From Roseburia hominis (GTDB lineage Bacteria; Bacillota; Clostridia; Lachnospirales; Lachnospiraceae), in NCBI GenBank assembly GCA_040702975.1, contig CP159990.1, positions 496,001 through 560,000 on the forward strand: a DNA stretch of 64,000 nt. The letters are read 5' to 3'. Made by a program: the position numbers and the translations under genes. The notes beneath the pieces were generated by a model. That model ran no database searches. It had not been told where the DNA came from and saw nothing but the letters and a program-made list of their open reading frames with translations. Shown here in pieces: positions 1-64,000 of the stretch. Each line of letters opens with the position of its first letter. The stretch's first letter is position 1.

Positions 1-3000
1 ATATTTTATTTATCGCATATGACAAAGCTCCGGGCAGTCGAAAGACAGTATATCATCTTGGACTTTTGGCACTGAAGACGGGAGATACATCTGAGGCAAT
101 GGACTGTTACGAGGAGTTTGTGAAGCTTGCTCCGAAAGATCCGAATCAATATATTTTGCGCTATAAGATTTTGAAAGCGCAGGGAGCAGCCCTGGAGCAG
201 CAGATTGAAGCGCTGGAAGAGTTCAAACATGCGGAGTATGTGGAAAAATGGGCGTTTGAGCTGGCACGTTTATATCATGAGGCAGGAATGACAGAAGAAT
301 GTCTGGAAGAGTGCGATGATTTGATTCTTTGGTTTAGTGAAGGTAAGTATGTATACCAGGCCATGGAATTGAAGATGAAATATAAACCGCTGACTCCTCT
401 GCAGCAGGAGAAATATGACAGCCGGGTCACCGATAAAACGGAGGCAGTTCGCAAGAAACCGATGTTTAAGAAGCCGAAGGAGCGTCCGGTGCCTGATCCG
501 AGAATTTCCAGAAAGATTCGTGAGAATGTGCATGTGACAGGAAGCATTGACCTTCCTGAATTGCCGGAGCCGACGGGCAATACGATTGAAGCGGAGCTGG
601 AGAGTCTGCCGGATGAGCGTCCGCAGAGTTCCAGACCGAGGACGAAGATTGAGAGTACTTCGGATATTATGACAACGATTACGGGTGCGAATCTGGCGGA
701 TGTATTGAAAGCAGGTGTTGCCGTGGCCAGTGGCGTTGATCCGAAAGAGGTTTCCGGTGGGGAGGATCCCCAGGTTACCGGCCAGATGAGAATTGAGGAG
801 ATTCTTGCAGGCTGGGAGGAAACGCAGAGAGAGAATGCGAGAATTATAGAGAAGAATCAGGAAGAGGTCAACAGGAAGAAAGCAAAACGGAAAAAAGAAG
901 AAAGCACATCCGAAGATACCAAGACGATTTTGCCGGATGATATTCGGAAATTGATGGAAGAACTGGAGAGCGGTGTTGAGCCTTCTGATGATGTAGATTC
1001 TTCGTTGGATGAAGAACCAGAGGAATCATTTGAACAGGAAGATGAACTTGATTTTGAAAATATGGGCAGTGTAGTCGAGTCTTTGCAGCTTTCGGATGAT
1101 GACGAGTATGATGACGATTCTGAATATGAGGAAGAGGACGAGTACGAAGAAGACTCCGAATATGATGAGGAGGACGATGAGTACGAAGAAGACTCCGAAT
1201 ATGATGAGGAGGACGATGAGTACGAAGACGATTCCGAGTATGATGAGGAAGAGGACGAGTACGAAGACGATTCCGAGTATGATGAGGAAGAAGACGAGTA
1301 CGAAGACGATTCCGAGTATGATGAGGAAGAAGACGAGTACGAAGACGATTCCGAGTATGATGAGGAAGAAGACGAGTACGAAGAAGACTCCGAATATGAT
1401 GGTGAGGAAGACAAGTTCGAAGACGATTTCGAATATGAGGACGATGAGTACGAAGAGGACTCCGAGGAGGAAGCTGAGTACGAAGACGATTCCGAATATG
1501 AGGATGAGGAGGACGAAGAATACGAAGGGGATTCCGAGGAAGAAGCTGAGTACGAAGACGATTCCGAATATGAGGACGAGGAATACGAAGAGGACTCCGA
1601 GGAAGAAGCTGAGTACGAAGAAGACTCCGAATATGAGGACGAGTACGAAGACGATTCCGAGGAAGAAGACGAGCATGAAGACGATTCCGCATATAAGGAA
1701 GAAGAATTTAATGAAGATTCTGAGGCAGAGGAAGACGAGCATGAGTCGGAATTTATAGATGCCAAATATGAGTCTGATTCCGAATGGAATATCAATTTCA
1801 AGGATGAGCTGGGAGCATTGAGCGAAGCGTTTGAAGATGGAGCAGAAAGTGTTGAAATATCCGGAATTGAATTTGATGATGAATTAGAAGAAGACAACGT
1901 GGCAGACGAAGAAGATATATTTGCAGGTGTATTTAATGATGTAGACGAGGAATACGAAGAAGGTTCCGAGGAAGAAGACGAGTACGAAGACGAAGAGTAC
2001 GAAGAAGACTTCGAGGAGGAAGAAGAGTACGAGGAAGAAGAGTACGAAGAGGACTCCGAGGAGGAAGAAGAGTACGAGGAAGAAGAGTACGAAGAGGACT
2101 TCGAGGAGGAAGAAGAGTACGAGGAAGAAGAGTACGAAGAGGACTTCGAGGAGGAAGAAGAGTACGAGGAAGAAGAGTACGAAGAGGACTTCGAGGAGGA
2201 AGAAGAGTACGAGGAAGAAGAGTACGAGGAAGAAGAGTACGAAGAGGACTTCGAGGAGGAAGAAGAGTACGAGGAAGAAGAGTACGAAGAAGACTTCGAG
2301 GAGGAAGAAGAGTACGAGGAAGAAGAGTACGAAGAAGACTTCGAGGAGGAAGAAGAGTACGAGGAAGAAGAGTACGAAGAAGACTTCGAGGAGGAAGATG
2401 CGTACGAGGAAGATGACGAATATCTGGAGGCAGAACCACTTCCGGAACCGGAGCCAGAACCAGTGCCTGTAAAGAAGCCGAAAAAGGCGAAAAAATCGGC
2501 TGTAAAGAAGGAAGAGGTTCTTGAAATCGAGGAGCCAAGCGAGGCGGAAATCACAGCCCGCATGGAGAAATTTGATACCGGTTTTGTGGTACAGGGGCGT
2601 TATGATTTAAGTGCTACCAGTGAGATTGGTCTGAGAATGGGTCTTACAGAAGAGCAGAAGAAACTATTTTCTTACTTTGTACCGATTCGTGGCGTCAGCG
2701 AACAGATTGTTGAGATCCTGAACAGAGACAAACACTGTAAGAACCGTTATGGTACTTCCCGTACAGGAAATATCGTAGTAGTCGGAAGAAAGGGAAGCGG
2801 TAAGACTGTTTTGGCGGTGGACCTCGTAAAAGCAATCCAGAAGCAGCGTAAGCTGAAACAAGGCAGAGTAGCTATTGTAACGGGTGAATCCCTGAATAAG
2901 AAGGAACTCACCGGAATTATTGATAAATTACAGGGCGGTGCACTGATTATTGAGAAAGCGGCTAAGATGAATACCAGAACGATTCGTGAGCTGAATGAAC

Positions 3001-3401
3001 TCATGGAGGAGCAGACCGGAGAGATGCTCTTCGTTCTGGAGGAGCAGAGAAAACCGCTGGAGAGAATGTTTGCAGCGAACCCGAAGTTCAAGAAGAAATT
3101 CACTTCCCGCATGGAGCTTCCGGTATTTATCAACGACGAGCTGGTAACATTTGGACAGACCTATGCGAAGGAAAATGGATATCGTATCGATGAAATGGGT
3201 ATCCTGGCATTGTACAGCAGAATTGATATGATGCAGAGAGAGGATCATGCGGTGACGGTCGCTGAAGTAAAAGAGATTATGGATGAGGCCATTGAGCATT
3301 CTCAGAAAGCCAATGTAAAACATCTGGTGAAGCGTGTATTCGGAAAGAGCACAGACGAGTCCGACCGTATCATTTTGAAGGAGGAGGATTTCAAACTGTA
3401 G
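1..3401 (+). CDS. TPR / acidic-repeat / AAA-like protein (5' end outside window)
   Basis: The frame is open from the first complete codon (nt 3), so the true start lies upstream; the in-frame TTG at 66 is not the start. Three parts are visible. The first is an N-terminal helical TPR-like stretch (nt 3 to about 420). The second is a very long Glu/Asp/Tyr-rich low-complexity region (nt about 950-2430) made of tandem repeats, followed by a Pro/Lys-rich linker. The third is a C-terminal P-loop domain with Walker A GRKGSGKT (nt about 2783-2806). The C-terminal domain has the layout of CbbX/SpoVK-type AAA proteins (GGALII, then NPKFKKKF), but the Walker B position reads IIEKA instead of the usual FIDEA, so hydrolysis may be lost. 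Function unknown. A strong terminator follows. The family assignment of the C-terminus is inference; the coding call is secure. Confidence 0.85.
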   Translation, partial: ILFIAYDKAPGSRKTVYHLGLLALKTGDTSEAMDCYEEFVKLAPKDPNQYILRYKILKAQGAALEQQIEALEEFKHAEYVEKWAFELARLYHEAGMTEECLEECDDLILWFSEGKYVYQAMELKMKYKPLTPLQQEKYDSRVTDKTEAVRKKPMFKKPKERPVPDPRISRKIRENVHVTGSIDLPELPEPTGNTIEAELESLPDERPQSSRPRTKIESTSDIMTTITGANLADVLKAGVAVASGVDPKEVSGGEDPQVTGQMRIEEILAGWEETQRENARIIEKNQEEVNRKKAKRKKEESTSEDTKTILPDDIRKLMEELESGVEPSDDVDSSLDEEPEESFEQEDELDFENMGSVVESLQLSDDDEYDDDSEYEEEDEYEEDSEYDEEDDEYEEDSEYDEEDDEYEDDSEYDEEEDEYEDDSEYDEEEDEYEDDSEYDEEEDEYEDDSEYDEEEDEYEEDSEYDGEEDKFEDDFEYEDDEYEEDSEEEAEYEDDSEYEDEEDEEYEGDSEEEAEYEDDSEYEDEEYEEDSEEEAEYEEDSEYEDEYEDDSEEEDEHEDDSAYKEEEFNEDSEAEEDEHESEFIDAKYESDSEWNINFKDELGALSEAFEDGAESVEISGIEFDDELEEDNVADEEDIFAGVFNDVDEEYEEGSEEEDEYEDEEYEEDFEEEEEYEEEEYEEDSEEEEEYEEEEYEEDFEEEEEYEEEEYEEDFEEEEEYEEEEYEEDFEEEEEYEEEEYEEEEYEEDFEEEEEYEEEEYEEDFEEEEEYEEEEYEEDFEEEEEYEEEEYEEDFEEEDAYEEDDEYLEAEPLPEPEPEPVPVKKPKKAKKSAVKKEEVLEIEEPSEAEITARMEKFDTGFVVQGRYDLSATSEIGLRMGLTEEQKKLFSYFVPIRGVSEQIVEILNRDKHCKNRYGTSRTGNIVVVGRKGSGKTVLAVDLVKAIQKQRKLKQGRVAIVTGESLNKKELTGIIDKLQGGALIIEKAAKMNTRTIRELNELMEEQTGEMLFVLEEQRKPLERMFAANPKFKKKFTSRMELPVFINDELVTFGQTYAKENGYRIDEMGILALYSRIDMMQREDHAVTVAEVKEIMDEAIEHSQKANVKHLVKRVFGKSTDESDRIILKEEDFKL
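1101..1409 (+). repeat. In-gene 39-bp tandem repeat (acidic, about 8 units)
   Basis: Eight units of a 13-residue block of the form DEYEDDSEYDEEE (the first is one residue shorter), nearly identical at DNA level in the middle four. This points to recent unit duplication. More diverged acidic blocks continue to about nt 1740. Confidence 0.9.
2013..2387 (+). repeat. In-gene 45-bp tandem repeat (acidic, 8 units plus a 15-bp extra)
   Basis: Eight 45-bp units encode EEEEEYEEEEYEEDF (one has S for F). One extra 15-bp YEEEE block is inserted in the middle, so the array is 375 bp long. Units are nearly identical in nucleotides, so copy number is likely to vary between strains. Confidence 0.9.
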
Positions 3402-3496
3402 ATCACTTAGGCGGGTGCAGTATTTTACCCGGAAGAACAAATAAAAAATGAGATTTGAGGTTTGATAGACCTTCACGAAAGCAGACTTAGCAGCAC

Positions 3497-3540
3497 AAAA
3501 GCGTTTTGGTATGTGTAAATTTACCAAAACGCTTTTCTTT
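3497..3540 (+). terminator. Intrinsic terminator of the acidic-repeat gene
   Basis: Perfect 15-bp stem (3497-3511 with 3522-3536), 10-nt loop, then a T-rich tail running to 3540. It lies 95 nt after the stop codon and just ahead of the glgB promoter. Confidence 0.9.
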
Positions 3541-3598
3541 TAACATAATTTCTAGTATAATATTCATAACTATATCATTGATAGAAGGTGGAGACGTG

Positions 3599-5536
3599 AT
3601 GGCTGATAAAAAAGCAAAAAAAGTAACCGATAAGGAGCAGGTAAAAGAGTACGAGATTGGCGAATTGGACCAATATCTGTTCGGACAGGGGAACCATTAT
3701 GAGATCTATAAAAAATTGGGAGCGCACCCCGTAAAGGACGGGAAGAAGCAGGGAGTCTATTTCGCAGTCTGGGCACCTCGCGCTAAGGCCGTTTCCGTTA
3801 TTGGAGATTTCAATGGCTGGAACGAGGGGGCGGCTCCGATGGAGCGTCACGAACCGCTGGGAATATATACGGCATTTATAGAAGGCGTTCCGGTGGGCGC
3901 TTATTATAAATTCTGCATTGAGACACAAAATGGGGACAGGCTTTACAAAGCAGATCCGTTTGCGAATAGTGCAGAGATGCGTCCGGGAACCGCGTCCCGC
4001 ATTGCGGATATTTCCAATTTGAAGTGGACGGACAGCAAGTGGCTGGAGCGAAGAAGGACCTGGGATCATCATACTCAGCCGATGTCGATCTATGAAGCGC
4101 ACATTGGTTCATGGAAACGGCACCCGGGACGTGAGGATGAGGGATTCTACAACTATCGTGAGTTTGCACATGCGATAGTGGATTATATGAAGGATATGGG
4201 ATATACGCATATAGAGCTGATGGGAATTGCGGAATATCCGTTTGACGGCTCATGGGGATATCAGGTGACGGGATATTTCGCACCCACCGCACGGTATGGG
4301 ACGCCCGAGGATTTTGCCTATATGATCAATTATCTGCATCGCAATAAGATCGGCGTTATTTTGGACTGGGTACCGGCGCATTTCCCGAGAGATGCACATG
4401 GTCTTGCAGAGTTTGACGGGACACCGACATTTGAATATGCGGACCCCAGAAAGGGAGAGCATCCGGACTGGGGAACCAAGATTTTTGATTATGGCAAATC
4501 CGAAGTAAAGAATTTCCTGATCTCTAATGCGCTTTTCTGGCTGGAGCATTATCATGTGGACGGTCTTCGTGTGGATGCGGTGGCTTCCATGCTGTATCTG
4601 GATTACGGCAAACAGGACGGACAGTGGGTCGCTAACAAATACGGCGGCAATCAGAATCTGGAAGCGATCGAGTTCTTCAAGCATCTGAATTCTGTGGTCC
4701 TTGGGCGGAATCCGGGCGCGGTAATGATCGCAGAGGAATCTACGGCGTGGCCGAAGGTAACAGGAAGGCCGGAGGACGACGGACTGGGATTCAGTATGAA
4801 ATGGAATATGGGCTGGATGCATGATTTTACAGAGTATATGAAGCTGGATCCGTATTTCAGAAAAGGCTGCCATAACCAGATGACATTTGCATCTTCCTAT
4901 GCATACAGTGAGAATTATATTCTGGTACTTTCTCATGATGAGGTCGTACATTTGAAATGTTCTATGCTCAACAAGATGCCTGGTCTTGGCTTTGATAAGT
5001 ATGCGAACTTAAAGGTCGGCTATGCATTTATGACCGGACACCCGGGCAAAAAGCTGCTCTTTATGGGACAGGAATTTGCGCAGCTCAGAGAATGGAGCGA
5101 GGCGAGAGAACTGGATTGGTTCCTGCTTGCCGAGCCGGAGCATCAGGCAGTACAGAATTTCTATCGCGATCTTCTGCATCTGTATCGGAAGAATAAAGCG
5201 ATGTATGAGATGGATTCTTCGCCGGATGGCTTTGAGTGGGTGAATGCAGATGACGGATACCGCAGTATTTACAGTTTTATCCGTCATTCTAAGGATAATA
5301 AAAAGAATTTGTTGTTCGTATGTAATTTTACGCCGATGGAATGGGCAGACTATCGTGTGGGAGTGCCGAGAAGAAAGCAGTATAAGCTGGTACTCAATAG
5401 CGATGAAGCACAGTATGGCGGAAAGGGTGAGGAGCGCCCAGCCGTATACAAAGCCGTAAAACAGGAATGTGACGGCCGGCCGTATTCTTTCGCTTACAAG
5501 CTGCCGCCGTATGGCGTAGCTGTGTTCGAGTTCTAA
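3599..5536 (+). CDS. glgB: 1,4-alpha-glucan branching enzyme
   Basis: GH13 branching enzyme of 645 residues that makes alpha-1,6 branches in glycogen in the cytoplasm. The N-terminus has a CBM48-like domain (FAVWAPRAKAVSVIGDFNGW). The GH13 barrel follows, with catalytic Asp in GLRVDAV, Glu in MIAEES and Asp in LSHDEVVH, plus the branching-enzyme signature around FDGSWGYQVTGYF. The open frame extends upstream to 3506, but that part overlaps the preceding terminator. The ATG at 3599 has a GGTGGA ribosome site, so I chose it. A TATAAT box (3556-3561) sits just upstream with only a weak -35. No other glycogen genes are adjacent, so it appears monocistronic. Confidence 0.95.
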   Translation: MADKKAKKVTDKEQVKEYEIGELDQYLFGQGNHYEIYKKLGAHPVKDGKKQGVYFAVWAPRAKAVSVIGDFNGWNEGAAPMERHEPLGIYTAFIEGVPVGAYYKFCIETQNGDRLYKADPFANSAEMRPGTASRIADISNLKWTDSKWLERRRTWDHHTQPMSIYEAHIGSWKRHPGREDEGFYNYREFAHAIVDYMKDMGYTHIELMGIAEYPFDGSWGYQVTGYFAPTARYGTPEDFAYMINYLHRNKIGVILDWVPAHFPRDAHGLAEFDGTPTFEYADPRKGEHPDWGTKIFDYGKSEVKNFLISNALFWLEHYHVDGLRVDAVASMLYLDYGKQDGQWVANKYGGNQNLEAIEFFKHLNSVVLGRNPGAVMIAEESTAWPKVTGRPEDDGLGFSMKWNMGWMHDFTEYMKLDPYFRKGCHNQMTFASSYAYSENYILVLSHDEVVHLKCSMLNKMPGLGFDKYANLKVGYAFMTGHPGKKLLFMGQEFAQLREWSEARELDWFLLAEPEHQAVQNFYRDLLHLYRKNKAMYEMDSSPDGFEWVNADDGYRSIYSFIRHSKDNKKNLLFVCNFTPMEWADYRVGVPRRKQYKLVLNSDEAQYGGKGEERPAVYKAVKQECDGRPYSFAYKLPPYGVAVFEF

Positions 5537-5552
5537 AACGATGTTGTAAGAT

Positions 5553-5583
5553 AGCCTTCCCGGTGCTGCCGGGAGGGCTTCTA
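5553..5583 (+). terminator. Weak intrinsic terminator after glgB
   Basis: 11-bp GC-rich stem with one G-T pair (5553-5563 with 5569-5579) and a 5-nt loop. The tail is short and only partly T-rich, so termination may be incomplete. Confidence 0.6.
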
Positions 5584-5636
5584 AATAGTAATATTAAACA
5601 TACTAACAAAGTGGAAAATAAGGAGGAAACAAAAAG

Positions 5637-6884
5637 ATGAACCTGATTACGGATGTGATGGACTACATCAAGAATTATGATGAGGAGGTCGGAGATGCGC
5701 TTTACCTGGAACTGAATCGTCAGAAAAGGAACCTGGAGCTGATTGCTTCGGAAAATATTGTGAGCCCTGCAGTGATGCTGGCGATGGGAACGGTTCCGAC
5801 GAATAAGTATGCAGAGGGGTATCCGGCGAAACGTTATTATGGCGGTTGTGAGGATGTGGATCTGTTGGAGAATCTTGCGATTGAGCGTGCGAAGAAATTG
5901 TTTGGCTGCGATCATGTATGTGTGCAGCCGCATTCCGGAGCAAGTGCAAATATCGCGGTATATCAGGCATTTTTGAAACCGGGCGATACGGTGATGGGAC
6001 TTAATCTGGCACATGGCGGTCATTTGACGCATGGTTCACCGGTTAATATCTCCGGACTTTTGTATCATTTTGTACCTTACAGTGTAAATGACGAGGGATT
6101 TCTGGATTATGATGTGATCCGCGGGCAGGCGAGAGAGTGCAGGCCGAAGATGATCGTGGCGGGAGCTTCCGCGTATCCAAGAGAGATCAGATTTGACATT
6201 TTTGCGGATATCGCAAAGGAAGTGGGAGCCATTCTTTTCGTAGATATGGCACACATTGCGGGTCTGGTAGCGGCTGGTCTGCATCAGAGTCCGGTGCCCT
6301 ACGCAGACGTGGTGACGACTACCACGCATAAGACGCTGCGCGGGCCGAGAGGGGCTATCATCATGTGCAAGGAAGAGCACGCGAAAGCGATCAACAAGGC
6401 GATCTTCCCGGGTACGCAGGGAGGCCCGCTGATGCACATTATCGGCGCGAAGGCGATTTGCTTCGGAGAGGCGTTAAAACCGGAATATAAAGAGTACCAG
6501 ACGCAGGTGGTTAAGAATGCCAAGGCTTTGGCGGACGCGTTGCTTGCAGAGGGATTCAAATTAGTCAGCGGCGGAACGGATAATCATTTGATGCTGGTAG
6601 ACCTGCAGAATATGAATATCACGGGAAAAGAGTTGCAGAACCGTCTGGATGAGGTCTATATTACCGTAAATAAGAATGCGGTTCCCAATGATCCGGCAAG
6701 TCCGTTTGTCACAAGCGGTGTAAGAATCGGCACGCCGGCTGTTACGACCAGAGGGCTTAAAGAGGCGGACATGAAAGAAATCGCCCGCCTGATCAAGATG
6801 GCTGTTACCGAATTTGATACGAAGGCGGACGAGATCCGATCTGCGGTAAATGTGATCTGCAGTAAATATCCGTTATACGAATAA
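5637..6884 (+). CDS. glyA: Serine hydroxymethyltransferase
   Basis: PLP enzyme of 415 residues interconverting serine and glycine with tetrahydrofolate, the main source of one-carbon units. The PLP-lysine motif [14 protein letters not shown] is intact. The N-terminal [29 protein letters not shown] and [12 protein letters not shown] blocks are typical. The start is fixed by AGGAGG at 5621-5626, ten bases before the ATG. Length is normal for the family. No glycine riboswitch or T-box is visible in the short upstream gap. Confidence 0.97.
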
Positions 6885-6942
6885 AAGAACAGGGATTGTT
6901 TTTGTGTTACGTGGCGTACCCTGGTGAAGATCCGGCGGAATG

Positions 6943-7269
6943 TTATGCTTCTTCCAGCATTTCAAATATCCGTTCTTCCAGTAATTCTTCACTGAGTACG
7001 CCCGTTGTGTAGCCGAGGATTTTACCATTTTTATAGATTATAAAGGTGGGGACGATCTCAATACCGAGGTTGTCGGCAGTCTTTTCTGAAATATCGATAT
7101 CTACTTTTTTGAAGACCAGTTCCCGGCGGTGAATACGCGCCAGACGTTCTACGACATCTTTCATCATGGAGCACTTTGGGCACCAGGAGGCGAAGAATTC
7201 GACAACGACGGGGAGTCTCTCGCGGGCGATCTCACCAGCATAATCTTTGGTGATCAGTGGTATGGACAT
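6943..7269 (-). CDS. Thioredoxin-family protein
   Basis: Small thioredoxin fold of 108 residues with active site ASWCPKCSMM and the cis-Pro region VPTFIIYKNGK, so a cytoplasmic disulfide reductase or redox partner. The open frame extends 14 codons further upstream. The chosen Met (MSIPLITKDY) is preceded by AAGGAGG at proper distance, whereas the earlier Mets are not. The active site WCPKC differs from classic WCGPC, so it may be a divergent thioredoxin rather than TrxA. A minus-strand TATAAT lies at 7386-7391, without a convincing -35. Confidence 0.85.
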   Translation of the reverse strand: MSIPLITKDYAGEIARERLPVVVEFFASWCPKCSMMKDVVERLARIHRRELVFKKVDIDISEKTADNLGIEIVPTFIIYKNGKILGYTTGVLSEELLEERIFEMLEEA

Positions 7270-7692
7270 CAAGAAACCCTCCTTGGTCATGACCGGGTAT
7301 TCGGGCCACATTTGGGATTCAGAAAATGGTATACTTCCAGAAATGATTTCCGAAGGCAGATTAGTTCGTGATTCATTTTATGATTATTATATAGAAAACG
7401 GCATATAAAGTGTTGAAACCTGCGGCATTTTCTCATATCATACAGCCCCATTCCCGGTAGTTTCTATTAGTATATGCCGGGCGGCGCAAAGGGTGAGGCG
7501 GGAAGGTGATATGAGAGGCGTGCGGTTCCTGCAAAGCGCTTTTATTCCTGTGGTTAACGAGCTGGGGAGCTGTGCTTGTATGGGGGGCGAAATATTGTCG
7601 GAATAATCAGAAATAATCAAAAAAATCCCCGTGCATCGGTTGCTTTTGTCATAAAAGGGCAAAAGAGATGCATAGGGATTAAAAGAACATAT
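7270..7692. other. Intergenic region, no gene seen
   Basis: About 420 bases between two minus-strand genes. It holds a possible minus-strand -10 for the thioredoxin gene (7386-7391) and the trmB terminator at its right end. The short open frames here have no good ribosome site and no recognisable composition. Confidence 0.6.
7609..7681 (-). terminator. Intrinsic terminator of trmB
   Basis: Read on the minus strand, a long stem (7658-7680 with 7624-7650, with small mismatches) is followed by a run of seven T. It lies 12 nt after the trmB stop. Confidence 0.85.
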
Positions 7693-8349
7693 TTAGTTAC
7701 GCATAGCAATCAGTTTATGAATCGGATGTCCCTGCCCCGCAAACTTCTCTTCGTATTCGGTCATGATATTTCCGCGGCTCAGGGTGGGGTCGCGATACAG
7801 GTCGTAAGTTCTCGCAAGGAGAATCCAGCCGGCCATGTCCACCTGTTCCAGGGAGAATTCAAACAGGTCTTCGTTGTCTGTCTTGAATTCCACGGTGCCA
7901 TCATAGGCGAGAATCTTGTCATAACGCTCAAAATACTGACGGCTGGTGAGACGCCGCTTTGCATGGCGGGCTTTCGGCCAGGGGTCAGAAAAATTAAGAT
8001 AGATCTTGTCCACTTCACCTACGGCAAATACATCCGGCAGATCCTTGGCGTCCATACAGATAAAACGGATGTTGGATACGTCCTGATATTCCTCCTGTTT
8101 ATCATAACGTTCCAGGGCGCGCACGAGCACGCTGGAATAACGTTCGATCCCGATGTAGTTGATGTTCGGGTTATCCTTGGCAAGAGTCAGGAGGAATTTG
8201 CCTTTTCCCATTCCGATCTCGATATGGATCGGATTCTCTGAATGTTCAAAGGTGTCCTTCCAACTGCCGCGGTATCTGGTTTCATTCTTTATGACAAGTG
8301 GGTGAGCAGTCAGATATGCCTCTGCTCCTGGTACATTACGCAGTCTCAT
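7693..8349 (-). CDS. trmB: tRNA (guanine-N7-)-methyltransferase
   Basis: SAM-dependent enzyme of 218 residues that methylates G46 of tRNA. The SAM-binding IEIGMGKGKFLL, the YIGIERY strand and the family signature LNFSDPWPKARHAKRRLTS are all present. Length and architecture match bacterial TrmB. It is transcribed alone, with a strong terminator behind it and divergent from the MecA-like gene. Confidence 0.96.
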   Translation of the reverse strand: MRLRNVPGAEAYLTAHPLVIKNETRYRGSWKDTFEHSENPIHIEIGMGKGKFLLTLAKDNPNINYIGIERYSSVLVRALERYDKQEEYQDVSNIRFICMDAKDLPDVFAVGEVDKIYLNFSDPWPKARHAKRRLTSRQYFERYDKILAYDGTVEFKTDNEDLFEFSLEQVDMAGWILLARTYDLYRDPTLSRGNIMTEYEEKFAGQGHPIHKLIAMRN

Positions 8350-8518
8350 GATATTGTTATTATCCTCTCAGCTTCGCGTATTCTCTTTCCGAAGAAGTTC
8401 GGAAAGGGTGAACGCTATTTATTGTACACCATTCGGGGGAAATTGGAAACATTAATTTTTGGAAACTTAGTTTTTTGATGGTTTTCCACAAATTTCAAGA
8501 TAATTTTTGTGAAAAGTA

Positions 8519-8547
8519 TTGACACAAAGCATATTATGTTATATAAC
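8519..8547 (+). promoter_or_regulatory. Sigma-A-type promoter of the MecA-like gene
   Basis: TTGACA (8519-8524), 17-bp spacer, TATAAC (8542-8547), followed within 25 nt by the ribosome site and start of the gene at 8571. Confidence 0.85.
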
Positions 8548-8570
8548 GTATAGAACAGGGAGGTGAATTT

Positions 8571-9212
8571 ATGACCTTTTGGAAAGTATCGGATACCAGA
8601 ATGAATTGTTTGATCACCCAGGAAGAGATAGAGATTCTGGGATTTCATATAGATGAATTGATGAGTAACCGTGAGCGGACCGTGGAACTTTTGAATCTGC
8701 TGGCGGCGAAGGGGAAGGAAGCCCTCGGCATGGACCTGCAGATGGTGGTGCATAGTTTTTACGGCGCTTTTCTGCCTGACAGAAGCCTGCTTCTTACGAT
8801 TACCTGCGGGGAGGCAGCCGGAGATGGCGAAGTCCAGGTGCTAAGCGGGGAGGGAGATTTTTTTGCAAGACTTCTGGCGGACAGAGACGAGGAGGAAAAG
8901 GAGAGTGCGGGAGAGCCCATATCATGCCAGATCTTGTTCTCGACCATTGACAGCGTGATCGACTTTTGCAGGATTTTCCATGAGGGCAGACCGATCGGAA
9001 GCCGACTGTACGAATACGATGACATATATTACCTGATGATGGATTTTGAGGATACGCAGCAAGGCAGATCCGATGCGCTTAAAGTCGCCATGGCGGGGGA
9101 ATTTGGCGGCGTCGTGGAAGAGGAAGCTCTTTCTGAGGTGTTCCTTAAGGAGCATGAGTGCTGTTTGATCGGGGAAGCTGCGGTGGAGAAGCTGTATGAG
9201 CTGGAAGCGTAG
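8571..9212 (+). CDS. MecA-family adaptor protein (ClpC adaptor-like)
   Basis: 213-residue protein with MecA-like layout. The N-terminal substrate-binding domain has the pattern of a beta strand, ITQEEIEILGF and then SNRERTVELLNLL. A poorly conserved acidic linker follows (about residues 85-120). The C-terminal ClpC-binding-like domain has FSTIDSVIDFCR and SRLYEYDDIYYLMMDF. Family members bring substrates to ClpCP for proteolysis. Similarity here is to the overall pattern, not a close match to Bacillus MecA, so its substrates are unknown. Promoter and AGGGAGG ribosome site are both strong. The gene stands alone between terminators. Confidence 0.75.
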   Translation: MTFWKVSDTRMNCLITQEEIEILGFHIDELMSNRERTVELLNLLAAKGKEALGMDLQMVVHSFYGAFLPDRSLLLTITCGEAAGDGEVQVLSGEGDFFARLLADRDEEEKESAGEPISCQILFSTIDSVIDFCRIFHEGRPIGSRLYEYDDIYYLMMDFEDTQQGRSDALKVAMAGEFGGVVEEEALSEVFLKEHECCLIGEAAVEKLYELEA

Positions 9213-9282
9213 CGCTGAAATCCCCGGAGGAACCATGATGCGAAAACAACTACGCCAAACTGCTTGCTGTTGAATCAGAAAT

Positions 9283-9324
9283 AAAAAGAAAGGAAAGGTG
9301 CGTCGGTACCTTTCCTTTCTTTTT
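9283..9324. terminator. Terminator, usable from both strands
   Basis: 17-bp perfect stem (9283-9299 with 9308-9324) with an A-rich left flank and T-rich right flank. It ends the MecA-like gene on the plus strand and could also act on minus-strand transcripts from the Lrp gene. Confidence 0.88.
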
Positions 9325-9419
9325 ATTTCATAGGAAAGCGTGTGGCATTTTCCTATGAGATAAAACGCACTTTGTGCGATAATGCGCAGCGCGCGGGAAG
9401 GAAATGCTACTACGCAACC

Positions 9420-9454
9420 CGCTCGCACGCGAAGAATGTGCGAGCGCACATTCT
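9420..9454. other. Two overlapping, mutually exclusive hairpins
   Basis: GTGCGAGCG (9438-9446) can pair perfectly with 9420-9428. Alternatively 9433-9442 pairs with 9445-9454 as a 22-bp near-palindrome. They share bases, so only one can form. The region 9340-9412 just upstream has further short hairpins. This lies just 3' of the minus-strand Lrp gene. Confidence 0.6.
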
Positions 9455-9467
9455 GGTTTAAAATATA

Positions 9468-9941
9468 TTATTCGGTTATATTTTGCTCTTCGGGCGGTGC
9501 GGGAAGGGTAGTATAAATATTCTTGACGTTACGGAGTACAAAATGAGTACGGGTGAAACGGACGCCTTTGCGGTCCTTGACCCACTTATGTATCTTTTCA
9601 AGATGTTCTGAAGACTGGCAGGCGATTTTTATCATATAATCAAATTCTCCGGTCAAATAATAACAGGATATGATATTCGGGTGTGACATCACCTCCTCGA
9701 CAAAGGCGTCGTTAAAACGGGGGTGTGTCAGGCTGACTTCCATTAAAGCAGTGAGGTCATTGCCAATCTTATGCTCGTTAGTGATAATAGTGTAGGATTC
9801 GATGATTCCGGAACTCTCCAGTTTGCGAATTCGTTCTATAACCGTCGATACAGAAAGATGTATCTCCTTGCTGATATCAGACGCTTTCTTGCGGGCATTT
9901 TTTTTCAGTATGTTTAAAATTTGATAATCAAGAGTATCCAT
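9468..9941 (-). CDS. Lrp/AsnC-family transcriptional regulator
   Basis: 157-residue regulator. It has an N-terminal helix-turn-helix (about residues 18-45, KASDISKEIHLSVSTVIERI) and a C-terminal RAM ligand-binding domain (about residues 65-140, with SCYYLTGEFDYMIKIAC). Family members sense amino acids and bind DNA as dimers or octamers. The open frame begins nine codons earlier, but AAAGGAAG sits at proper distance only for MDTLDYQIL. No target can be named; the neighbours are convergent or divergent and not amino-acid genes. Confidence 0.9.
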   Translation of the reverse strand: MDTLDYQILNILKKNARKKASDISKEIHLSVSTVIERIRKLESSGIIESYTIITNEHKIGNDLTALMEVSLTHPRFNDAFVEEVMSHPNIISCYYLTGEFDYMIKIACQSSEHLEKIHKWVKDRKGVRFTRTHFVLRNVKNIYTTLPAPPEEQNITE

Positions 9942-10112
9942 GAATGCTACTTCCTTTCGATAGACCAAAATCGAAGTTTATACTCTTATTATGATATAAA
10001 ATCAATGGTTTGTCAAAAGAATTTTAAGTTTATGTAAAAAGACTCAGTTTTGTGCAAAAAAGTACAAAAAACCGCGAAAATTTAATTTTTTGAAAAAAAT
10101 TAAAAAAAGGGC

Positions 10113-10141
10113 TTGCTTTTTGTTGGATAGTGTTATATAAT
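10113..10141 (+). promoter_or_regulatory. Promoter of tRNA-Lys
   Basis: TTGCTT (10113-10118), 17-bp spacer, TATAAT (10136-10141), 24 nt before the mature tRNA. Confidence 0.8.
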
Positions 10142-10165
10142 AAATCCTGCATTCGAGATAAGCAA

Positions 10166-10238
10166 GCGCCTTTAGCTCAGTTGGTAGAGCAGTAGACTCT
10201 TAATCTATTTGTCCAGGGTTCGAGTCCCTGAAGGCGCA
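10166..10238 (+). tRNA. tRNA-Lys (anticodon CTT)
   Basis: Full cloverleaf of 73 nt. Acceptor GCGCCTT pairs with AAGGCGC and the discriminator is A. D-arm is GCTCAGTTGGTAGAGC, anticodon loop CTCTTAA gives CTT, and the T-arm is CCAGGGTTCGAGTCCCTG. CCA is not encoded. It reads AAG codons. Confidence 0.96.
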
Positions 10239-10243
10239 CTATA

Positions 10244-10295
10244 AGCACTGTTTTCGATGACATCTACGAGAGCATCGGGGACGGTGCTTTTTTTT
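10244..10295 (+). terminator. Terminator of tRNA-Lys
   Basis: 16-bp stem with several G-T pairs (10244-10259 with 10273-10288), 13-nt loop and a run of eight T. Confidence 0.85.
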
Positions 10296-10363
10296 GCATA
10301 AATATTCTTAAATGAAGGCGAAAGAAATGTGCCTGGTCGTAGAGCATAGAAAGAAGGGGAATT

Positions 10364-11554
10364 ATGGGACCATATAAACGAATATTTACGATTGTGATCG
10401 ATTCGCTTGGAATCGGAGCGATGCCGGACGCTGTGGATTTTGGAGATGAGGGTGCGGATACGCTGGGACATATTTCTGAGTCCGCCACGGAGCTTCGTAT
10501 CCCGAATCTGCAGAAGCTGGGGCTGGCGAATCTGCACCCATTAAGACAGGTGCAGGCAGCAAAGCGTCCGTTGGGGTATCAGATGGTGCTGCGGGAAGCC
10601 AGTAACGGGAAGGATACGATGACGGGGCACTGGGAAATGATGGGACTCCATATTACGAAACCGTTTTTGACATTTACGGAGACAGGGTTCCCACAGGAGT
10701 TGATCGATGAGCTGGAGAGAAGGACCGGGCGGAAGATTATAGGGAATAAGAGCGCCAGCGGGACTGAGATTCTGGAAGAACTGGCGGAAGAGGAGATCGC
10801 GACGGGACACATGATTGTGTATACTTCGGCGGATTCTGTGCTGCAGATTTGCGGAAATGAGGAGACGTTTGGGCTTCAGGAGCTTTATCGGTGCTGTGAG
10901 ATTGCGCGGGAGCTTACGATGAAGGAAGAATGGCGTGTGGGGCGTGTGATCGCAAGGCCTTATGTGGGAAAGAAAAAAGGGGAGTTCAGGCGCACAAGTA
11001 ACCGTCATGACTACGCACTTAAGCCGTATGGGCGGACTGCTTTGAATGCGCTGAAAGACGCGGGGCTGGACGTGATTTCCGTGGGAAAGATCTACGATAT
11101 TTTTGACGGGGAGGGACTTACCGAGTCCAACAAGTCGAAAAGCTCCGTACATGGAATGGAGCAGACACTTGAAATCGCCGGAAGGGATTTTACAGGCCTT
11201 TGTTTTGTGAATCTGGTGGATTTTGACGCATTGTGGGGACATAGAAGAGATCCGGAAGGGTATGCGAGGGAACTGGAGAGATTCGATGTGAAATTAGGGG
11301 AATTGCTGGCAGTATTAAGAGAAGATGACCTGCTTTTGATCACTGCGGATCATGGAAATGATCCTACCTATAAGGGGACTGACCACACGCGGGAGAAGGT
11401 GCCGTTTCTGGCATATTCTCCGGGAATGAAGGGAAACGGGAGCCTGGGAGAAGGAAGCAGCTTCGCACTGATTGGTGCGACGATCGCGGAGAATTTTGGC
11501 GTTAGAATGCCGGAAGGGACGATTGGGGAGTCGATATTGGGGAGATTAAAATAA
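10364..11554 (+). CDS. deoB: Phosphopentomutase
   Basis: 396-residue alkaline-phosphatase-superfamily enzyme moving phosphate between C1 and C5 of (deoxy)ribose in nucleoside salvage. The N-terminal metal site [14 protein letters not shown], the phosphorylated-threonine region [14 protein letters not shown] and the C-terminal metal site TADHGNDPT...TDHTREKVP are all intact. The ATG follows an AAGGGG ribosome site. No other deo genes are adjacent. Confidence 0.97.
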
Positions 11555-11591
11555 AAGGGGATTTACAGAGGCATAAAGTTGTGTTCGAACA

Positions 11592-11894
11592 ATGGAAGAA
11601 ACATATCAGGCTATTCGGGAAATGCTGCATTCTAAAAAGCAGTTGGATCGAATTGTGAATGATGGAGAGGAGGTTGTGGATATGTGTGAGGCTCTGCAAG
11701 AGTTATATGATGAGGGTGTGGAAAAAGGGCGTGAGAAAGGGTTGCAGGAAGGTATAAAAGAAGGTATACAGGCATTCGTAAGACTATGTTGTGATGTAAA
11801 GTTAAGTCAGGAAGATGCGGCGGTCAGGCTTGCGCAGGAATTCCATGTTGCTATAGAGGAGGCACATGAGTATGTGCTAAGCTATTGGAAGTAA
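11592..11894 (+). pseudogene. C-terminal remnant of an Rpn-family PD-(D/E)XK protein
   Basis: 100-residue frame that looks like only the tail of Rpn/YhgA-type putative transposase-nucleases: a DMCEALQELYDEGVEKG stretch, then KGREKGLQEGIKEGIQ and a short helical end LAQEFHVAIEEAHEYVLSYWK. The N-terminal nuclease domain, which should be 150-200 residues, is absent. Only 37 nt separate it from deoB. It could still be expressed as a small protein. Family call is from the recognisable tail and is inference. Confidence 0.6.
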
Positions 11895-11931
11895 TATCAT
11901 TTTGCGATAAGACAGGCAGGAGTTACGGAAA

Positions 11932-13278
11932 ATGAAGACACGAAAGCTGGAGAGGGACCTGACGGAGGGGAATATTACCGGAACGATGCTGGCATTTGCG
12001 GTGCCGATGATTCTGGGAAATCTCCTGCAGCAGGCTTATAATATTGCGGACACGTTGATCGTAGGACGTTTTTTGGGGCCGAATGCACTGGCAGCAGTGG
12101 GTTCGGCTTACACTTTGATGACTTTTTTGACGTCTATTTTGCTGGGGCTTTGTATGGGAAGCGGGACGGTGTTTTCCATTTATTATGGCGCGAAGAAAGA
12201 GGACGGATTTAAAAATAGCATATTTGTTTCTTTTTGTATGATTGCGGCTTTGACGATTTTGCTGAATGTCATTGTTTTTGCGGGGATCGATCCGATCATG
12301 CATCTTATGCGGGTTCCCGGGGAGATCTATGAAATGCTGCGGGAGTATTTGAAGATTATTTTCATCGGGATCAGCTTTACCTTTTTATATAATTTTTTTG
12401 CGTTTCTTTTGCGGGCAGTGGGAAATTCCGTGGTGCCGCTGGCATTCCTTGGAGTGTCCGCGGGGCTGAATATCGTGCTGGATCTGTTGTTCGTGATCGT
12501 GTTTCGCAGAGGCGTATCCGGAGCTGCGGAGGCGACGGTGATTGCCCAGGGAGTATCTGCGGGCGCCATGATCTGGTATACGATAAGGAAGATGCCAGAG
12601 CTCCTTCCGGGGAGGCGGCATTTGGAAATCAGCCGTGAGCGGGTTCGGGAGATCGCCAGATTCTCCGTGTTGACTTGTGTGCAGCAGTCGGTGATGAATT
12701 TTGGGATTCTGATGATCCAGGGATTGGTGAACAGCTTTGGCACGGTGGTGATGGCGGCGTTTGCGGCGGCGGTGAAGATCGACTCTTTTGCCTATATGCC
12801 GGTTCAGGATTTTGGAAATGCATTTTCTATTTTCATTTCGCAAAATTACGGGGCGAAGAAGTTTGACAGGATTCATAAGGGCGTAAGGAGCGCGGTGATT
12901 ACTTCGTTTGCATTCAGTGTGACGGTGTCGGCGGTCGTGTGTTTGTTTGCGAGGCAGCTTATGATGATTTTTGTGGAGGCAAAGGAAGTGGAAATCCTGG
13001 CGGTCGGAGTGCAGTACCTTCGGGTGGAAGGGGCATTTTACTGTGGAATCGGCTGTCTGTTCCTGTTGTATGGATATTATCGGGCTGTGGAAATGCCGGG
13101 TATGTCGGTGGTGCTGACGGTGATCTCGTTGGGGACGAGAGTCGCTCTGGCTTATGCGCTGGCTCCGCTTCCGGAGGTTGGAGTTCTTGGAATCTGGTGG
13201 GCGGTGCCGGTTGGCTGGTTTTTGGCAGACCTGGTGGGCGGCGCGTATTATTTCCGTAAGGCGGGGAAGGTGAAATAA
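11932..13278 (+). CDS. MATE-family multidrug/cation exporter
   Basis: 448-residue inner-membrane transporter with about 12 hydrophobic segments. The N-terminal half has VPMILGNLLQQAYNIADTLIVGRFLGPNALAAVG, which is typical of MATE exporters driven by Na+ or H+. The second repeat begins near residue 235 (FSVLTCVQQSVMNFGI). Start follows CAGGAG. No regulator is adjacent; substrate unknown. Confidence 0.9.
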   Translation: MKTRKLERDLTEGNITGTMLAFAVPMILGNLLQQAYNIADTLIVGRFLGPNALAAVGSAYTLMTFLTSILLGLCMGSGTVFSIYYGAKKEDGFKNSIFVSFCMIAALTILLNVIVFAGIDPIMHLMRVPGEIYEMLREYLKIIFIGISFTFLYNFFAFLLRAVGNSVVPLAFLGVSAGLNIVLDLLFVIVFRRGVSGAAEATVIAQGVSAGAMIWYTIRKMPELLPGRRHLEISRERVREIARFSVLTCVQQSVMNFGILMIQGLVNSFGTVVMAAFAAAVKIDSFAYMPVQDFGNAFSIFISQNYGAKKFDRIHKGVRSAVITSFAFSVTVSAVVCLFARQLMMIFVEAKEVEILAVGVQYLRVEGAFYCGIGCLFLLYGYYRAVEMPGMSVVLTVISLGTRVALAYALAPLPEVGVLGIWWAVPVGWFLADLVGGAYYFRKAGKVK

Positions 13279-13314
13279 AATCAAGGGAATGTTAGAAAAA
13301 AGGGAGAAAAAAGT

Positions 13315-13344
13315 AAGAGGTGGCGGGAAAATCCGTCACCTCTT
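13315..13344. terminator. Hairpin between convergent genes
   Basis: 12-bp stem with one mismatch (13315-13326 with 13333-13344) and a 6-nt loop. The plus-strand tail is GATTTTGC. It separates the MATE gene (plus) from the NSS transporter gene (minus). Confidence 0.7.
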
Positions 13345-13416
13345 GATTTTGCTATGATGAATTGTATTAAGCCGCCAGGTATGCCAAGAGAACGAACAGC
13401 ATCGCCCCTTCTATTC

Positions 13417-14781
13417 TTAGAATTTTGCCAGATATCCCTGCACAAAGATAAATAGCACAATAAGCGGAAGAAGATAGGAAACATAAATCTTAGCCCATTT
13501 AGGGAATCTGGCTCCGTTTCCACTGTCGGCCTCTTTGATGAAATTGTTCCAGCCCCAGCCGTATCTGCTGGTACAGAACAGAAGGTAAACGAGGCTTCCG
13601 AGGGGCAGCAGGTTATTGCTGACGATGAAATCTTCTAAGTCAAGTACGCCGGAACCTGCGCCGAAGGGAGCAAATCCGCTCCATACATTAAAGCCCAGTA
13701 CGCAGGGCATCGACAACACGATAATGGCGATCATATTGCCGATTACCGCTTTTTTCCGGCTGCACCCGGTCAGGTCAATGGCAAAAGAGATGATATTTTC
13801 AAACACGGCGATAATGGTGGAGGCCGCGGCAAATATCATGAACAGGAAGAATAGTGTCCCCCAGAGCCTTCCGCCTGCCATGGAGTTAAATACGTTCGGC
13901 AGGGTAATAAAGATCAGGCTGGGGCCTTCTCCCGGATTGACTCCGTAAGCAAAGCAGGACGGGAAAATAATGAGTCCTGCGATCAATGCCACAAAGGTGT
14001 CCAGCGCGGTGACGCAGATGGCTTCCCCGGTGAGGGAGCGCTCTTTGCCGATGTAGCTTCCGAAGATGGCGATCGCTCCGATTCCGAGACTCAAGGTAAA
14101 GAAGGACTGGCCCATAGCCGCAAATATGACCTCAAAGAGACCGTATTCTACCAGCTTTCCAAAATCCGGATAGAGGTAGAACTTTAATCCCTCCACTGCG
14201 CCCGGAAGAGTGACAGAACGCACTGCAAGAATGGCCATGAGGGCAAGAAGCATCAGCATCATAACTTTGGTAATCTTCTCCACGCCTTTTTGGAAGCCCA
14301 TACCGCAGATGGTAAAACACACGATTACTACGATGATCATGTAAATAGCCATGGTGGCAGGCTGTCCCAGCATTTCTGAAAATACACCGGCTACGCCGTC
14401 GGTATCCAGTCCGGTAAACCGGCCGGAAGCCATTTTCACAAAATATTGTACCATCCAGCCGCCGATGGTGGTGTAGAACATCATCAGCAGATAGTTCCCT
14501 GCCATAGCACCCCACTTGTACCAATGCCATTTACTGCCCTTTGGTTCGAGGCGGTCAAAAGAAAGTGCGGCGCTGGCCTTGCTTGCCCGTCCGACGGAGA
14601 ATTCCATGACCATGATGGGAAGTCCCAGAATCAACAGGAACAGAAGATAAATCAATACAAAAGCGGCGCCGCCGTATTTGCCCACGATGTAGGGGAAGCG
14701 CCAGACATTTCCCAGACCGATGGCGCACCCCGCAGAAATCAGGATAAAGCCGAGGCGGGAAGAAAAGTTTTCACGCTGCAT
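13417..14781 (-). CDS. NSS (neurotransmitter:sodium symporter) family transporter
   Basis: 454-residue Na+-coupled amino-acid transporter of the SNF/LeuT fold with about 11-12 membrane segments. The first helix has the family signature FILISAGCAIGLGNVWRFPY with the unwound GLGN, followed by GGAAFVLIYLLFLLILGLP. Substrates in bacteria are usually tryptophan, tyrosine, methionine or alanine; which one is not readable here. A hydrophobic 11-codon ORF follows at 13367-13402 (see findings). A 48-residue membrane protein gene lies upstream on the same strand. Confidence 0.92.
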   Translation of the reverse strand: MQRENFSSRLGFILISAGCAIGLGNVWRFPYIVGKYGGAAFVLIYLLFLLILGLPIMVMEFSVGRASKASAALSFDRLEPKGSKWHWYKWGAMAGNYLLMMFYTTIGGWMVQYFVKMASGRFTGLDTDGVAGVFSEMLGQPATMAIYMIIVVIVCFTICGMGFQKGVEKITKVMMLMLLALMAILAVRSVTLPGAVEGLKFYLYPDFGKLVEYGLFEVIFAAMGQSFFTLSLGIGAIAIFGSYIGKERSLTGEAICVTALDTFVALIAGLIIFPSCFAYGVNPGEGPSLIFITLPNVFNSMAGGRLWGTLFFLFMIFAAASTIIAVFENIISFAIDLTGCSRKKAVIGNMIAIIVLSMPCVLGFNVWSGFAPFGAGSGVLDLEDFIVSNNLLPLGSLVYLLFCTSRYGWGWNNFIKEADSGNGARFPKWAKIYVSYLLPLIVLFIFVQGYLAKF

Positions 14782-14883
14782 AAGTAATTCCTCTCATTCT
14801 TTTTTGATAAACGTGCTTCTATTATACTGGAATCTATCACGAGTGTCTATGGAGAATTTTATAGAATACGTGAGAGGAATGGG

Positions 14884-15030
14884 TTAGGTCCATTTTTCTT
14901 CCCGGCGGACAGGTTTTGTGTTCCCTCCCAGAAGCCCGATGATGGAAAGGACTACACCTGCCGGCCAGTAAAGTAAAAGGGCGGCTCCCCATAAAATGAT
15001 AAATGCATTACTATTTAAAAAAGTCTTCAT
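14884..15030 (-). CDS. Small membrane protein, 48 residues
   Basis: Short minus-strand gene with a GGAGG ribosome site followed by ATG. The product begins MKTFLNSNAFIILWGAALLL. It has a hydrophobic segment from about residue 9 to 35, broken by YWPAG, so one or two short membrane helices. It ends in a charged tail (KPVRREEKWT). I do not recognise the family. It lies between the NSS transporter and the msrC-like gene, all on the minus strand, and could be cotranscribed with either. Confidence 0.65.
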   Translation of the reverse strand: MKTFLNSNAFIILWGAALLLYWPAGVVLSIIGLLGGNTKPVRREEKWT

Positions 15031-15114
15031 GATTCATTCCTCCAATCTGATAAATGACGGTTCGTTTTTTTGCATGAACCTATCTTATCAGAAGAGGTGT
15101 ACCATAAATAGGAC

Positions 15115-15600
15115 TTATCTAATGCTTTGCTCTAATATTTGCGTAAATGTCAGCAGTCCTGCCCGATCTTCTTCATCAAATCGGGAGAGAATCGGGCTGT
15201 CGATGTCCAGGACGCCGATGATCTTTCCGTTTGCATGAAGAGGAATGACAATCTCGGAGTTGGAAGCCGAGTCGCAGGCAATATGTCCGGGAAATTCGTG
15301 GACGTTTTTGACCAGCATGATTTCGTCAAGGGATACGGCGGTGCCGCATACGCCTTTTCCAATCTCGATTTTGACACAGGCGGGCTTTCCCTGGAAGGGG
15401 CCAAGAATAAGTCTGCCGTCTTCTATGAGGTAGAATCCTGCCCAGTTGATATTAGGAAGTGCCTGATAAAGCAGTGCGGAGGCATTGGCAAGGTTGGAGA
15501 GCGTATAGGGAATGCCGTCGATGAGGCCCTGAAGTTGGGTCTTTAACAGGCGGTAGAGTTGTTTTTTGTCGGTAGGGTAGGTCGTGGGGGTAAATTTCAT
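15115..15600 (-). CDS. msrC: Free methionine-(R)-sulfoxide reductase (GAF domain)
   Basis: 161-residue single GAF-domain enzyme that reduces free methionine-R-sulfoxide. All three family cysteines are present: GKPACVKI, GKGVCGTAV and GHIACDSASNSEIVIP. The ILGPFQG and IGVLDIDSP blocks also match the YebR/fRMsr family, which separates it from signalling GAF domains. Monocistronic in appearance. Confidence 0.92.
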   Translation of the reverse strand: MKFTPTTYPTDKKQLYRLLKTQLQGLIDGIPYTLSNLANASALLYQALPNINWAGFYLIEDGRLILGPFQGKPACVKIEIGKGVCGTAVSLDEIMLVKNVHEFPGHIACDSASNSEIVIPLHANGKIIGVLDIDSPILSRFDEEDRAGLLTFTQILEQSIR

Positions 15601-15725
15601 GGTCTGATAGCTCCTTATTTGTATTTTTGTTGTGTGAAAAATGTTTTTTGTCTTTCATAGGGAATGTATTAAAAAAGATGACCAGCACATTCCGTGAGTC
15701 ATCAAAAATAAGATAGAAATATAAG

Positions 15726-15796
15726 AGCAGGTAAGGGGAGTCGAACCCCCCTCTCCAGCTTGGGAAGCTAGCATTCTACCGATAAACTATACCTGC
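15726..15796 (-). tRNA. tRNA-Gly (anticodon CCC)
   Basis: 71-nt cloverleaf on the minus strand. Acceptor GCAGGTA pairs with TACCTGC, the discriminator is T, and anticodon loop TTCCCAA gives CCC. The T-arm carries GGTTCGACTCC. CCA not encoded. It reads GGG codons. Confidence 0.95.
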
Positions 15797-15933
15797 ATGT
15801 TTCCAGTATACCACTTGAACAAAAAAATGCAAGGGAAGAATGAGAAAAATTATTCGTCTGAAAAATGAAATTTTAAATTCCACTCCTCCATTAGGGAGGA
15901 AAATTTACTCCAGCACAGTTATCCTGGTAGAAA

Positions 15934-15967
15934 GAGAAAGAACCAAAGCAATCTTTGGTCCTTTCTC
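15934..15967 (-). terminator. Terminator of the minus-strand nan operon
   Basis: 15-bp stem with one mismatch (15934-15948 with 15953-15967) and a CAAT loop, 7 nt beyond the nanA stop. The minus-strand tail is pyrimidine-rich (TTTCTACC region) rather than pure T. Confidence 0.7.
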
Positions 15968-15974
15968 AGCCTTT

Positions 15975-16886
15975 TTATATTCTGCTAATCGCCTCTTTAA
16001 TCATTTTTTTGCATTTTTCAATGTGTAAAAAATCCTGTTCAATTACCGGTGGCAATGGTTTTCGGACTCCGCCAAGATTCAGTCCCTGTTCTTTCAGTAT
16101 TTCCTTCATTACTGCGTACAGGTTGCCGTGACATACACACATTTCATAGATAATTCTGTCAGCATCATTCTGAATTTCTCTTGCCTTACTTATTTCACCG
16201 GCATCTGTTAGTTCTTTTATTTTCAGATAAAGCTCTGGCATAACAGCATATGTGCCGCCAATTCCACCATCTGCACCGATTGCAAGTCCGCTTACGAGCT
16301 GTTCATCAGGGCCGTTAAATACAACGCATTCGTCACCTTTAACATCCTTGAACATTTGGATATCCTGAACGGATACAGAAGAATTTTTTACGCCAATGAC
16401 TCTCGGATTTTTCAGCATTTCGCGATAAAGGGACAGGTTCAGCGCTACTCCTGCAAGCTGGGGAATATTATAAATAATGAAATCTGTATTTGGAGCTGCC
16501 GAACTAATATCATTCCAGTATTCTGCAATTGCATGGTCTGGAAGATGAAAATAAATCGGTGGAATTGATGCAATTGCATCCACTCCCATACTCTCGGCAT
16601 GTGCAGCTAATTCCATACTGTCTGCAGTATTGTTACAGCCAACATGCGCAATAATTGTAATTTTTCCTTTTGCTTCCTGCATTACACTTTCCAGGATAGT
16701 CTTTCTTTCTTCTTTACTTTGATAGATACACTCGCCCGAGGAGCCGCATACATACAGTCCTTTAACACCTTTGTTAATCAGATGGCGTGTAAATTCCATA
16801 GTCCTTTCACGACTGATACTTCCATCATCATTGTAGCAGGCATAAAACGCAGGGATAATTCCTTTATATTTTTCAAGATTTTTCAT
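15975..16886 (-). CDS. nanA: N-acetylneuraminate lyase
   Basis: 303-residue class I aldolase of the DapA/NanA family that splits Neu5Ac into ManNAc and pyruvate. The Schiff-base lysine is K167 (VIGVKNSS) and the helper tyrosine Y139 (IIYNIPQ), at nearly the positions of the E. coli enzyme. The pyruvate-binding loop reads CGSSGECIYQS, close to the NAL-type GGSTGE. It is the last gene of the minus-strand operon, 18 nt after the oxidoreductase. With nanE and nanK nearby, NAL rather than dihydrodipicolinate synthase is well supported. Confidence 0.92.
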   Translation of the reverse strand: MKNLEKYKGIIPAFYACYNDDGSISRERTMEFTRHLINKGVKGLYVCGSSGECIYQSKEERKTILESVMQEAKGKITIIAHVGCNNTADSMELAAHAESMGVDAIASIPPIYFHLPDHAIAEYWNDISSAAPNTDFIIYNIPQLAGVALNLSLYREMLKNPRVIGVKNSSVSVQDIQMFKDVKGDECVVFNGPDEQLVSGLAIGADGGIGGTYAVMPELYLKIKELTDAGEISKAREIQNDADRIIYEMCVCHGNLYAVMKEILKEQGLNLGGVRKPLPPVIEQDFLHIEKCKKMIKEAISRI

Positions 16887-16904
16887 AGTCTGTTTTCACT
16901 CCAG

Positions 16905-18008
16905 TTATTTTATTTCAGAGACCTTTACTTTTCTGTTTTCTTTGATGGATAAAGTAAGTGCGTCTGCAGTTGCTATTGCTGCCCGTGCTGCAGAACCGTT
17001 TAATAATGGCCGGAATTCTTCGTTAATAGTCGCTCCGTGCATAATTTCATTGAAGTACCTCATTTCATTCTTCATGATGCTATGCAGCCACATTGGCGGC
17101 TTTTTGCCGGGCTTTCCGTACATAATAGCGCCATCCATTTCTGTACCATGGTAGATGCGTGTACGGTCATCGTCTTCTTCTTTTGTTTCATGGACCAGAA
17201 AGTGCTCTTCGCCATTCTCTGTTTTTACAGTCATTCCTACATTTGCCATATCAATGCGGATTGCGCCTTTCGTTCCCTGAATCAGGACATAATGCTCTGG
17301 CCAGTGGAATGCAGAACCATATTCAAGAACTGCAAACTTTTTGTTTGGAAATTCCAGACTGATAAATAACATATCATCCTCATCTCCAAACTGTTCTCCT
17401 CTGTGTGCAACATTTCCACCCATCATGGTTACTGTTTCAGGTTCGCCCATAATGAACTGAATGCAATCCAGTTCATGAATGTGATGATATAAATGTCCAC
17501 CGGATTTTGCGCGTATTTTCTTCCAGCTGATGGATTCCTGCGGTTCTTCCCAGCCATTTCTGGCAGAATGGCAATATAATACGTCGCCAATCACACCTTC
17601 ATTAATCAGTTTCTTGGCGTGTCTGACACCACGGAAAAAGTTCATGACATGTCCAGCCATAAATGTTACACCATGCTTCTCACATGCTTTTACCATTGCG
17701 TCGCAATCTGCATAAGACAACGCAATCGGTTTTTCGCAAAATACATGTACACCATGCTCAGCAGCTTTAATAACTGGTTCTTTATGTAAGTAATTTGGAG
17801 AGGCAACGATCACAGCATTTACATCATCGCGGCCAAATAGTGTATCCAAATCTGTTTCCACATCGCATCCCAGTTCCTCTGCAATCTTTGGTGCGTTTTC
17901 AGGGTCATACACCGCAATAATTTCCGCTCCGTCCTGTTCCTTCATAATTCGTCCAAGCTCTGCTCCAAAATAACCTGTACCAACTACCGCGTAACCAATA
18001 TTTTTCAT
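16905..18008 (-). CDS. Gfo/Idh/MocA oxidoreductase, NanOx-like
   Basis: 367-residue NAD-dependent oxidoreductase. It has an N-terminal Rossmann fold (VVGTGYFGAELGRIM) with the CEKPIAL motif of the family and a C-terminal alpha/beta domain (GGHLYHHIHELD). It sits between the ABC importer and nanA. In Ruminococcus gnavus an oxidoreductase in this position (RgNanOx) turns 2,7-anhydro-Neu5Ac into Neu5Ac; E. coli YjhC is similar. I infer the same role from context and family. A direct alignment is needed to be sure it is not a different sugar dehydrogenase. Confidence 0.8.
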   Translation of the reverse strand: MKNIGYAVVGTGYFGAELGRIMKEQDGAEIIAVYDPENAPKIAEELGCDVETDLDTLFGRDDVNAVIVASPNYLHKEPVIKAAEHGVHVFCEKPIALSYADCDAMVKACEKHGVTFMAGHVMNFFRGVRHAKKLINEGVIGDVLYCHSARNGWEEPQESISWKKIRAKSGGHLYHHIHELDCIQFIMGEPETVTMMGGNVAHRGEQFGDEDDMLFISLEFPNKKFAVLEYGSAFHWPEHYVLIQGTKGAIRIDMANVGMTVKTENGEEHFLVHETKEEDDDRTRIYHGTEMDGAIMYGKPGKKPPMWLHSIMKNEMRYFNEIMHGATINEEFRPLLNGSAARAAIATADALTLSIKENRKVKVSEIK

Positions 18009-18029
18009 TCTGAAATTTCCTCCAAATTT

Positions 18030-18866
18030 TTATTTTACTGAACCTTCTGTCATACCACCGGCAATATATTTCTGGATAAACATAAAGAATATTACTGATG
18101 GAATAACCACAAGTGTTGAAGCAGCCATCATACTGCCCCAGTCAAGAATCTCTGCTCCCTGTAAAGACCGCAGCGCTACCGAGACTGTCATCAAATCCGT
18201 ACTGTTTATCAGAATCAGGGAATACAGGAATTCATTCCATGCATTGATAAAAGTATAAATAGCAGTCGCAACAATTCCGGGTGCTACCAGAGGTAATACG
18301 ATTCTTACAAATATAACCATTTTATTTGCGCCATCAACACGGGCCGCTTCCTCAATACCAATTGGCACGGTTTTAAAAAACCCAATCAGCATCCATACTG
18401 CATACGGAACACTGAATGACAGATAAACGATCACAAGACCTATGCGGGTATTTGTTAATCCCATCTTTGCCATAACCAGTGTATACGGGATAGCCAGAAG
18501 TATCGGCGGAAACATATATGTTGTAACCAGTGCGCGTGACATAATATTTCCGAATTTTGGAAAGAATCTTACTATCCCATAAGCAGCCAGAGAAGAAATT
18601 ACAATTGCAATTACAGTTGTACAGAGCGCTATGATTAAACTGTTTGCGATGTTTTTTGTAAATCCCAGTGTTTCAATAACATTTCTGAAATGATCTAGTG
18701 TAAATTCCTTCGGGAAAATGGACGTGGGATTAGAAGTCAGATCCCTTGAGGATTTTACAGAAGAAAGAAGAACCCATAGCAATGGAAATGCTGCTATAAT
18801 TGACAGGATAGTCAAATACAAATGACAAAAACCATTGCCGATTTTTTCCTTTAATTTTCCGGACAT
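18030..18866 (-). CDS. Carbohydrate ABC importer permease (MalG type)
   Basis: 278-residue inner-membrane permease with six hydrophobic segments. The EAA loop (EEAARVDGANKMVIFVRIVLP) contacts the ATPase. It abuts the upstream permease gene without a gap. No ATPase gene is in the island, so a shared MsmX-like ATPase elsewhere must power it, as is usual for this importer class. Substrate inferred from context: sialic acid or 2,7-anhydro-Neu5Ac. Confidence 0.9.
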   Translation of the reverse strand: MSGKLKEKIGNGFCHLYLTILSIIAAFPLLWVLLSSVKSSRDLTSNPTSIFPKEFTLDHFRNVIETLGFTKNIANSLIIALCTTVIAIVISSLAAYGIVRFFPKFGNIMSRALVTTYMFPPILLAIPYTLVMAKMGLTNTRIGLVIVYLSFSVPYAVWMLIGFFKTVPIGIEEAARVDGANKMVIFVRIVLPLVAPGIVATAIYTFINAWNEFLYSLILINSTDLMTVSVALRSLQGAEILDWGSMMAASTLVVIPSVIFFMFIQKYIAGGMTEGSVK

Positions 18867-19751
18867 CTACTTATCCTCCTTTTCCCATTTCCCAATAATC
18901 TTAAAGTATATGAAGCATACAATAAGAAGAAATGCCAGTAGCAGTACCGTAACTGCTGATGAACGGCCAAGCAGTTTTGTTCCCCAGCCCATATTATATG
19001 CATAGATTGGAACCGTTGTCGTTGCATTTGCCGGTCCGCCGCCGGTAATCAGATAAATAATATCAAAGTTATTGAATACCCAGATTGTTCTCAGAACAAC
19101 AAGGAGACCAACCACTACTTTAATATGCGGAACGGTAATGTACAGAAATTGCTGCAATTTGCTGGCGCCGTCAATCTGTGCTGCTTCATACTGATCCTGA
19201 GGTATGGTTTGCAATGCAGATAAAACATTTACCATAATCATCGGCGCTCCGAACCATACATTGATGAAAATAAGTGTCCCAAAGACCAGGCTGCTGCTAC
19301 TCAGGAACTGTGGCAGTTCTGCTGCCAGACCTGATTTATACAGCACATTTGGCAGAAAACCAGAAACGCCGTTGAGGATCCATTTCCAGGACAATGCAAT
19401 TACAATCGAAGGAAATGCCCAGGGGATAATCATTAAAATTCGGTATACGCCTTTCAGACGTTTAACCCGGTTCAATGCCAGCGCGGCTGTAAACCCCACA
19501 AAAATCTGTCCGAGAAGAGAAGCAACCGTCCATAAAATAGAGGTAATAAATGCCTTATAAAAATTCGGATCAGTTAATACACTCTGATAATTGCCCAGTC
19601 CGACAAAATCATAGGTAGCTTTTATCAGATGTTTCGATGTAAGACTGTAGTAAAGGCTTGAAAAAATTGGATAAACCAGAAGCATTCCAACAACAATCAG
19701 AGCTGGTAACACCAAAAGCCATCTGCCATAGTCAATTTTTTTTGTTTTCAC
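18867..19751 (-). CDS. Carbohydrate ABC importer permease (MalF/UgpA type)
   Basis: 294-residue permease with six hydrophobic segments and the EAA loop YEAAQIDGASKLQQFLYITVP. Translation starts at GTG, preceded by AAAGGTGGA. It pairs with the downstream permease and the solute-binding protein upstream, from which it is separated by a strong 14-bp hairpin that probably lowers permease expression relative to the binding protein. Confidence 0.9.
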   Translation of the reverse strand: MKTKKIDYGRWLLVLPALIVVGMLLVYPIFSSLYYSLTSKHLIKATYDFVGLGNYQSVLTDPNFYKAFITSILWTVASLLGQIFVGFTAALALNRVKRLKGVYRILMIIPWAFPSIVIALSWKWILNGVSGFLPNVLYKSGLAAELPQFLSSSSLVFGTLIFINVWFGAPMIMVNVLSALQTIPQDQYEAAQIDGASKLQQFLYITVPHIKVVVGLLVVLRTIWVFNNFDIIYLITGGGPANATTTVPIYAYNMGWGTKLLGRSSAVTVLLLAFLLIVCFIYFKIIGKWEKEDK

Positions 19752-19773
19752 TCGCGACTTCCACCTTTCTTAG

Positions 19774-19811
19774 AAAGGCTGCCCCATTATGCCCAATATG
19801 GGGCAGCCTTT
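19774..19811 (-). terminator. Hairpin between binding-protein and permease genes
   Basis: Perfect 14-bp stem (19774-19787 with 19798-19811), 10-nt loop, no long T-tract on the minus strand. Such structures usually protect the binding-protein message or partly terminate transcription. Confidence 0.75.
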
Positions 19812-19818
19812 AAAAATA

Positions 19819-21159
19819 TTATTGAACAGAAGCAAACACTTCATTCAATTTATCTTCAGCAGCTTTAGCCGCAGTTTTCACGTCTGTACCATTAGTGATA
19901 ATGTCCTGGAACATTTCTTCTATGATACCCTGAGATGTCAGTAAACCGGCTTCTACGCTTGGACCATGTTCGAATCCGATTGCTGCTGAAAGTCCTACTG
20001 CCTCTGAAATAACCTGCTCCGCATTTGAGAATTTCTGTACGGTCTCATTGGACTGATATTTCTCTGTATCAGAAATACCTGTAATGGACGGAAGCATTCC
20101 TACAGGTGTGGCCGCCAGAAAATCAGTATATGTATCTGTCTCGTACAGTGTCTTAATAAATGCCTTACAGATTTCCGGGTGTTCAGAATTTGCCCATACT
20201 ACCATAGGAATATTAGATGTTTCCGCGCCATAGACCGGGTCGTCCGCATTGATTCTTGGAAGTGGAGCACAGTCGATAGAGTCTACCAGATCCGGTGAGT
20301 TGGTTTCTACGCCTGAGATATGGAAACCACTGTTAAAGTCAAATGCTGTTTTTCCCTGGTAGAAAAGGTTGGCCTGGTCAAGTACTGCATAATTTACAGA
20401 ATCCTTCGGAGAACAATTCTCATAAATATCCAGCCAGTAGTTAATACCTTCAATTGCCAGATCACTTGTCAGGTCTGCTTTTAAATCATCTGTCAGTAAG
20501 CTTCCGCCGCCGCTTCTTACATAGAAGTTAAGAAACCTTGTCGCCATCAGGTCGCCGGATCCACAGGGGAATGAACAACCATATACACCATCCTTTGTCA
20601 GGGTTTTTGCAGCTTCTGCGAATTCTTCCCATGTTTCAGGAACTTCAAGGTTAGCCTTTTCGAGAAGATCTTTTCTGTACCACATTACCTGTGCATGCGA
20701 ATACAATGGCAGGGAATAGCATTTGCCATCCCGTTCTCCTTCTGATAATGCTGCTTCTGCAAAACGGTCTCTTCCGATATCATCAACAACATCATCGACC
20801 GGGATAATAGCCTCAGCATCCATCATTTCAACAACATGTCCCGGTAGTGCTGTACTCATATCCGGAACGTTTCCGGCTGCCAGTCCGGTTGTCCACTTTG
20901 TGTAAAAATCTCCCCAGGAAAATGTCTCAATCGTAATTTTCACATCCGGGTTTTCCTTCATGAACTTGTCGGCAGCTGCCTGAATGACCTCCATTCGTGG
21001 TCCCTGTGTAAAGGAATGCCAGAATGTGATCTCCCCTTCCAGTTTCCCGTCTTTGCCTGAACCATTCTCGGTTTTGCCAGCAGAATTATTTCCACATCCC
21101 ACCGCCATAGATGCCACCATAAGCGCTGCCAACAAAACACTCAACACTCGCTTTTTCAT
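19819..21159 (-). CDS. Sugar ABC importer solute-binding lipoprotein
   Basis: 446-residue family-1 binding protein with a lipoprotein signal (hydrophobic segment, then MASMAVGCGNN; lipid on Cys22). It is exported and membrane anchored. The body has EITFWHSFTQGPRMEVIQ and KFMKENPDVKITIETFSWGDFYTKW, typical of oligosaccharide-binding proteins. It is the first gene of the minus-strand nan operon. Ligand by context: Neu5Ac or 2,7-anhydro-Neu5Ac, as for the R. gnavus SAT2 importer. Confidence 0.9.
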   Translation of the reverse strand: MKKRVLSVLLAALMVASMAVGCGNNSAGKTENGSGKDGKLEGEITFWHSFTQGPRMEVIQAAADKFMKENPDVKITIETFSWGDFYTKWTTGLAAGNVPDMSTALPGHVVEMMDAEAIIPVDDVVDDIGRDRFAEAALSEGERDGKCYSLPLYSHAQVMWYRKDLLEKANLEVPETWEEFAEAAKTLTKDGVYGCSFPCGSGDLMATRFLNFYVRSGGGSLLTDDLKADLTSDLAIEGINYWLDIYENCSPKDSVNYAVLDQANLFYQGKTAFDFNSGFHISGVETNSPDLVDSIDCAPLPRINADDPVYGAETSNIPMVVWANSEHPEICKAFIKTLYETDTYTDFLAATPVGMLPSITGISDTEKYQSNETVQKFSNAEQVISEAVGLSAAIGFEHGPSVEAGLLTSQGIIEEMFQDIITNGTDVKTAAKAAEDKLNEVFASVQ

Positions 21160-21253
21160 AAAATACCTCCTTCACATTTTTTGTTGTATTTGCTTTGTTG
21201 AAGTAAATTCTACGATATTTTTTTGTGCAGTTCTACGGTAAGAAATCTCAATA

Positions 21254-21270
21254 ATAGCACATTACGCTTG
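21254..21270 (-). promoter_or_regulatory. Nan operator candidate, site A
   Basis: On the minus strand it reads CAAGCGTAATGTGCTAT, matching sites B and C at 15 of 17 positions. Its centre is 50 bp upstream of the TAGAAT box of the importer operon, the same distance and orientation as site C has to the -10 of the plus-strand operon. Confidence 0.65.
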
Positions 21271-21393
21271 TAATATAAACTTTTTGTTTTTCCCCTTTTC
21301 CGTATAAAAACAAAAAAATAGAGGCGTAATCCGTTAAATACAGACATACGCCCTTCTCATTTTATATGATTAAACATTTTATAAACTCCATTT

Positions 21394-21410
21394 ATAGCAC
21401 AATACACTTG
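21394..21410 (-). promoter_or_regulatory. Nan operator candidate, site B
   Basis: CAAGTGTATTGTGCTAT on the minus strand, identical to site C (17 of 17). It lies 140 bp upstream of site A, centre to centre, just past the 3' end of the araC-type gene. Confidence 0.6.
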
Positions 21411-21423
21411 AAATCTGTGGCAC

Positions 21424-22290
21424 CTAATCCTTCGCGGCTTTCCGGTATTGGTTTGGGGTATATCCAAAAGCTGCCTTAAATTCTCTGATGAAATAGTTCG
21501 GATCTTCATACCCAACCTCATAGGCAATTTCACTAACTGTCTCATTACACACTAATAATTTTCTCGCAGCCATTGTCAGCTTAAGCTCCTTAATGTACAG
21601 CATCGGTGATTTTCCAACCTGCTCCTTAAACAGACAGCTGAATCTTTGCTTGCTCAGTTCTGCCATATCAGCCATACGCTGCGGGGTATATTTTTCTGAC
21701 GGATGCAACGTGATATAATCCATCACGAACTGAATCCGTGAATCGACTTTATTGCTGACTTTCCGTATCCGCTGCCGGATTTTTTCAAGGTTATACTCAT
21801 CACTGCTGTGTTTTGTTTCTTTTCCGCAATTATCGGTTATATTCATTTTAGAAATTAATGTTCCAATTAAAATCTCAAGATATCCCCTCACGAAATACAT
21901 TTTTGCCGGACTGTCTTCCTTTACCCAGTGATATATCTGTTCAAAATATGTCTTTACTTCCCTGCAGTCCATTACCTTCTGAATTCCATAGTAATCTGAA
22001 AGAAAATCTCCTCCTTCGAAATATACGGATGTAGTAAAACGGATACTGGTAAATGAAAAATTGTCCTCTATTGCATAGCAGGATAATTTGCTTCCTCTGG
22101 GAATGTACACAATTTGATTCTTATAAACGGTAAATTCTTCGTCATCAATAAAGAATGTTCCAGTACCTGATTCTATATAACGCAGCAGATTATATGGAAT
22201 CATGCTTTCCGGGAAAACCCAGTTTCTTCCAAATGAATAGGTGTCGATATATAAAAAATTAAATCTGACATTGTCAACAACACTGCTCAT
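21424..22290 (-). CDS. AraC-family transcriptional regulator of the nan island
   Basis: 288-residue regulator. It has an N-terminal cupin-like sensor (VYKNQIVYIPRGSKLSCY, about residues 45-75) and a C-terminal AraC double helix-turn-helix (about residues 190-285, ending NETVSEIAYEVGYEDPNYFIREFKAAFGYTPNQYRK). It is divergent from the nanE-nanK operon and upstream of the importer operon, so it probably controls both. The minus-strand promoter (TTGCAA 22344-22349, TATAAT 22320-22325) overlaps nan motif site C, which allows autoregulation. Confidence 0.92.
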   Translation of the reverse strand: MSSVVDNVRFNFLYIDTYSFGRNWVFPESMIPYNLLRYIESGTGTFFIDDEEFTVYKNQIVYIPRGSKLSCYAIEDNFSFTSIRFTTSVYFEGGDFLSDYYGIQKVMDCREVKTYFEQIYHWVKEDSPAKMYFVRGYLEILIGTLISKMNITDNCGKETKHSSDEYNLEKIRQRIRKVSNKVDSRIQFVMDYITLHPSEKYTPQRMADMAELSKQRFSCLFKEQVGKSPMLYIKELKLTMAARKLLVCNETVSEIAYEVGYEDPNYFIREFKAAFGYTPNQYRKAAKD

Positions 22291-22319
22291 TTTTCGCCTC
22301 CTAATATGTATTTACCTAT

Positions 22320-22349
22320 ATTATATCTTCTATTTTTTACATATTGCAA
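22320..22349 (-). promoter_or_regulatory. Promoter of the araC-type gene
   Basis: Minus strand: TTGCAA (22344-22349), 18-bp spacer, TATAAT (22320-22325). The -35 overlaps the edge of site C. Confidence 0.65.
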
Positions 22350-22363
22350 GTGTATTGTGCTAT
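22347..22363 (+). promoter_or_regulatory. Nan operator candidate, site C
   Basis: CAAGTGTATTGTGCTAT in the divergent intergenic region. The centre (22355) is 50 bp ahead of the TATAAT at 22405-22410 that should drive the plus-strand operon; that promoter has no good -35, as expected for an activator-dependent one. Confidence 0.65.
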
Positions 22364-22437
22364 TTTTAGGGTTCGCGCGCATTTTTTTTTCCATCCTTAT
22401 AGAATATAATGAACGCAAAATATAAGGAGGTGAAGAA

Positions 22438-22557
22438 ATGCTAGAAAACAACGATGTATACTGGGAATTAACGGCCTATTTTAAAGAACCAAATCTGCTC
22501 TTCATTAACAGAGGAATGGAGGGCGATACTACAACACCATATTTTAATCTGATTTGA
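22438..22557 (+). CDS. 39-residue ORF leading the nanE-nanK operon
   Basis: Small gene with a very strong ribosome site (AAGGAGG, seven bases before ATG). The product begins MLENNDVYWELTAYFKEP and ends TTTPYFNLI. There is no membrane segment or signal peptide, and it is mildly acidic. It is the first frame after the TATAAT at 22405-22410, and its stop is 10 nt before yhcH. I do not recognise it. It may be a real small protein or a translated leader. The ribosome site and operon position support translation. Confidence 0.6.
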   Translation: MLENNDVYWELTAYFKEPNLLFINRGMEGDTTTPYFNLI

Positions 22558-22567
22558 GGAGGCTTCT

Positions 22568-23023
22568 ATGATTTATGATTCTTTAAAAAATAAAGAAAAT
22601 TATAAGTATTTTCCTGCTTTGTATCAGGCGTTGGAGTATCTTGACAGCCTGCCGGACCTGGAGCTTCCTGCTCCAAAAGTTTTCCTTAACGGAGACAGGT
22701 TATTCTGTAGTTCGGTTATCTTTATATCAAAGCCTGAGGAACAGTGCCTCTATGAGGCGCACCGCAACTATATTGATCTGCATTTTATTGTAAAAGGTAT
22801 AGAAAAAATTGCAACAGCTGATATCTGTTCATTAACTACTACAATTCCATATGTACCGGAAAAAGACATCGAATTTTTAAAAGGGAATGCAGACGGATAT
22901 TATGAACTGAAACCGGGTCAGTTTATGGTCTGTTTCCCAACCGATGCCCATAAGGTAGCAATAATGAAAGAAAAGCCGGCAGAAGTCGAAAAAATAGTAT
23001 TTAAAATTAAAATGGAGGGATAA
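22568..23023 (+). CDS. YhcH/YjgK/YiaL-family protein (NanQ-like)
   Basis: 151-residue cupin-fold protein. The family metal ligands appear as YEAHRNYIDLHFIVKG and PTDAHKVAIM. E. coli YhcH (NanQ) is a sialic-acid anomerase that speeds opening of Neu5Ac to the form used by NanA; EbgC is a relative. Its place ahead of nanE and nanK fits that role. Its stop is two nt before the nanE start, so translation is probably coupled. Confidence 0.88.
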   Translation: MIYDSLKNKENYKYFPALYQALEYLDSLPDLELPAPKVFLNGDRLFCSSVIFISKPEEQCLYEAHRNYIDLHFIVKGIEKIATADICSLTTTIPYVPEKDIEFLKGNADGYYELKPGQFMVCFPTDAHKVAIMKEKPAEVEKIVFKIKMEG

Positions 23024-23025
23024 TT

Positions 23026-23739
23026 GTGAAACATTCAAAAAGTGAAATATTAAATCGAATAAAGGGACAGCTTATTGTATCCTGCCAGGCATTACCGGGA
23101 GAGCCCCTGTATGTGTCTGAAAAATCTATTATGTATCTAATGGCAAGAGCTGCTAAAGAGGCTGGTTCAGCATGTATCAGAACCAGCAGCATCCGCGATG
23201 TCAAAGCGATAAAGGAAGAAACTGGTCTGCCTGTTATCGGTATTATTAAAATCAATTATGAAGGGTATGACTCTTACATAACTCCGACTATGAGGGAGGT
23301 TGACGAACTTGTCGCCGCAGATGCCGATATTGTGGCTCTTGACTGTACCATGCGTCGTCGTGGCGATGGAAGTACAATCAATCAATTTCTTCTGCAAATT
23401 AAGGAAAAATATCCGGATATTGTTCTTATGGCTGATATCTCTACCTATGAAGAGGGTATAAACGCATGGAAGTGTGGGGTTGACTTCGTAGGAACAACCT
23501 TGAGTGGTTATACAGAGGATTCCCCTAAAACAGATGGGCCTGATACGGAACTGGTTCGCAGACTTTCTGCAGATTTGGATATTCCGGTAATTGCAGAAGG
23601 AAAGGTACACACCCCCGAAGAGGCGGTACAGATGTTTGAAGCCGGCGCCTATGCCGTTGTTGTAGGCGGAGCCATAACGCGCCCGCTTGAAATTGCAACC
23701 CGTTTTATAAATAGAATTAAGGAATACCATCATGAATAA
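23026..23739 (+). CDS. nanE: N-acylmannosamine-6-phosphate 2-epimerase
   Basis: 237-residue TIM-barrel enzyme turning ManNAc-6-P into GlcNAc-6-P. Family blocks are QLIVSCQALPGEPL, GIIKINYEG, ALDCTMRRRGDG, ADISTYEEG, DFVGTTLSGYT and VIAEGKVHTPEEA. Translation begins at GTG (23026), with GGAGGG at proper distance. It overlaps nanK by 8 nt. Confidence 0.95.
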   Translation: MKHSKSEILNRIKGQLIVSCQALPGEPLYVSEKSIMYLMARAAKEAGSACIRTSSIRDVKAIKEETGLPVIGIIKINYEGYDSYITPTMREVDELVAADADIVALDCTMRRRGDGSTINQFLLQIKEKYPDIVLMADISTYEEGINAWKCGVDFVGTTLSGYTEDSPKTDGPDTELVRRLSADLDIPVIAEGKVHTPEEAVQMFEAGAYAVVVGGAITRPLEIATRFINRIKEYHHE

Positions 23740-24682
23740 TAAATACCTGGGAATCGATATTGGCGGGACTGCCGTGAAAATGGGAATTGTGAATGAAGCC
23801 GGGGAGATTTCTTTTTTCTGTCAGGCTCCGGTTTCTTTTGATAACTACCGGACCCCGATTCTGGAGACGGTCTTAAAAGTAACGGAAAATTTTTTGGAAG
23901 AAAACAATATAAAGCCCGGTGAACTTTGTGGCATTGGACTTTCTGCAACCGGACAGATTGACACAAAAAAAGGAATCGTGGCAGGCAGCGGAGGAAATAT
24001 CCGTAATTGGGATGGAACCAACTTAAAAGAGGCGTTTACACAGAGATATCATCTACCGGTTACAGTCGTCAATGATGCTAATTGTGTTGCTCTCGGCGAA
24101 AAATGGGTCGGGAGTGCAAAGAATGCCAGGGATGTTATTGTTCTTACTATCGGTACCGGACTTGGCGGGGGCATCATTGTGAATAACCAGATTTTACTGG
24201 GACAGGCAGGATTTGGTGGGGAACTGGGGCATTTTTCCATTCATAAAGAAGGCACCGGGTGTACCTGTGGAAACCGGGGATGCTTTGAACAATATGCGTC
24301 CATGACTGCTTTAATCAAAGCTGTAAGCAGATATTATGAAATGACTGACCCTGGTTACCTCGATAATCATCCTGTAAATGGCAGGAGCATTTTTAAATCC
24401 ATCAAAAATGGCAACGAAGCAGTTGCACATATTGTAAATCTGTGGATACAGGATATAGCTGCAGGAATTGTCAGTCTGGTTCATATATTCAATCCAGAAC
24501 TGATTGTCGTAGGAGGCGGTGTCAGCGTGCAGGAAGAATTGTTTGTTGCAAAGCTGCGGAAAGAGGTTATGAAAAACGTAATGCCGAATTTTAGAAATAA
24601 CCTTACCCTCCGGGCCGCAATTCTTGGCAATAATGCCGGAATCACCGGTGCAGTATATTACTTGATTCAATCCTTATCTTAG
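23732..24682 (+). CDS. nanK: N-acetylmannosamine kinase (ROK family)
   Basis: 316-residue ROK sugar kinase. It has the ATP-binding DIGGTAVKMG, the catalytic region VVNDANCVALGE, GTGLGGGIIV and the zinc motif CTCGNRGCFEQYAS. It phosphorylates ManNAc to feed NanE. ROK kinases also include glucokinases; the 8-nt overlap with nanE makes ManNAc the best substrate call. Confidence 0.9.
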   Translation: MNNKYLGIDIGGTAVKMGIVNEAGEISFFCQAPVSFDNYRTPILETVLKVTENFLEENNIKPGELCGIGLSATGQIDTKKGIVAGSGGNIRNWDGTNLKEAFTQRYHLPVTVVNDANCVALGEKWVGSAKNARDVIVLTIGTGLGGGIIVNNQILLGQAGFGGELGHFSIHKEGTGCTCGNRGCFEQYASMTALIKAVSRYYEMTDPGYLDNHPVNGRSIFKSIKNGNEAVAHIVNLWIQDIAAGIVSLVHIFNPELIVVGGGVSVQEELFVAKLRKEVMKNVMPNFRNNLTLRAAILGNNAGITGAVYYLIQSLS

Positions 24683-24761
24683 AACATTTGGAAGGAAGGG
24701 AGCTTACAAAAGCGGGCTTTAAGATGCATGTCGCTGGCATAGCTATAGAAGAAAGAGTAGT

Positions 24762-24795
24762 AAAAGCTGTTGCGTTTTGGGTGCAACAGCTTTTT
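24762..24795 (+). terminator. Terminator of the nanE-nanK operon
   Basis: Perfect 12-bp stem (24762-24773 with 24783-24794), 9-nt loop, T-tract to 24795. Confidence 0.9.
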
Positions 24796-24820
24796 CAAAA
24801 GCCAGCTTAGGTCAGCAAAA

Positions 24821-25051
24821 TTATTCGTCAAATTCTGCCGTTACATAATATCCCTGCGGGGTTCTGGAAATGTCCACTACGGTGCCGGAAGTAGACTTGA
24901 GACGCTCTAAGGTCCTATAATTCCCACTCATGGCGAGACTTGGTTCGATTGTGTAGTAATAAGAACTCGGCAGGACACCTTCGGTCACTTCCACTTTCTG
25001 CCCTATTTCCAGGAGTCCGGGACGTTCCATTTTGAATTCCATTCTTCGCAT
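24821..25051 (-). CDS. Conserved-looking small protein, 76 residues
   Basis: Minus-strand gene with AAAGGAGA ribosome site. The product is soluble and mostly beta in appearance: LEIGQKVEVTEGVLPSSYYY, then SGTVVDISRTPQGYYVTAEFDE, the pattern of an SH3-like or short RNA/DNA-binding barrel. I do not recognise a named family. Convergent with nanK and divergent from the PBP gene. Confidence 0.65.
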   Translation of the reverse strand: MRRMEFKMERPGLLEIGQKVEVTEGVLPSSYYYTIEPSLAMSGNYRTLERLKSTSGTVVDISRTPQGYYVTAEFDE

Positions 25052-25266
25052 GTGGTGATTCTCCTTTTTTGAATTCTTTGGAAGTTAAATAGAGTGTGTC
25101 TGGTATTTAACTTCATATTATGGTTGCTTTTCGCAAAAGCATTCTATCATATTGTCTTCTATATTTCAATAAATGTACTAATGAAATAAAAGTATGAAGT
25201 AACAGTAACAGAAATAACCGGGATATGATATACTGGGTGAAAGTACAGATTAGTAGGAGGGAGAGT

Positions 25267-27354
25267 ATGAAACATAAAAAGGGTGCAAATGCCGGGGCTG
25301 AGAGAAGAACAGGCAGTAAGCGTAAATGGTTGATCGCTGCGATTATTTTCATGGGGATCGTGGTCTGCGCAGAAATTGTTTTCATGATTTGGAGTTATAG
25401 AAAAGACCGGCCTACACCAGAAGATGCTTTGACAAAATATTTCTCTCTTCTTTCCGAAAAAAAATATGAAAAGATGTATGAACTTCTGAGCCCGGATTCG
25501 CAAAAACGGACTAAAAAAGAAAAATTTATTTCACGGAATCAGAACATTTACGAGGGAATCGAGGCGGCGAACATCAAGGTAACATTGCCAAAAGACAGGA
25601 AGTCGTCTTATAGGGATACGGAAGTAGTGACTTACCATACTTCTATGGACACGCTGGCCGGCAGGATTGAGTTTGACAATCAGATGGAGCTTGTAAAAGG
25701 AGAGGACGGAAAGTATCAGATCAGGTGGGATTCTACACAGATTTTTCCGTCTCTTGCGGACAATATGAAGGTGCGGGTGGAGACGGCGAAGGCCCTTCGC
25801 GGAAAGATTTATGACAGGAACGGTACGATTCTGGCGTCACAGGGGGCGGTCAGCGAGGTGGGACTGGTTCCGGGGAAAATGAGTGAAGACCGGGAGGCTG
25901 CCATCAAACAGGTGGCGGAAATCCTGGATATGAATGAGGAGAGTATTGATAAAAAGTTAAGTGCTTCTTATGTAAAGGATGATACCTTTGTTCCACTTAA
26001 GAAAATTGCACAGGATGATGAGGCAAAGCAGGATAAACTTCTTGAAATTCCAGGGGTTTTGATTAATAGTGCTGAGGACAGGGTTTATCCGCTGGGCCAG
26101 GCGGCGGGACATTTAACCGGGTATGTGCGGCCGATTACGGCAGAGGAGTTGGAGGAGAGAGAAGGAGAAGGTTATACAACGGAGGGTGTGGTAGGGAAGT
26201 CCGGGCTGGAACTGGCGTTTGAGGAAAAATTGCGGGCGTCTGACGGTGCGGTGATCAACATTGAGGACGAAAATGGTCAGGTAGTGGAGACGATTGCGTC
26301 TCAGGAAGCAAATGGCGGCGAAGATGTGTACCTCACGATCGATGCTTCTTTGCAGAAGCTGATCTATGAAGAGTGGAAGGACGAACCGGGAGCCGTAGTG
26401 GCTATGAACCCCAAAAATGGCGAAGTATTGGCAATGGTGAGTACTCCGGGGTATGACCCGAATGAATTTATTTTCGGTATTTCCCAGAGGCGATGGGACG
26501 AGCTGAATGATTCGGAAGGCCAGCCGCTTCATAATCGGTATGCCGGAACGTGGGTGCCGGGTTCCACCTTCAAGCCGGTTACTGCGGCAATCGGACTTAG
26601 CACGGGGAAGATCGATCCGGAGGAGAATCTGGGAGATGTAGGCCTTTCCTGGCAGAAGGATTCAGGATGGGGGAATTATTTTGTGACGACCTTGACAGGA
26701 TATGGAAAAAATGTGAATCTGGAAAATGCGTTGATTTACTCGGACAATATTTATTTCGCGAGGCAGGCACTGGCGATGGGCGCGGATACATTGACGGAAG
26801 GGCTTGTGAAGCTGGGATTTGGAGAGAAGGTTCCGTTTGAACTGGGGCTGAAGGCATCTTCTTTTGGCGAGGACGGCAAGATCGATTCGGATATTCAGCT
26901 TGCGGACACCGGATATGGACAGGGGCAGCTTCTGGTAAATCCTTTGCACATGTTATCCGTCTATTCGGCATTTGTGAATGGGGGGAATATGATAGGGCCG
27001 ACTCTTTTATATGAGGAAGGCAGTGAGGGAAGTGTGTGGAAAGAACAGGCGATCACGCCGGAGGCTGCGGAGATTTTGAAAAGGGATCTGATTCAGGTGG
27101 CTGAAAGTTCGCAGGGAGCGGATGTGAGAATCTCAGATGTAACATTGCTTGGGAAGACCGGGACGGCCGAGATGAAGTCCAGCCAGAGTGAATCCGGTGG
27201 TGTGGAGCGTGGCTGGTTCATTTGCGAGACGACGGAAGATTGCAAGAAGCCGATTGCTGTTGTAGGGCTTATGGAGGATGTGAGCAGGAAAGGCGGCAGT
27301 CATTATGTTGCAAAGAAGGTGCAAGGTATTGTGGCATCTTATGAAGGAAGATAG
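25267..27354 (+). CDS. Class B penicillin-binding protein with NTF2-like domain
   Basis: 695-residue cell-wall transpeptidase. An N-terminal membrane anchor (about residues 20-42) is followed by an NTF2-like MecA_N domain (about 50-160, DALTKYFSLLSEKKYEKMYELL). Next come the PBP dimerisation domain (LRGKIYDRNGTILAS) and the transpeptidase domain with STFK, SDN and KTGT motifs intact. This is the PBP2a/PBP3-like layout. The frame opens at 25225, but the AGGAGGG site places the start at the ATG at 25267. An extended -10 (TGATATACT, 25226-25234) lies upstream. The NTF2 layout occurs in low-affinity PBPs, but susceptibility cannot be read from the sequence. Confidence 0.92.
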   Translation: MKHKKGANAGAERRTGSKRKWLIAAIIFMGIVVCAEIVFMIWSYRKDRPTPEDALTKYFSLLSEKKYEKMYELLSPDSQKRTKKEKFISRNQNIYEGIEAANIKVTLPKDRKSSYRDTEVVTYHTSMDTLAGRIEFDNQMELVKGEDGKYQIRWDSTQIFPSLADNMKVRVETAKALRGKIYDRNGTILASQGAVSEVGLVPGKMSEDREAAIKQVAEILDMNEESIDKKLSASYVKDDTFVPLKKIAQDDEAKQDKLLEIPGVLINSAEDRVYPLGQAAGHLTGYVRPITAEELEEREGEGYTTEGVVGKSGLELAFEEKLRASDGAVINIEDENGQVVETIASQEANGGEDVYLTIDASLQKLIYEEWKDEPGAVVAMNPKNGEVLAMVSTPGYDPNEFIFGISQRRWDELNDSEGQPLHNRYAGTWVPGSTFKPVTAAIGLSTGKIDPEENLGDVGLSWQKDSGWGNYFVTTLTGYGKNVNLENALIYSDNIYFARQALAMGADTLTEGLVKLGFGEKVPFELGLKASSFGEDGKIDSDIQLADTGYGQGQLLVNPLHMLSVYSAFVNGGNMIGPTLLYEEGSEGSVWKEQAITPEAAEILKRDLIQVAESSQGADVRISDVTLLGKTGTAEMKSSQSESGGVERGWFICETTEDCKKPIAVVGLMEDVSRKGGSHYVAKKVQGIVASYEGR

Positions 27355-27377
27355 AAACCATATTTTTCATGATTTAG

Positions 27378-27611
27378 AAATATAAAAATATACAGGGGGT
27401 ATGCGGAGGCTCATTTGACTGGAAAGGAACCACCTTATCATCCTTCGGCGTGGAAGTGGATTATGAGACAGGAATTGTGATCGGATACGAGCTTTATGAC
27501 GAACAGGGGGAGATGGTGGAATATATGGACAATTATGAAGTGCGGTTCGATAGAGAGGTGAAGCCGGAAATGCCGCTGAAAGATTCTTATGCGGATTATA
27601 GAGAAAAATAA
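27378..27611 (+). pseudogene. Orphan coding-like fragment, about 77 codons
   Basis: Open frame after a stop at 27375-27377 without an ATG near its beginning. The reading has normal amphipathic composition: GGSFDWKGTTLSSFGVEV, ETGIVIGYELYDEQGEMVEYM, then FDREVKPEMPLKDSYADYREK before TAA. It lies between the PBP gene and iadA. It looks like the 3' end of a lost gene. A start at an internal GTG is possible but has no good ribosome site. Confidence 0.35.
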
Positions 27612-27640
27612 AGAGCTTTATCGTAAGGAGAGAGTGGAAT

Positions 27641-28789
27641 ATGATTTTAATCAAGAATATTGAAGTATATGCGCCAAAGTATAAGGGCAGGAAGGACGTG
27701 CTGCTTTGCGGAGGGCAGATTGAATTGGTGGAGGACAGGATCGAGGCGGTGCCGGGGCAGTGCCGTGTGATCGACGGCACAGGAAAGGTATTGATTCCAG
27801 GTCTGATCGACAAGCATGTTCATATCACCGGAGGCGGCGGGGAGGGGAGTTTCCACACCCGGACTCCTGAGATGCAGATGTCGGAAATGATTACGGCAGG
27901 AATCACGACGGTAGTGGGGCTTTTGGGAACGGACAGCGTGACGAGAAGTACAGAGAATCTTCTGGCGAAGACGAAGGCGCTGAACGAGGAAGGAATCACG
28001 GCGTATATGCTCACAGGAGCATACGGATATCCAAGCCCGACCCTTACGGGAAGTGTTTATCGGGATATTGTTTTGATACAGGAGGTGATCGGAGTAAAAC
28101 TGGCGCTTTCTGATCACCGAGCGCCGAATATTTCAAACGAAGAATTGATCCGCCTGGCAAGCGATGCAAGAGTGGCGGGTATGCTAAGCGGCAAGGGTGG
28201 ATATGTGGAGCTTCACATGGGAGATGCGAAAAACGGACTGGCGCCGGTCTTTGAGGCGCTTGAGGGGACCGCGATCCCGGCAAAAATATTCCACCCGACA
28301 CATTTGAATCGTAACAGTCAGCTTGTGGAGGAGAGTTATTGTTTGCTGGAAATGGGCGGCTGTGTGGATTACACCTGTGGCATGACGGGGCAGACGGCTG
28401 TTTCGGACTGTATCATGGAGGCGCGGAAACGGGGGCTGCCGGCAGATCATATCACGATCAGCTCGGACGGACACGGGAGTTGGTCGAAGTATGATGATGC
28501 GGGGAATCTGCTGGAAATCGGGTATTCCGGGATGGATGCAATTTATCTGGAACTGAAAGAACTGGTGCAGAAGAAAGGGCTTTCACTGGAAGAGGCTCTT
28601 ACCTATGTGACCTCCAATGTGGCGAAGTCGATAGAGGTCTACCCGAAGAAAGGATGTATCCGGCCTAGCGCAGATGCCGATGTGGTGATACTGGAGCGGA
28701 CAATGGGAATTGATACGGTGATCGCGAAAGGGCAGATCATGATGGAAAATGGCCAGCTTTGCCGGGCGGGGACGTATGAGAAGTTATAA
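27641..28789 (+). CDS. iadA: Isoaspartyl dipeptidase (beta-aspartyl peptidase)
   Basis: 382-residue amidohydrolase that cleaves isoaspartyl dipeptides from damaged proteins. It has the metal site DKHVHITGGGGEG, the bridging carbamylated lysine in EVIGVKLALSDHRAP, His in FHPTHLNR and the catalytic Asp in ISSDGHGSW. Length is normal. It has its own terminator, so it is transcribed separately from the peptide importer that follows, but the pairing suggests the importer may supply its substrates. Confidence 0.93.
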   Translation: MILIKNIEVYAPKYKGRKDVLLCGGQIELVEDRIEAVPGQCRVIDGTGKVLIPGLIDKHVHITGGGGEGSFHTRTPEMQMSEMITAGITTVVGLLGTDSVTRSTENLLAKTKALNEEGITAYMLTGAYGYPSPTLTGSVYRDIVLIQEVIGVKLALSDHRAPNISNEELIRLASDARVAGMLSGKGGYVELHMGDAKNGLAPVFEALEGTAIPAKIFHPTHLNRNSQLVEESYCLLEMGGCVDYTCGMTGQTAVSDCIMEARKRGLPADHITISSDGHGSWSKYDDAGNLLEIGYSGMDAIYLELKELVQKKGLSLEEALTYVTSNVAKSIEVYPKKGCIRPSADADVVILERTMGIDTVIAKGQIMMENGQLCRAGTYEKL

Positions 28790-28830
28790 AAAGAAATAGG
28801 AACAAAATAGTGTATTAGGGAATGTCAAAG

Positions 28831-28865
28831 GAGATATGCGCTTATTTGAGCGTATGTCTCTTTTT
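28831..28865 (+). terminator. Terminator of iadA
   Basis: 11-bp stem with G-T pairs (28831-28841 with 28850-28860), 8-nt loop, five T. The first copy of the palindromic repeat starts two bases after the T-tract. Confidence 0.88.
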
Positions 28866-28867
28866 GC

Positions 28868-28957
28868 GTTGCCAAGCATGCCTAAGTGAACGTCCAGTGG
28901 ACGTTCATCTCGGTTGCCAAGCATGCCTAAGTGAATGTCCGGTGGACATTCATCTCG
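28868..28957 (+). repeat. Dispersed palindromic repeat, two tandem 45-bp copies
   Basis: Units 28868-28912 and 28913-28957. Each is GTTGCCAAGCATGCCTAA-like followed by a 9-bp stem with a 3-nt loop. Unit 1 stem: TGAACGTCC/GGACGTTCA, loop AGT. Unit 2 stem: TGAATGTCC/GGACATTCA, loop GGT. The C-G to T-A change is compensated on both sides. Confidence 0.85.
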
Positions 28958-29014
28958 GCATATGAAAGCTTCAGGGTATATGATAAGGACATTCAATTCA
29001 AAAAAATGGAATAG

Positions 29015-29100
29015 TTGATAAAACTATATCAAATGAGATAATTACAGATTATAGACAAACTATTCTGTAAAAAACTATTAATTTTGATAAAATATAGCAA
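29015..29100. promoter_or_regulatory. Two TTGATA palindromes, possible operators
   Basis: Site 1, 29015-29032: TTGATA-N6-TATCAA. Site 2, 29084-29100: TTGATA-N5-TAGCAA, imperfect. Both share TTGATAAAA and lie 35-120 bp ahead of the -35 of the importer operon. They could bind the RpiR-type regulator encoded at the operon's end; this is inference. Confidence 0.4.
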
Positions 29101-29134
29101 ATGTTATAAAAACGACAAAAAAAGCGATTAAATA

Positions 29135-29163
29135 TTGACAGCTATATAGGAAGACAATATAAT
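29135..29163 (+). promoter_or_regulatory. Consensus promoter of the peptide-importer operon
   Basis: TTGACA (29135-29140), 17-bp spacer, TATAAT (29158-29163): a perfect sigma-A consensus, so strong unless repressed. Confidence 0.9.
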
Positions 29164-29216
29164 GAATAATATAAAATTTGAGAGACATATAGAAAAAAGC
29201 AATAGGAGGGATGCAT

Positions 29217-30182
29217 GTGAAACGGTTTGTATTACGAAGAATTTTCACAGGTATATTGACAGTAATTATAGTGTTTGCACTAAATTTTGTCATCATCAAG
29301 ATGGCTCCCGGAGATCCCATTTCAACTTTGGTGGGCAAGGATGTCAACAACCAGGAACTGAGGGAGGCGTTGGAGGAAAAATATGGGCTGAATAAGCCAC
29401 TGCCGGTACAGTTTGTGAGCTACTTAAAAACTGCTGCAACAGGCGATTTAGGGACGTCTATTATTTATAATCGTCCGGTTTCCGAGATGATCGGAGAGAA
29501 GGTGGGAGCCACTGTTATGCTGGGGTTGTCATCGGCGCTTCTGGCGGCGATCATCGGAACGGTTCTGGGAATTTTAGCTGCCAGACATGAAGGCAGCGCC
29601 TACGACGTGGTGGTGTCGGGCGCTTCGTACACGTTCAACTCCATGCCGGCATTCTGGCTGGGCCTTATGCTGATCATCCTTTTCTCCTCCCTTTTGGGCT
29701 GGTTCCCGTCATACGGGTTCTCGGACACCAGGGCAGGCTATACGGGAATGGCGTATGTGGTGGACGTACTGAAGCATATGTTCCTGCCGGTACTTACACT
29801 TACCCTTGTGCTTCTGCCGCAGTACTTCAGAATTGCAAAGTCGTCTGTACTTCAGGTAACCAATGAAGATTTTATCACTACATTTCGTGCAACAGGAATG
29901 AGTGAGAAGAAGATCTTCAACAAATACATATTCCGGAATGCGATTCTGCCGACAGTTACCATTTTCGGTATTTCAATGGCATATCTGATCACCGGAGTTA
30001 CTCTGATTGAGATCGTATTTGCCTGGCCGGGTATGGGCCGGCTGGTAATGACTGCGATCACGCAGAGAGACTACCCGACGCTGATGGGAATTTATCTGAT
30101 CATGTCGATTTCCGTCGCTGTCGTAATGCTGATCGTGGACATTGTATATGCAATGTTAGATCCGAGAATCCGGTACGAGTAG
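29217..30182 (+). CDS. Oligo/dipeptide ABC importer permease (OppB/DppB type)
   Basis: 321-residue permease with six membrane segments: an N-terminal helix (FVLRRIFTGILTVIIVFALNF), the GDLGTSIIYNRPVSEMI region, and the EAA-type loop near FITTFRATGMSEKKIF. The ATG at 29211 directly touches AGGAGGG (29204-29210), so translation should begin at the GTG at 29217. First gene of a five-gene opp cluster. Confidence 0.92.
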   Translation: MKRFVLRRIFTGILTVIIVFALNFVIIKMAPGDPISTLVGKDVNNQELREALEEKYGLNKPLPVQFVSYLKTAATGDLGTSIIYNRPVSEMIGEKVGATVMLGLSSALLAAIIGTVLGILAARHEGSAYDVVVSGASYTFNSMPAFWLGLMLIILFSSLLGWFPSYGFSDTRAGYTGMAYVVDVLKHMFLPVLTLTLVLLPQYFRIAKSSVLQVTNEDFITTFRATGMSEKKIFNKYIFRNAILPTVTIFGISMAYLITGVTLIEIVFAWPGMGRLVMTAITQRDYPTLMGIYLIMSISVAVVMLIVDIVYAMLDPRIRYE

Positions 30183-30192
30183 AGGTGGAAAT

Positions 30193-31047
30193 ATGGAGAA
30201 AAAATATTCATTTAAAAAACTGTGGAAAACGATCACCGGAGACGGGCAGTTATTTGCCGGAGTTATCGGTATTTTGCTTTTGTTGCTTCTCATCGTTCTG
30301 GCGCCGGTGGTCGCTACGGAGAATCCGTATCATTTTGGTAAAGATGTTTTGGTAGGTTTAGGCGAGAGGGGACATATCCTGGGGACCAACCACATGGGAC
30401 AGGATATTTACAGCATGGTGGTATATGGCGTGAGGACTTCTGTCCAGGTAGCGGTAATTTCCGCTTTGATCTCAGGAATCCTGGGCGTGCTTATCGGCGG
30501 CGTGGCAGGTTTCTTCGGAGGGAAAGTGGATACAGTGATATCTGAGATTATTAACGTGTTCATGATGCTGCCTAGCTTTTTCCTGATTCTTTTGGTTATT
30601 GCGCTGTTCGGCAACAGTCTGTATAACGTAATGGTCGTAATTGGAATTACTACCTGGCCCAGCAATGCGAAGCTTATGAGGGCGCAGGCATTATCCCTCA
30701 GGGAGAGAACCTTCGTTAAAAGTGCTACGGCTATGGGCGAGACAAAGTTTCAGATTTTGTTTAAATACATCATTCCAAACGGCATTTTCCCGGTAATCGC
30801 AAATACTACTATGGGAATGTCCAATGCGATCCTGACAGAGGCAGGGCTTTCCTTCCTGGGACTTGGCGATCCCGGAATTATCAGTTGGGGTCAGATGATC
30901 TATACAGGCAAACAGTATATTACTACCGCGTGGTGGATTTCCGTATTTGCAGGTATCGCGATTGTTTTGACAGTTCTGGTATTTTATTTGCTCGGTGATG
31001 GACTCAATCATGTGCTGAATCCGAAACATATGAATGGAAGGGAATAA
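30193..31047 (+). CDS. Oligo/dipeptide ABC importer permease (OppC/DppC type)
   Basis: 284-residue permease with an N-terminal helix, the HILGTNHMGQDIYSMVVYGVRTS signature of OppC proteins and the loop RERTFVKSATAMGETKFQILFKYIIPN. It partners the upstream OppB-type gene; the end overlaps the region of the next start. Confidence 0.92.
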   Translation: MEKKYSFKKLWKTITGDGQLFAGVIGILLLLLLIVLAPVVATENPYHFGKDVLVGLGERGHILGTNHMGQDIYSMVVYGVRTSVQVAVISALISGILGVLIGGVAGFFGGKVDTVISEIINVFMMLPSFFLILLVIALFGNSLYNVMVVIGITTWPSNAKLMRAQALSLRERTFVKSATAMGETKFQILFKYIIPNGIFPVIANTTMGMSNAILTEAGLSFLGLGDPGIISWGQMIYTGKQYITTAWWISVFAGIAIVLTVLVFYLLGDGLNHVLNPKHMNGRE

Positions 31048-31051
31048 CGGT

Positions 31052-32029
31052 ATGGAAGAGATTTTAAAACTGAAAGATGTAAATGTTACATATCGAAATA
31101 AAAAGAAATCGGTTTATGCAGTGAGAAATGCCTCGTTCTCCATATATAAAGGAGACTCCATGGGAATCGTGGGGGAATCCGGATCGGGTAAATCCACCCT
31201 GGCGATGGCGCTTCTGAGACTTCACAATGAGAAGGCGACGATGATTGACGGAGTGGCCGAATTTGAAGGCAAGAATCTGCTTACGCTGACACAGGAAGAG
31301 ATGAACGAACTTCGGTGGAGCGGTATATCTGTCGTATTCCAGAAGGCGATGAATGCGCTGAGTCCGGTGCACAGAATCAGTACTCAGGTAGAAGACATTT
31401 ACCACGTGCATGAACCGCATGCTACAAAGGAAGAGATTGAGAAGAGGATGATATATCTGCTGAAACTGGTAAATCTTCCGGAGCGGGTCTATCACCTGTA
31501 TCCGCATGAGATGTCAGGCGGAATGCTGCAGAGGGTAGCGATCGCCATTAGCCTTCTTCATAATCCGAAGCTGGTGATTTTTGACGAGGCTACGACGGCA
31601 CTTGATGTAGTTACCCAGGGACAGATCCTGGAGGAAGTTGTACAGATGGAAAAGGAGCTGGATATGACCCGTATCATGATCACCCATGATATGTCGGTAG
31701 TGGCAGCTTCCTGTAATAAAGTAGCGGTTATGTATGCCGGAGAATTTATGGAGATCGGTTATGTGAAGGATATCTTCAAACATCCGATGCATCCGTACAC
31801 CCAGGGACTTTTGGCTTCTTTCCCGTCTCTGAAAGGGGAGAATACAAAGCTGAGTGCGATTCCGGGCTTTTTGCCTGACCTTTCAAAGAAATGTGAAGGC
31901 TGTGTTTTTGCACCCAGATGTCCGAAAGCCACCGATGAATGCCGCAAGAAAAAACCTGAGGAAGTCATGATGGAAGACGGCCGTATGGTGAAATGTATCA
32001 TGTACAAAGGGGGAACGGCAAATGAGTGA
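31052..32029 (+). CDS. Peptide ABC importer ATPase (OppD type)
   Basis: 325-residue ATPase with Walker A GESGSGKST, signature MSGGMLQRV, Walker B LVIFDEATTALD and the C-terminal oligopeptide-ATPase extension with clustered Cys (CEGCVFAPRCPKATDEC) that suggests an iron-sulfur or metal site. The ATG at 31034 has no ribosome site; the one at 31052 follows GGAAGGG, so I start there. Overlaps the OppF gene by 8 nt. Confidence 0.92.
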   Translation: MEEILKLKDVNVTYRNKKKSVYAVRNASFSIYKGDSMGIVGESGSGKSTLAMALLRLHNEKATMIDGVAEFEGKNLLTLTQEEMNELRWSGISVVFQKAMNALSPVHRISTQVEDIYHVHEPHATKEEIEKRMIYLLKLVNLPERVYHLYPHEMSGGMLQRVAIAISLLHNPKLVIFDEATTALDVVTQGQILEEVVQMEKELDMTRIMITHDMSVVAASCNKVAVMYAGEFMEIGYVKDIFKHPMHPYTQGLLASFPSLKGENTKLSAIPGFLPDLSKKCEGCVFAPRCPKATDECRKKKPEEVMMEDGRMVKCIMYKGGTANE

Positions 32030-33026
32030 TAAAGCATTTATTTCAGTAGATGACGTGGCTATGTGGTATCCATACCATGGTACAGATAAGGCCTCACATA
32101 AACAGAAAAAAGAAAAGGGGAAGGACTGGATCAAGGCCGTAGACGGAGTGAGCCTTGAGATCAAAGAAGGCGAGATTCTGGGCGTGATCGGTGAGTCCGG
32201 CTGTGGTAAATCCACACTGGGCAAGATACTGACGAGACTGGAGCAGCCCACGAGAGGCGATTGTTTTATCAACGGAGTATCCACTAAGGAAATGCTTAAG
32301 AAGAATCCGAAGGATTTCCGAAGCACGGTACAAATCGTATTCCAGAACCCGTTTGATACTTTTACGCCGAGAGACACGATTGAGAAGATTCTGATTCGCC
32401 CTCTGAAGAACTATAAGATAGGAAGCAATGACGAGGAACGGAAGAAGATGTGTATGGAAGCTCTGGAGGCTGGCGGACTTCGTCCGGCCGAGGATATTAT
32501 GAGCCGGTATCCGCATGAGCTTTCCGGAGGACAGCTTCAGAGAATCTCCATTATTCGTTCTATGTTCCTGAAACCGAAGTTTATCATCGCGGATGAGCCG
32601 GTATCCATGCTGGATGTGTCTGTCCGCGCAGATATCATCAATATGCTGATTGATCTGAGCCGTAATGAGAACACGGCGGTTATGTTCATCAGCCATGACA
32701 TCGCGTTGACCAGATATATTTCCGATAATATTGCTGTTATGTATCTGGGGAGGATTGTGGAATATGGAAAAGCGGACGATGTTATCAAGAATCCGCAGCA
32801 CCCGTATACACAGGCACTGATCTCAAACTGTGCGTCCATTGATCCAGAGGAGAAAAGTGAGAGTATCGCCATAGAAGGTGAGCCGCCCACACCGCTGAAT
32901 CCGGGACCGGGCTGCTATTTTGCACCGAGATGCCGATACGCCTGCGACAAATGTATGGGCAGTTATCCGGAGAAGATCGAACTTGAAAACGGACACTGGT
33001 ACACCTGTATGAGACAGGGAAAGTAG
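32022..33026 (+). CDS. Peptide ABC importer ATPase (OppF type)
   Basis: 334-residue ATPase with Walker A GESGCGKST, signature LSGGQLQRI, Walker B FIIADEPVSMLD and the C-terminal Cys cluster CYFAPRCRYACDKC. With the OppD-type protein it forms the heterodimer that powers uptake. Confidence 0.93.
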   Translation: MSDKAFISVDDVAMWYPYHGTDKASHKQKKEKGKDWIKAVDGVSLEIKEGEILGVIGESGCGKSTLGKILTRLEQPTRGDCFINGVSTKEMLKKNPKDFRSTVQIVFQNPFDTFTPRDTIEKILIRPLKNYKIGSNDEERKKMCMEALEAGGLRPAEDIMSRYPHELSGGQLQRISIIRSMFLKPKFIIADEPVSMLDVSVRADIINMLIDLSRNENTAVMFISHDIALTRYISDNIAVMYLGRIVEYGKADDVIKNPQHPYTQALISNCASIDPEEKSESIAIEGEPPTPLNPGPGCYFAPRCRYACDKCMGSYPEKIELENGHWYTCMRQGK

Positions 33027-33091
33027 AACTTATGCTGTACTAAGCAGGAAGGACCTGTTTAGATATAAAACTCAAAAGGAGGTAACAAAGT

Positions 33092-34684
33092 ATGAAAAAG
33101 AAACTAGCATTGCTTTTGGCAGCTCTCCTTAGCGTGACCACGATTCTCGGCGGTTGCGGAAATAAGGAGAAGAGTGACGATGCCAAAGGCGGACAGGAAG
33201 CAGAAGGAGGCGGCGGCGGAACGTTTATTGTTCGTGCTGTAGGTGACCCGATTTCCTTTAACCCGGATATGGTTGGTGACGATAATGGATATCCGATTGC
33301 TCAGAATATTTATCTGAGACTCTGTGGCCTGGATGTAAGCAAGCAGAATCTGGTTCCGGAGGCTGCTGAATCATGGAGCTACAATGACGGTGCAACAGAG
33401 CTGACCTTTAAATTACGTCAGGATCTGAAGTGGACAGACGGCGAGGCACTTACCAGTGAGGACGTAAAATATACGTTCGATACGATCAAGGCAACACCGA
33501 GCTATTACTTCAGCTCAAGTTTGGCAGGTGTTTCTTCCATTGAGACACCGGATGACTACACTGTAATCTTTAAACTGTCTAAGCCAGACGCATCTTTAGC
33601 GTCGATTCTTGGATGGTATGGAACCTTTATTCTTCCGGAGCACGTTTACAACAACGGTGAGCCGTGGGAAGACAATCCGGCAAATATGGAGCCGGTATCC
33701 TGTGGACCGTTCAAGCTGGAGGAGTACAAACAGGGCGAGAGTGTAACACTTGTTAGGAATCCGGACTTCCCGGAACCGGCAAAATTGGATAAATTGATCT
33801 TCTCTATCATTCCTGATGAGGCGACTGCAATTCAGGCACTCAAGAATGGTGAGATTGATTTCTTTGAGAATATGCCGACAGCTTCAGCGGAAGAACTTAA
33901 AAATGACGACAGCGTTCGTATCATGTATAATGAATACCCGTCACCTATGCGTTTGGTTTTCAACATGAATGATGAAAAGGTAGGGGATCTTGCACTCCGT
34001 AAAGCAATCGCAACTGCAATCGATCGTGATGAGATCTCTGAGAAGGTATTCAGTGGCGTACAGAAGCCGGAATACTGTATGTATCCGTCTCAGGTTACAT
34101 GGGCAGCAAATACTGAGGATGTGGCACCGTCCTTTAATATCGACGAAGCAAGAAAGATTCTGGAAGATGCAGGCTATAAGGCAGATGCAGACGGTATGTA
34201 TGTAACAGGACTTGTTCTGGATGTATTTGAAGGAAGTGGATATCCGGACAGTGCAAAACTTATCCAGGCTACTTTGAAGGAAGCCGGAATCGGCATTGAA
34301 CTCAATGTTCAGGAATACAATGCATGGGATCAGAAGATTTTTGTTGAGAGAAATTTCCAGATCGAGTTTCAGGGAGGATTCATGGGACCAGACCCGGTAG
34401 CTCTTACAAACAGAATTGGAACCGATAGTTCAGGTAACGTTGGCGGATACAGCAATGCACAGGTTGATGAGCTTCTGGCAAAAGGTGTAGCGACCGGCAA
34501 TCAGGATGAACGTGCAGGATACTACAAGGAAGCTCAGAAGATTCTTGCAGAAGAACTTCCGTATGTAAACGTTGTAAGCTTTGCAGGACCGGAAGCAAAC
34601 AGCACACGCTTTATCAACCTTCCGAGTGATGGCGAAGGCAAATGGGCATGGGCAAACTATGGCTATACTGAGCTTGCAAAATAA
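33092..34684 (+). CDS. Peptide ABC importer solute-binding lipoprotein (OppA/DppA type)
   Basis: 530-residue family-5 binding protein with lipoprotein signal (TTILGGCGNK). Signature LVPEAAESWSYNDGATELTFKLR and WTDGEALTSEDVKYTFDTI are typical. It has a good AAAGGAGG ribosome site and is the last importer gene; a terminator follows. Peptide specificity not readable. Confidence 0.93.
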   Translation: MKKKLALLLAALLSVTTILGGCGNKEKSDDAKGGQEAEGGGGGTFIVRAVGDPISFNPDMVGDDNGYPIAQNIYLRLCGLDVSKQNLVPEAAESWSYNDGATELTFKLRQDLKWTDGEALTSEDVKYTFDTIKATPSYYFSSSLAGVSSIETPDDYTVIFKLSKPDASLASILGWYGTFILPEHVYNNGEPWEDNPANMEPVSCGPFKLEEYKQGESVTLVRNPDFPEPAKLDKLIFSIIPDEATAIQALKNGEIDFFENMPTASAEELKNDDSVRIMYNEYPSPMRLVFNMNDEKVGDLALRKAIATAIDRDEISEKVFSGVQKPEYCMYPSQVTWAANTEDVAPSFNIDEARKILEDAGYKADADGMYVTGLVLDVFEGSGYPDSAKLIQATLKEAGIGIELNVQEYNAWDQKIFVERNFQIEFQGGFMGPDPVALTNRIGTDSSGNVGGYSNAQVDELLAKGVATGNQDERAGYYKEAQKILAEELPYVNVVSFAGPEANSTRFINLPSDGEGKWAWANYGYTELAK

Positions 34685-34745
34685 AACCTGTTTAATTTCA
34701 AAATGAAGGAAGGGTCCGTCGGGCTTTTTCAAAATGCAATGAAGC

Positions 34746-34780
34746 AAAAAGGGGCGGGACATGTACCTGTCCCTTTTGTT
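34746..34780 (+). terminator. Terminator after the binding-protein gene
   Basis: GGGACA/TGTCCC stem (34756-34761 with 34768-34773) extended by A/T pairs, then TTTTGTT. A copy of the palindromic repeat begins right in its tail. Confidence 0.8.
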
Positions 34781-34822
34781 GTCAAGTATACCCGGGCGAA
34801 TGTCCAGTGGACGTTCGTCTCG
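34779..34822 (+). repeat. Dispersed palindromic repeat, single copy
   Basis: Left block TTGTCAAGTATACCCGGG, stem CGAATGTCC/GGACGTTCG with loop AGT. The outer pair is C-G where other copies have T-A, another compensated change; one T-G pair remains inside. Confidence 0.8.
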
Positions 34823-34855
34823 ACTTAAAATGGTTAGATGAGAGGAGACTAGGAA

Positions 34856-36241
34856 ATGAAAGCTATTTACGAAAAATTAATTAAAGATATCCCGGAGTAT
34901 AAAGTGTTCTACACGGTAGATGAGATGGAGGAGCATTCCAGAAAGCTGGCAGAGGCGCATCCGGAGTGTGTGAGCATGTTTGAGATCGGCAGAACCCGGG
35001 CAGGAGAGCCTCTTAATTGTTTGAAGATTGGAAATGGTTCCCATACGGCATTGATGTTTGGATGCCCTCACCCAAATGAACCGATCGGAACCATGATGCT
35101 GGAATATTTTACAGAAAAATTAGCTGAAAGCGAGGAACTTCGCAATGAGCTTGACTATACATGGTATGTGGTAAAGGCATGGGATACTGACGGATACCGC
35201 CTGAATGAGAAATGGCTGAAGGGACCGTTCACACTTTATAATTACTCCAGAAACTTCTTCCGCCCGGCAGGATATAAGCAGGTGGACTGGACCTTCCCGA
35301 TCGATTATAAGGAACTTCATTTCCATGACACCATCCCGGAGACGAAGGCGATGATGGAACTGATTGATAAGATTCGCCCGGAGTTTATTTACTCACTTCA
35401 CAATGCAGGGTTCGGCGGTGTATACTGGTATTTGACAAGAAAGACGCCGGAAATTTACGAAGAGATGCATCAGGCTGCCAAGAAACAGGAAGTACCGCTG
35501 AATTTGGGCGAACCGGAAGCTCCGTACTGTGTGGCATGGGCACCTGCGATCTATCAGAGCCTTGGTATCCGTCAGGATTATGATTATATGGAGCAGTATG
35601 GCGGGCTGGAGGATATGTCCAAAGCTATTAACTGTGGAACCTGCAGTGCAGACTACGGAAAAGAAGTATGTGATGCGTTTACTTTGCTGACTGAGCTTCC
35701 TTATTTCTTTGACGAGCGGATCAATGATCTGTCTGAGTCGGATGTATCCAGAAAGGATGTGGTCCTGGAGAAATTAATCTGGGGCGAGGAATCCAACAAG
35801 TTTGTCAGAAGTACTTTGGATATTTCCAGACAGTATATGGATAAAGAGAATCCTTTCCTTTTGGCTCTTAATGCATTTTCAGAAGGAAGCGAGCTGGAAG
35901 CTACGAAGAAAATGATCGAGGAAAATGAAGAGTACCACAAAACTGCGACCGTAGCAGAAAAGTTTGATAACCAGCTTATCTCCAAATTCTATAAGCTCTT
36001 AAGTTATGGTATGCTGATTCGTGCAAATGAGTCTGAACTGGAAGCTATGAAGGAAAAAGGCGAGCAGAATGAAGAGAAAGAGGCGGCATTTAAGAAGGCC
36101 TTTGATATTGCAGTGAAGGCCCATAAAGAGCTGGCAGATGAATTAGAGGAAGAGATTCACTATCAGGTAGTGCCGATCCGCAAGCTGGTATCCATTCAGC
36201 TGGAGTGCGGTCTGCTGATGGCAGAATATCTGAAAAAATAG
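34856..36241 (+). CDS. M14-family zinc carboxypeptidase
   Basis: 461-residue metallopeptidase. Zinc ligands are visible as GCPHPNEPIG (His and Glu of HxxE) and the later His in IYSLHNAGFGG. It has no signal peptide, so it is cytoplasmic and should act on imported peptides. The C-terminal 150 residues are helical, charged and unlike digestive carboxypeptidases. Placed between the opp genes and the RpiR regulator, it could trim imported peptides; a murein-peptide role like MpaA is possible but unproven. Ribosome site GAGGAGA precedes the ATG. Confidence 0.85.
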   Translation: MKAIYEKLIKDIPEYKVFYTVDEMEEHSRKLAEAHPECVSMFEIGRTRAGEPLNCLKIGNGSHTALMFGCPHPNEPIGTMMLEYFTEKLAESEELRNELDYTWYVVKAWDTDGYRLNEKWLKGPFTLYNYSRNFFRPAGYKQVDWTFPIDYKELHFHDTIPETKAMMELIDKIRPEFIYSLHNAGFGGVYWYLTRKTPEIYEEMHQAAKKQEVPLNLGEPEAPYCVAWAPAIYQSLGIRQDYDYMEQYGGLEDMSKAINCGTCSADYGKEVCDAFTLLTELPYFFDERINDLSESDVSRKDVVLEKLIWGEESNKFVRSTLDISRQYMDKENPFLLALNAFSEGSELEATKKMIEENEEYHKTATVAEKFDNQLISKFYKLLSYGMLIRANESELEAMKEKGEQNEEKEAAFKKAFDIAVKAHKELADELEEEIHYQVVPIRKLVSIQLECGLLMAEYLKK

Positions 36242-36257
36242 AAGTAGAAAGGGAAAC

Positions 36258-37118
36258 ATGGGCGACATTATAACTACAATAAAAGAAAAATATCCAAATC
36301 TTACACGAAAGCAGAAACAACTGGCTGATTATATATTGGAGAATACCGGGCGTATGGCATTTCTTACTCTGCGGGAACTTAGTAAAGAGACGAATATTAC
36401 CCCTGTGACGGTCCTGAATACCTGCATAGCATTGGGATATTCCAGTTTTAATGAGATGAAGTATGAGATCAGAAAATACTTAAGTATGCGGGAGCGGGAA
36501 GACCTTTATAGGGAGAAGGAGTGCATATCTACCTATATTCCGCCCTATGAGATGGAAGACCAAAAGCAGTTGCTTCAGAGCATTTGCGAGGAAGAAAGTG
36601 CGCAGATGAACGCCATGGTTAAGAATCTGGATATGGAAAGGCTTTTCGAAATAGCGGAAGCGATTCTTGCGCATAAACGTGTAGTGATATGCGGCCGGGG
36701 AGTATCCAGGATGTTGGGAGACTTTCTGACTGTACGTCTAATTAATTCCGGCGTGCCTGCGGTGGTGCTGGATACGGAATTAAATGATGAGATAGGCCGG
36801 ATGTTGCTCTTGTTGGACAAAGATACTCTGGTGACCGCAATCTCTCTGCCGGATTATTATTTTATGACGGATCGGGTTGTGGAATTTGCTAAAAAAGAGG
36901 GATGCCATATACTTGGAATCATGGGCGAAGAAAATGAGTTGCTGGTGTCGAACTGCGACTATACTTTAATGGCGCCTTGCAATACCAGACTGTTTTTGAA
37001 TACGCCATCCAGCGTGCTGGCTCTTTTGAATATGCTGGCCTCGGCAGTGGAGATTATGGCAAGTTATCGGAATAAGGGTAACTCGGTGATGGATAAATTT
37101 AGCGAGTTGTTCGAATAG
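36258..37118 (+). CDS. RpiR/MurR-family transcriptional regulator
   Basis: 286-residue regulator. It has an N-terminal HTH_6 domain (NLTRKQKQLADYILENTGRMAFLTLRELSKETNIT) and a C-terminal SIS domain (about residues 120-250, RVVICGRGVSRMLGDF). SIS regulators bind phosphosugars, often amino sugars such as MurNAc-6-P. It lies 16 nt after the M14 peptidase, so it is probably in the same transcript and may control it. Confidence 0.92.
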   Translation: MGDIITTIKEKYPNLTRKQKQLADYILENTGRMAFLTLRELSKETNITPVTVLNTCIALGYSSFNEMKYEIRKYLSMREREDLYREKECISTYIPPYEMEDQKQLLQSICEEESAQMNAMVKNLDMERLFEIAEAILAHKRVVICGRGVSRMLGDFLTVRLINSGVPAVVLDTELNDEIGRMLLLLDKDTLVTAISLPDYYFMTDRVVEFAKKEGCHILGIMGEENELLVSNCDYTLMAPCNTRLFLNTPSSVLALLNMLASAVEIMASYRNKGNSVMDKFSELFE

Positions 37119-37168
37119 TATGAATTAATATGGCAGAGCCGATTATGATGGTTTTGCAAAAATGTGCA

Positions 37169-37214
37169 CAAAGGCAGGAAACCCTGAATAAATCGGGGGA
37201 GTTCCTGCCTTTTG
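37169..37214 (+). terminator. Terminator of the M14-rpiR unit
   Basis: 11-bp perfect stem (37170-37180 with 37202-37212), with a 21-nt loop containing an inner CCC/GGG pairing, then T-rich tail. Confidence 0.85.
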
Positions 37215-37706
37215 TATATTTTTAAGAGGAAGAGAGGCAAAATATTTTGTGAAAGTTTCCGGGTTGCATTTTTGTCATACATCAATTATAATAAACTCAG
37301 TTTTCGTTGGAAATCTGATTTATCGAAAGCGTCTTCAGAGTTTATGAATAAGTACCTGAAGGCAATCTGTATAAAATGTCAAGGCGTTTCCGCCAGGGAT
37401 TTCCGTGAGATTGCAGGAAAGAGGAAAAAGGTGATACAATGGATGCGTTTCTTGAACGGTAGGAGTAAGAAGGAGTTCGAGGATATGGATAAGAGAGATG
37501 AGTATCTAAACGAGGCTTACAATACCTTGCTGACATTAAGTACAGACGAGCAGAAACGACTGGAATATGAAGCGCGGGAGAGGGCGCTTAAGGATTATAA
37601 TTCGCAGATGGAAAGTGCAGAGGAACGAGGGAGGAAGATAGGGGAGCAGATTGGTGAACAGCGGGTAAAGCAGATGTTCCTGTCTGTAATTGAAAAAAGC
37701 CCGTAA
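37212..37706 (+). pseudogene. C-terminal remnant of an Rpn-family PD-(D/E)XK protein
   Basis: The frame runs for 164 codons. The part from about FMNKYLKAI onward resembles the end of Rpn-type putative transposase-nucleases (VIQWMRFLNGRSKKEFEDM, then DEYLNEAYNTLLTLSTDEQKRLEYEARERALKDYNSQMESAEERGR). The nuclease core is missing and the first 40 codons look random, with no ribosome site. It is cut at the right by the tRNA-Pro terminator. Call from the recognisable tail. Confidence 0.65.
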
Positions 37707-37714
37707 CCACGGGC
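37692..37714 (-). terminator. Terminator of tRNA-Pro
   Basis: Minus strand: GCCCGT stem, GGTT loop, ACGGGC, then six T (37709-37714 with 37699-37704; tail 37693-37698). Confidence 0.92.
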
Positions 37715-37718
37715 AAAA

Positions 37719-37793
37719 TCGGGGTGACAGGATTCGAACCTGCGACCTCACGGCCCCCAGCCGTGCGCTCTAACCAAACTGAGCCACACCCCG
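37719..37793 (-). tRNA. tRNA-Pro (anticodon GGG)
   Basis: 75-nt cloverleaf. Acceptor CGGGGTG pairs with CACCCCG and the discriminator is A. Anticodon stem CACGG/CCGTG with loop CTGGGGG gives GGG, and the T-arm is GCAGGTTCGAATCCTGT. CCA not encoded. Confidence 0.95.
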
Positions 37794-38093
37794 ATACCTT
37801 TCTATTATAATATAAGTATGATAAAATCTCAATCATTATTTTTGTGAACTGGTAATTTTTTTAGTACTTTTTTTTAAGTATTTTTCTGGAGGCCATTTTT
37901 GATACAGGGAATCCTGCATTTGAGCTGCCAAGTATATAAGGGCCGGTGGACCTTATTTTGGCTGCCGTACATACCTGAGTGAGCGTCCGGTGGACCTTGT
38001 TTGGAAAAGCAGAGGTTACCCTACGCTCTTGACAGTATTTACGAAATCATGCAAAATGGAGAGGAAAAAGAAAATGCCAAAGGATGATGAGGG
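37794..38093. other. Intergenic region before the AEC transporter gene
   Basis: 300 nt, AT-rich at the left. It holds two degenerate copies of the palindromic repeat and a possible promoter: TTGACA at 38029-38034 with a poor -10 (CAAAAT, 17-bp spacer). Two tiny ORFs of 10-12 codons just before the transporter start have no clear meaning. Confidence 0.55.
37925..38004 (+). repeat. Dispersed palindromic repeat, two degenerate copies
   Basis: 37925-37961 starts CTGCCAAGTATATAAGG with stem ATAAGGGCC/GGACCTTAT (one mismatch). 37962-38004 starts CTGCCGTACATACCTGAG with a decayed stem around GTCC-GGT-GGAC. Confidence 0.65.
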
Positions 38094-39038
38094 ATGGAAA
38101 ATCTGATATTTAGTTTAAATGCGACAGTCCCGGTATTTCTTATGATGCTGCTGGGGCTGTTGTTTCGTAAAATAGGGTGGATCGATGAGGTGTTTGCCTC
38201 TAAGATGAATAAGTTTGTGTTCATGGTGCCGCTCCCGCTGCTGGTGTTTGAAGATCTGGCGACGGTGGATTTTGCGAAGGCGTGGGATGCGAAGTTTGTG
38301 CTGTTCTGTTTTTGCGTGACGGTGCTGAGTATTGCGATCGCGGCGGCGGTGTCCTGTTTATGGAGGGACAGATCGGTACGGGGAGAATTTATTCAGGCGT
38401 CCTATCGGAGCAGCGCGGCGCTTTTGGGAATTGCATTTATTCAAAATATTTATGGAAATGCAGGAATGGCGCCGCTTATGATCATTGGAAGTGTGCCGCT
38501 TTATAACGTGATGGCGGTCGTCTTGTTGTCATTTTTTCAGCCGGAAGCGAAAGGGATTGATGCGGTGGTGTTGAAAAAGACGCTGAAAGGGATTGCTACG
38601 AATCCGATCATTATTGGAATTGCAGCAGGACTTTTATGGTCGGCGCTTGGGATTCCGATGCCGCATATTATGGAAAAGACGGTATCAAGCCTGGGAGCGG
38701 TGGCTTCCCCGATGGGGCTTATGGCAATGGGCGCTACATTTGACATCAGTAAGGCATTTGCAAAAGTGAAGCCGGCGGTGACGGCCGCGTTCATTAAATT
38801 GGTAGGATTCGGGATTATTTTCCTGCCTGTTGCGGTGCGTCTGGGATTCAGGCGCGAAGAGCTGGTGGCGATTTTGGTCATGCTGGGATCGGCGACGACG
38901 GTAAGCTGTTTTGTCATGGCAAAGAATATGGGGCATGAAGGAGTGCTGACATCGAGCGTTGTCATGCTCACCACGATGTTCAGTGCATTTACATTGACGG
39001 GGTGGCTTTATATCTTGCGGAGTATGGGGCTGGTGTAG
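38094..39038 (+). CDS. AEC-family (auxin efflux carrier type) transporter
   Basis: 314-residue membrane protein with about ten hydrophobic segments. The N-terminal half has VPVFLMMLLGLLFRKIGWIDE and the C-terminal half PMGLMAMGATFDISKAFAKVKP, both typical of AEC permeases. Bacterial members move organic acids such as malate or malonate; substrate unknown here. Confidence 0.9.
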   Translation: MENLIFSLNATVPVFLMMLLGLLFRKIGWIDEVFASKMNKFVFMVPLPLLVFEDLATVDFAKAWDAKFVLFCFCVTVLSIAIAAAVSCLWRDRSVRGEFIQASYRSSAALLGIAFIQNIYGNAGMAPLMIIGSVPLYNVMAVVLLSFFQPEAKGIDAVVLKKTLKGIATNPIIIGIAAGLLWSALGIPMPHIMEKTVSSLGAVASPMGLMAMGATFDISKAFAKVKPAVTAAFIKLVGFGIIFLPVAVRLGFRREELVAILVMLGSATTVSCFVMAKNMGHEGVLTSSVVMLTTMFSAFTLTGWLYILRSMGLV

Positions 39039-39104
39039 CACTTGAGGCGGACTGGATGGGAGGCTTTTATACAGTAAAATTATAAGATGATAGGAGAGGT
39101 TTTT

Positions 39105-39545
39105 ATGGTAGAGATTAAACAGATGACACAGGTACACACAGAAGAGGTTCTGGAAATGATGCGGATTTTTTACGCATCGCCGGCCGTATTTACCAATGGT
39201 ACGGAGGAAATTTTCCGAAATGATGTGGAGAATTGTGTGAATGACAATCCATATTTGGAGGGGTATGTTTTTTGTGAAAATGATGCGATTCTCGGTTATG
39301 GTATGGTGGCAAAAAGTTTTTCTACGGAGTTTGGCAGGCAGTGCATCTGGATCGAGGATCTGTATTTTAAACCGGAATATCGGGGGAAGGGAATCGGCAC
39401 GCGGTTCTTTGCATATATGGAAGAAAAATATCCGGAGGCAATTCTGCGTCTGGAGGTAGAAGAGGAAAATGAGCGGGCGGTCCATGTGTACAGGAAGAAT
39501 GGGTTTGATGTGCTTCCTTATATGGAAATGAAAAAAGTGCTTTAG
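39105..39545 (+). CDS. GNAT-family N-acetyltransferase
   Basis: 146-residue acetyltransferase with the acetyl-CoA motif EYRGKGIGTRFFAYME and the preceding strand CIWIEDLYFKPE. The frame opens at 39087, but AGGAGAGG is placed for the ATG at 39105. Substrate unknown. Terminator follows. Confidence 0.88.
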   Translation: MVEIKQMTQVHTEEVLEMMRIFYASPAVFTNGTEEIFRNDVENCVNDNPYLEGYVFCENDAILGYGMVAKSFSTEFGRQCIWIEDLYFKPEYRGKGIGTRFFAYMEEKYPEAILRLEVEEENERAVHVYRKNGFDVLPYMEMKKVL

Positions 39546-39601
39546 TTATGATTTTGTTCAATAGACCATAATAGGTATGAAAAAATAATGGATGGAAAAT
39601 A

Positions 39602-39643
39602 AATCCCAGGGCTTACCTTCTCGGCAGGTCCTGGGATTGTTAT
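39602..39643. terminator. Hairpin between the GNAT and asnB genes
   Basis: 9-bp stem (39602-39610 with 39630-39638) with an inner ACCT/AGGT pair, then GTTATT. Serves the plus-strand GNAT gene. Confidence 0.7.
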
Positions 39644-39675
39644 TAAGCATATTGAATGAAAGAAGTTTTGTTTAC

Positions 39676-39712
39676 TAAGTTGAGTGAAGGCCCAGCGGAT
39701 ATTGGGGGGGGG
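39676..39712. other. Degenerate repeat fragment and G9 tract
   Basis: AAGTTGAGTGAAGGCCCAGC resembles part of the palindromic repeat. It is followed by nine consecutive G (39704-39712), a few bases beyond the 3' end of asnB. Confidence 0.45.
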
Positions 39713-39717
39713 TGACA

Positions 39718-41553
39718 CTATCTCAGTACAAAATATTGCTCATACCACAGAAGGAAGGAATACACGGTGTAAATCTTCCGGTGGAAATTGCCAACCTTAT
39801 TCTTGTGGTCTTCCAGCCATTTCATGAGAATATCCCGGTCGAAGAATTCGGAGACGAAGTCCTTCTGGAACATCTCTTTGACTCTGTTGTAATATTTATC
39901 CTCGCGGAGCCATACACGGAACGGAACCAAAAACCCGAGTTTCTTTCTCTTTGCCCAGTCCATCGGAATATGGGAGAGGGCAGAGGTACGGAATGCTTTC
40001 TTGGTCTCTTCTCCTTCCACGCAATATTTGCTGTCGATACTGCGTGCCAGCTTCCATACTTCCTTGTCCAGGTAAGGTACGCGAAGCTCCAGGGAGTGAG
40101 CCATCGTCATCTTATCTGCCTTTAGCAGAATGTCGTGAGGCAGCCAGAGATGCATGTCCAAAAATAGTTTCTTGTGCAGGTCATCCAGGTCTTTTACCCG
40201 GTCGAAATATGGTTTTGTCACGTCCTGATATCTGAGATCACTCTTATAATTTGGAGCGAGGACTTCATTTGCCTCCTCGTTATCCATGATAAACGCCTGG
40301 CCGATGTAGGATTCCTCCACGGAGGTCGCGTTTCGCTTGAGGAAATTCAGACCTCTGTGTCCCGGCTTGCTGGCCGCCCAGTCGCCGAGCTTTTTGCGAA
40401 GTCCTGCCGGAACAATGGCGCGGTAGAAATCACCGGACCGGCTGGGCTTGTAGGTGTCGTAGCCGCCGAACATCTCATCAGCGCCCTCACCGCTAAGTAC
40501 GACCTTGACATCCTTAGCTGCGAGCTGAGCCAGATAGTACAGCGGCACAGCGGACAGATTGGCGTGAGGCTCGTCGGAGTGGTACTGTACATAGGGCAGT
40601 GCATCGAAGAATTCGTCGGAAGAGATCTCCTTCTTTGCATTGGACATGTGCAGGATATCGCAGAGGTCCTTGGAATAGGTGGTCTCGTCGAAGCCGCCGA
40701 CCTCGAAGCCTACAGAGTAGGTCTTCATCGGTTTTACCGTCGAAGCAATATAGCTGGAATCTACGCCGCCGGACAGGAAGGAACCAACCTCCACGTCGCT
40801 GATCTGGTGGTAGTCCACGGACTCCTGAATGGTCTCGCCGATTAATTTCACCGTCTCATCGAAGCTGCGGTTTTCCTTGTCGTAGGTAGGATCAAAATAT
40901 TTGGCAGTTTTAAATTCGGTTCCGTCGTAGGTGAAGTACGTTCCCGGATCCAGCTTGAATACGCCCTTGAACATGGTCTCCAAAAGCGGGGTATACTGGA
41001 AGATCAGGTACATCTTCAGTGCGTCCTTGTTGACTTCCTTATGAAAATGAGGATGTGCAAGGAAGGATTTGATCTCGGAGCCGAAGAGAAGACTTCCATT
41101 CATCTGTGCATAGTAGAACGGTTTGATTCCGAAGTAATCCCTTGCCCCGTAGAGGGTGTGTTTTTCTTTGTCATAAATGACGAATGCGAACATTCCGCGC
41201 AGCATGGATGCCGTCTTTTCTCCGTAGGTCTTGTAGGTCTGGAGAATGACCTCCGTGTCGGAATTCGTCTGGAATGTACATCCGTGATTATCGATCAGGT
41301 CCTGTCTGATCTCTTTGAAATTGTAAATTTCTCCGTTGAATATAATAACATGCTTTCCATCGGCGCTGTGAATGGGCTGGTCGCCGCCTGCCAGGTCGAT
41401 GATGCTGAGGCGTCTGAAGCCCAGAACCACATAATCATCTACAAAGCTGCCTTTGCTGTCCGGGCCGCGGTGAGCGATGAGTTCGCCCATCTTGTCGATG
41501 ATTTCTTCTCTATTGAAGTCGCCTTTACCGTAGTAGCCTGCAAATCCACACAT
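39718..41553 (-). CDS. asnB: Asparagine synthetase (glutamine-hydrolysing)
   Basis: 611-residue two-domain enzyme. The N-terminal class II glutamine amidotransferase has the nucleophile at Cys2 (MCGFAGYYG) and RRLSIIDL. The C-terminal synthetase has the PP-loop FLSGGVDSSYIA. It makes asparagine from aspartate, glutamine and ATP. Full length. No T-box or other leader is visible in the upstream 90 nt, and no cell-wall genes are adjacent. Confidence 0.95.
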   Translation of the reverse strand: MCGFAGYYGKGDFNREEIIDKMGELIAHRGPDSKGSFVDDYVVLGFRRLSIIDLAGGDQPIHSADGKHVIIFNGEIYNFKEIRQDLIDNHGCTFQTNSDTEVILQTYKTYGEKTASMLRGMFAFVIYDKEKHTLYGARDYFGIKPFYYAQMNGSLLFGSEIKSFLAHPHFHKEVNKDALKMYLIFQYTPLLETMFKGVFKLDPGTYFTYDGTEFKTAKYFDPTYDKENRSFDETVKLIGETIQESVDYHQISDVEVGSFLSGGVDSSYIASTVKPMKTYSVGFEVGGFDETTYSKDLCDILHMSNAKKEISSDEFFDALPYVQYHSDEPHANLSAVPLYYLAQLAAKDVKVVLSGEGADEMFGGYDTYKPSRSGDFYRAIVPAGLRKKLGDWAASKPGHRGLNFLKRNATSVEESYIGQAFIMDNEEANEVLAPNYKSDLRYQDVTKPYFDRVKDLDDLHKKLFLDMHLWLPHDILLKADKMTMAHSLELRVPYLDKEVWKLARSIDSKYCVEGEETKKAFRTSALSHIPMDWAKRKKLGFLVPFRVWLREDKYYNRVKEMFQKDFVSEFFDRDILMKWLEDHKNKVGNFHRKIYTVYSFLLWYEQYFVLR

Positions 41554-41752
41554 AAGTTATACGTCCTTTCTCGAATAGGTGATTTAATACATGTCGGTAT
41601 TATAGCATAGTATACCCAGAATTGCCAAGCCGGAAAGGGGGAGAATTTGAATCGCCTGGTTGTAAAGGGATAGTGGTAGTGCTATAATCTGTTCATGAGC
41701 ACCGTGTACAGGGCGGGCCCTCCCAACTTGCAGAAGAAGGGAGGTGGTGTGA
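41554..41752. other. Gap between asnB and the toxin gene
   Basis: About 200 nt carrying the asnB ribosome site and start region on the minus strand and the toxin promoter on the plus strand. No further gene seen. Confidence 0.6.
41660..41688 (+). promoter_or_regulatory. Promoter of the holin-like toxin
   Basis: TTGTAA (41660-41665), 17-bp spacer, TATAAT (41683-41688), about 60 nt before the toxin start. Confidence 0.8.
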
Positions 41753-41842
41753 ATGGGTACATATGAGGTCCTGAGTTTATTATTTCTGGGCGGTACGTTC
41801 CTGGTCGCATTGCTGACCTATGTCGATAGACATACCTTGTGA
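41753..41842 (+). CDS. Holin-like toxin (type I toxin-antitoxin), 29 residues
   Basis: Tiny membrane peptide beginning MGTYEVLSLLFLGGTFLVAL and ending TYVDRHTL. It has a single hydrophobic helix (about residues 6-23) and a charged tail. The layout M-x-TYE-x-LSL-helix-LLTY(I/V)D is that of the putative holin-like toxin family (Hol-Tox). The ribosome site AAGGGAGGTGG is unusually strong. Overproduced peptides of this type depolarise the cell's own membrane. Expression should be held down by the antisense RNA that overlaps the 3' part of its message. Confidence 0.85.
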   Translation: MGTYEVLSLLFLGGTFLVALLTYVDRHTL

Positions 41843-41880
41843 AACGGCCGAATGGCCATACGGGATGCCCTTTGGGTATA
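41838..41880 (+). repeat. Toxin 3' segment, copy 1 (second copy at 50158)
   Basis: From the toxin stop region through GGCCGAATGGCC to TTGGGTATA. It recurs at 50158-50203 with one substitution and one deleted T across 47 aligned bases (41834-41880). Confidence 0.9.
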
Positions 41881-41884
41881 ATAA

Positions 41885-41945
41885 GCGAAAATAAAAATGC
41901 CTACCCTGTCAGCCCACAGGATAGGCAGTGTCCGTAAGGACATAT
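41885..41945 (-). ncRNA. Candidate antisense antitoxin RNA of the toxin locus
   Basis: On the minus strand a 12-bp stem (41916-41927 with 41898-41909, loop GGGCTG) is followed by TTTTTATTTT, a good terminator. The single imperfect pair is G-U on the minus strand but A-C on the plus strand, so the structure favours minus-strand RNA. Transcription would begin near 41945 and overlap the 3' end of the toxin message, as in TxpA/RatA-type loci. The promoter is not clear (TATAAG-like box only). Ends approximate. Confidence 0.6.
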
Positions 41946-41956
41946 AAACTTATAAT

Positions 41957-41989
41957 GAGGGCTTCCACCTTGTGGGCGGCGCTCTTTTT
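41957..41989 (+). terminator. Likely terminator of the toxin message
   Basis: Imperfect hairpin: GAG (41957) with CTC (to 41984) and inner CCAC/GTGG, followed by five T. Confidence 0.6.
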
Positions 41990-42131
41990 ATATGATTATT
42001 ATATATCGGGATTTTTGAAAATGCAAGGGGCAGCCTTGGGATGATTCAAAAAATTCATTTTGCCTTATGTTCAAAAATGTTTTATGATAAAAGGGTATAT
42101 CAGACATTTGTCAAAAAGGAGGAATGGAAAA

Positions 42132-43322
42132 ATGCAGGATTTTACATTTTATTCACCCACATATTTTTATTTTGGAAAAGACGGGGAGGAGCACATCGGT
42201 GAGCTTGTGAGGCGGTTCGGCGGAAGCAAGGTGATGATCCATTATGGCGGAGGCTCCGTGAAACGAAACGGGGTGCTGGACAGGGTAACCGCGTCCCTTA
42301 AGGCGGCGCAGCTTCCGTATGTAGAGCTGGGCGGGGTGCATCCGAATCCGCTCAGTGGGCTGGTATATGAGGGAATTGAGCTTTGCAGGAAGGAAAATGT
42401 GGACTTTATTCTTGCGGTAGGCGGGGGAAGTACCATTGATTCGGCAAAGGCGATCGCAGCGGGCGTCGTGTATGACGGAGACTTTTGGGATTATTATTCG
42501 ACGGATAAAACGGTGGATGTGGCGCTTCCAATCGGAACGGTGCTTACAATCGCGGCAGCTGGAAGTGAGGGAAGCGGGGATTCTGTGATCACACACGAAA
42601 ATGGCATGCTGAAATGGGCAGCTGCAGGAGAGGCCCTGCGCCCGAAATTCTCCATTTTAAATCCGGCAAATACCTGCACACTCCCGGCGTATCAGACGGC
42701 TTGCGGGATTACGGACATCATGGCGCATGTGTGTGAACGGTATTTTACCAATACGAAGGATGTGGAGATCACCGACCGTCTTTGTGAAGGGATTTTGAAG
42801 GCGATGATCGAAGAGGCGCCGAAGGTAATGGCAAATCCGAATGATTATGAGGCGCGGGCAAATATCATGTGGTCCGGAATGGTGGCGCATAATAATATCT
42901 GCGGTGTGGGACGCACGCAGGATTGGGGAAGCCATACGCTGGAACACGAGCTGTCGTCCCTGTACGACGTGGCGCACGGAGCCGGGCTTGCGGTGATGAT
43001 GCCGGCATGGATGGAGTATGTAATGGAAAATCACAGTGTGGACAGAGCGGTGCAGTTCGCTGTAAGAGTGTGGGGCTGTGATATGAATTTTGCGGATCCA
43101 ATGCGTACAGCGCGGGAAGGAATCGAAAGATTCAGGGCGTTTCTTGATTCCATTGGAATGCCGGGCAATTTTGAAGAGCTGGGTGCGAAAGAAGAGGATA
43201 TTCCGAAGCTGGCAGAGCATCTGGGGCTTGGGGAAAATGGAACCATCGGCGGTTATATGAAGCTGGGCACAAAGGATGCGGAGGCGATCTACCGGATTGC
43301 GGCGCAGTATAAGAGGAACTGA
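42132..43322 (+). CDS. Iron-containing alcohol dehydrogenase
   Basis: 396-residue group III dehydrogenase. It has the NAD(P)-binding region VGGGSTIDSAKAIAAG, a substrate/metal block TLPAYQTACGITDIMAHVCERYF and the metal-binding His run GSHTLEHELSSLYDVAHGAGLAVMMP. It is closest in pattern to the butanol dehydrogenase (BdhA/YqhD) group. The frame opens at 42060, but AAGGAGG places the start at the ATG at 42132. Substrate not readable; fermentation alcohols or detoxified aldehydes are likely. Confidence 0.92.
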   Translation: MQDFTFYSPTYFYFGKDGEEHIGELVRRFGGSKVMIHYGGGSVKRNGVLDRVTASLKAAQLPYVELGGVHPNPLSGLVYEGIELCRKENVDFILAVGGGSTIDSAKAIAAGVVYDGDFWDYYSTDKTVDVALPIGTVLTIAAAGSEGSGDSVITHENGMLKWAAAGEALRPKFSILNPANTCTLPAYQTACGITDIMAHVCERYFTNTKDVEITDRLCEGILKAMIEEAPKVMANPNDYEARANIMWSGMVAHNNICGVGRTQDWGSHTLEHELSSLYDVAHGAGLAVMMPAWMEYVMENHSVDRAVQFAVRVWGCDMNFADPMRTAREGIERFRAFLDSIGMPGNFEELGAKEEDIPKLAEHLGLGENGTIGGYMKLGTKDAEAIYRIAAQYKRN

Positions 43323-43399
43323 TGTACAGATAGGAATGCAAAGAATTGCCCCCGGCAAGATATGATGAGCGAAAAATATAATTCCAGGAGGATGGAAAG

Positions 43400-44041
43400 A
43401 TGCCCCGAGAACTGAACGAGGTGCATACGCTGGTAATGAACGTGACGCCTCTTTTGGACAAAGCGAAGTATGACAGACTTTATGATAAAATGCCTGATTT
43501 TCGAAAAGCGAAGGCGGACAGACTGCATTTTGCCGAGGATCGGCCAAGGAGTGTTGGGGCGTGGTATCTGCGCATGCTGGCTAAGGAGCGGTACGGACAG
43601 ATCGAGGAGGCGGCATGTAATTTGTCGCACTCCGGAGAATACGCACTCTGCAGTGTGGGACCCGCTGGGGCGAAGGTGGGCTGCGACGTAGAGAGGATGA
43701 AGACCTTCCGTGAGGCTGTCGCGCGAAGATTTTTTGACGGGGAAGAATATCGGCATCTCATGAAACAGGAAGAAATGCTCCGGACTGATTGGTTCTACAG
43801 GTATTGGGTGTTGAAAGAAAGCTTTATCAAGGCGACCAGGCGGGGACTTGCCATGAAACTTGACAGCTTCCGGTTCGCGTTCGACGAAGAGGGGAGGCCT
43901 TATCTGACCTGGCAGCCAAAGGAAGTGGCGGAGTCTTATTTCTTTAAAGAATATGAGATAGAGGGCGCACGGATTGCAGTGTGCTCTACCTGTGAACGGT
44001 TTGCCGGAAGCCTTGAAATTTGTGAGCTGCCATGGGCATAG
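43400..44041 (+). CDS. 4'-phosphopantetheinyl transferase (Sfp type)
   Basis: 213-residue enzyme that moves phosphopantetheine from CoA to carrier proteins. It carries the family motifs NLSHSGEYALCSVG, VGCDVERM (metal-binding Asp and Glu) and WVLKESFIKATRRGL. AGGAGG precedes the ATG. No NRPS or PKS gene is in the window, so its carrier protein is unknown; it may serve fatty-acid ACP or a distant cluster. Confidence 0.9.
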   Translation: MPRELNEVHTLVMNVTPLLDKAKYDRLYDKMPDFRKAKADRLHFAEDRPRSVGAWYLRMLAKERYGQIEEAACNLSHSGEYALCSVGPAGAKVGCDVERMKTFREAVARRFFDGEEYRHLMKQEEMLRTDWFYRYWVLKESFIKATRRGLAMKLDSFRFAFDEEGRPYLTWQPKEVAESYFFKEYEIEGARIAVCSTCERFAGSLEICELPWA

Positions 44042-44114
44042 AATGTGCAAAAGTACAGTTGATTTCGTGAAAATGGTTTGCAGCGGAGATTAAAACGCTA
44101 TACGGAAAAAGAGT

Positions 44115-44166
44115 AAAAAACAGTGTAAGGACAGGGAAAATCCGAAATGTCCTTTCACTGTTTTTT
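44115..44166 (+). terminator. Terminator after the phosphopantetheinyl transferase gene
   Basis: 11-bp AAAAAACAGTG/CACTGTTTTTT outer stem (44115-44125 with 44156-44166) plus inner AGGACA/TGTCCT, ending in six T. Confidence 0.88.
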
Positions 44167-44226
44167 CACATTTCCACCATATTTTTCCCACATTTTATTT
44201 ATAGAATAATGCCAGTAAAGCGCATC

Positions 44227-44264
44227 GCAAATAACCCTACTGCGTGGTTGGTATAGGGATTTGC
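44227..44264 (+). promoter_or_regulatory. Structured leader hairpin before the VTC operon
   Basis: Perfect 11-bp stem: GCAAAT plus CCCTA on the left (44227-44232, 44235-44239) with TAGGG plus ATTTGC on the right (44254-44264), a two-A bulge and a 14-nt loop CTGCGTGGTTGGTA. It ends 26 nt before the start codon, near the ribosome site. It has no T-tract, so it is not a simple terminator. It could be a cis-acting RNA; I cannot match it to a known riboswitch. Confidence 0.55.
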
Positions 44265-44290
44265 CGAACGTTATGCCAGGAGGGAGTCAC

Positions 44291-45097
44291 ATGGGAAATC
44301 AAAGTGTATTTGAACGGGTCGAGAAGAAATATAGAATGAACCGAAAGCAGTATGAAGCATTTCTAAATGCGGCGGAAGGGAAAATTCATGCAGACAAATA
44401 CGGACTTCACACGATCCGCAATATTTATTATGATACGCAGGACTACGAGCTGATCCGAAGCTCTATTGAGAAGCCGAAATATAAAGAAAAATTCCGGCTG
44501 CGCGGATATGGCGAGATCAGGGAGAACAGTCCGGTATTCCTGGAAATTAAGAAAAAGTATAATGGCGTGGTATATAAACGCCGGACGGAGCTGCCATTTG
44601 GGGAAGCAAAGGCTTATCTGGAGCGGGGAATCCTGCCGGATAATGACAATCAGATCATGAGGGAGATTGATTATTTTATGAAGTTTCACAAGCCATTTCC
44701 GAGGGTATATCTTGCTTATGACCGGGTGGCCTATCAGGGAGATGAGGAGGCCGAACTGCGGATCACGATAGACAGGAATATCCGCAGCCGCCGCCACCAT
44801 CTGGAGCTTTCCTATGACGGGGAATGTACTTTACTGAGTCCGGGAGAATATTTGATGGAGATTAAAGTGGATACGGCATATCCACTGTGGCTGGCAGATC
44901 TGTTATGTGAGCTTCAGATTTATCCGGTCTCATTTTCTAAATATGGGGCGGTGTACGCGAAGGCTTTGATGGCCGGTGAAATTTGCCTGGATATGGAAGA
45001 ACGGGTAAAAATGCAGGCCGAAATGCGAACGGAAGTGCAGGCGGAAACACAGTCGGAAATTTCTGCGAAAGTGCAGATGGAAATGCAGGCCGTGTGA
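44291..45097 (+). CDS. VTC-domain protein (polyphosphate polymerase-like)
   Basis: 268-residue VTC-fold protein of the CYTH-like triphosphate tunnel superfamily: VEKKYRMNRKQYEAF, IYYDTQDYELIR, then KEKFRLRGYG, VFLEIKKKYNGVVYKRR and LMEIKVDTAYPLW, with alternating charged residues that would line the tunnel. Eukaryotic VTC4 makes polyphosphate; bacterial relatives are often next to CotH or DUF4956 genes. The tail (last 30 residues) is a Gln/Glu/Met-rich repeat. The frame opens at 44261, but AGGAGGG points to the ATG at 44291. First gene of a three-gene operon. Confidence 0.85.
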   Translation: MGNQSVFERVEKKYRMNRKQYEAFLNAAEGKIHADKYGLHTIRNIYYDTQDYELIRSSIEKPKYKEKFRLRGYGEIRENSPVFLEIKKKYNGVVYKRRTELPFGEAKAYLERGILPDNDNQIMREIDYFMKFHKPFPRVYLAYDRVAYQGDEEAELRITIDRNIRSRRHHLELSYDGECTLLSPGEYLMEIKVDTAYPLWLADLLCELQIYPVSFSKYGAVYAKALMAGEICLDMEERVKMQAEMRTEVQAETQSEISAKVQMEMQAV

Positions 45098-45191
45098 TCA
45101 GGAAAGAGTAGTGAGGCCAAGGAGCCAAAGTTTACGGCAGCTTGCGTAGCATGAGATGATAAAATAAGGAAAAGAGTAAGGAGATAAGAAG

Positions 45192-45866
45192 ATGTTTACG
45201 AGTGTTTTGGGAAATGTAGAGGGAAGTTTGACGATGCAGAACGCACTGCTCTGTGCGGGCGTATCTTTACTTTTGGGGCTGGTGATCGCAGTCATTTACC
45301 GGAGTCAGGGGACGTGCAGTAAGAATTTTATGATCACGCTGGTGCTGCTTCCGGTGTTGGTGCAGATGGTGATTATGTTGGTAAACGGTAATCTGGGAAC
45401 GAGCGTGGCGGTGCTGGGAACATTTAGCCTGGTGCGCTTTCGGTCGGCGCCGGGGACTTCCAAGGAGATTGCGGCTATTTTCTTCGCGATGGCGATCGGG
45501 CTTGCGACGGGAACCGGATTTTTGTCCTTTGCTGCGGCGATGACCGTAGTGGTGGGAGCGACGTTTGTGGCTTTGGAGAGAATTCCCTTCGATGAGTGGA
45601 AGCAGAATGAGAAGGATCTGCGGATTACGATCGCGGAAAATCTGGATTACACGGAGATTTTTGAGGATATTTTTGAAAGATATACTTCCCGGCGCAGACT
45701 CCTGCGGGTAAAGACGACGAATCTCGGAAGTATGTATGAGCTGGATTACCATATTACTTTGAAGGATATGAGGCAGGAGAAAGAAATGATCGATGCGATT
45801 CGCTGCCGGAATGGGAATCTGACGATTGTCTGCGGGCGGCGGCAGACGGTACAGGAGGAATTGTGA
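45192..45866 (+). CDS. DUF4956 membrane protein
   Basis: 224-residue protein with four membrane segments in the first 125 residues (ALLCAGVSLLLGLVIAVIY, then FMITLVLLPVLVQMVIMLV and two Gly/Ala-rich ones). It carries the DUF4956 signature GTFSLVRFRSAPGTSKEIAAIF. The C-terminal cytoplasmic domain resembles a ferredoxin fold. Function unknown; it consistently pairs with VTC-domain proteins. It overlaps the next gene by one base. Confidence 0.85.
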   Translation: MFTSVLGNVEGSLTMQNALLCAGVSLLLGLVIAVIYRSQGTCSKNFMITLVLLPVLVQMVIMLVNGNLGTSVAVLGTFSLVRFRSAPGTSKEIAAIFFAMAIGLATGTGFLSFAAAMTVVVGATFVALERIPFDEWKQNEKDLRITIAENLDYTEIFEDIFERYTSRRRLLRVKTTNLGSMYELDYHITLKDMRQEKEMIDAIRCRNGNLTIVCGRRQTVQEEL

Positions 45867-48064
45867 TGGCGAGAAGAAAATATATTGCCCTGTTTTTGTG
45901 TGCGGCGCTTTTGGGTACTTTGTGCGGGTGCAGCCAGAAGGAGGCCGGGGAGGAGTACGTATCGGACTTGTCGGGGCATGCGACGGTGTCAAAGGTGACA
46001 CTTACTGAGGGAAAGTACAGTGAGGAAAAGCTGGACGATACCTGGGACGAAAATGCTGCGATATCCCTGAAACTTGAGGAAGACCGCATCAGCGCGTCTG
46101 GAGTAAGTGAAACGGGCATGGATGGAGTTATGATTGAGGGAAGTACGGCGACGATTTCAAAAGCCGGAACATATATCCTGTCCGGCAGTTTGAAGGACGG
46201 GCAGATTGTGGTAGATGCGGATAAGAATGACTATGTGAAGCTTGTTTTAAATGGCGCAGACATTACTTGTGCGGATTCGGCGCCCATTTACAGTAAGGGC
46301 GGCAACCTGATCATCACGCTGGCGGAAAATACGGAAAATACTGTCACGGACGGGGAAAGTTATGTGTTCGAAGAAGGAGAGGACGAACCGTCGGCAGCCA
46401 TTTTTGCGAAAGATGACCTGAGTTTTAATGGAAAGGGAGCTTTGTATGTAAATGCGAATTATAACCATGCGGTGCAAAGTAAGGATGACTTAAAATTCGT
46501 GGCAGGCACTTATGTGATGAAGGCAGCAGGCGATGCGGTGGTCGGAAAGGACAGTGTGTCCGTAAAAGACGGCAATTTTACGATAGAATCCGGGGAGGAC
46601 GGCATCAAGGCGACGAACATAGAGGATCCCGGGAAAGGGTATGTGCTGATTGAAAATGGTACCTTTCAGATTACGGCAGGAGGCGATGGGATTCAGGCGG
46701 AGACACTTCTGCGGGTAAATGATGGGAAACTGGATATCGTAACTGGCGGCGGAAGCGGTGAGGCTGTGATAACAGGCGATATGATGGAAGACGGATTCCA
46801 CGGGCGAGGGGAAATGAAGGAAGGCGAAGCCCCGGAGGGTGGCGAGAGGCCGGAAGGAGAGATGCTGCAAGAAGGGGACAAATTGGAACTGGAAAAACCG
46901 GAAGGAGGAGACAGGCCGGAAGGTGAGATACCCCAAGGCGGAAAGGGGCCGAAAGGCGAGATGCCGCAAGATGGGAACAAGCCGGAAGGTGAGATGTCAC
47001 AAGGTGGGGACAGGCCGGAAGGAGAAATGCCGGAAGGCGAAGTACCACAAGGCGAAGTACCACAAGGCGGAGAGAAACCAGAGGGTGAAAGTGATTTTTC
47101 CGGGGATCCGCCCCAGGAAGAATTGCAGGAAAAAAATGATACGCCCGGCACGAATACAGATACCTCCGAAAATGGGGAGGGAGTTGTCAGTACAAAGGCT
47201 TTGAAGTCCTATGTGGAGCTTGTGATCGCCGGAGGTGAGTTTGAGCTGGATTCCTACGATGACGGCCTGCACAGTAATCAGAATGTAACGATAGAGGATG
47301 GAGCATTTACCATACAGGCCGGCGATGATGGAATTCATGCGGACCGTAACCTGACAATTGACGGAGGAACGATAGATATCACACAGAGTTATGAAGGTTT
47401 GGAAGGGTTTGATATTGTAATAAATGCGGGCGATATCAAGGTAGTAGCGTCAGATGACGGGGTAAATGCCGCGGGCGACGATGACAGTGCTCAAAATCCG
47501 GAAGATGATGCAACGCAGCAGGCGTCAGACGAAAAGGCGGAGAAGGAGGATTCTCCAGCAGGAAACGAACCTCAGATGAAGCGAGGCGGTTTTATGGCGG
47601 GAGAAGATCAGGGCGCGACGATGACGGTAAATGGCGGCACTCTGTATGTGAACGCGAACGGAGATGGCCTTGACGCGAACGGAGACATTCTCCTAAGTGG
47701 CGGAACGGTTACTGTGCATGGTCCGGCAAGCGGAGGAAACGGAACCCTGGATTATGCGACAAGCTGCAAAATCATAGGAGGCGTTTTCTTAGGCGTGGGA
47801 AGCATGGGAATGGCGCAAAACCCCAGTGATGATTCTACACAGCCCTCACTTGTCGGTACGCTTGATTCGGCAGTGGAGGCCGGAACGACGATTTCCGTGA
47901 AAACGACGGACGGTGCAACAATCGCGTCTGTTGTGACAGAGAAACGGACGCAGTGGTACGCGATTTCGTCGCCGGAATTGAAACAAGGGGAAAGTTATAT
48001 TGTTTGTGTGGGAGAGAAGGAGAAGACGGTAGAACTGAGTGAGGCTGTGACAGAGGTTAAATAG
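45866..48064 (+). CDS. Secreted lipoprotein with Cthe_2159-type carbohydrate-binding repeats
   Basis: 732-residue exported protein with a lipoprotein signal (FLCAALLGTLCGCSQ). The body has repeated right-handed beta-helix rungs of the Cthe_2159 family, such as DGQIVVDADKNDYVKLVLNGADITC, IESGEDGIKATN, SYDDGLHSNQNVTIEDG and GGTLYVNANGDGLDANGDI. Cthe_2159 binds acidic sugars and cellulose. In the middle (about residues 310-430) is a Gly/Pro/Glu-rich linker of imperfect GGDRPEGEMPQ units. AGGAGG (45853-45858) supports the ATG at 45866 rather than the GTG at 45863. It may bind wall glycans or plant polysaccharide; the VTC/DUF4956 link is unexplained. Confidence 0.85.
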   Translation: MARRKYIALFLCAALLGTLCGCSQKEAGEEYVSDLSGHATVSKVTLTEGKYSEEKLDDTWDENAAISLKLEEDRISASGVSETGMDGVMIEGSTATISKAGTYILSGSLKDGQIVVDADKNDYVKLVLNGADITCADSAPIYSKGGNLIITLAENTENTVTDGESYVFEEGEDEPSAAIFAKDDLSFNGKGALYVNANYNHAVQSKDDLKFVAGTYVMKAAGDAVVGKDSVSVKDGNFTIESGEDGIKATNIEDPGKGYVLIENGTFQITAGGDGIQAETLLRVNDGKLDIVTGGGSGEAVITGDMMEDGFHGRGEMKEGEAPEGGERPEGEMLQEGDKLELEKPEGGDRPEGEIPQGGKGPKGEMPQDGNKPEGEMSQGGDRPEGEMPEGEVPQGEVPQGGEKPEGESDFSGDPPQEELQEKNDTPGTNTDTSENGEGVVSTKALKSYVELVIAGGEFELDSYDDGLHSNQNVTIEDGAFTIQAGDDGIHADRNLTIDGGTIDITQSYEGLEGFDIVINAGDIKVVASDDGVNAAGDDDSAQNPEDDATQQASDEKAEKEDSPAGNEPQMKRGGFMAGEDQGATMTVNGGTLYVNANGDGLDANGDILLSGGTVTVHGPASGGNGTLDYATSCKIIGGVFLGVGSMGMAQNPSDDSTQPSLVGTLDSAVEAGTTISVKTTDGATIASVVTEKRTQWYAISSPELKQGESYIVCVGEKEKTVELSEAVTEVK
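46830..47100 (+). repeat. In-gene PEGE-rich imperfect repeats
   Basis: About nine imperfect units of the form GGDRPEGEMPQ within the Cthe_2159-type gene; likely a flexible spacer and prone to length change. Confidence 0.75.
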
Positions 48065-48080
48065 TAGGATAGATGATTGA

Positions 48081-48123
48081 AGGGTTATGATTTGAAGAGG
48101 ATTTTGAATCATAACCCTTTTTT
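48081..48123 (+). terminator. Terminator of the VTC operon
   Basis: 12-bp perfect stem (48081-48092 with 48107-48118), 14-nt loop, six T. Confidence 0.92.
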
Positions 48124-48125
48124 CT

Positions 48126-48210
48126 GCCAGGCATACCTGAGTAAAAAATTGCCAGAACTTCCTCTTAATGAAAAAAATTGTGTAGGGCCTGAAAAAATGA
48201 GGGGGGGGGG
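48126..48210. other. Left half of the palindromic repeat and a G10 tract
   Basis: TGCCAGGCATACCTGAGTAA at 48126 is the left block of the repeat without its stem, right behind a terminator T-tract. Ten consecutive G lie at 48201-48210, about 95 nt before the wall-binding gene. Confidence 0.55.
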
Positions 48211-48306
48211 TGCGGGAATGAATGAAACATGAGATAATAAAATTATGAAAATCCCAGCGAGGAAGAAAAAGTTTACGGTACTAGTCAGTAAGAGGGAGGA
48301 AACGCT

Positions 48307-49644
48307 ATGAAGAAGAAATTATTACTGATTTTAATGAGCGCAATGTTATCAATACCGATGATATCACAAGCAGCACCAGAGACGGAGCAGCCAGCAGAAA
48401 ATGTGAGCGTGCAGAAGGCGGCAGACCAGGGTAAATGGGTGAAATCAGGATCCAGATGGTGGTTCCGTTTTGAAGATGGTTCCTATCCGGCAGATGGTAT
48501 TATGGAAATTAATGGGGCACGGTATGGCTTTGATAAAGAAGGCTATATGGTGACCGGCTGGTATCTGGCGGCGAATGAGGATGGCAGCAGATCCTGGTAT
48601 TACTACGATAGCAATGGTGCCGGGCATACCGGGTGGTTAAAGTATCGTGGCCAGTGGTATTATATCAACAAGGGATATATGGTAAACGATAGTATTGAGT
48701 ATGTCGGCAATGAAGTGTATGGATTTGGCAAAGATGGCGTGATGGTAACCGGTTGGAATAAATTTCCGGTTATATAATGTGAAAATGTCGGCGGCAGCTG
48801 GCAGTCGTGGAGAGAGAATTGCTGGTTCTATTTTAAAGCAGGAGGCGCTGCCTACCATGGCTGGTTAAAAGATGGCAGGAATTGGTACTATCTGGATGGC
48901 GCAAAGGATGGCATCATGCAAACGGGCTGGCGAAAGATAAGTGGTAAGTGGTACTATATGGGCAGTGCAAACGACGGAGCTATGAAAACGGGCTGGCAGA
49001 AGATATCCGGCAACTGGTATTATCTGGGCGGTACAAATGATGGAACCATGAAAGCTGGCTGGCAGAAGATATCCGGTAACTGGTACTATTTTGGCAGTAC
49101 AGAAGACGGAAGCATGAAGACAGGGCTTCAGGAGATTAACGGTGAATGGTATTATTTGGGCGGTGCAGAAGGTGGAAGTATGAAGACCGGCTGGCTGGAA
49201 ATCGACGATGAATGGTACTATTTTGAAACATCAGGAAGCCGGCAGTCAGATGAAGGTCTGAGTGTTCCTGAAGGATTTGCTGTGCGGGAGTTATCAGATA
49301 ATCATGCTATTTTCCAGTTACAATATAATGGCTATTGGACGACAGACAAGATTGTGTATGACCGGAAAACGGAGGAATATTTAGTATATCGGACCAATAT
49401 TGATGTGAATACGCTGGAGAATATTAATTTTGATTTGGTTAAGAAGAATGCGGAGTCATTTGCTGAACATCATGATGCAGCGGAATATACGGAGTATGTT
49501 GATTATATCACTCTGGTAGATAGCGCACCGACGGTTGTGAGAGTTGCGATTATCAGAGACGGAGACAAGATCATATATGATTGCTTTGATTTACAGACTG
49601 ATCAGATGATCGATGTTCCGGGGGATATATTTACAGAGATTTAA
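48307..49644 (+). pseudogene. Choline-binding-like cell-wall repeat protein, split by an in-frame stop
   Basis: One reading frame runs from the ATG at 48307 (GGGAGGAAA ribosome site) to 49644, broken only by TAA at 48775-48777. Before the stop: signal peptide (KKKLLLILMSAMLSIPMISQA) and WW/YY repeats. After it the same frame goes on at once with SWQSWRENCWFYF and five to six more repeats such as GWQKISGNWYYLGG. A unique C-terminal domain of about 125 residues begins SVPEGFAVRELSDNHAIF. Intact length would be about 445 residues. Wall-binding repeats of this kind hold surface proteins on teichoic acid or glycan. Either a nonsense mutation or a sequencing error. Confidence 0.85.
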
Positions 49645-49663
49645 TAAGAAGACAGGTGCTTGG

Positions 49664-49702
49664 AAAACCGGAGCAGATTATGTGGGTCTGCTCCGGTTTT
49701 TT
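49664..49702 (+). terminator. Terminator of the wall-binding protein gene
   Basis: 14-bp perfect stem (49664-49677 with 49687-49700), 9-nt loop, six T. Confidence 0.93.
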
Positions 49703-49865
49703 GGCTTGAAGTAAAAGGCATTGACTGTTTAGAAAGAAAAAGGGTGTTCAAATGAATTCCCAATGTGAATAGATTTTATGCAAATTTTGTTTCATCAACG
49801 CGTGCATTTCTGTGGTGATGATAACTGGTTATAATCGAGGTTTCCCAAGAGGATTAATTAAATAA

Positions 49866-50040
49866 TTGTGTAGAACGGAAGGAGTTCTGGCGGATATCCT
49901 GGTCGGTCAGAGAACGGAGGTTGTCAGTATGATATTGCATATGACCTATGAAGAGCATGAGAAGCTGGTGAGGGAAAACGAGCGTAAAGAGGGAAAAATA
50001 TTGTTTGTGATTTCGGCGATACAAGCGAAGTGCAAGCAAG
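49866..50040 (+). pseudogene. Short remnant resembling an Rpn-family C-terminus
   Basis: Reads GVLADILVGQRTEVVSMILHM, then TYEEHEKLVRENERKEGKI, the kind of tail found in Rpn/YhgA-type proteins, from a TTG directly after a stop codon. No catalytic part. Weak call based on pattern only. Confidence 0.4.
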
Positions 50041-50157
50041 GTAACAATCCTGTTTTATTCTTCGGGTACTATTTCATAAGTGTATTTGTTATGCAAAATC
50101 TAAGTAAGGGAGCAGTCCTATATGGATTTGCTCCACTTTTTTGCCGGTGCCTTTCAA

Positions 50158-50203
50158 ACCTTATGAAACGGCCGAATGGCCATACGGGATGCCCTTGGGT
50201 ATA
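50158..50203 (+). repeat. Toxin 3' segment, copy 2
   Basis: 46 bases matching 41834-41880 except one G-to-A and one missing T, including GGCCGAATGGCC. No toxin ORF precedes it; the homology begins at what would be the last codons of the toxin. Confidence 0.9.
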
Positions 50204-50252
50204 CCTTAGTAAATGCTCATAGACTTTTATCCTATTTTTCACTAAAAATGGA

Positions 50253-50280
50253 TTGACTTTTCTATAAACTTATGTTTAAT
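50253..50280 (+). promoter_or_regulatory. Promoter candidate of the GH36 gene
   Basis: TTGACT (50253-50258), 16-bp spacer, TTTAAT (50275-50280), 120 nt before the start. Confidence 0.55.
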
Positions 50281-50402
50281 TATAATTATATTAAAAAGTG
50301 AATTAAATTAATTAGAAAATAAGTGAAACGGGAATGAGAACACAAGTGGATAGATGAAGCATTTAACGGACATATAAATTCCCGCGGAATGGAGGAAATC
50401 AT

Positions 50403-52589
50403 ATGGCGATTCGATATAATGAAGAACAGAAAATGTTTAAGCTGGACACTGACAACACAACATATATCATCGGCCTGACGGACGAAGGATATGTGGGGCA
50501 TGTCTATTATGGAAAGAGAATGCATGGATTTGGCGGCAAGATGCTTCTTAGGACCGAAGAACTGCCGAAAACTCCTTCGGTAAATAAGCGCGAGAAGTCC
50601 TCGTTTCTGGATAAATTCCCGATGGAATATTCTACGGCCGGAATCGGGGATTATCGTGAGAGCTGCCTGAACGTGCGGAATGAAAAAGGCTGTTCGGGGT
50701 GTGAGATTTTCTATGACTCACATCAGATTTTGGAAGGGAAACCGGGGCTTTGCGGGCTTCCGGCTTCCTTTGGAACAAGGGAGGAAGTGCAGACATTACA
50801 AATTACGTGTGTAGACCCGATTCTTCATTTGCAGGTGATCCTTTCGTATTCCGTATTTCCGGGGGAAGATGTGATTACCAGAAGTGTGAAGATTTGCAAT
50901 TTGGGAGCAGAGACGTTATGGCTGGAGAAGGTGTATTCCGCCTGTCTTGATATGGACAACCAGGATTTTGAGATGCTTACTTTGTGCGGTTCCTGGGCGA
51001 GGGAGCGGCATATTCAGAGAAATGCCATTGTCTATGGCAGGCAGCAGGTTTCTTCCACAAAAGGGGAATCCAGCCATCAGGAACACCCGTTCCTGGCGCT
51101 GGTGACTCCGAATACGACCCAGGAGACCGGAGAGGTCTATGCGATGAATTTTGTGTATTCCGGGAATTTTATCGCGCAGGCAGAACTGAACCAGTTCGAT
51201 CAGGTGCGAATGGTGATGGGAATCCATGCGGAGGAATTCCGATGGAAACTGGGATCCGGGGAGGAGTTTCAGGCTCCCGAGGTGGTCCTTGTGTATTCGG
51301 ACGCGGGACTCGGGAAAATGACACGCTCTCTGCATGATTTTTACAGGGTCCATCTGATAAGGAGCCAATTCAAATATAAGAAGCGTCCGGTGCTGATCAA
51401 CAACTGGGAGGCAACGTATTTTGATTTTAATACCGAGAAGCTGTTTGACATTGCGAGAGAGGCGAAGAAAAACGGAATCGAGATGCTGGTGATGGACGAC
51501 GGCTGGTTCGGCAGACGGAATTGGGACGACAGTTCTCTTGGGGACTGGAATGTGAATGAAGAGAAGCTGACCGGCGGACTAACGGATCTGGTGCGCCGGG
51601 TCAATGAGATCGGATTGGAATTCGGTATCTGGTTTGAGCCGGAAATGATCTCGCCGGATTCAGATCTGTACCGCACACACCCGGACTGGGCGATTCAGAT
51701 TGAGGGACGGGAAGTGACCCAGAGCCGCGCGCAGTACGTACTTGATCTGTCCAGAAAGGAAGTGCGGGATTACGCTTATGAATGTGTGGCGAAGATTCTC
51801 AGAAGTGCGCCGATCGCCTATGTGAAATGGGATATGAACCGCCAGCTTACCGACCTGGGAAGCCGGCATCTGGCAGCAGATGAACAGCAGGAGCTTTCCC
51901 ATCGTTATGTTCTGGGACTTTATGAGATGCAGGAAAGACTGGTAACGGAATTCCCGGATCTGCTGCTTGAGAATTGTTCCGGCGGAGGGGCCAGGTTCGA
52001 CCCGGGAATGTTATATTACAGCCCGCAGATCTGGTGCTCTGATGACACCGATGCGATAGAACGGCTGCGGATTCAGGAGGGAACGGCCCTGATCTATCCG
52101 CTTTCTACGATGGGGGCGCACGTGAGCGATTGCCCGAATCATGCTGTGGGAAGATCTACTCCGTTTGAGACCAGAGGGCACGTGGCGCTTGCGGGAACTT
52201 TCGGCTATGAACTGGATATTACGAAGATTCCACAGACAGAGCGGGATCAGATTCAGGGGCAGGTGGAGATGTGCCACAAATATCAGGGATTGATCCAGAC
52301 CGGAGATTATTACCGGATCGCTTCCTGGACGGACCGGAAGCCGTTTGACTGCTGGGAGGTTGCGGCGAAAGACGGCTCTGAGGCTTTGGTGACCTGTGTG
52401 CAGGTTCTGGGGCGCACCTCGGTTCACAGCAGAATCATACGTTTAAAGGGACTGACAAGCGATGGAATATATCGGTTGGAAGGAACGGAAGAGGTCTATC
52501 GGGGAGAGGAACTTAAGAACTGTGGATTTGCGGTGAGAGATTTGAAAGGAGATTTCCAGAGCAGGATATATCATTTTGTACGTCAATAA
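50403..52589 (+). CDS. Alpha-galactosidase (GH36)
   Basis: 728-residue cytoplasmic enzyme (no signal) removing alpha-1,6-galactose from raffinose-type sugars or galactomannan oligosaccharides. It has an N-terminal beta-sandwich, then a TIM barrel with MDDGWFGRRNWDDSSLGDW, the nucleophile Asp in YVKWDMNRQLTD and the acid/base Asp in CSDDTDAIERLR, and CSGGGARFDPGML. It ends 31 nt before the LacI gene start, so the two are probably cotranscribed. Context with the mannan genes suggests galactose side-chain removal. Confidence 0.93.
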   Translation: MAIRYNEEQKMFKLDTDNTTYIIGLTDEGYVGHVYYGKRMHGFGGKMLLRTEELPKTPSVNKREKSSFLDKFPMEYSTAGIGDYRESCLNVRNEKGCSGCEIFYDSHQILEGKPGLCGLPASFGTREEVQTLQITCVDPILHLQVILSYSVFPGEDVITRSVKICNLGAETLWLEKVYSACLDMDNQDFEMLTLCGSWARERHIQRNAIVYGRQQVSSTKGESSHQEHPFLALVTPNTTQETGEVYAMNFVYSGNFIAQAELNQFDQVRMVMGIHAEEFRWKLGSGEEFQAPEVVLVYSDAGLGKMTRSLHDFYRVHLIRSQFKYKKRPVLINNWEATYFDFNTEKLFDIAREAKKNGIEMLVMDDGWFGRRNWDDSSLGDWNVNEEKLTGGLTDLVRRVNEIGLEFGIWFEPEMISPDSDLYRTHPDWAIQIEGREVTQSRAQYVLDLSRKEVRDYAYECVAKILRSAPIAYVKWDMNRQLTDLGSRHLAADEQQELSHRYVLGLYEMQERLVTEFPDLLLENCSGGGARFDPGMLYYSPQIWCSDDTDAIERLRIQEGTALIYPLSTMGAHVSDCPNHAVGRSTPFETRGHVALAGTFGYELDITKIPQTERDQIQGQVEMCHKYQGLIQTGDYYRIASWTDRKPFDCWEVAAKDGSEALVTCVQVLGRTSVHSRIIRLKGLTSDGIYRLEGTEEVYRGEELKNCGFAVRDLKGDFQSRIYHFVRQ

Positions 52590-52620
52590 AAGGCGGGCGG
52601 GTGAAGTGGAGGTGTGTGAA

Positions 52621-53652
52621 ATGCGGAAGGTTCGTCTTGCAGATATAGCGGAAAAAGTGGGAGTGAGCACGGTCACGGTGCATAACGCTCTTATGGGGCA
52701 TAAAGGCGTCAGTGAATCCATGCGGACACAGATACAGGAGACGGCCCGGGAGATGGGGTATGAACCTGTGGCGGCAAATAAAGGGAAAAAAGCAGCGGAG
52801 CAGGGAGAATTTCGCAAGATCGGCGTTCTGATCGCAGAGAATTATCTTGCGGAATATGCCACATATTACTGGAAAATGTATCAGGAGCTGTCCCTGATCG
52901 CCACGGAGAGAAGATGCTATACCACGATTGAGGTGTTGAAAAAGAATGCGGAGAAAAGGACGCTGGAGATGCCGGTGATCGTCAAAGAACATGGAATCGA
53001 CGGGCTGATCATCATCGGCTACATAGATAAGAAATATATCCGGGCTTTGAAGGCGTATACGGATATACCGATTGTTTTCCTGGATTTCTATGACAACGAG
53101 ATCGCGAAGGATTCGGTCATTGCGGATAATTTCCAGGGAATGTACCAGATGACGGAGCTTTTGTTTGAACAGGGGATTGAGAAGATCGGATTCATCGGTT
53201 CCATCTATGCGACCAGCAGTATTATGGACAGGTACTGTGGTTTCATGAAATCCATGCTGGAGCATCATAAAACGGTTCCGGCTGAATGGGTGGTCGAGGA
53301 CCGTGACGAGTGGGGGCAGATCGGCTTTGAACTGCCGAAATGTCTGCCGGAAGCGTTTGTGTGCAACTGCGATGTGGTGGCGGGCCTCCTTGTGAATAAG
53401 CTGGCAGAGAAGGGAATCCGGGTGCCGGAGGATATTTCAGTCGTGGGATTTGATAATTTCCTTGCTGCCGGAATCGGATTTACGGATCTGAAGATCACGA
53501 CCTACGAGGTGAACAGCAAGGCGATGTCCAAGGTGGCGGTGGATAAGCTGTTAAAGCAGTTGAAAAATCCGCTAAAGGGCAGGAATCTTGAAATCGTGTC
53601 AGGTCAGGTCGTCTGGAAGAATAGTGTTAAAGTGAAAGCGGATAGGGAATAG
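52621..53652 (+). CDS. LacI-family transcriptional regulator
   Basis: 343-residue repressor type: N-terminal HTH with hinge (VRLADIAEKVGVSTVTVHNALMGHKGVS) and periplasmic-binding-like sensor domain (IGVLIAENYLAEYATYYWKM, then VPEDISVVGFDNF). The frame opens upstream at 52576, but GGAGGTG places the start at the ATG at 52621. Likely controls the GH36 gene and the adjacent mannan-oligosaccharide operon. Confidence 0.93.
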   Translation: MRKVRLADIAEKVGVSTVTVHNALMGHKGVSESMRTQIQETAREMGYEPVAANKGKKAAEQGEFRKIGVLIAENYLAEYATYYWKMYQELSLIATERRCYTTIEVLKKNAEKRTLEMPVIVKEHGIDGLIIIGYIDKKYIRALKAYTDIPIVFLDFYDNEIAKDSVIADNFQGMYQMTELLFEQGIEKIGFIGSIYATSSIMDRYCGFMKSMLEHHKTVPAEWVVEDRDEWGQIGFELPKCLPEAFVCNCDVVAGLLVNKLAEKGIRVPEDISVVGFDNFLAAGIGFTDLKITTYEVNSKAMSKVAVDKLLKQLKNPLKGRNLEIVSGQVVWKNSVKVKADRE

Positions 53653-53718
53653 GCGGGGAGTTTGGGCTGCCTAAAATATAGAGAAGAATTTTGGCGATTG
53701 TTAAATATATTGAAGTGA

Positions 53719-53755
53719 AGGGTCTGATATGCATTTGCATATCGGGCTCTTTTTT
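53719..53755 (+). terminator. Terminator of the GH36-lacI unit
   Basis: 15-bp stem with G-T pairs (53719-53733 with 53736-53750) and T-tract to 53755. Followed at once by the left block of the palindromic repeat (TGCTGTCATACATGCCTGAG). Confidence 0.85.
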
Positions 53756-53923
53756 GCTGTCATACATGCCTGAGTGAATTCCTGAACAAAGGTGAATTAA
53801 AAACTAAAAATGAATTAATTCAAAAATTAATCTAAATAATAATGTAAAATGAACAAAATACATAAAAATAAGGAAGATAAAATGATTTAAAAGGACGAAA
53901 ATAACAAAGCAAAGAAAACAAAG

Positions 53924-53962
53924 TTGAAATATGAGCTTAAAATGGTATAATTAAATTAAGCT
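53924..53962 (+). promoter_or_regulatory. Promoter of the mannan operon with flanking inverted repeat
   Basis: TTGAAA (53924-53929), 16-bp spacer, TATAAT (53946-53951). AGCTTAA (53934-53940) and TTAAGCT (53956-53962) form an inverted repeat around the -10 box, a plausible repressor site. A third AAGCTAA lies at 53970. Confidence 0.55.
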
Positions 53963-54000
53963 AAAAACAAGCTAAACAAAAAGAGAATGGAGGAAAAATC

Positions 54001-55353
54001 ATGAAAAAGAGATTGCTTAGCTTAGGATTGGTGGCAGCTATGGTCCTGTCTCTGGCAGCATGCGGAAGCAAGGATTCCGGCAGCAAGACCGAAACAGCAG
54101 ATGTGCCGACCATCGACAAACTGAACCCGGAGGATTACAAGGATCTTAAAGCGGATATTAAGATTCTTACTGACAGAACGGATATTGTGGATACGGTGTA
54201 CAAAGGGTATGCAGACGAGTTCCATGAGAAATATCCGAACATTACGGTTACATATGAAGGAATCACTGATTACGCTGAGTCAGTGACGATGCGTCTTACA
54301 ACCGGTGACTGGGGAGATATCTGTTTCATTCCGGCAACTGTTGAAAAGAGCGAACTGTCAGAGTATTTTATACCGATGGGAGACTTCAACACACTGGATT
54401 CTAAGTATAACTTCGTAGTGGAAAAGACTTATGACGGTACTGTTTACGGTATCCCGAACGGTGGTACAGCAGGCGGTATTGCCTACAACAAGAAAGTTTG
54501 GGCAGACGCCGGAATCACAGAGCTTCCGAAGACGCCGGATGAGTTCCTGGCTGACTTAAAGCTTATTAAGGAAAAGACAGACGCGATTCCGCTTTACACC
54601 AACTTCTCAGCAGGCTGGACCATGGGTGCATGGAATGATTATGTAGGAATCGCTTCTAATGCAGATGCAGATTATAAGAACAACATTTTGCTTCATACGA
54701 AAGATCCGTTTACCAAGAACGACGAGATGAGCGGACCATACGCTGTATTTTACACACTGTACGAAGCAGTTGCGAACAAACTGGTCGAAGAAGATCCCGC
54801 TTCCAGCGACTGGGAATCTTCTAAAGGCATGATCAATAATGGTGAGATTGCTTCTATGGTGCTTGGTTCCTGGTGTGTACAGCAGTTCAAGGATGCAGGC
54901 GAGAATCCGGACGATATCGGATATATGCCATTCCCGATCACTGTAAATGGTGTGCAGGCAGCAGCGAGTGGTGGAAACTATGCATATGGTATCAACAATA
55001 AGGCAAGCGAAGACAATCAGATCGCGGCTATGATCTATGTAAAATGGCTCCTGGAAGAGTCTTCTATCTATGATGATGAGGGAAGTATTCCGGCTCTGAA
55101 AGGGAAGGACCTTCCGGATTCTCTGGCAGAGTTTGATGGCGTAGAGCTTCTTTCTGACAATGCGGCAAAAGAAGGAGAAGAGAGCCTTTACGATGATATC
55201 CGCAATACGGCTGAAGTATTAAGTGGTGACTATCCGGTATGCGAGGTTCTTGAAGCAGCTCTTTACGGAAACAAATCTCTCGATGATTTGATGGGTGAGT
55301 GGAACCAGAAATGGACCAGCGCGCAGGAAAGCTTCGGAGTGGAAGTAGAGTAG
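54001..55353 (+). CDS. Oligosaccharide ABC importer solute-binding lipoprotein
   Basis: 450-residue family-1 binding protein with lipoprotein signal (AMVLSLAACGSK). Body motifs such as YADEFHEKYPNITVTYEGITDYAE and YGIPNGGTAGGIAYNKKVWADAGI are typical of sugar-binding proteins. First gene of the mannan-oligosaccharide operon; ligand by context is beta-manno-oligosaccharide. Confidence 0.92.
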   Translation: MKKRLLSLGLVAAMVLSLAACGSKDSGSKTETADVPTIDKLNPEDYKDLKADIKILTDRTDIVDTVYKGYADEFHEKYPNITVTYEGITDYAESVTMRLTTGDWGDICFIPATVEKSELSEYFIPMGDFNTLDSKYNFVVEKTYDGTVYGIPNGGTAGGIAYNKKVWADAGITELPKTPDEFLADLKLIKEKTDAIPLYTNFSAGWTMGAWNDYVGIASNADADYKNNILLHTKDPFTKNDEMSGPYAVFYTLYEAVANKLVEEDPASSDWESSKGMINNGEIASMVLGSWCVQQFKDAGENPDDIGYMPFPITVNGVQAAASGGNYAYGINNKASEDNQIAAMIYVKWLLEESSIYDDEGSIPALKGKDLPDSLAEFDGVELLSDNAAKEGEESLYDDIRNTAEVLSGDYPVCEVLEAALYGNKSLDDLMGEWNQKWTSAQESFGVEVE

Positions 55354-55383
55354 TTGTAACTTAATTTAAAAAGATCCACCAAG

Positions 55384-55424
55384 ATGAAGGTCCACCGGAC
55401 CTTCATTCAGGTATGCATAGCAAC
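55384..55424 (-). repeat. Dispersed palindromic repeat, inverted copy
   Basis: On the minus strand: GTTGCTATGCATACCTGA, then perfect 10-bp stem ATGAAGGTCC/GGACCTTCAT with loop GGT. The third inner pair is G-C where other copies have C-G or T-A. On this strand it begins just behind the T-tract of the adjacent hairpin. Confidence 0.85.
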
Positions 55425-55425
55425 T

Positions 55426-55464
55426 AAAAAAGAGGCGGTTGCCCGTCAGCGGAGCCGCCTTTTC
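55426..55464. terminator. Bidirectional hairpin between binding-protein and permease genes
   Basis: AGGCGG/CCGCCT stem (55433-55438 with 55455-55460) with A-run on the left and T-run on the right. Probably a partial terminator that keeps permease levels below the binding protein. Confidence 0.7.
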
Positions 55465-55496
55465 CCAAAAGAAAATCGTGTTTGAAAGGAGAAAAA

Positions 55497-56513
55497 ATGA
55501 GTAATCCGAAAACGAACACTCAGGCAGAAAAGCAACCGTTTAAAGTGTGGTTTACCAGCAGGAAGGTGCAAAAAAGACTGGTTATATTTACTTTCATGTT
55601 TGTACCGCTTTTGCTTCTTCTGACCTTTACGTATATTCCATTTGCTAAGATGGTACAGTTCAGTTTTTATAATATGAAATACCTGGGGGAGAGAACATTT
55701 GTAGGACTTAAAAACTACGCAGAAGTATTTGCACGAAAGGAAATCTTCGGTTCCCTGCTCGTCAGTCTTTACTATATGGCAGGCGGAGCCGTTCAGCTTG
55801 CCCTGGCTTTGTTCTTTGCGACGATGATGGTATTCAAGGTAAGGGGAGAGTCCTTCTTCAAGGCGACATTGTTCTTCCCATACCTGATCTGTGGTATTGC
55901 GATTGGTTTCATTTTCAAGTTCTTCTACGCAAGAGGATTCGTCCTTGATACGATCCTTCAGGCGTTCGGAATGGAGTTGGAGAATATTCCTCTCTGGCTG
56001 CAGGATCAGAGCATCAACAATATTTCCCTGGCGGCGACCTCCGTATGGAGATATACCGGACAGAATGTCATATTGTTCCTGGGAGCTATGATGTCGGTGG
56101 ATACCGATCTTTATGAAGCGGCGTCTCTGGACGGCGCCAACAGATGGCAGCAGTTCCGCTACATTATTTTGCCGAGTATCAAATCCATTATCGTGCTGAA
56201 CCTGATTCTGTGTATCAGCGGATGTTTGAGCGCATTTGAGCCGCCTTATGTTATTACAAACGGTACAATGGGCACCGGTACTTATTTCGTAATCATGAAC
56301 CGTATTGCACATGAGAACCAGAGAGTTGGTCTTGCCTGTGCGATGGCTATCGTTCTTCTGGCACTGATCATCATCTGTACCGTGGCACAGAAATTATTCT
56401 TTAAGTATGTGTTTACCGATGGAAACAGTGATGAATCCAAAGCGGCAGTGAAGAGAAGAAAACAAGAAGAAAAAATGCGTAAAAAAGCGATGAAAGGAGG
56501 AGCAGCGTCATGA
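55497..56513 (+). CDS. Oligosaccharide ABC importer permease (MalF type)
   Basis: 338-residue permease with six membrane segments and the EAA loop YEAASLDGANRWQQFRYIILP. A long charged C-terminal tail (KRRKQEEKMRKKAMK). The frame opens at 55482, but AAAGGAG supports the ATG at 55497. Overlaps the next gene by 4 nt. The ATPase must come from elsewhere in the genome. Confidence 0.92.
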   Translation: MSNPKTNTQAEKQPFKVWFTSRKVQKRLVIFTFMFVPLLLLLTFTYIPFAKMVQFSFYNMKYLGERTFVGLKNYAEVFARKEIFGSLLVSLYYMAGGAVQLALALFFATMMVFKVRGESFFKATLFFPYLICGIAIGFIFKFFYARGFVLDTILQAFGMELENIPLWLQDQSINNISLAATSVWRYTGQNVILFLGAMMSVDTDLYEAASLDGANRWQQFRYIILPSIKSIIVLNLILCISGCLSAFEPPYVITNGTMGTGTYFVIMNRIAHENQRVGLACAMAIVLLALIIICTVAQKLFFKYVFTDGNSDESKAAVKRRKQEEKMRKKAMKGGAAS

Positions 56514-57361
56514 AGAAAGTAAAAGGGACAGGAATTACAAGTGTGATTTTTAGTATTGTGAAATATGTGTCGCTGATCGCTGCATCTCTGGTTGCTTTGA
56601 TTCCCGTTGTAGTCTGTGTACTGACTGCGTTTAAGACTAATGAGGAGTATGCTTCGACGAACGTTCTGGAGATGCCGGAATCCTTTGCTTATCTGGAGAA
56701 CTTTAAGATCGCGCTTCAAAAGGCGAACATGCTGAAGTGTTTCGGAAACACGGCGATCGTCCTGGTCGTGGTATTGATTGTTTCCGTGCTTACCGGTTCT
56801 ATGCTGGCCTATGTATTGAACCGTTTTACCTTCCCGGGACGTGGAATGGTTGAAAATTTGTTCCTGTTTGCATCACTTCTTCCGGGAATTGCCATGCAGG
56901 TAACGATTTTCCAGATCATGTACTCTTTGGGGCTGATCAATCATCTGTATGGATATATGATCGTGCTGATGGGAACGGATATTATTTCGATTTATATCTT
57001 CCTGCAGTTCTTTGAAAATCTGCCGGTTTCCCTGGACGAATCGGCGATCATGGACGGCTGTACTTACTTTGGAGTCTTCTTTAAGATTCTGTTTCCGCTC
57101 TTAAAGCCGGCGATCATGACATCACTGGTGCTCAAAGGCGTTAGCGTTTACAACGAGTATTACGCGTCGAACCTGTATCTGCAGCAGCCGGAGCTGAAGA
57201 CGATCTCTACTGCGCTCTATACGTTTACAGGCCCTTACGGTAACCAGTACAACTATATTTGTGCAGGCGTAATTATCACAATCTTACCGATTCTGATCTT
57301 CTTCCTGGTATTCCAGAAACAGGTCTACAGTGGAATGGCATCAGGTGCGGTTAAGGGCTAA
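56510..57361 (+). CDS. Oligosaccharide ABC importer permease (MalG type)
   Basis: 283-residue permease with six membrane segments and an EAA loop LDESAIMDGCTYFGVFFKILFP. ATGA overlap with the upstream permease indicates coupled translation. Confidence 0.92.
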   Translation: MKKVKGTGITSVIFSIVKYVSLIAASLVALIPVVVCVLTAFKTNEEYASTNVLEMPESFAYLENFKIALQKANMLKCFGNTAIVLVVVLIVSVLTGSMLAYVLNRFTFPGRGMVENLFLFASLLPGIAMQVTIFQIMYSLGLINHLYGYMIVLMGTDIISIYIFLQFFENLPVSLDESAIMDGCTYFGVFFKILFPLLKPAIMTSLVLKGVSVYNEYYASNLYLQQPELKTISTALYTFTGPYGNQYNYICAGVIITILPILIFFLVFQKQVYSGMASGAVKG

Positions 57362-57442
57362 TGAAATAGTGAAGAAAGGTTAGTTGGCAGAGTCCCTGGG
57401 AATTCATTTCGCAGGGATACTGCACTAAAAGGGTAAAACAGT

Positions 57443-58465
57443 ATGAGTGAAGTTAAGATTATTGGATCTGCAGTCCCGAATATACCGTGGCAGGAAAGAC
57501 CGGAGAAGCTAAATGGAGCTCCTGTGTGGCGTTATACGGAAAATCCGATTATCGACAGAAATCCCTCTAAAGAGGTGGCGCGTATTTTCAACAGTGCAGT
57601 GATCCCTTATGAGGAAGGATTCATCGGCGTATTCCGGGGAGAACAGACGAATGGAATTCCGTTTATTTACCTGGGAAGAAGTGAGGACGCGATTCACTGG
57701 AATTTTGATGAGAATAAGATTGATTTTGTAGATGAGGAAGGCAATTCCTTTATGCCGGTTTATGCATACGATCCCCGCCTGGTGGAAGTCGAGGGCGTGT
57801 ATTACATCATGTGGTGCCAGGATTTTTACGGCGCGTCGATCGGAATGGCTAAGACAACGGATTTTAAGACATTTGTGAGAATTGAGAATCCGTTTCTGCC
57901 GTTCAACAGGAATGCAGTGTTGTTCCCGAGAAAGATCAATGGGAATTTCATGCTTTTGTCCCGCCCGAGCGACAGCGGGCATACGCCGTTTGGCGATATC
58001 TTTATTTCAGAAAGTCCGGATATGGTCTACTGGGGAAAGCATCGCCATGTGATGGGTAAGAGTCCTGAATGGTGGGAGTCCATTAAGATCGGAGGCGGTG
58101 CGGCGCCGATCGAGACGACCGAGGGATGGCTGCTTTTCTACCATGGCGTGACCGGAACCTGCAATGGGTATGTGTACAGCATCGGCGGAGCGATTCTGGA
58201 TATTGATAATCCGTCCATTGTGAAATACCGCTGTGAGAATTTTCTTCTGACGCCGCAGGAGTGGTATGAGGAGAGGGGATTCGTGCCGAATGTGGCCTTC
58301 CCGTGCGCGACGCTCCATGACGCCGAAAGCGGGAGAATCGCGATTTATTATGGCGCGGCAGATACCTATGTAGGGCTTGCATTTACGCAGCTTGAGGATA
58401 TTGTTTCTTATATCAAAGAGCACAGCGTGACAAGAACAGCCGATACAGAGATGGGGAAAAGGTAG
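57443..58465 (+). CDS. Beta-1,4-mannooligosaccharide phosphorylase (GH130)
   Basis: 340-residue five-bladed beta-propeller enzyme that releases mannose-1-phosphate from beta-1,4-mannooligosaccharides. The GH130 blocks NPIIDRNPSKEVARIFNSAVIPYEEGF, YAYDPRLVEVEGVYYIMW and the phosphate-contact region GGGAAPIETTEGWLLFYHGV are visible. Length and sequence type fit the RaMP2-like subgroup (GH130_2). It is followed at once by the epimerase gene. Confidence 0.88.
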   Translation: MSEVKIIGSAVPNIPWQERPEKLNGAPVWRYTENPIIDRNPSKEVARIFNSAVIPYEEGFIGVFRGEQTNGIPFIYLGRSEDAIHWNFDENKIDFVDEEGNSFMPVYAYDPRLVEVEGVYYIMWCQDFYGASIGMAKTTDFKTFVRIENPFLPFNRNAVLFPRKINGNFMLLSRPSDSGHTPFGDIFISESPDMVYWGKHRHVMGKSPEWWESIKIGGGAAPIETTEGWLLFYHGVTGTCNGYVYSIGGAILDIDNPSIVKYRCENFLLTPQEWYEERGFVPNVAFPCATLHDAESGRIAIYYGAADTYVGLAFTQLEDIVSYIKEHSVTRTADTEMGKR

Positions 58466-59689
58466 ATGCATATGCAGGAATTTGTAAAAGAAATCAGAGG
58501 GCATCTGGAGGAGAAGCTGATTCCCTTCTGGGAGGGGCTTCAGGATAAAACATACGGAGGATTTTACGGATATATGGGGTATGACCTGAAGGTCGATAAA
58601 ACCTATGAAAAGGGCTGTATTTTGAATAGCCGTATTCTCTGGTTCTTCTCAAACGCCTATACACTTCTGAAAAGGGTATATACAGAGGAAGGAGTCATTG
58701 ACAAGAAGGGCGCATTTTTGAAAGGCTTGTATAATGCTGCCGTCTTAGCATACCGGTTTCTGCGGGATCACTGTGTGGACGAGGAATACGGAGGGGTGTA
58801 CTGGTCGGTGACCTTTGACGGGAAGCCGCTTGATACTACGAAGCATACCTATAACCAGGCATTTTCCATCTATGCGCTTTCTTCCTATTATGAGATGACG
58901 GGAGAAATGGAAGCACTGGAGCTTGCGAAGGAACTAAGGAATCTGATTGAGGAAAAATGTACGGACGATCTGGGATATCTGGAGGCATTCGACCGCACTT
59001 TTGCCCCGGAGGATAATGAAAAACTTTCCGAAAACGGCGTGATGGCGGAGAAGACTATGAATACGCTGCTGCATGTCTTTGAGGCGTATACAGAGCTTTA
59101 CCGGGTGAGCAAAGACCCCGATGTGGCGGACCTTATGCGGTCCATGCTGGATACGGTGGCGGGGCGGATCTATAATCCGGCGCTTGGCAGGCAGGAAGTG
59201 TTCTTTGACAGAAAATGGAACAGCCTGATCGACCTGTATTCTTATGGCCATGATATTGAGACGGCGTGGCTGATCGACAGAGGACTTGAGATTCTGAAGG
59301 ACGAGGAGTATGTAGGGAAGCTTGCACCGATCACAGCAGAGCTCACAGAGAATATTTTTAACCGGGCGCTTAAGGGCGGTTCTCTGTTAAATGAAGCGGA
59401 AAATGGCGTGGACGATACGACGAGAGTCTGGTGGGTCCAGGCGGAAGCAATTGTCGGGTTCGTGAACGGATACCAGAAACGGCCGGAGAAGACAGAATAT
59501 TTAACTGCGGCAGAAGGGCTCTGGAATTATATCAAAGAGTATGTGATCGATAAGCGGGCAGGGTCAGAATGGTTCTGGTCGGTGAACGCGGACGGCAGTC
59601 CGGTGGAAAAGCCGATCGTGGAGCCGTGGAAATGTCCTTATCATAACGGACGTATGTGTATGGAAGTAATCAGGAGGATGGGCAGATGA
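58466..59689 (+). CDS. AGE-family disaccharide 2-epimerase (cellobiose/mannobiose 2-epimerase)
   Basis: 407-residue alpha/alpha-barrel enzyme that epimerises the reducing sugar of beta-1,4 disaccharides, turning mannobiose into mannosyl-glucose. Family blocks: [65 protein letters not shown] and [19 protein letters not shown], with the catalytic His residues in them. A second ATG at 58472 has better ribosome-site spacing, so the first two residues are uncertain. Overlaps the next gene by 4 nt. Confidence 0.9.
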
Positions 59690-60864
59690 TACATAGCAGA
59701 TATTATGCGGAACTGGAAAAGCAGGAAAGACTGATTGCAAGAAAGAACCAGAAAAGTGACTTTTATAACGGAATCTATGACAGATATGCGTATCCGGTAT
59801 TGACGCGTGATCACGCACCTCTGCATTGGCGGTATGACCTGAATGCGGAGACGAATCCGTATTTTATGGAACGTCTGGGCGTGAACGCAGTGATGAATTC
59901 CGGCGCCATCGAACTCGAAGGAAAATTTTACCTGGTGGTCCGCGTGGAAGGAAATGACAGAAAGTCCTTTTTTGCGGTGGCGGAGAGCGACAATGGGATA
60001 GACGGTTTCCGTTTTTGGGATTACCCGGTCGTGCTTCCGGACACCTGCCCGGAGGAGACAAACGCTTACGATATGCGCCTGACAAAGCATGCGGACGGCT
60101 GGATCTACGGGGTATTCTGTTCGGAGAGCAAGGATGCCTCTGACCCGGATCTTTCGGCGGCTGTGGCGCAGGCGGGAATCGTAAGGACGAAGGATTTAAA
60201 GACATGGGAGAGGCTGGACAATTTGAAGACGCTTCGGTCGCCGCAGCAGAGAAATGTGGTCCTCCACCCGGAATTTGTAGATGGGAAGTATGCATTTTAT
60301 ACCCGTCCGATGGATGGATTTATTGAGACCGGAAGTGGTGGCGGGATCGGTTTTGGCCTGTGCGGGGACATCGAACATGCGGTGATCGACGAGGAGAAGA
60401 TCATCAGCAGGAGAGTGTATCATACACTGACAGAGGCGAAGAACGGAGCCGGAGCAGTGCCGATCCGGGGAAAGAGGTGCTGGATCCATATCGCCCACGG
60501 AGTGAGAAATACGGCGGCAGGACTTAGGTATGTTCTGTACGTGTTCGGAACAGACCTTAAGGATCCTTCTAAAATCGTTGCTGAACCTTCCGGAGTATTT
60601 CTGGTACCGCTTGGAAATGAGCGCGTGGGCGATGTGTCCAATGTGGTGTTTACCAACGGAGCGATCGCCAGGGAGAATGGAGATGTGTATATCTATTATG
60701 CTTCCTGCGACACCCGGATGCATGTGGTGACAACTTCAATTGACAAACTGGAGGATTACCTCTTCCACACGCCGTTTGATGCGCGGCGGACTGCAGACTG
60801 CGTAAGACAAAGATGTGTGCTGATCGATAAGAATATGGAGCTTTTAGCTGCAGGAGAAAGATAA
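59686..60864 (+). CDS. 4-O-beta-mannosylglucose phosphorylase (GH130)
   Basis: 392-residue GH130 enzyme of the longer RaMP1-like type: [76 protein letters not shown] and [20 protein letters not shown]. It should split mannosyl-glucose, the epimerase product, into mannose-1-phosphate and glucose. AGGAGG supports the ATG at 59686, which overlaps the epimerase stop. Confidence 0.9.
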
Positions 60865-60966
60865 ACGGAGAAAGTTGTTCTGGCGGGAAAATAAAAACGT
60901 GCCGGGAATCTGACTGATGAAAACGGTTGTCGGATGCGGTACAGACCGGACGAGGGAGATGAATGC

Positions 60967-61620
60967 ATGGTACGGAGATGGATTTCTGATATCAAAGTGA
61001 AGACGGCCGAGATGAGTCGGGAGCAGGCAGTGGAATATGTATTTACCTATTACTGGTATCATATTCTGCTGACCGCCATCGCCCTCGGGCTGGTGATTTT
61101 GGTGATTTATCATATTGGGTGGGGAGATAAAAGTAAGGATTTTACCTGTGTGCTGGTGAATCAAAGGATTGACTACGACCGGGACGAAAGGATAGCGGAA
61201 GAGTTTTCAAAGGCGTCGGGAATCAGCAAGAAGAAGCTGGCGGTGGATTCAGATTATCTGATTTCATACGACGATGTGAAGATCGCAGATGCCAATGAGA
61301 GTTCTTATGAAAAGTTTTTCTTTAACTGGATGGCCGGTGAAGTAGACGCGGTGGTGATGCCGGAGAGTTTTTACCGGTATTGTAAGGAGCAGGGCGGCAG
61401 CTATACCTGTATCGATGAGATGCTGGAGGAGGAGCTGCCAGACGATGAGAATCTGTTTTATGAAGACGGGGGAGAAAAGGTAGGAATTTATGTGGAGAGG
61501 ACGAAGCTGGAAACGGCGGTGATCGCAGAAGTGCAGGACCCGTTGGTGCTGGTGTTCCCGGCAGAGTCGAAGCATAAAAAGGCAGGAGAAAAATTTGCAC
61601 AGTTCGTGCTTGATCTATAG
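60967..61620 (+). CDS. Membrane-anchored protein of unknown function (YesL neighbour)
   Basis: 217-residue protein with one membrane helix (about residues 33-53, YHILLTAIALGLVILVIYHIGW) and an extracellular domain resembling a small, degenerate solute-binding lobe (DFTCVLVNQRIDYDRDERIAEEFSKASG). The frame opens at 60934, but AGGGAGATG is placed for the ATG at 60967. It lies between the GH130 gene and yesL. Function not known. Confidence 0.8.
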   Translation: MVRRWISDIKVKTAEMSREQAVEYVFTYYWYHILLTAIALGLVILVIYHIGWGDKSKDFTCVLVNQRIDYDRDERIAEEFSKASGISKKKLAVDSDYLISYDDVKIADANESSYEKFFFNWMAGEVDAVVMPESFYRYCKEQGGSYTCIDEMLEEELPDDENLFYEDGGEKVGIYVERTKLETAVIAEVQDPLVLVFPAESKHKKAGEKFAQFVLDL

Positions 61621-61640
61621 ATGACAAAGGAGAGTGGAAA

Positions 61641-62258
61641 ATGATGAAGAAGAGACTGAATATTGAGAATCCGTTTTTTGAATTTATGGGAAGATTAGGA
61701 GATTTGGCGTTGGTGAATATCCTGTTTCTGATCTGTTCCCTTCCGGTCGTTACGATCGGAGCGTCGCTTGCGGCAATGTATGAATGCTTCCGCAGGATGC
61801 GGGAGGGGGAATTTGTCTCGGCGTTCCGCGATTTTATGGGTGTATTCAGGGAGAGCTTTAAGAAGGCAACGCCGATATGGCTTTTGATGCTGGCAACCGG
61901 TGCAGTCCTGGTGTTTGACCTGACATTTTTGGGGCAGGCGGGGACCAGGGGAATCTGGGGCATCGTCGGAATGGTGACCGGCGCTCTTATGCTTCTCTGG
62001 GAGATGGTCTTTGCATTTTTGTTCCCGGTTGTTATATGGGAGGAAGGCTCTTTGAAGGAGAAGCTGGTAAGAAGCCTTTACCTTGCGGTGCGGAATCTGC
62101 CGTATACGCTGCTGATGGTGGCGATGAATATCATTCTTCCGGTATGTATTGTGCTGGGTGATTATTTTATGGGATTGGTGACGCCGATTTATGTGGTGGC
62201 CGGATTTGGCCTGATCGCGTTTGCGGACGTGGTGCTGCTGGAAAGATGTAAGGAATAG
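61641..62258 (+). CDS. YesL-family (DUF624) membrane protein
   Basis: 205-residue protein with about five membrane segments and the DUF624 start NPFFEFMGRLGDLALVNILFLICSLPVVTIGASLAAMY. Often found in polysaccharide-use operons beside family-1 ABC importers; its role is not established. Start may be either of two adjacent Met codons. Confidence 0.9.
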   Translation: MMKKRLNIENPFFEFMGRLGDLALVNILFLICSLPVVTIGASLAAMYECFRRMREGEFVSAFRDFMGVFRESFKKATPIWLLMLATGAVLVFDLTFLGQAGTRGIWGIVGMVTGALMLLWEMVFAFLFPVVIWEEGSLKEKLVRSLYLAVRNLPYTLLMVAMNIILPVCIVLGDYFMGLVTPIYVVAGFGLIAFADVVLLERCKE

Positions 62259-62270
62259 GAGCGTGGAAAT

Positions 62271-63311
62271 ATGATCTGTGAGCTGGACAGTAAGGAACTG
62301 GTCTACAATGGGAGGATTGATAAAACGAATCCTAAAAGACCGGGATTTGTATTCCCGGCCTCTTCCCTGCATTTTCGGTTTTACGGAAAAAGAGCGGTGC
62401 TTACAGTGCAGAACCATCACGCTTACTGGAAGAATTATGCCGGTATGGTGGTGGATGGAGAACAGAAAAAATGGCTGCTGAACGAGGAGAAAATAACAGA
62501 GATCATCTTGGTGGACGAGACTGCAGAAAAAGAGCACGAGGTCTTGTTTTTTAAACGCCAGGATTCCTGCCATGAGATGGAATTGGTCAGCCTGGAATTA
62601 TCTGAGGGGGCAAGGCTTTTGGAAATGCCCGAACCGCCAAAGAGAAGGATAGAGGTCTACGGCGATTCCGTTTCGGCCGGGGAAGTGTCTGAGGCGGTAG
62701 CGTATGTGGGAAAGGAGGACCCGGAGCATGACGGGGAATTCTCAAACAGCTGGTATTCCTATGCGTGGATAACAGCGCGCAAGCTGGGCGCACAGATTCA
62801 TGATATTGCGCAGGGAGGAATCGCTCTGCTTGACGGGACTGGGTGGTTCGCGGGACCTGATTATGTTGGAATGGAGACGGCGTGGGATAAGCTCCACTAT
62901 AACCCCGAGCTGGGAGCACAAACTGAGTGGGATTTTTCCGGATATACTCCACAGGTGGTAATTGTAGCCATCGGGCAGAATGACAGCAATCCGGAGGATT
63001 ACATGAAGGAAGAATATTGCGGAGAGAAGGCATTTTTTTGGAGATGCCGATACGGAATGTTTCTGGAAAAGATCCGGGGAAAATACCCGGATGCACATAT
63101 CATTTGTCTGACGACACTTTTGACGCACGATCCGGCGTGGGACAGGGCAATCGGGGAAGTGTGCTGTGAAATGCGTGACGAAAAGATCACGCATTATATC
63201 TTTCGAAGAAACGGGAAAGGAACGCCGGGGCATCTGCGGATTCCGGAGGCAGAGGAAATGGCGGAGGAGCTGGCGGCTTATATAGAGAGCCTGGAGATAG
63301 AAGGCTGGTAA
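62271..63311 (+). CDS. SGNH/GDSL acetylesterase (CE2-like)
   Basis: 346-residue esterase. The N-terminal beta-sandwich (KRPGFVFPASSLHFRFYGKRAVLTVQ) and C-terminal SGNH hydrolase match the CE2 layout: catalytic Ser in VYGDSVSAGE, GQND block (AIGQNDSNPEDY) and a C-terminal TPGHLRIPEAEEMAEEL with the catalytic His. It has no signal peptide, so it should deacetylate imported manno-oligosaccharides in the cytoplasm. Related esterases are found in mannan loci of Roseburia. Confidence 0.82.
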   Translation: MICELDSKELVYNGRIDKTNPKRPGFVFPASSLHFRFYGKRAVLTVQNHHAYWKNYAGMVVDGEQKKWLLNEEKITEIILVDETAEKEHEVLFFKRQDSCHEMELVSLELSEGARLLEMPEPPKRRIEVYGDSVSAGEVSEAVAYVGKEDPEHDGEFSNSWYSYAWITARKLGAQIHDIAQGGIALLDGTGWFAGPDYVGMETAWDKLHYNPELGAQTEWDFSGYTPQVVIVAIGQNDSNPEDYMKEEYCGEKAFFWRCRYGMFLEKIRGKYPDAHIICLTTLLTHDPAWDRAIGEVCCEMRDEKITHYIFRRNGKGTPGHLRIPEAEEMAEELAAYIESLEIEGW

Positions 63312-63345
63312 AGAACAGAATTTATAAAATCGGAGGAGGACAATT

Positions 63346-64000
63346 ATGGAAGCAAGAAAGACCTATGAATTTTGGCTGGAAGATCCGTATTTTGACGAGG
63401 CGACGAAAGCAGAGCTTCGCACCATCGCGGGTGATGAGAAGGAAATCGAGGAGCGGTTTTACCGGAATCTGGAGTTTGGAACCGGAGGGCTTCGCGGAAT
63501 TATCGGAGCCGGAACCAACCGAATGAATATTTACACGGTCCGCAAGGCGACCCAGGGGCTGGCGAATTTTATTTTGAAAGAGAATGCGCAGGAAAAGGGC
63601 GTTGCAATCGCCTTTGATTCCCGGAATATGTCTCCGGAATTTGCCGATGAGGCGGCGCTCTGTCTTGCGGCGAACGGAATCAAGGCATATATTTTCCCGT
63701 CGCTTCGGCCGACACCGATGCTGTCATTTGCACTCAGAGAGCTGGGCTGCACGGCGGGAATTGTTGTGACGGCAAGCCACAATCCGCCGGAGTATAACGG
63801 ATATAAGGTGTACTGGGAGGACGGCGCGCAGATTACTTACCCGAAGGATAAGGAGATTATCGGGGAGGTAAATGCGATCACGGACTATGGACAGGTAAAG
63901 ACGATGGAGAAATCTAAGGCCGAGGCTGCGGGCCTGTATCAGGTAATCGGTTCGGAGATTGACGATAAATATATGGAGGCTTTGATCGGTCTTGCGATTC
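63346..64000 (+). CDS. Phosphoglucomutase/phosphomannomutase (3' end outside window)
   Basis: First 218 residues of an alpha-phosphohexomutase; the frame is open to the window edge. The N-terminal FGTGGLRGIIGAGTNRMN and the active-site phosphoserine loop TASHNPPEYNGYKVYW are intact. GGAGGAGG precedes the ATG. In this operon it should turn mannose-1-phosphate (and glucose-1-phosphate) into the 6-phosphate for glycolysis. Confidence 0.93.
   Translation, partial: MEARKTYEFWLEDPYFDEATKAELRTIAGDEKEIEERFYRNLEFGTGGLRGIIGAGTNRMNIYTVRKATQGLANFILKENAQEKGVAIAFDSRNMSPEFADEAALCLAANGIKAYIFPSLRPTPMLSFALRELGCTAGIVVTASHNPPEYNGYKVYWEDGAQITYPKDKEIIGEVNAITDYGQVKTMEKSKAEAAGLYQVIGSEIDDKYMEALIGLAI

Follow-up and report, generated by a model that had tools for sequence, protein, structure and literature searches.

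The nan locus of Roseburia hominis raises the question of how its two divergent groups of sialic acid genes are controlled, and whether the AraC-type gene that separates them encodes their regulator. The window analyzed here is the whole 64,000-nucleotide stretch of contig CP159990.1 (positions 496,001 to 560,000), and coordinates refer to it unless a locus label is given. In the window, the AraC-type gene sits between a minus-strand transporter/nanOx/nanA operon and a plus-strand yhcH–nanE–ROK kinase operon, with the following genes.

15975 to 16886, minus strand: DHDPS-family N-acetylneuraminate lyase-like protein, NanA-like, scoring below the NCBIfam nanA cut-offs
16905 to 18008, minus strand: Gfo/Idh/MocA oxidoreductase, NanOx-like
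18030 to 18866, minus strand: ABC permease
18867 to 19751, minus strand: ABC permease
19819 to 21159, minus strand: solute-binding protein (SBP) of an ABC transporter
21424 to 22290, minus strand: AraC-type regulator, 288 aa, AraC_binding and HTH_18 by domain search
22568 to 23023, plus strand: YhcH/YjgK/YiaL family protein
23026 to 23739, plus strand: NanE, putative ManNAc-6-P epimerase
23732 to 24682, plus strand: ROK-family kinase, NanK-like by position

The regulator contains an N-terminal AraC-type ligand-binding domain (AraC_binding, 26.6 bits; cutoff 21.1) and a C-terminal double helix-turn-helix (HTH) domain (HTH_18, E = 5.6e-21, 75.1 bits; cutoff 33.6), and its PDB matches, all in the C-terminal DNA-binding part, include the DNA-binding domains of AraC and MarA. 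Its closest relatives are named Dorea or Lachnospiraceae, and the chromosome segment in the window is of Lachnospiraceae type. No sialidase gene is annotated in the window's nan cluster. The plus-strand operon opens with a 39-codon ORF (22438–22557, plus strand) that matches a GDSL esterase over 26 residues (69% identity) and appears to be what is left of such a gene; among the loci compared below, longer GDSL frames lie upstream of yhcH in L008, L010, L053, L068, and L071–L073, among others, and no GDSL match to the ORF was found in L006 or L009.

The sequence-only reading had described a 17-bp motif (CAAGTGTATTGTGCTAT) at three positions, two exact and one matching at 15 of 17 bases, and the same coordinates were recovered here: exact copies at 22347–22363 (plus strand) and 21394–21410 (minus strand), and a copy with 2 mismatches at 21254–21270 (minus strand). 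The start of site B lies 140 bp upstream of that of site A, also as described. The three sites and the -10 hexamers of the two nan operons are as follows.

21207 to 21212, minus strand: TAGAAT, the -10 hexamer of the transporter/nanOx/nanA operon, separated from site A by 41 bp
21254 to 21270, minus strand: site A (CAAGCGTAATGTGCTAT), predicted upstream half-site of the transporter-operon operator, from the motif match and its counterparts in the AraC–SBP intergenic regions of other loci
21394 to 21410, minus strand: site B, an exact motif copy and auxiliary site, without a -10 hexamer at 41 bp
22347 to 22363, plus strand: site C, predicted upstream half-site of the yhcH–nanE–nanK operator, sharing 3 bp with the araC -35
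22405 to 22410, plus strand: -10 hexamer TATAAT of the yhcH–nanE–nanK operon, 41 bp from site C

These sites are the only 3 matches in the window at up to 3 mismatches (100 dinucleotide shuffles gave a mean of 0.16 and at most 2) and the only matches at up to 2 mismatches in the whole genome (4,257,935 bp), in which 7 further matches appear at 3 mismatches and a backwards control pattern yields 4 matches in all. Shuffles and genome-wide rarity together rule out a chance repeat as the source of the copies. At both A and C, 41 bp separate the end of the motif from the -10, equivalent to the 50 bp from motif centre to -10 edge that had been claimed earlier and was measured again. The arrangement has a trait of AraC class II operators of the I1/I2 type, namely a half-site of ~17 bp in one orientation at a fixed distance from the -10. 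A second -10-like hexamer near C, TAGAAT at 22400–22405, overlaps the TATAAT at 22405–22410; it was rejected as the -10 because the related loci show the resulting 36-bp gap at one A site of 26 and one C site of 19.

To collect those loci, the AraC protein was searched for in several overlapping sets, so that the counts from the different searches are not independent of each other: a genome contig collection (12 loci), 397 genomes of the family (9 matches at 1e-40, own genome included), 392 genomes of the order (7, own included), the organism's own genus (1 of 8, the genome itself), and the genera of G262 (5 of 12), G721 (5 of 58), and G710 (6 of 20). After removal of duplicates, 29 loci were compared, the window among them. 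Rows left out were L005, a near copy of L006; L016, in which the match is confined to the DNA-binding domain; and L035, L036, L052, L067, and L076, which were repeat fetches of the same loci. In 26 of the 29, a whole or partial transporter gene follows the AraC gene, and these intergenic stretches constitute the A regions examined; the other three are L010 (contig edge), L040 (no nan neighbor), and L070 (nanA divergent).

A site with a TGCTA core was found in all 26 A regions, including L041 with its different spacing, a 5-mer that is weak evidence when taken alone. Within the aligned sites TGCTA is nearly invariant. In A regions with two candidate hexamers (e.g. L056), the choice between them was made with the alignment in view, and in the most diverged loci the motif profile is unselective, with chance matches in L039 and L056 scoring at least as high as the A site. 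Nineteen C-type sites were taken, of which 18 lie upstream of a GDSL or yhcH gene (the exception being L040); none was found in the fetched stretch of the remaining 10 of 29 loci, and L070, whose AraC protein is 39% identical, contained no motif site.

In ungapped alignments started from the motif, a -10 hexamer lies exactly 41 bp from the A site in 22 of 26 cases (0.31 expected from shuffled flanks) and from the C site in 18 of 19. Two C sites are arguable, that of L040 for its absence of nan neighbors and that of L068 for its TACTAT core, which passed the spacing-based search only together with its -10 and was also picked up by a profile scan blind to spacing; with both excluded, the count is 16 of 17 (0.29 expected from shuffles). 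Collapsing sites of more than 75% identity leaves 14 of 18 A sites and 11 of 12 C sites at 41 bp. As a control, the remaining TGCTAY hexamers of these loci were examined; 2 of 391 have a -10 at this distance, and none of the 6 B sites does. The off-spacing A sites are those of L037, L041, L053 (40 bp), and L069, in which the transporter gene is in pieces, and the single off-spacing C site is that of L054 (42 bp). The motif and its 41-bp spacing recur in the Lachnospiraceae and in four loci from other families of the order. The search of related nan clusters that the sequence-only reading had proposed as a check found the motif, correctly spaced, near the nan genes of relatives with the same regulator, and did not refute its proposal.

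Several individual loci show further features. In 5 of 26 A sites (L037, L068, and L071–L073) a further -10-like hexamer is present at a gap of 52 bp, 11 bp past the usual one. L013 (8861–9559) keeps site A; compared with the similar L014, the genes for the SBP and the first permease are missing together with the beginning of the second permease gene, by either deletion or assembly error. In L069 (7735–8494), the AraC gene is intact and site A is present, the SBP and nanOx genes that follow are fragmented, and another ABC transporter lies further on. In L040, no nan gene was found beside the AraC homolog (46% identical), and a match to motif, 41 bp, and TATAAT at 8396 points away from that homolog, along a strand without an evident gene. 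L038 contains two consecutive NanOx-like genes (12636–14956) that are 67 and 78% identical to the one in the window.

Conservation of this kind could also arise if no specific regulator were involved and the motif were either general promoter DNA (an UP element or curvature) or an RNA leader element. The motif is AT-rich and lies directly upstream of promoters, as such a reading would have it; the near invariance of TGCTA and the rarity of the 41-bp spacing among other TGCTAY hexamers make it scarcely credible. The RNA leader element was rejected, since the motif lies upstream of the -10, hence outside the transcript, and Rfam had no match at gathering score.

The motif is very probably the upstream, strong half-site of an operator for the local AraC-type activator at both nan promoters, as judged from the DNA. 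The earlier proposal of an operator for the local AraC regulator is thereby upheld on the grounds of geometry, orientation, and co-occurrence with the regulator gene. Two points go beyond that proposal: the overlap of site C with the -35 of araC itself, and the two-part form of the operator, of which each motif is probably just the upstream half. Within the 397 family genomes, the AraC protein is present in 9 (E ≤ 1e-40), the SBP in 10 (E ≤ 1e-100), and both in 8, so that AraC and transporter genes are found together in 8 of the 11 genomes carrying either. In G370, a genome without this AraC that has a 50%-identical SBP, the motif is absent from the fetched flank. A strict pattern of motif, 41 bp, and TANAAT with no mismatch gave 10 matches in the 397 genomes (5 for the backwards control), 6 of them at the nan cluster in four genomes (2 each in G000 and G262, 1 each in G136 and G353) and 4 elsewhere, and recovered just 3 of the 9 AraC-bearing genomes. 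The one other strict match in the R. hominis genome, at 4160493, lies upstream of a 299-aa ORF.

G353 bears on the alternative that the motif is the operator of another regulator encoded elsewhere, such as an RpiR-type NanR, with the AraC gene a mere passenger. Its contig (L096) carries two complete units of motif, 41 bp, and TATAAT in tandem upstream of the SBP gene (14–77 and 208–271), and no ortholog of the regulator was found in the assembly, the best match being 30% identical over the DNA-binding domain. Just 13 bp of contig precede the first motif, and the regulator gene may therefore be missing from the assembly. Other types of protein do control nan genes elsewhere, as with the RpiR-type NanR of Streptococcus pneumoniae (accessible text of PMC12713135). 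Against the passenger reading, which we consider quite unlikely, stand the correctly spaced motif adjoining the AraC gene in most loci compared, the co-occurrence of AraC and transporter genes, and a spacing equal to that of the AraC site at araBAD.

Two comparisons concern the match between regulator and site. Among 13 genomes (17 have both sites, and 4 near-duplicates were dropped), A and C sites from the same genome are more alike than those from different genomes (0.766 versus 0.697; p = 0.0001 by shuffling, kinship being ignored). In addition, 18 loci combine G at motif position 3 of the A site with K214-Q215-R216-F217 followed by S, G, or T at 218 in the first HTH, and 10 others have T or C at that motif position and R at residue 218; for this comparison the C site was used for L010 and L040, and L055 was assigned to the R218 group by eye. 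For MarA and Rob, recognition of the A-box is assigned to the N-terminal HTH (accessible text of PMC8279559). Position 3 is T at six C sites of G-type loci (L006–L009, L011, and L069), and the association needs one change on the tree; the co-variation is therefore consistent with recognition of the motif by the regulator but weak.

Whether the AraC-type protein activates or represses is addressed by the promoters themselves. A consensus scan for sigma-70 promoters listed 3 sites, compared with 6.5 expected in shuffles, and neither nan -10 box is among them, which points to weak -35 elements, a mild test given that the sites were fewer than in shuffles. The best of the 3 (10 of 12) is the probable promoter of araC itself, given below with the proposed downstream half-sites.

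21233 to 21249, minus strand: predicted downstream half-site of operator A, overlapping the -35, deduced from the geometry and the conserved columns +31 to +39
22320 to 22349, minus strand: probable araC promoter, with -35 TTGCAA (22349–22344), an 18-bp spacer, and -10 TATAAT (22325–22320)
22368 to 22384, plus strand: the corresponding downstream half-site predicted for operator C, deduced from the geometry and the conserved columns +31 to +37

The araC -35 shares 3 bp with site C, and in 6 of the 14 listed loci with C on the strand opposite AraC (the window and L006–L010) the distance from C to the araC -10 is identical. From this overlap, autoregulation of araC via site C appears likely. The overlap favors a reading in which the protein is mainly a repressor relieved by inducer, and site B could form a repressing loop; we hold this reading to be unlikely, as A and C lie upstream of the -35 at one fixed distance from the -10 and neither nan promoter was listed by the sigma-70 scan, both as expected of an activator.

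Site B lies between the araC stop codon and an inverted repeat. B-like copies are present in 6 of 26 A regions. Five of them, in loci that are close kin, lie 140, 162, 163, 161, and 141 bp from A and are in like helical phase; the sixth lies at 239 bp. Looping via site B, raised by the sequence-only reading, is only a possibility. The inverted repeat (21312–21363) is situated between B and A, is followed by a T-run on the minus strand, and was not listed by a terminator scan. It is a possible araC terminator, in which case site B would belong to the 3′ untranslated region of araC.

In the activator reading, the regulator would occupy the strong upstream half-site and a weaker downstream one overlapping a poor -35, and would activate RNA polymerase once a compound of the sialic acid pathway is bound. 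The half-sites would be spaced as araI1 and araI2 at E. coli araBAD, with 17 + 4 + 17 + 20 bp to the -10, and occupancy of site C, which lies in the divergent promoter region, should lower araC transcription. A second conserved block, counted from the motif start, spans +31 to +39 at A sites and +31 to +37 at C sites, with T35 invariant; it overlaps the -35 and falls where araI2 would end and the -35 begin. The self-similarity of the profile has no peak at the 21 bp of a direct repeat, and among A sites shifts of 20 and 32 fit best. Many A sites are followed by an inverted GCACA, which was also considered; the C sites do not share it.

Beyond this, we can tentatively envisage a three-site switch, an extension that strikes us as possible but doubtful, in which one regulator would activate two divergent nan operons through identically spaced operators, repress itself via C, and form a clade-specific off-loop between B and A (or C and A), and in which the nan operon of the Ruminococcus gnavus type would consist of two units, each with this operator. 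The gene order in L068 (GDSL, yhcH, AraC, SBP, two permeases, NanOx, sialidase, nanE, nanA, and part of nanK) matches the published nan cluster of R. gnavus ATCC 29149 as given in the accessible texts of PMC3808388 and, for GDSL, PMC4988440. The operator–promoter module occurs in L068 upstream of the GDSL gene and again upstream of the SBP gene, which predicts a second regulated promoter inside an R. gnavus-like nan operon. In that strain, one promoter was inferred, before RUMGNA_02701, RT-PCR covered RUMGNA_02696 to 02691, and induction on mucin or 3′SL was reported for the cluster rather than for the regulator (PMC3808388, accessible text).

That text contains no operator description for the R. 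gnavus nan cluster. In the accessible texts of PMC4988440, PMC3808388, and PMC12323340, AraC proteins are named by homology, and a text search for the term "AraC" found it absent from PMC10112845 and PMC10017367. A literature search, with subscription journals and regulon databases outside its scope, returned no published description of a nan operator of this kind; as far as searched, the kind of system is known, and the regulon itself is undescribed. The defined operator and promoter geometry makes the regulon directly testable and provides a signature for genome searches. Foraging of sialic acid by gut Lachnospiraceae such as R. gnavus has been discussed in connection with inflammatory bowel disease (accessible text of PMC12323340).

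As in E. coli, where the araC gene adjoins its target, the regulator gene of the window lies next to the genes it is proposed to control; the araBAD promoter with AraC is one of the closest known systems. A 64-nucleotide araBAD promoter query was matched in 5345 of 5426 genomes, with 3575 records at no less than 99% identity. At araBAD, the gap from the end of araI1 to the -10 is 41 bp, equal to that of the motif. The likeness comprises a 17-bp upstream half-site ending 41 bp before the -10, a second site adjoining RNA polymerase (here predicted), and a possible distal site, and it suggests that Bacillota have conserved the spacing of the araBAD promoter to the single base pair. In E. coli, AraC with arabinose recruits RNA polymerase from araI1 and araI2, and without arabinose loops araI1 to araO2 (accessible text of PMC4760080). 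The window differs in its motif, its sialic acid genes, and its two divergent targets, in that a direct repeat and a loop are only predicted or possible, and in that the PDB sequence matches of the regulator fall in its DNA-binding part.

Two known regulators of nan genes are of other families, NanR of E. coli belonging to the GntR family. Its targets are likewise nan operons, among them the one with the NanOx homolog, and it is described as a repressor, unlike the activator proposed here (accessible text of PMC7535918). NanR of S. pneumoniae responds to sialic acid by activating nan genes, as would the regulator of the window, but is an RpiR-family rather than an AraC-type protein (accessible texts of PMC12713135 and PMC7535918). 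The R. gnavus cluster has a similar gene set with an AraC gene, RUMGNA_02699, and its published single promoter contrasts with the divergent operons of the window (accessible text of PMC3808388).
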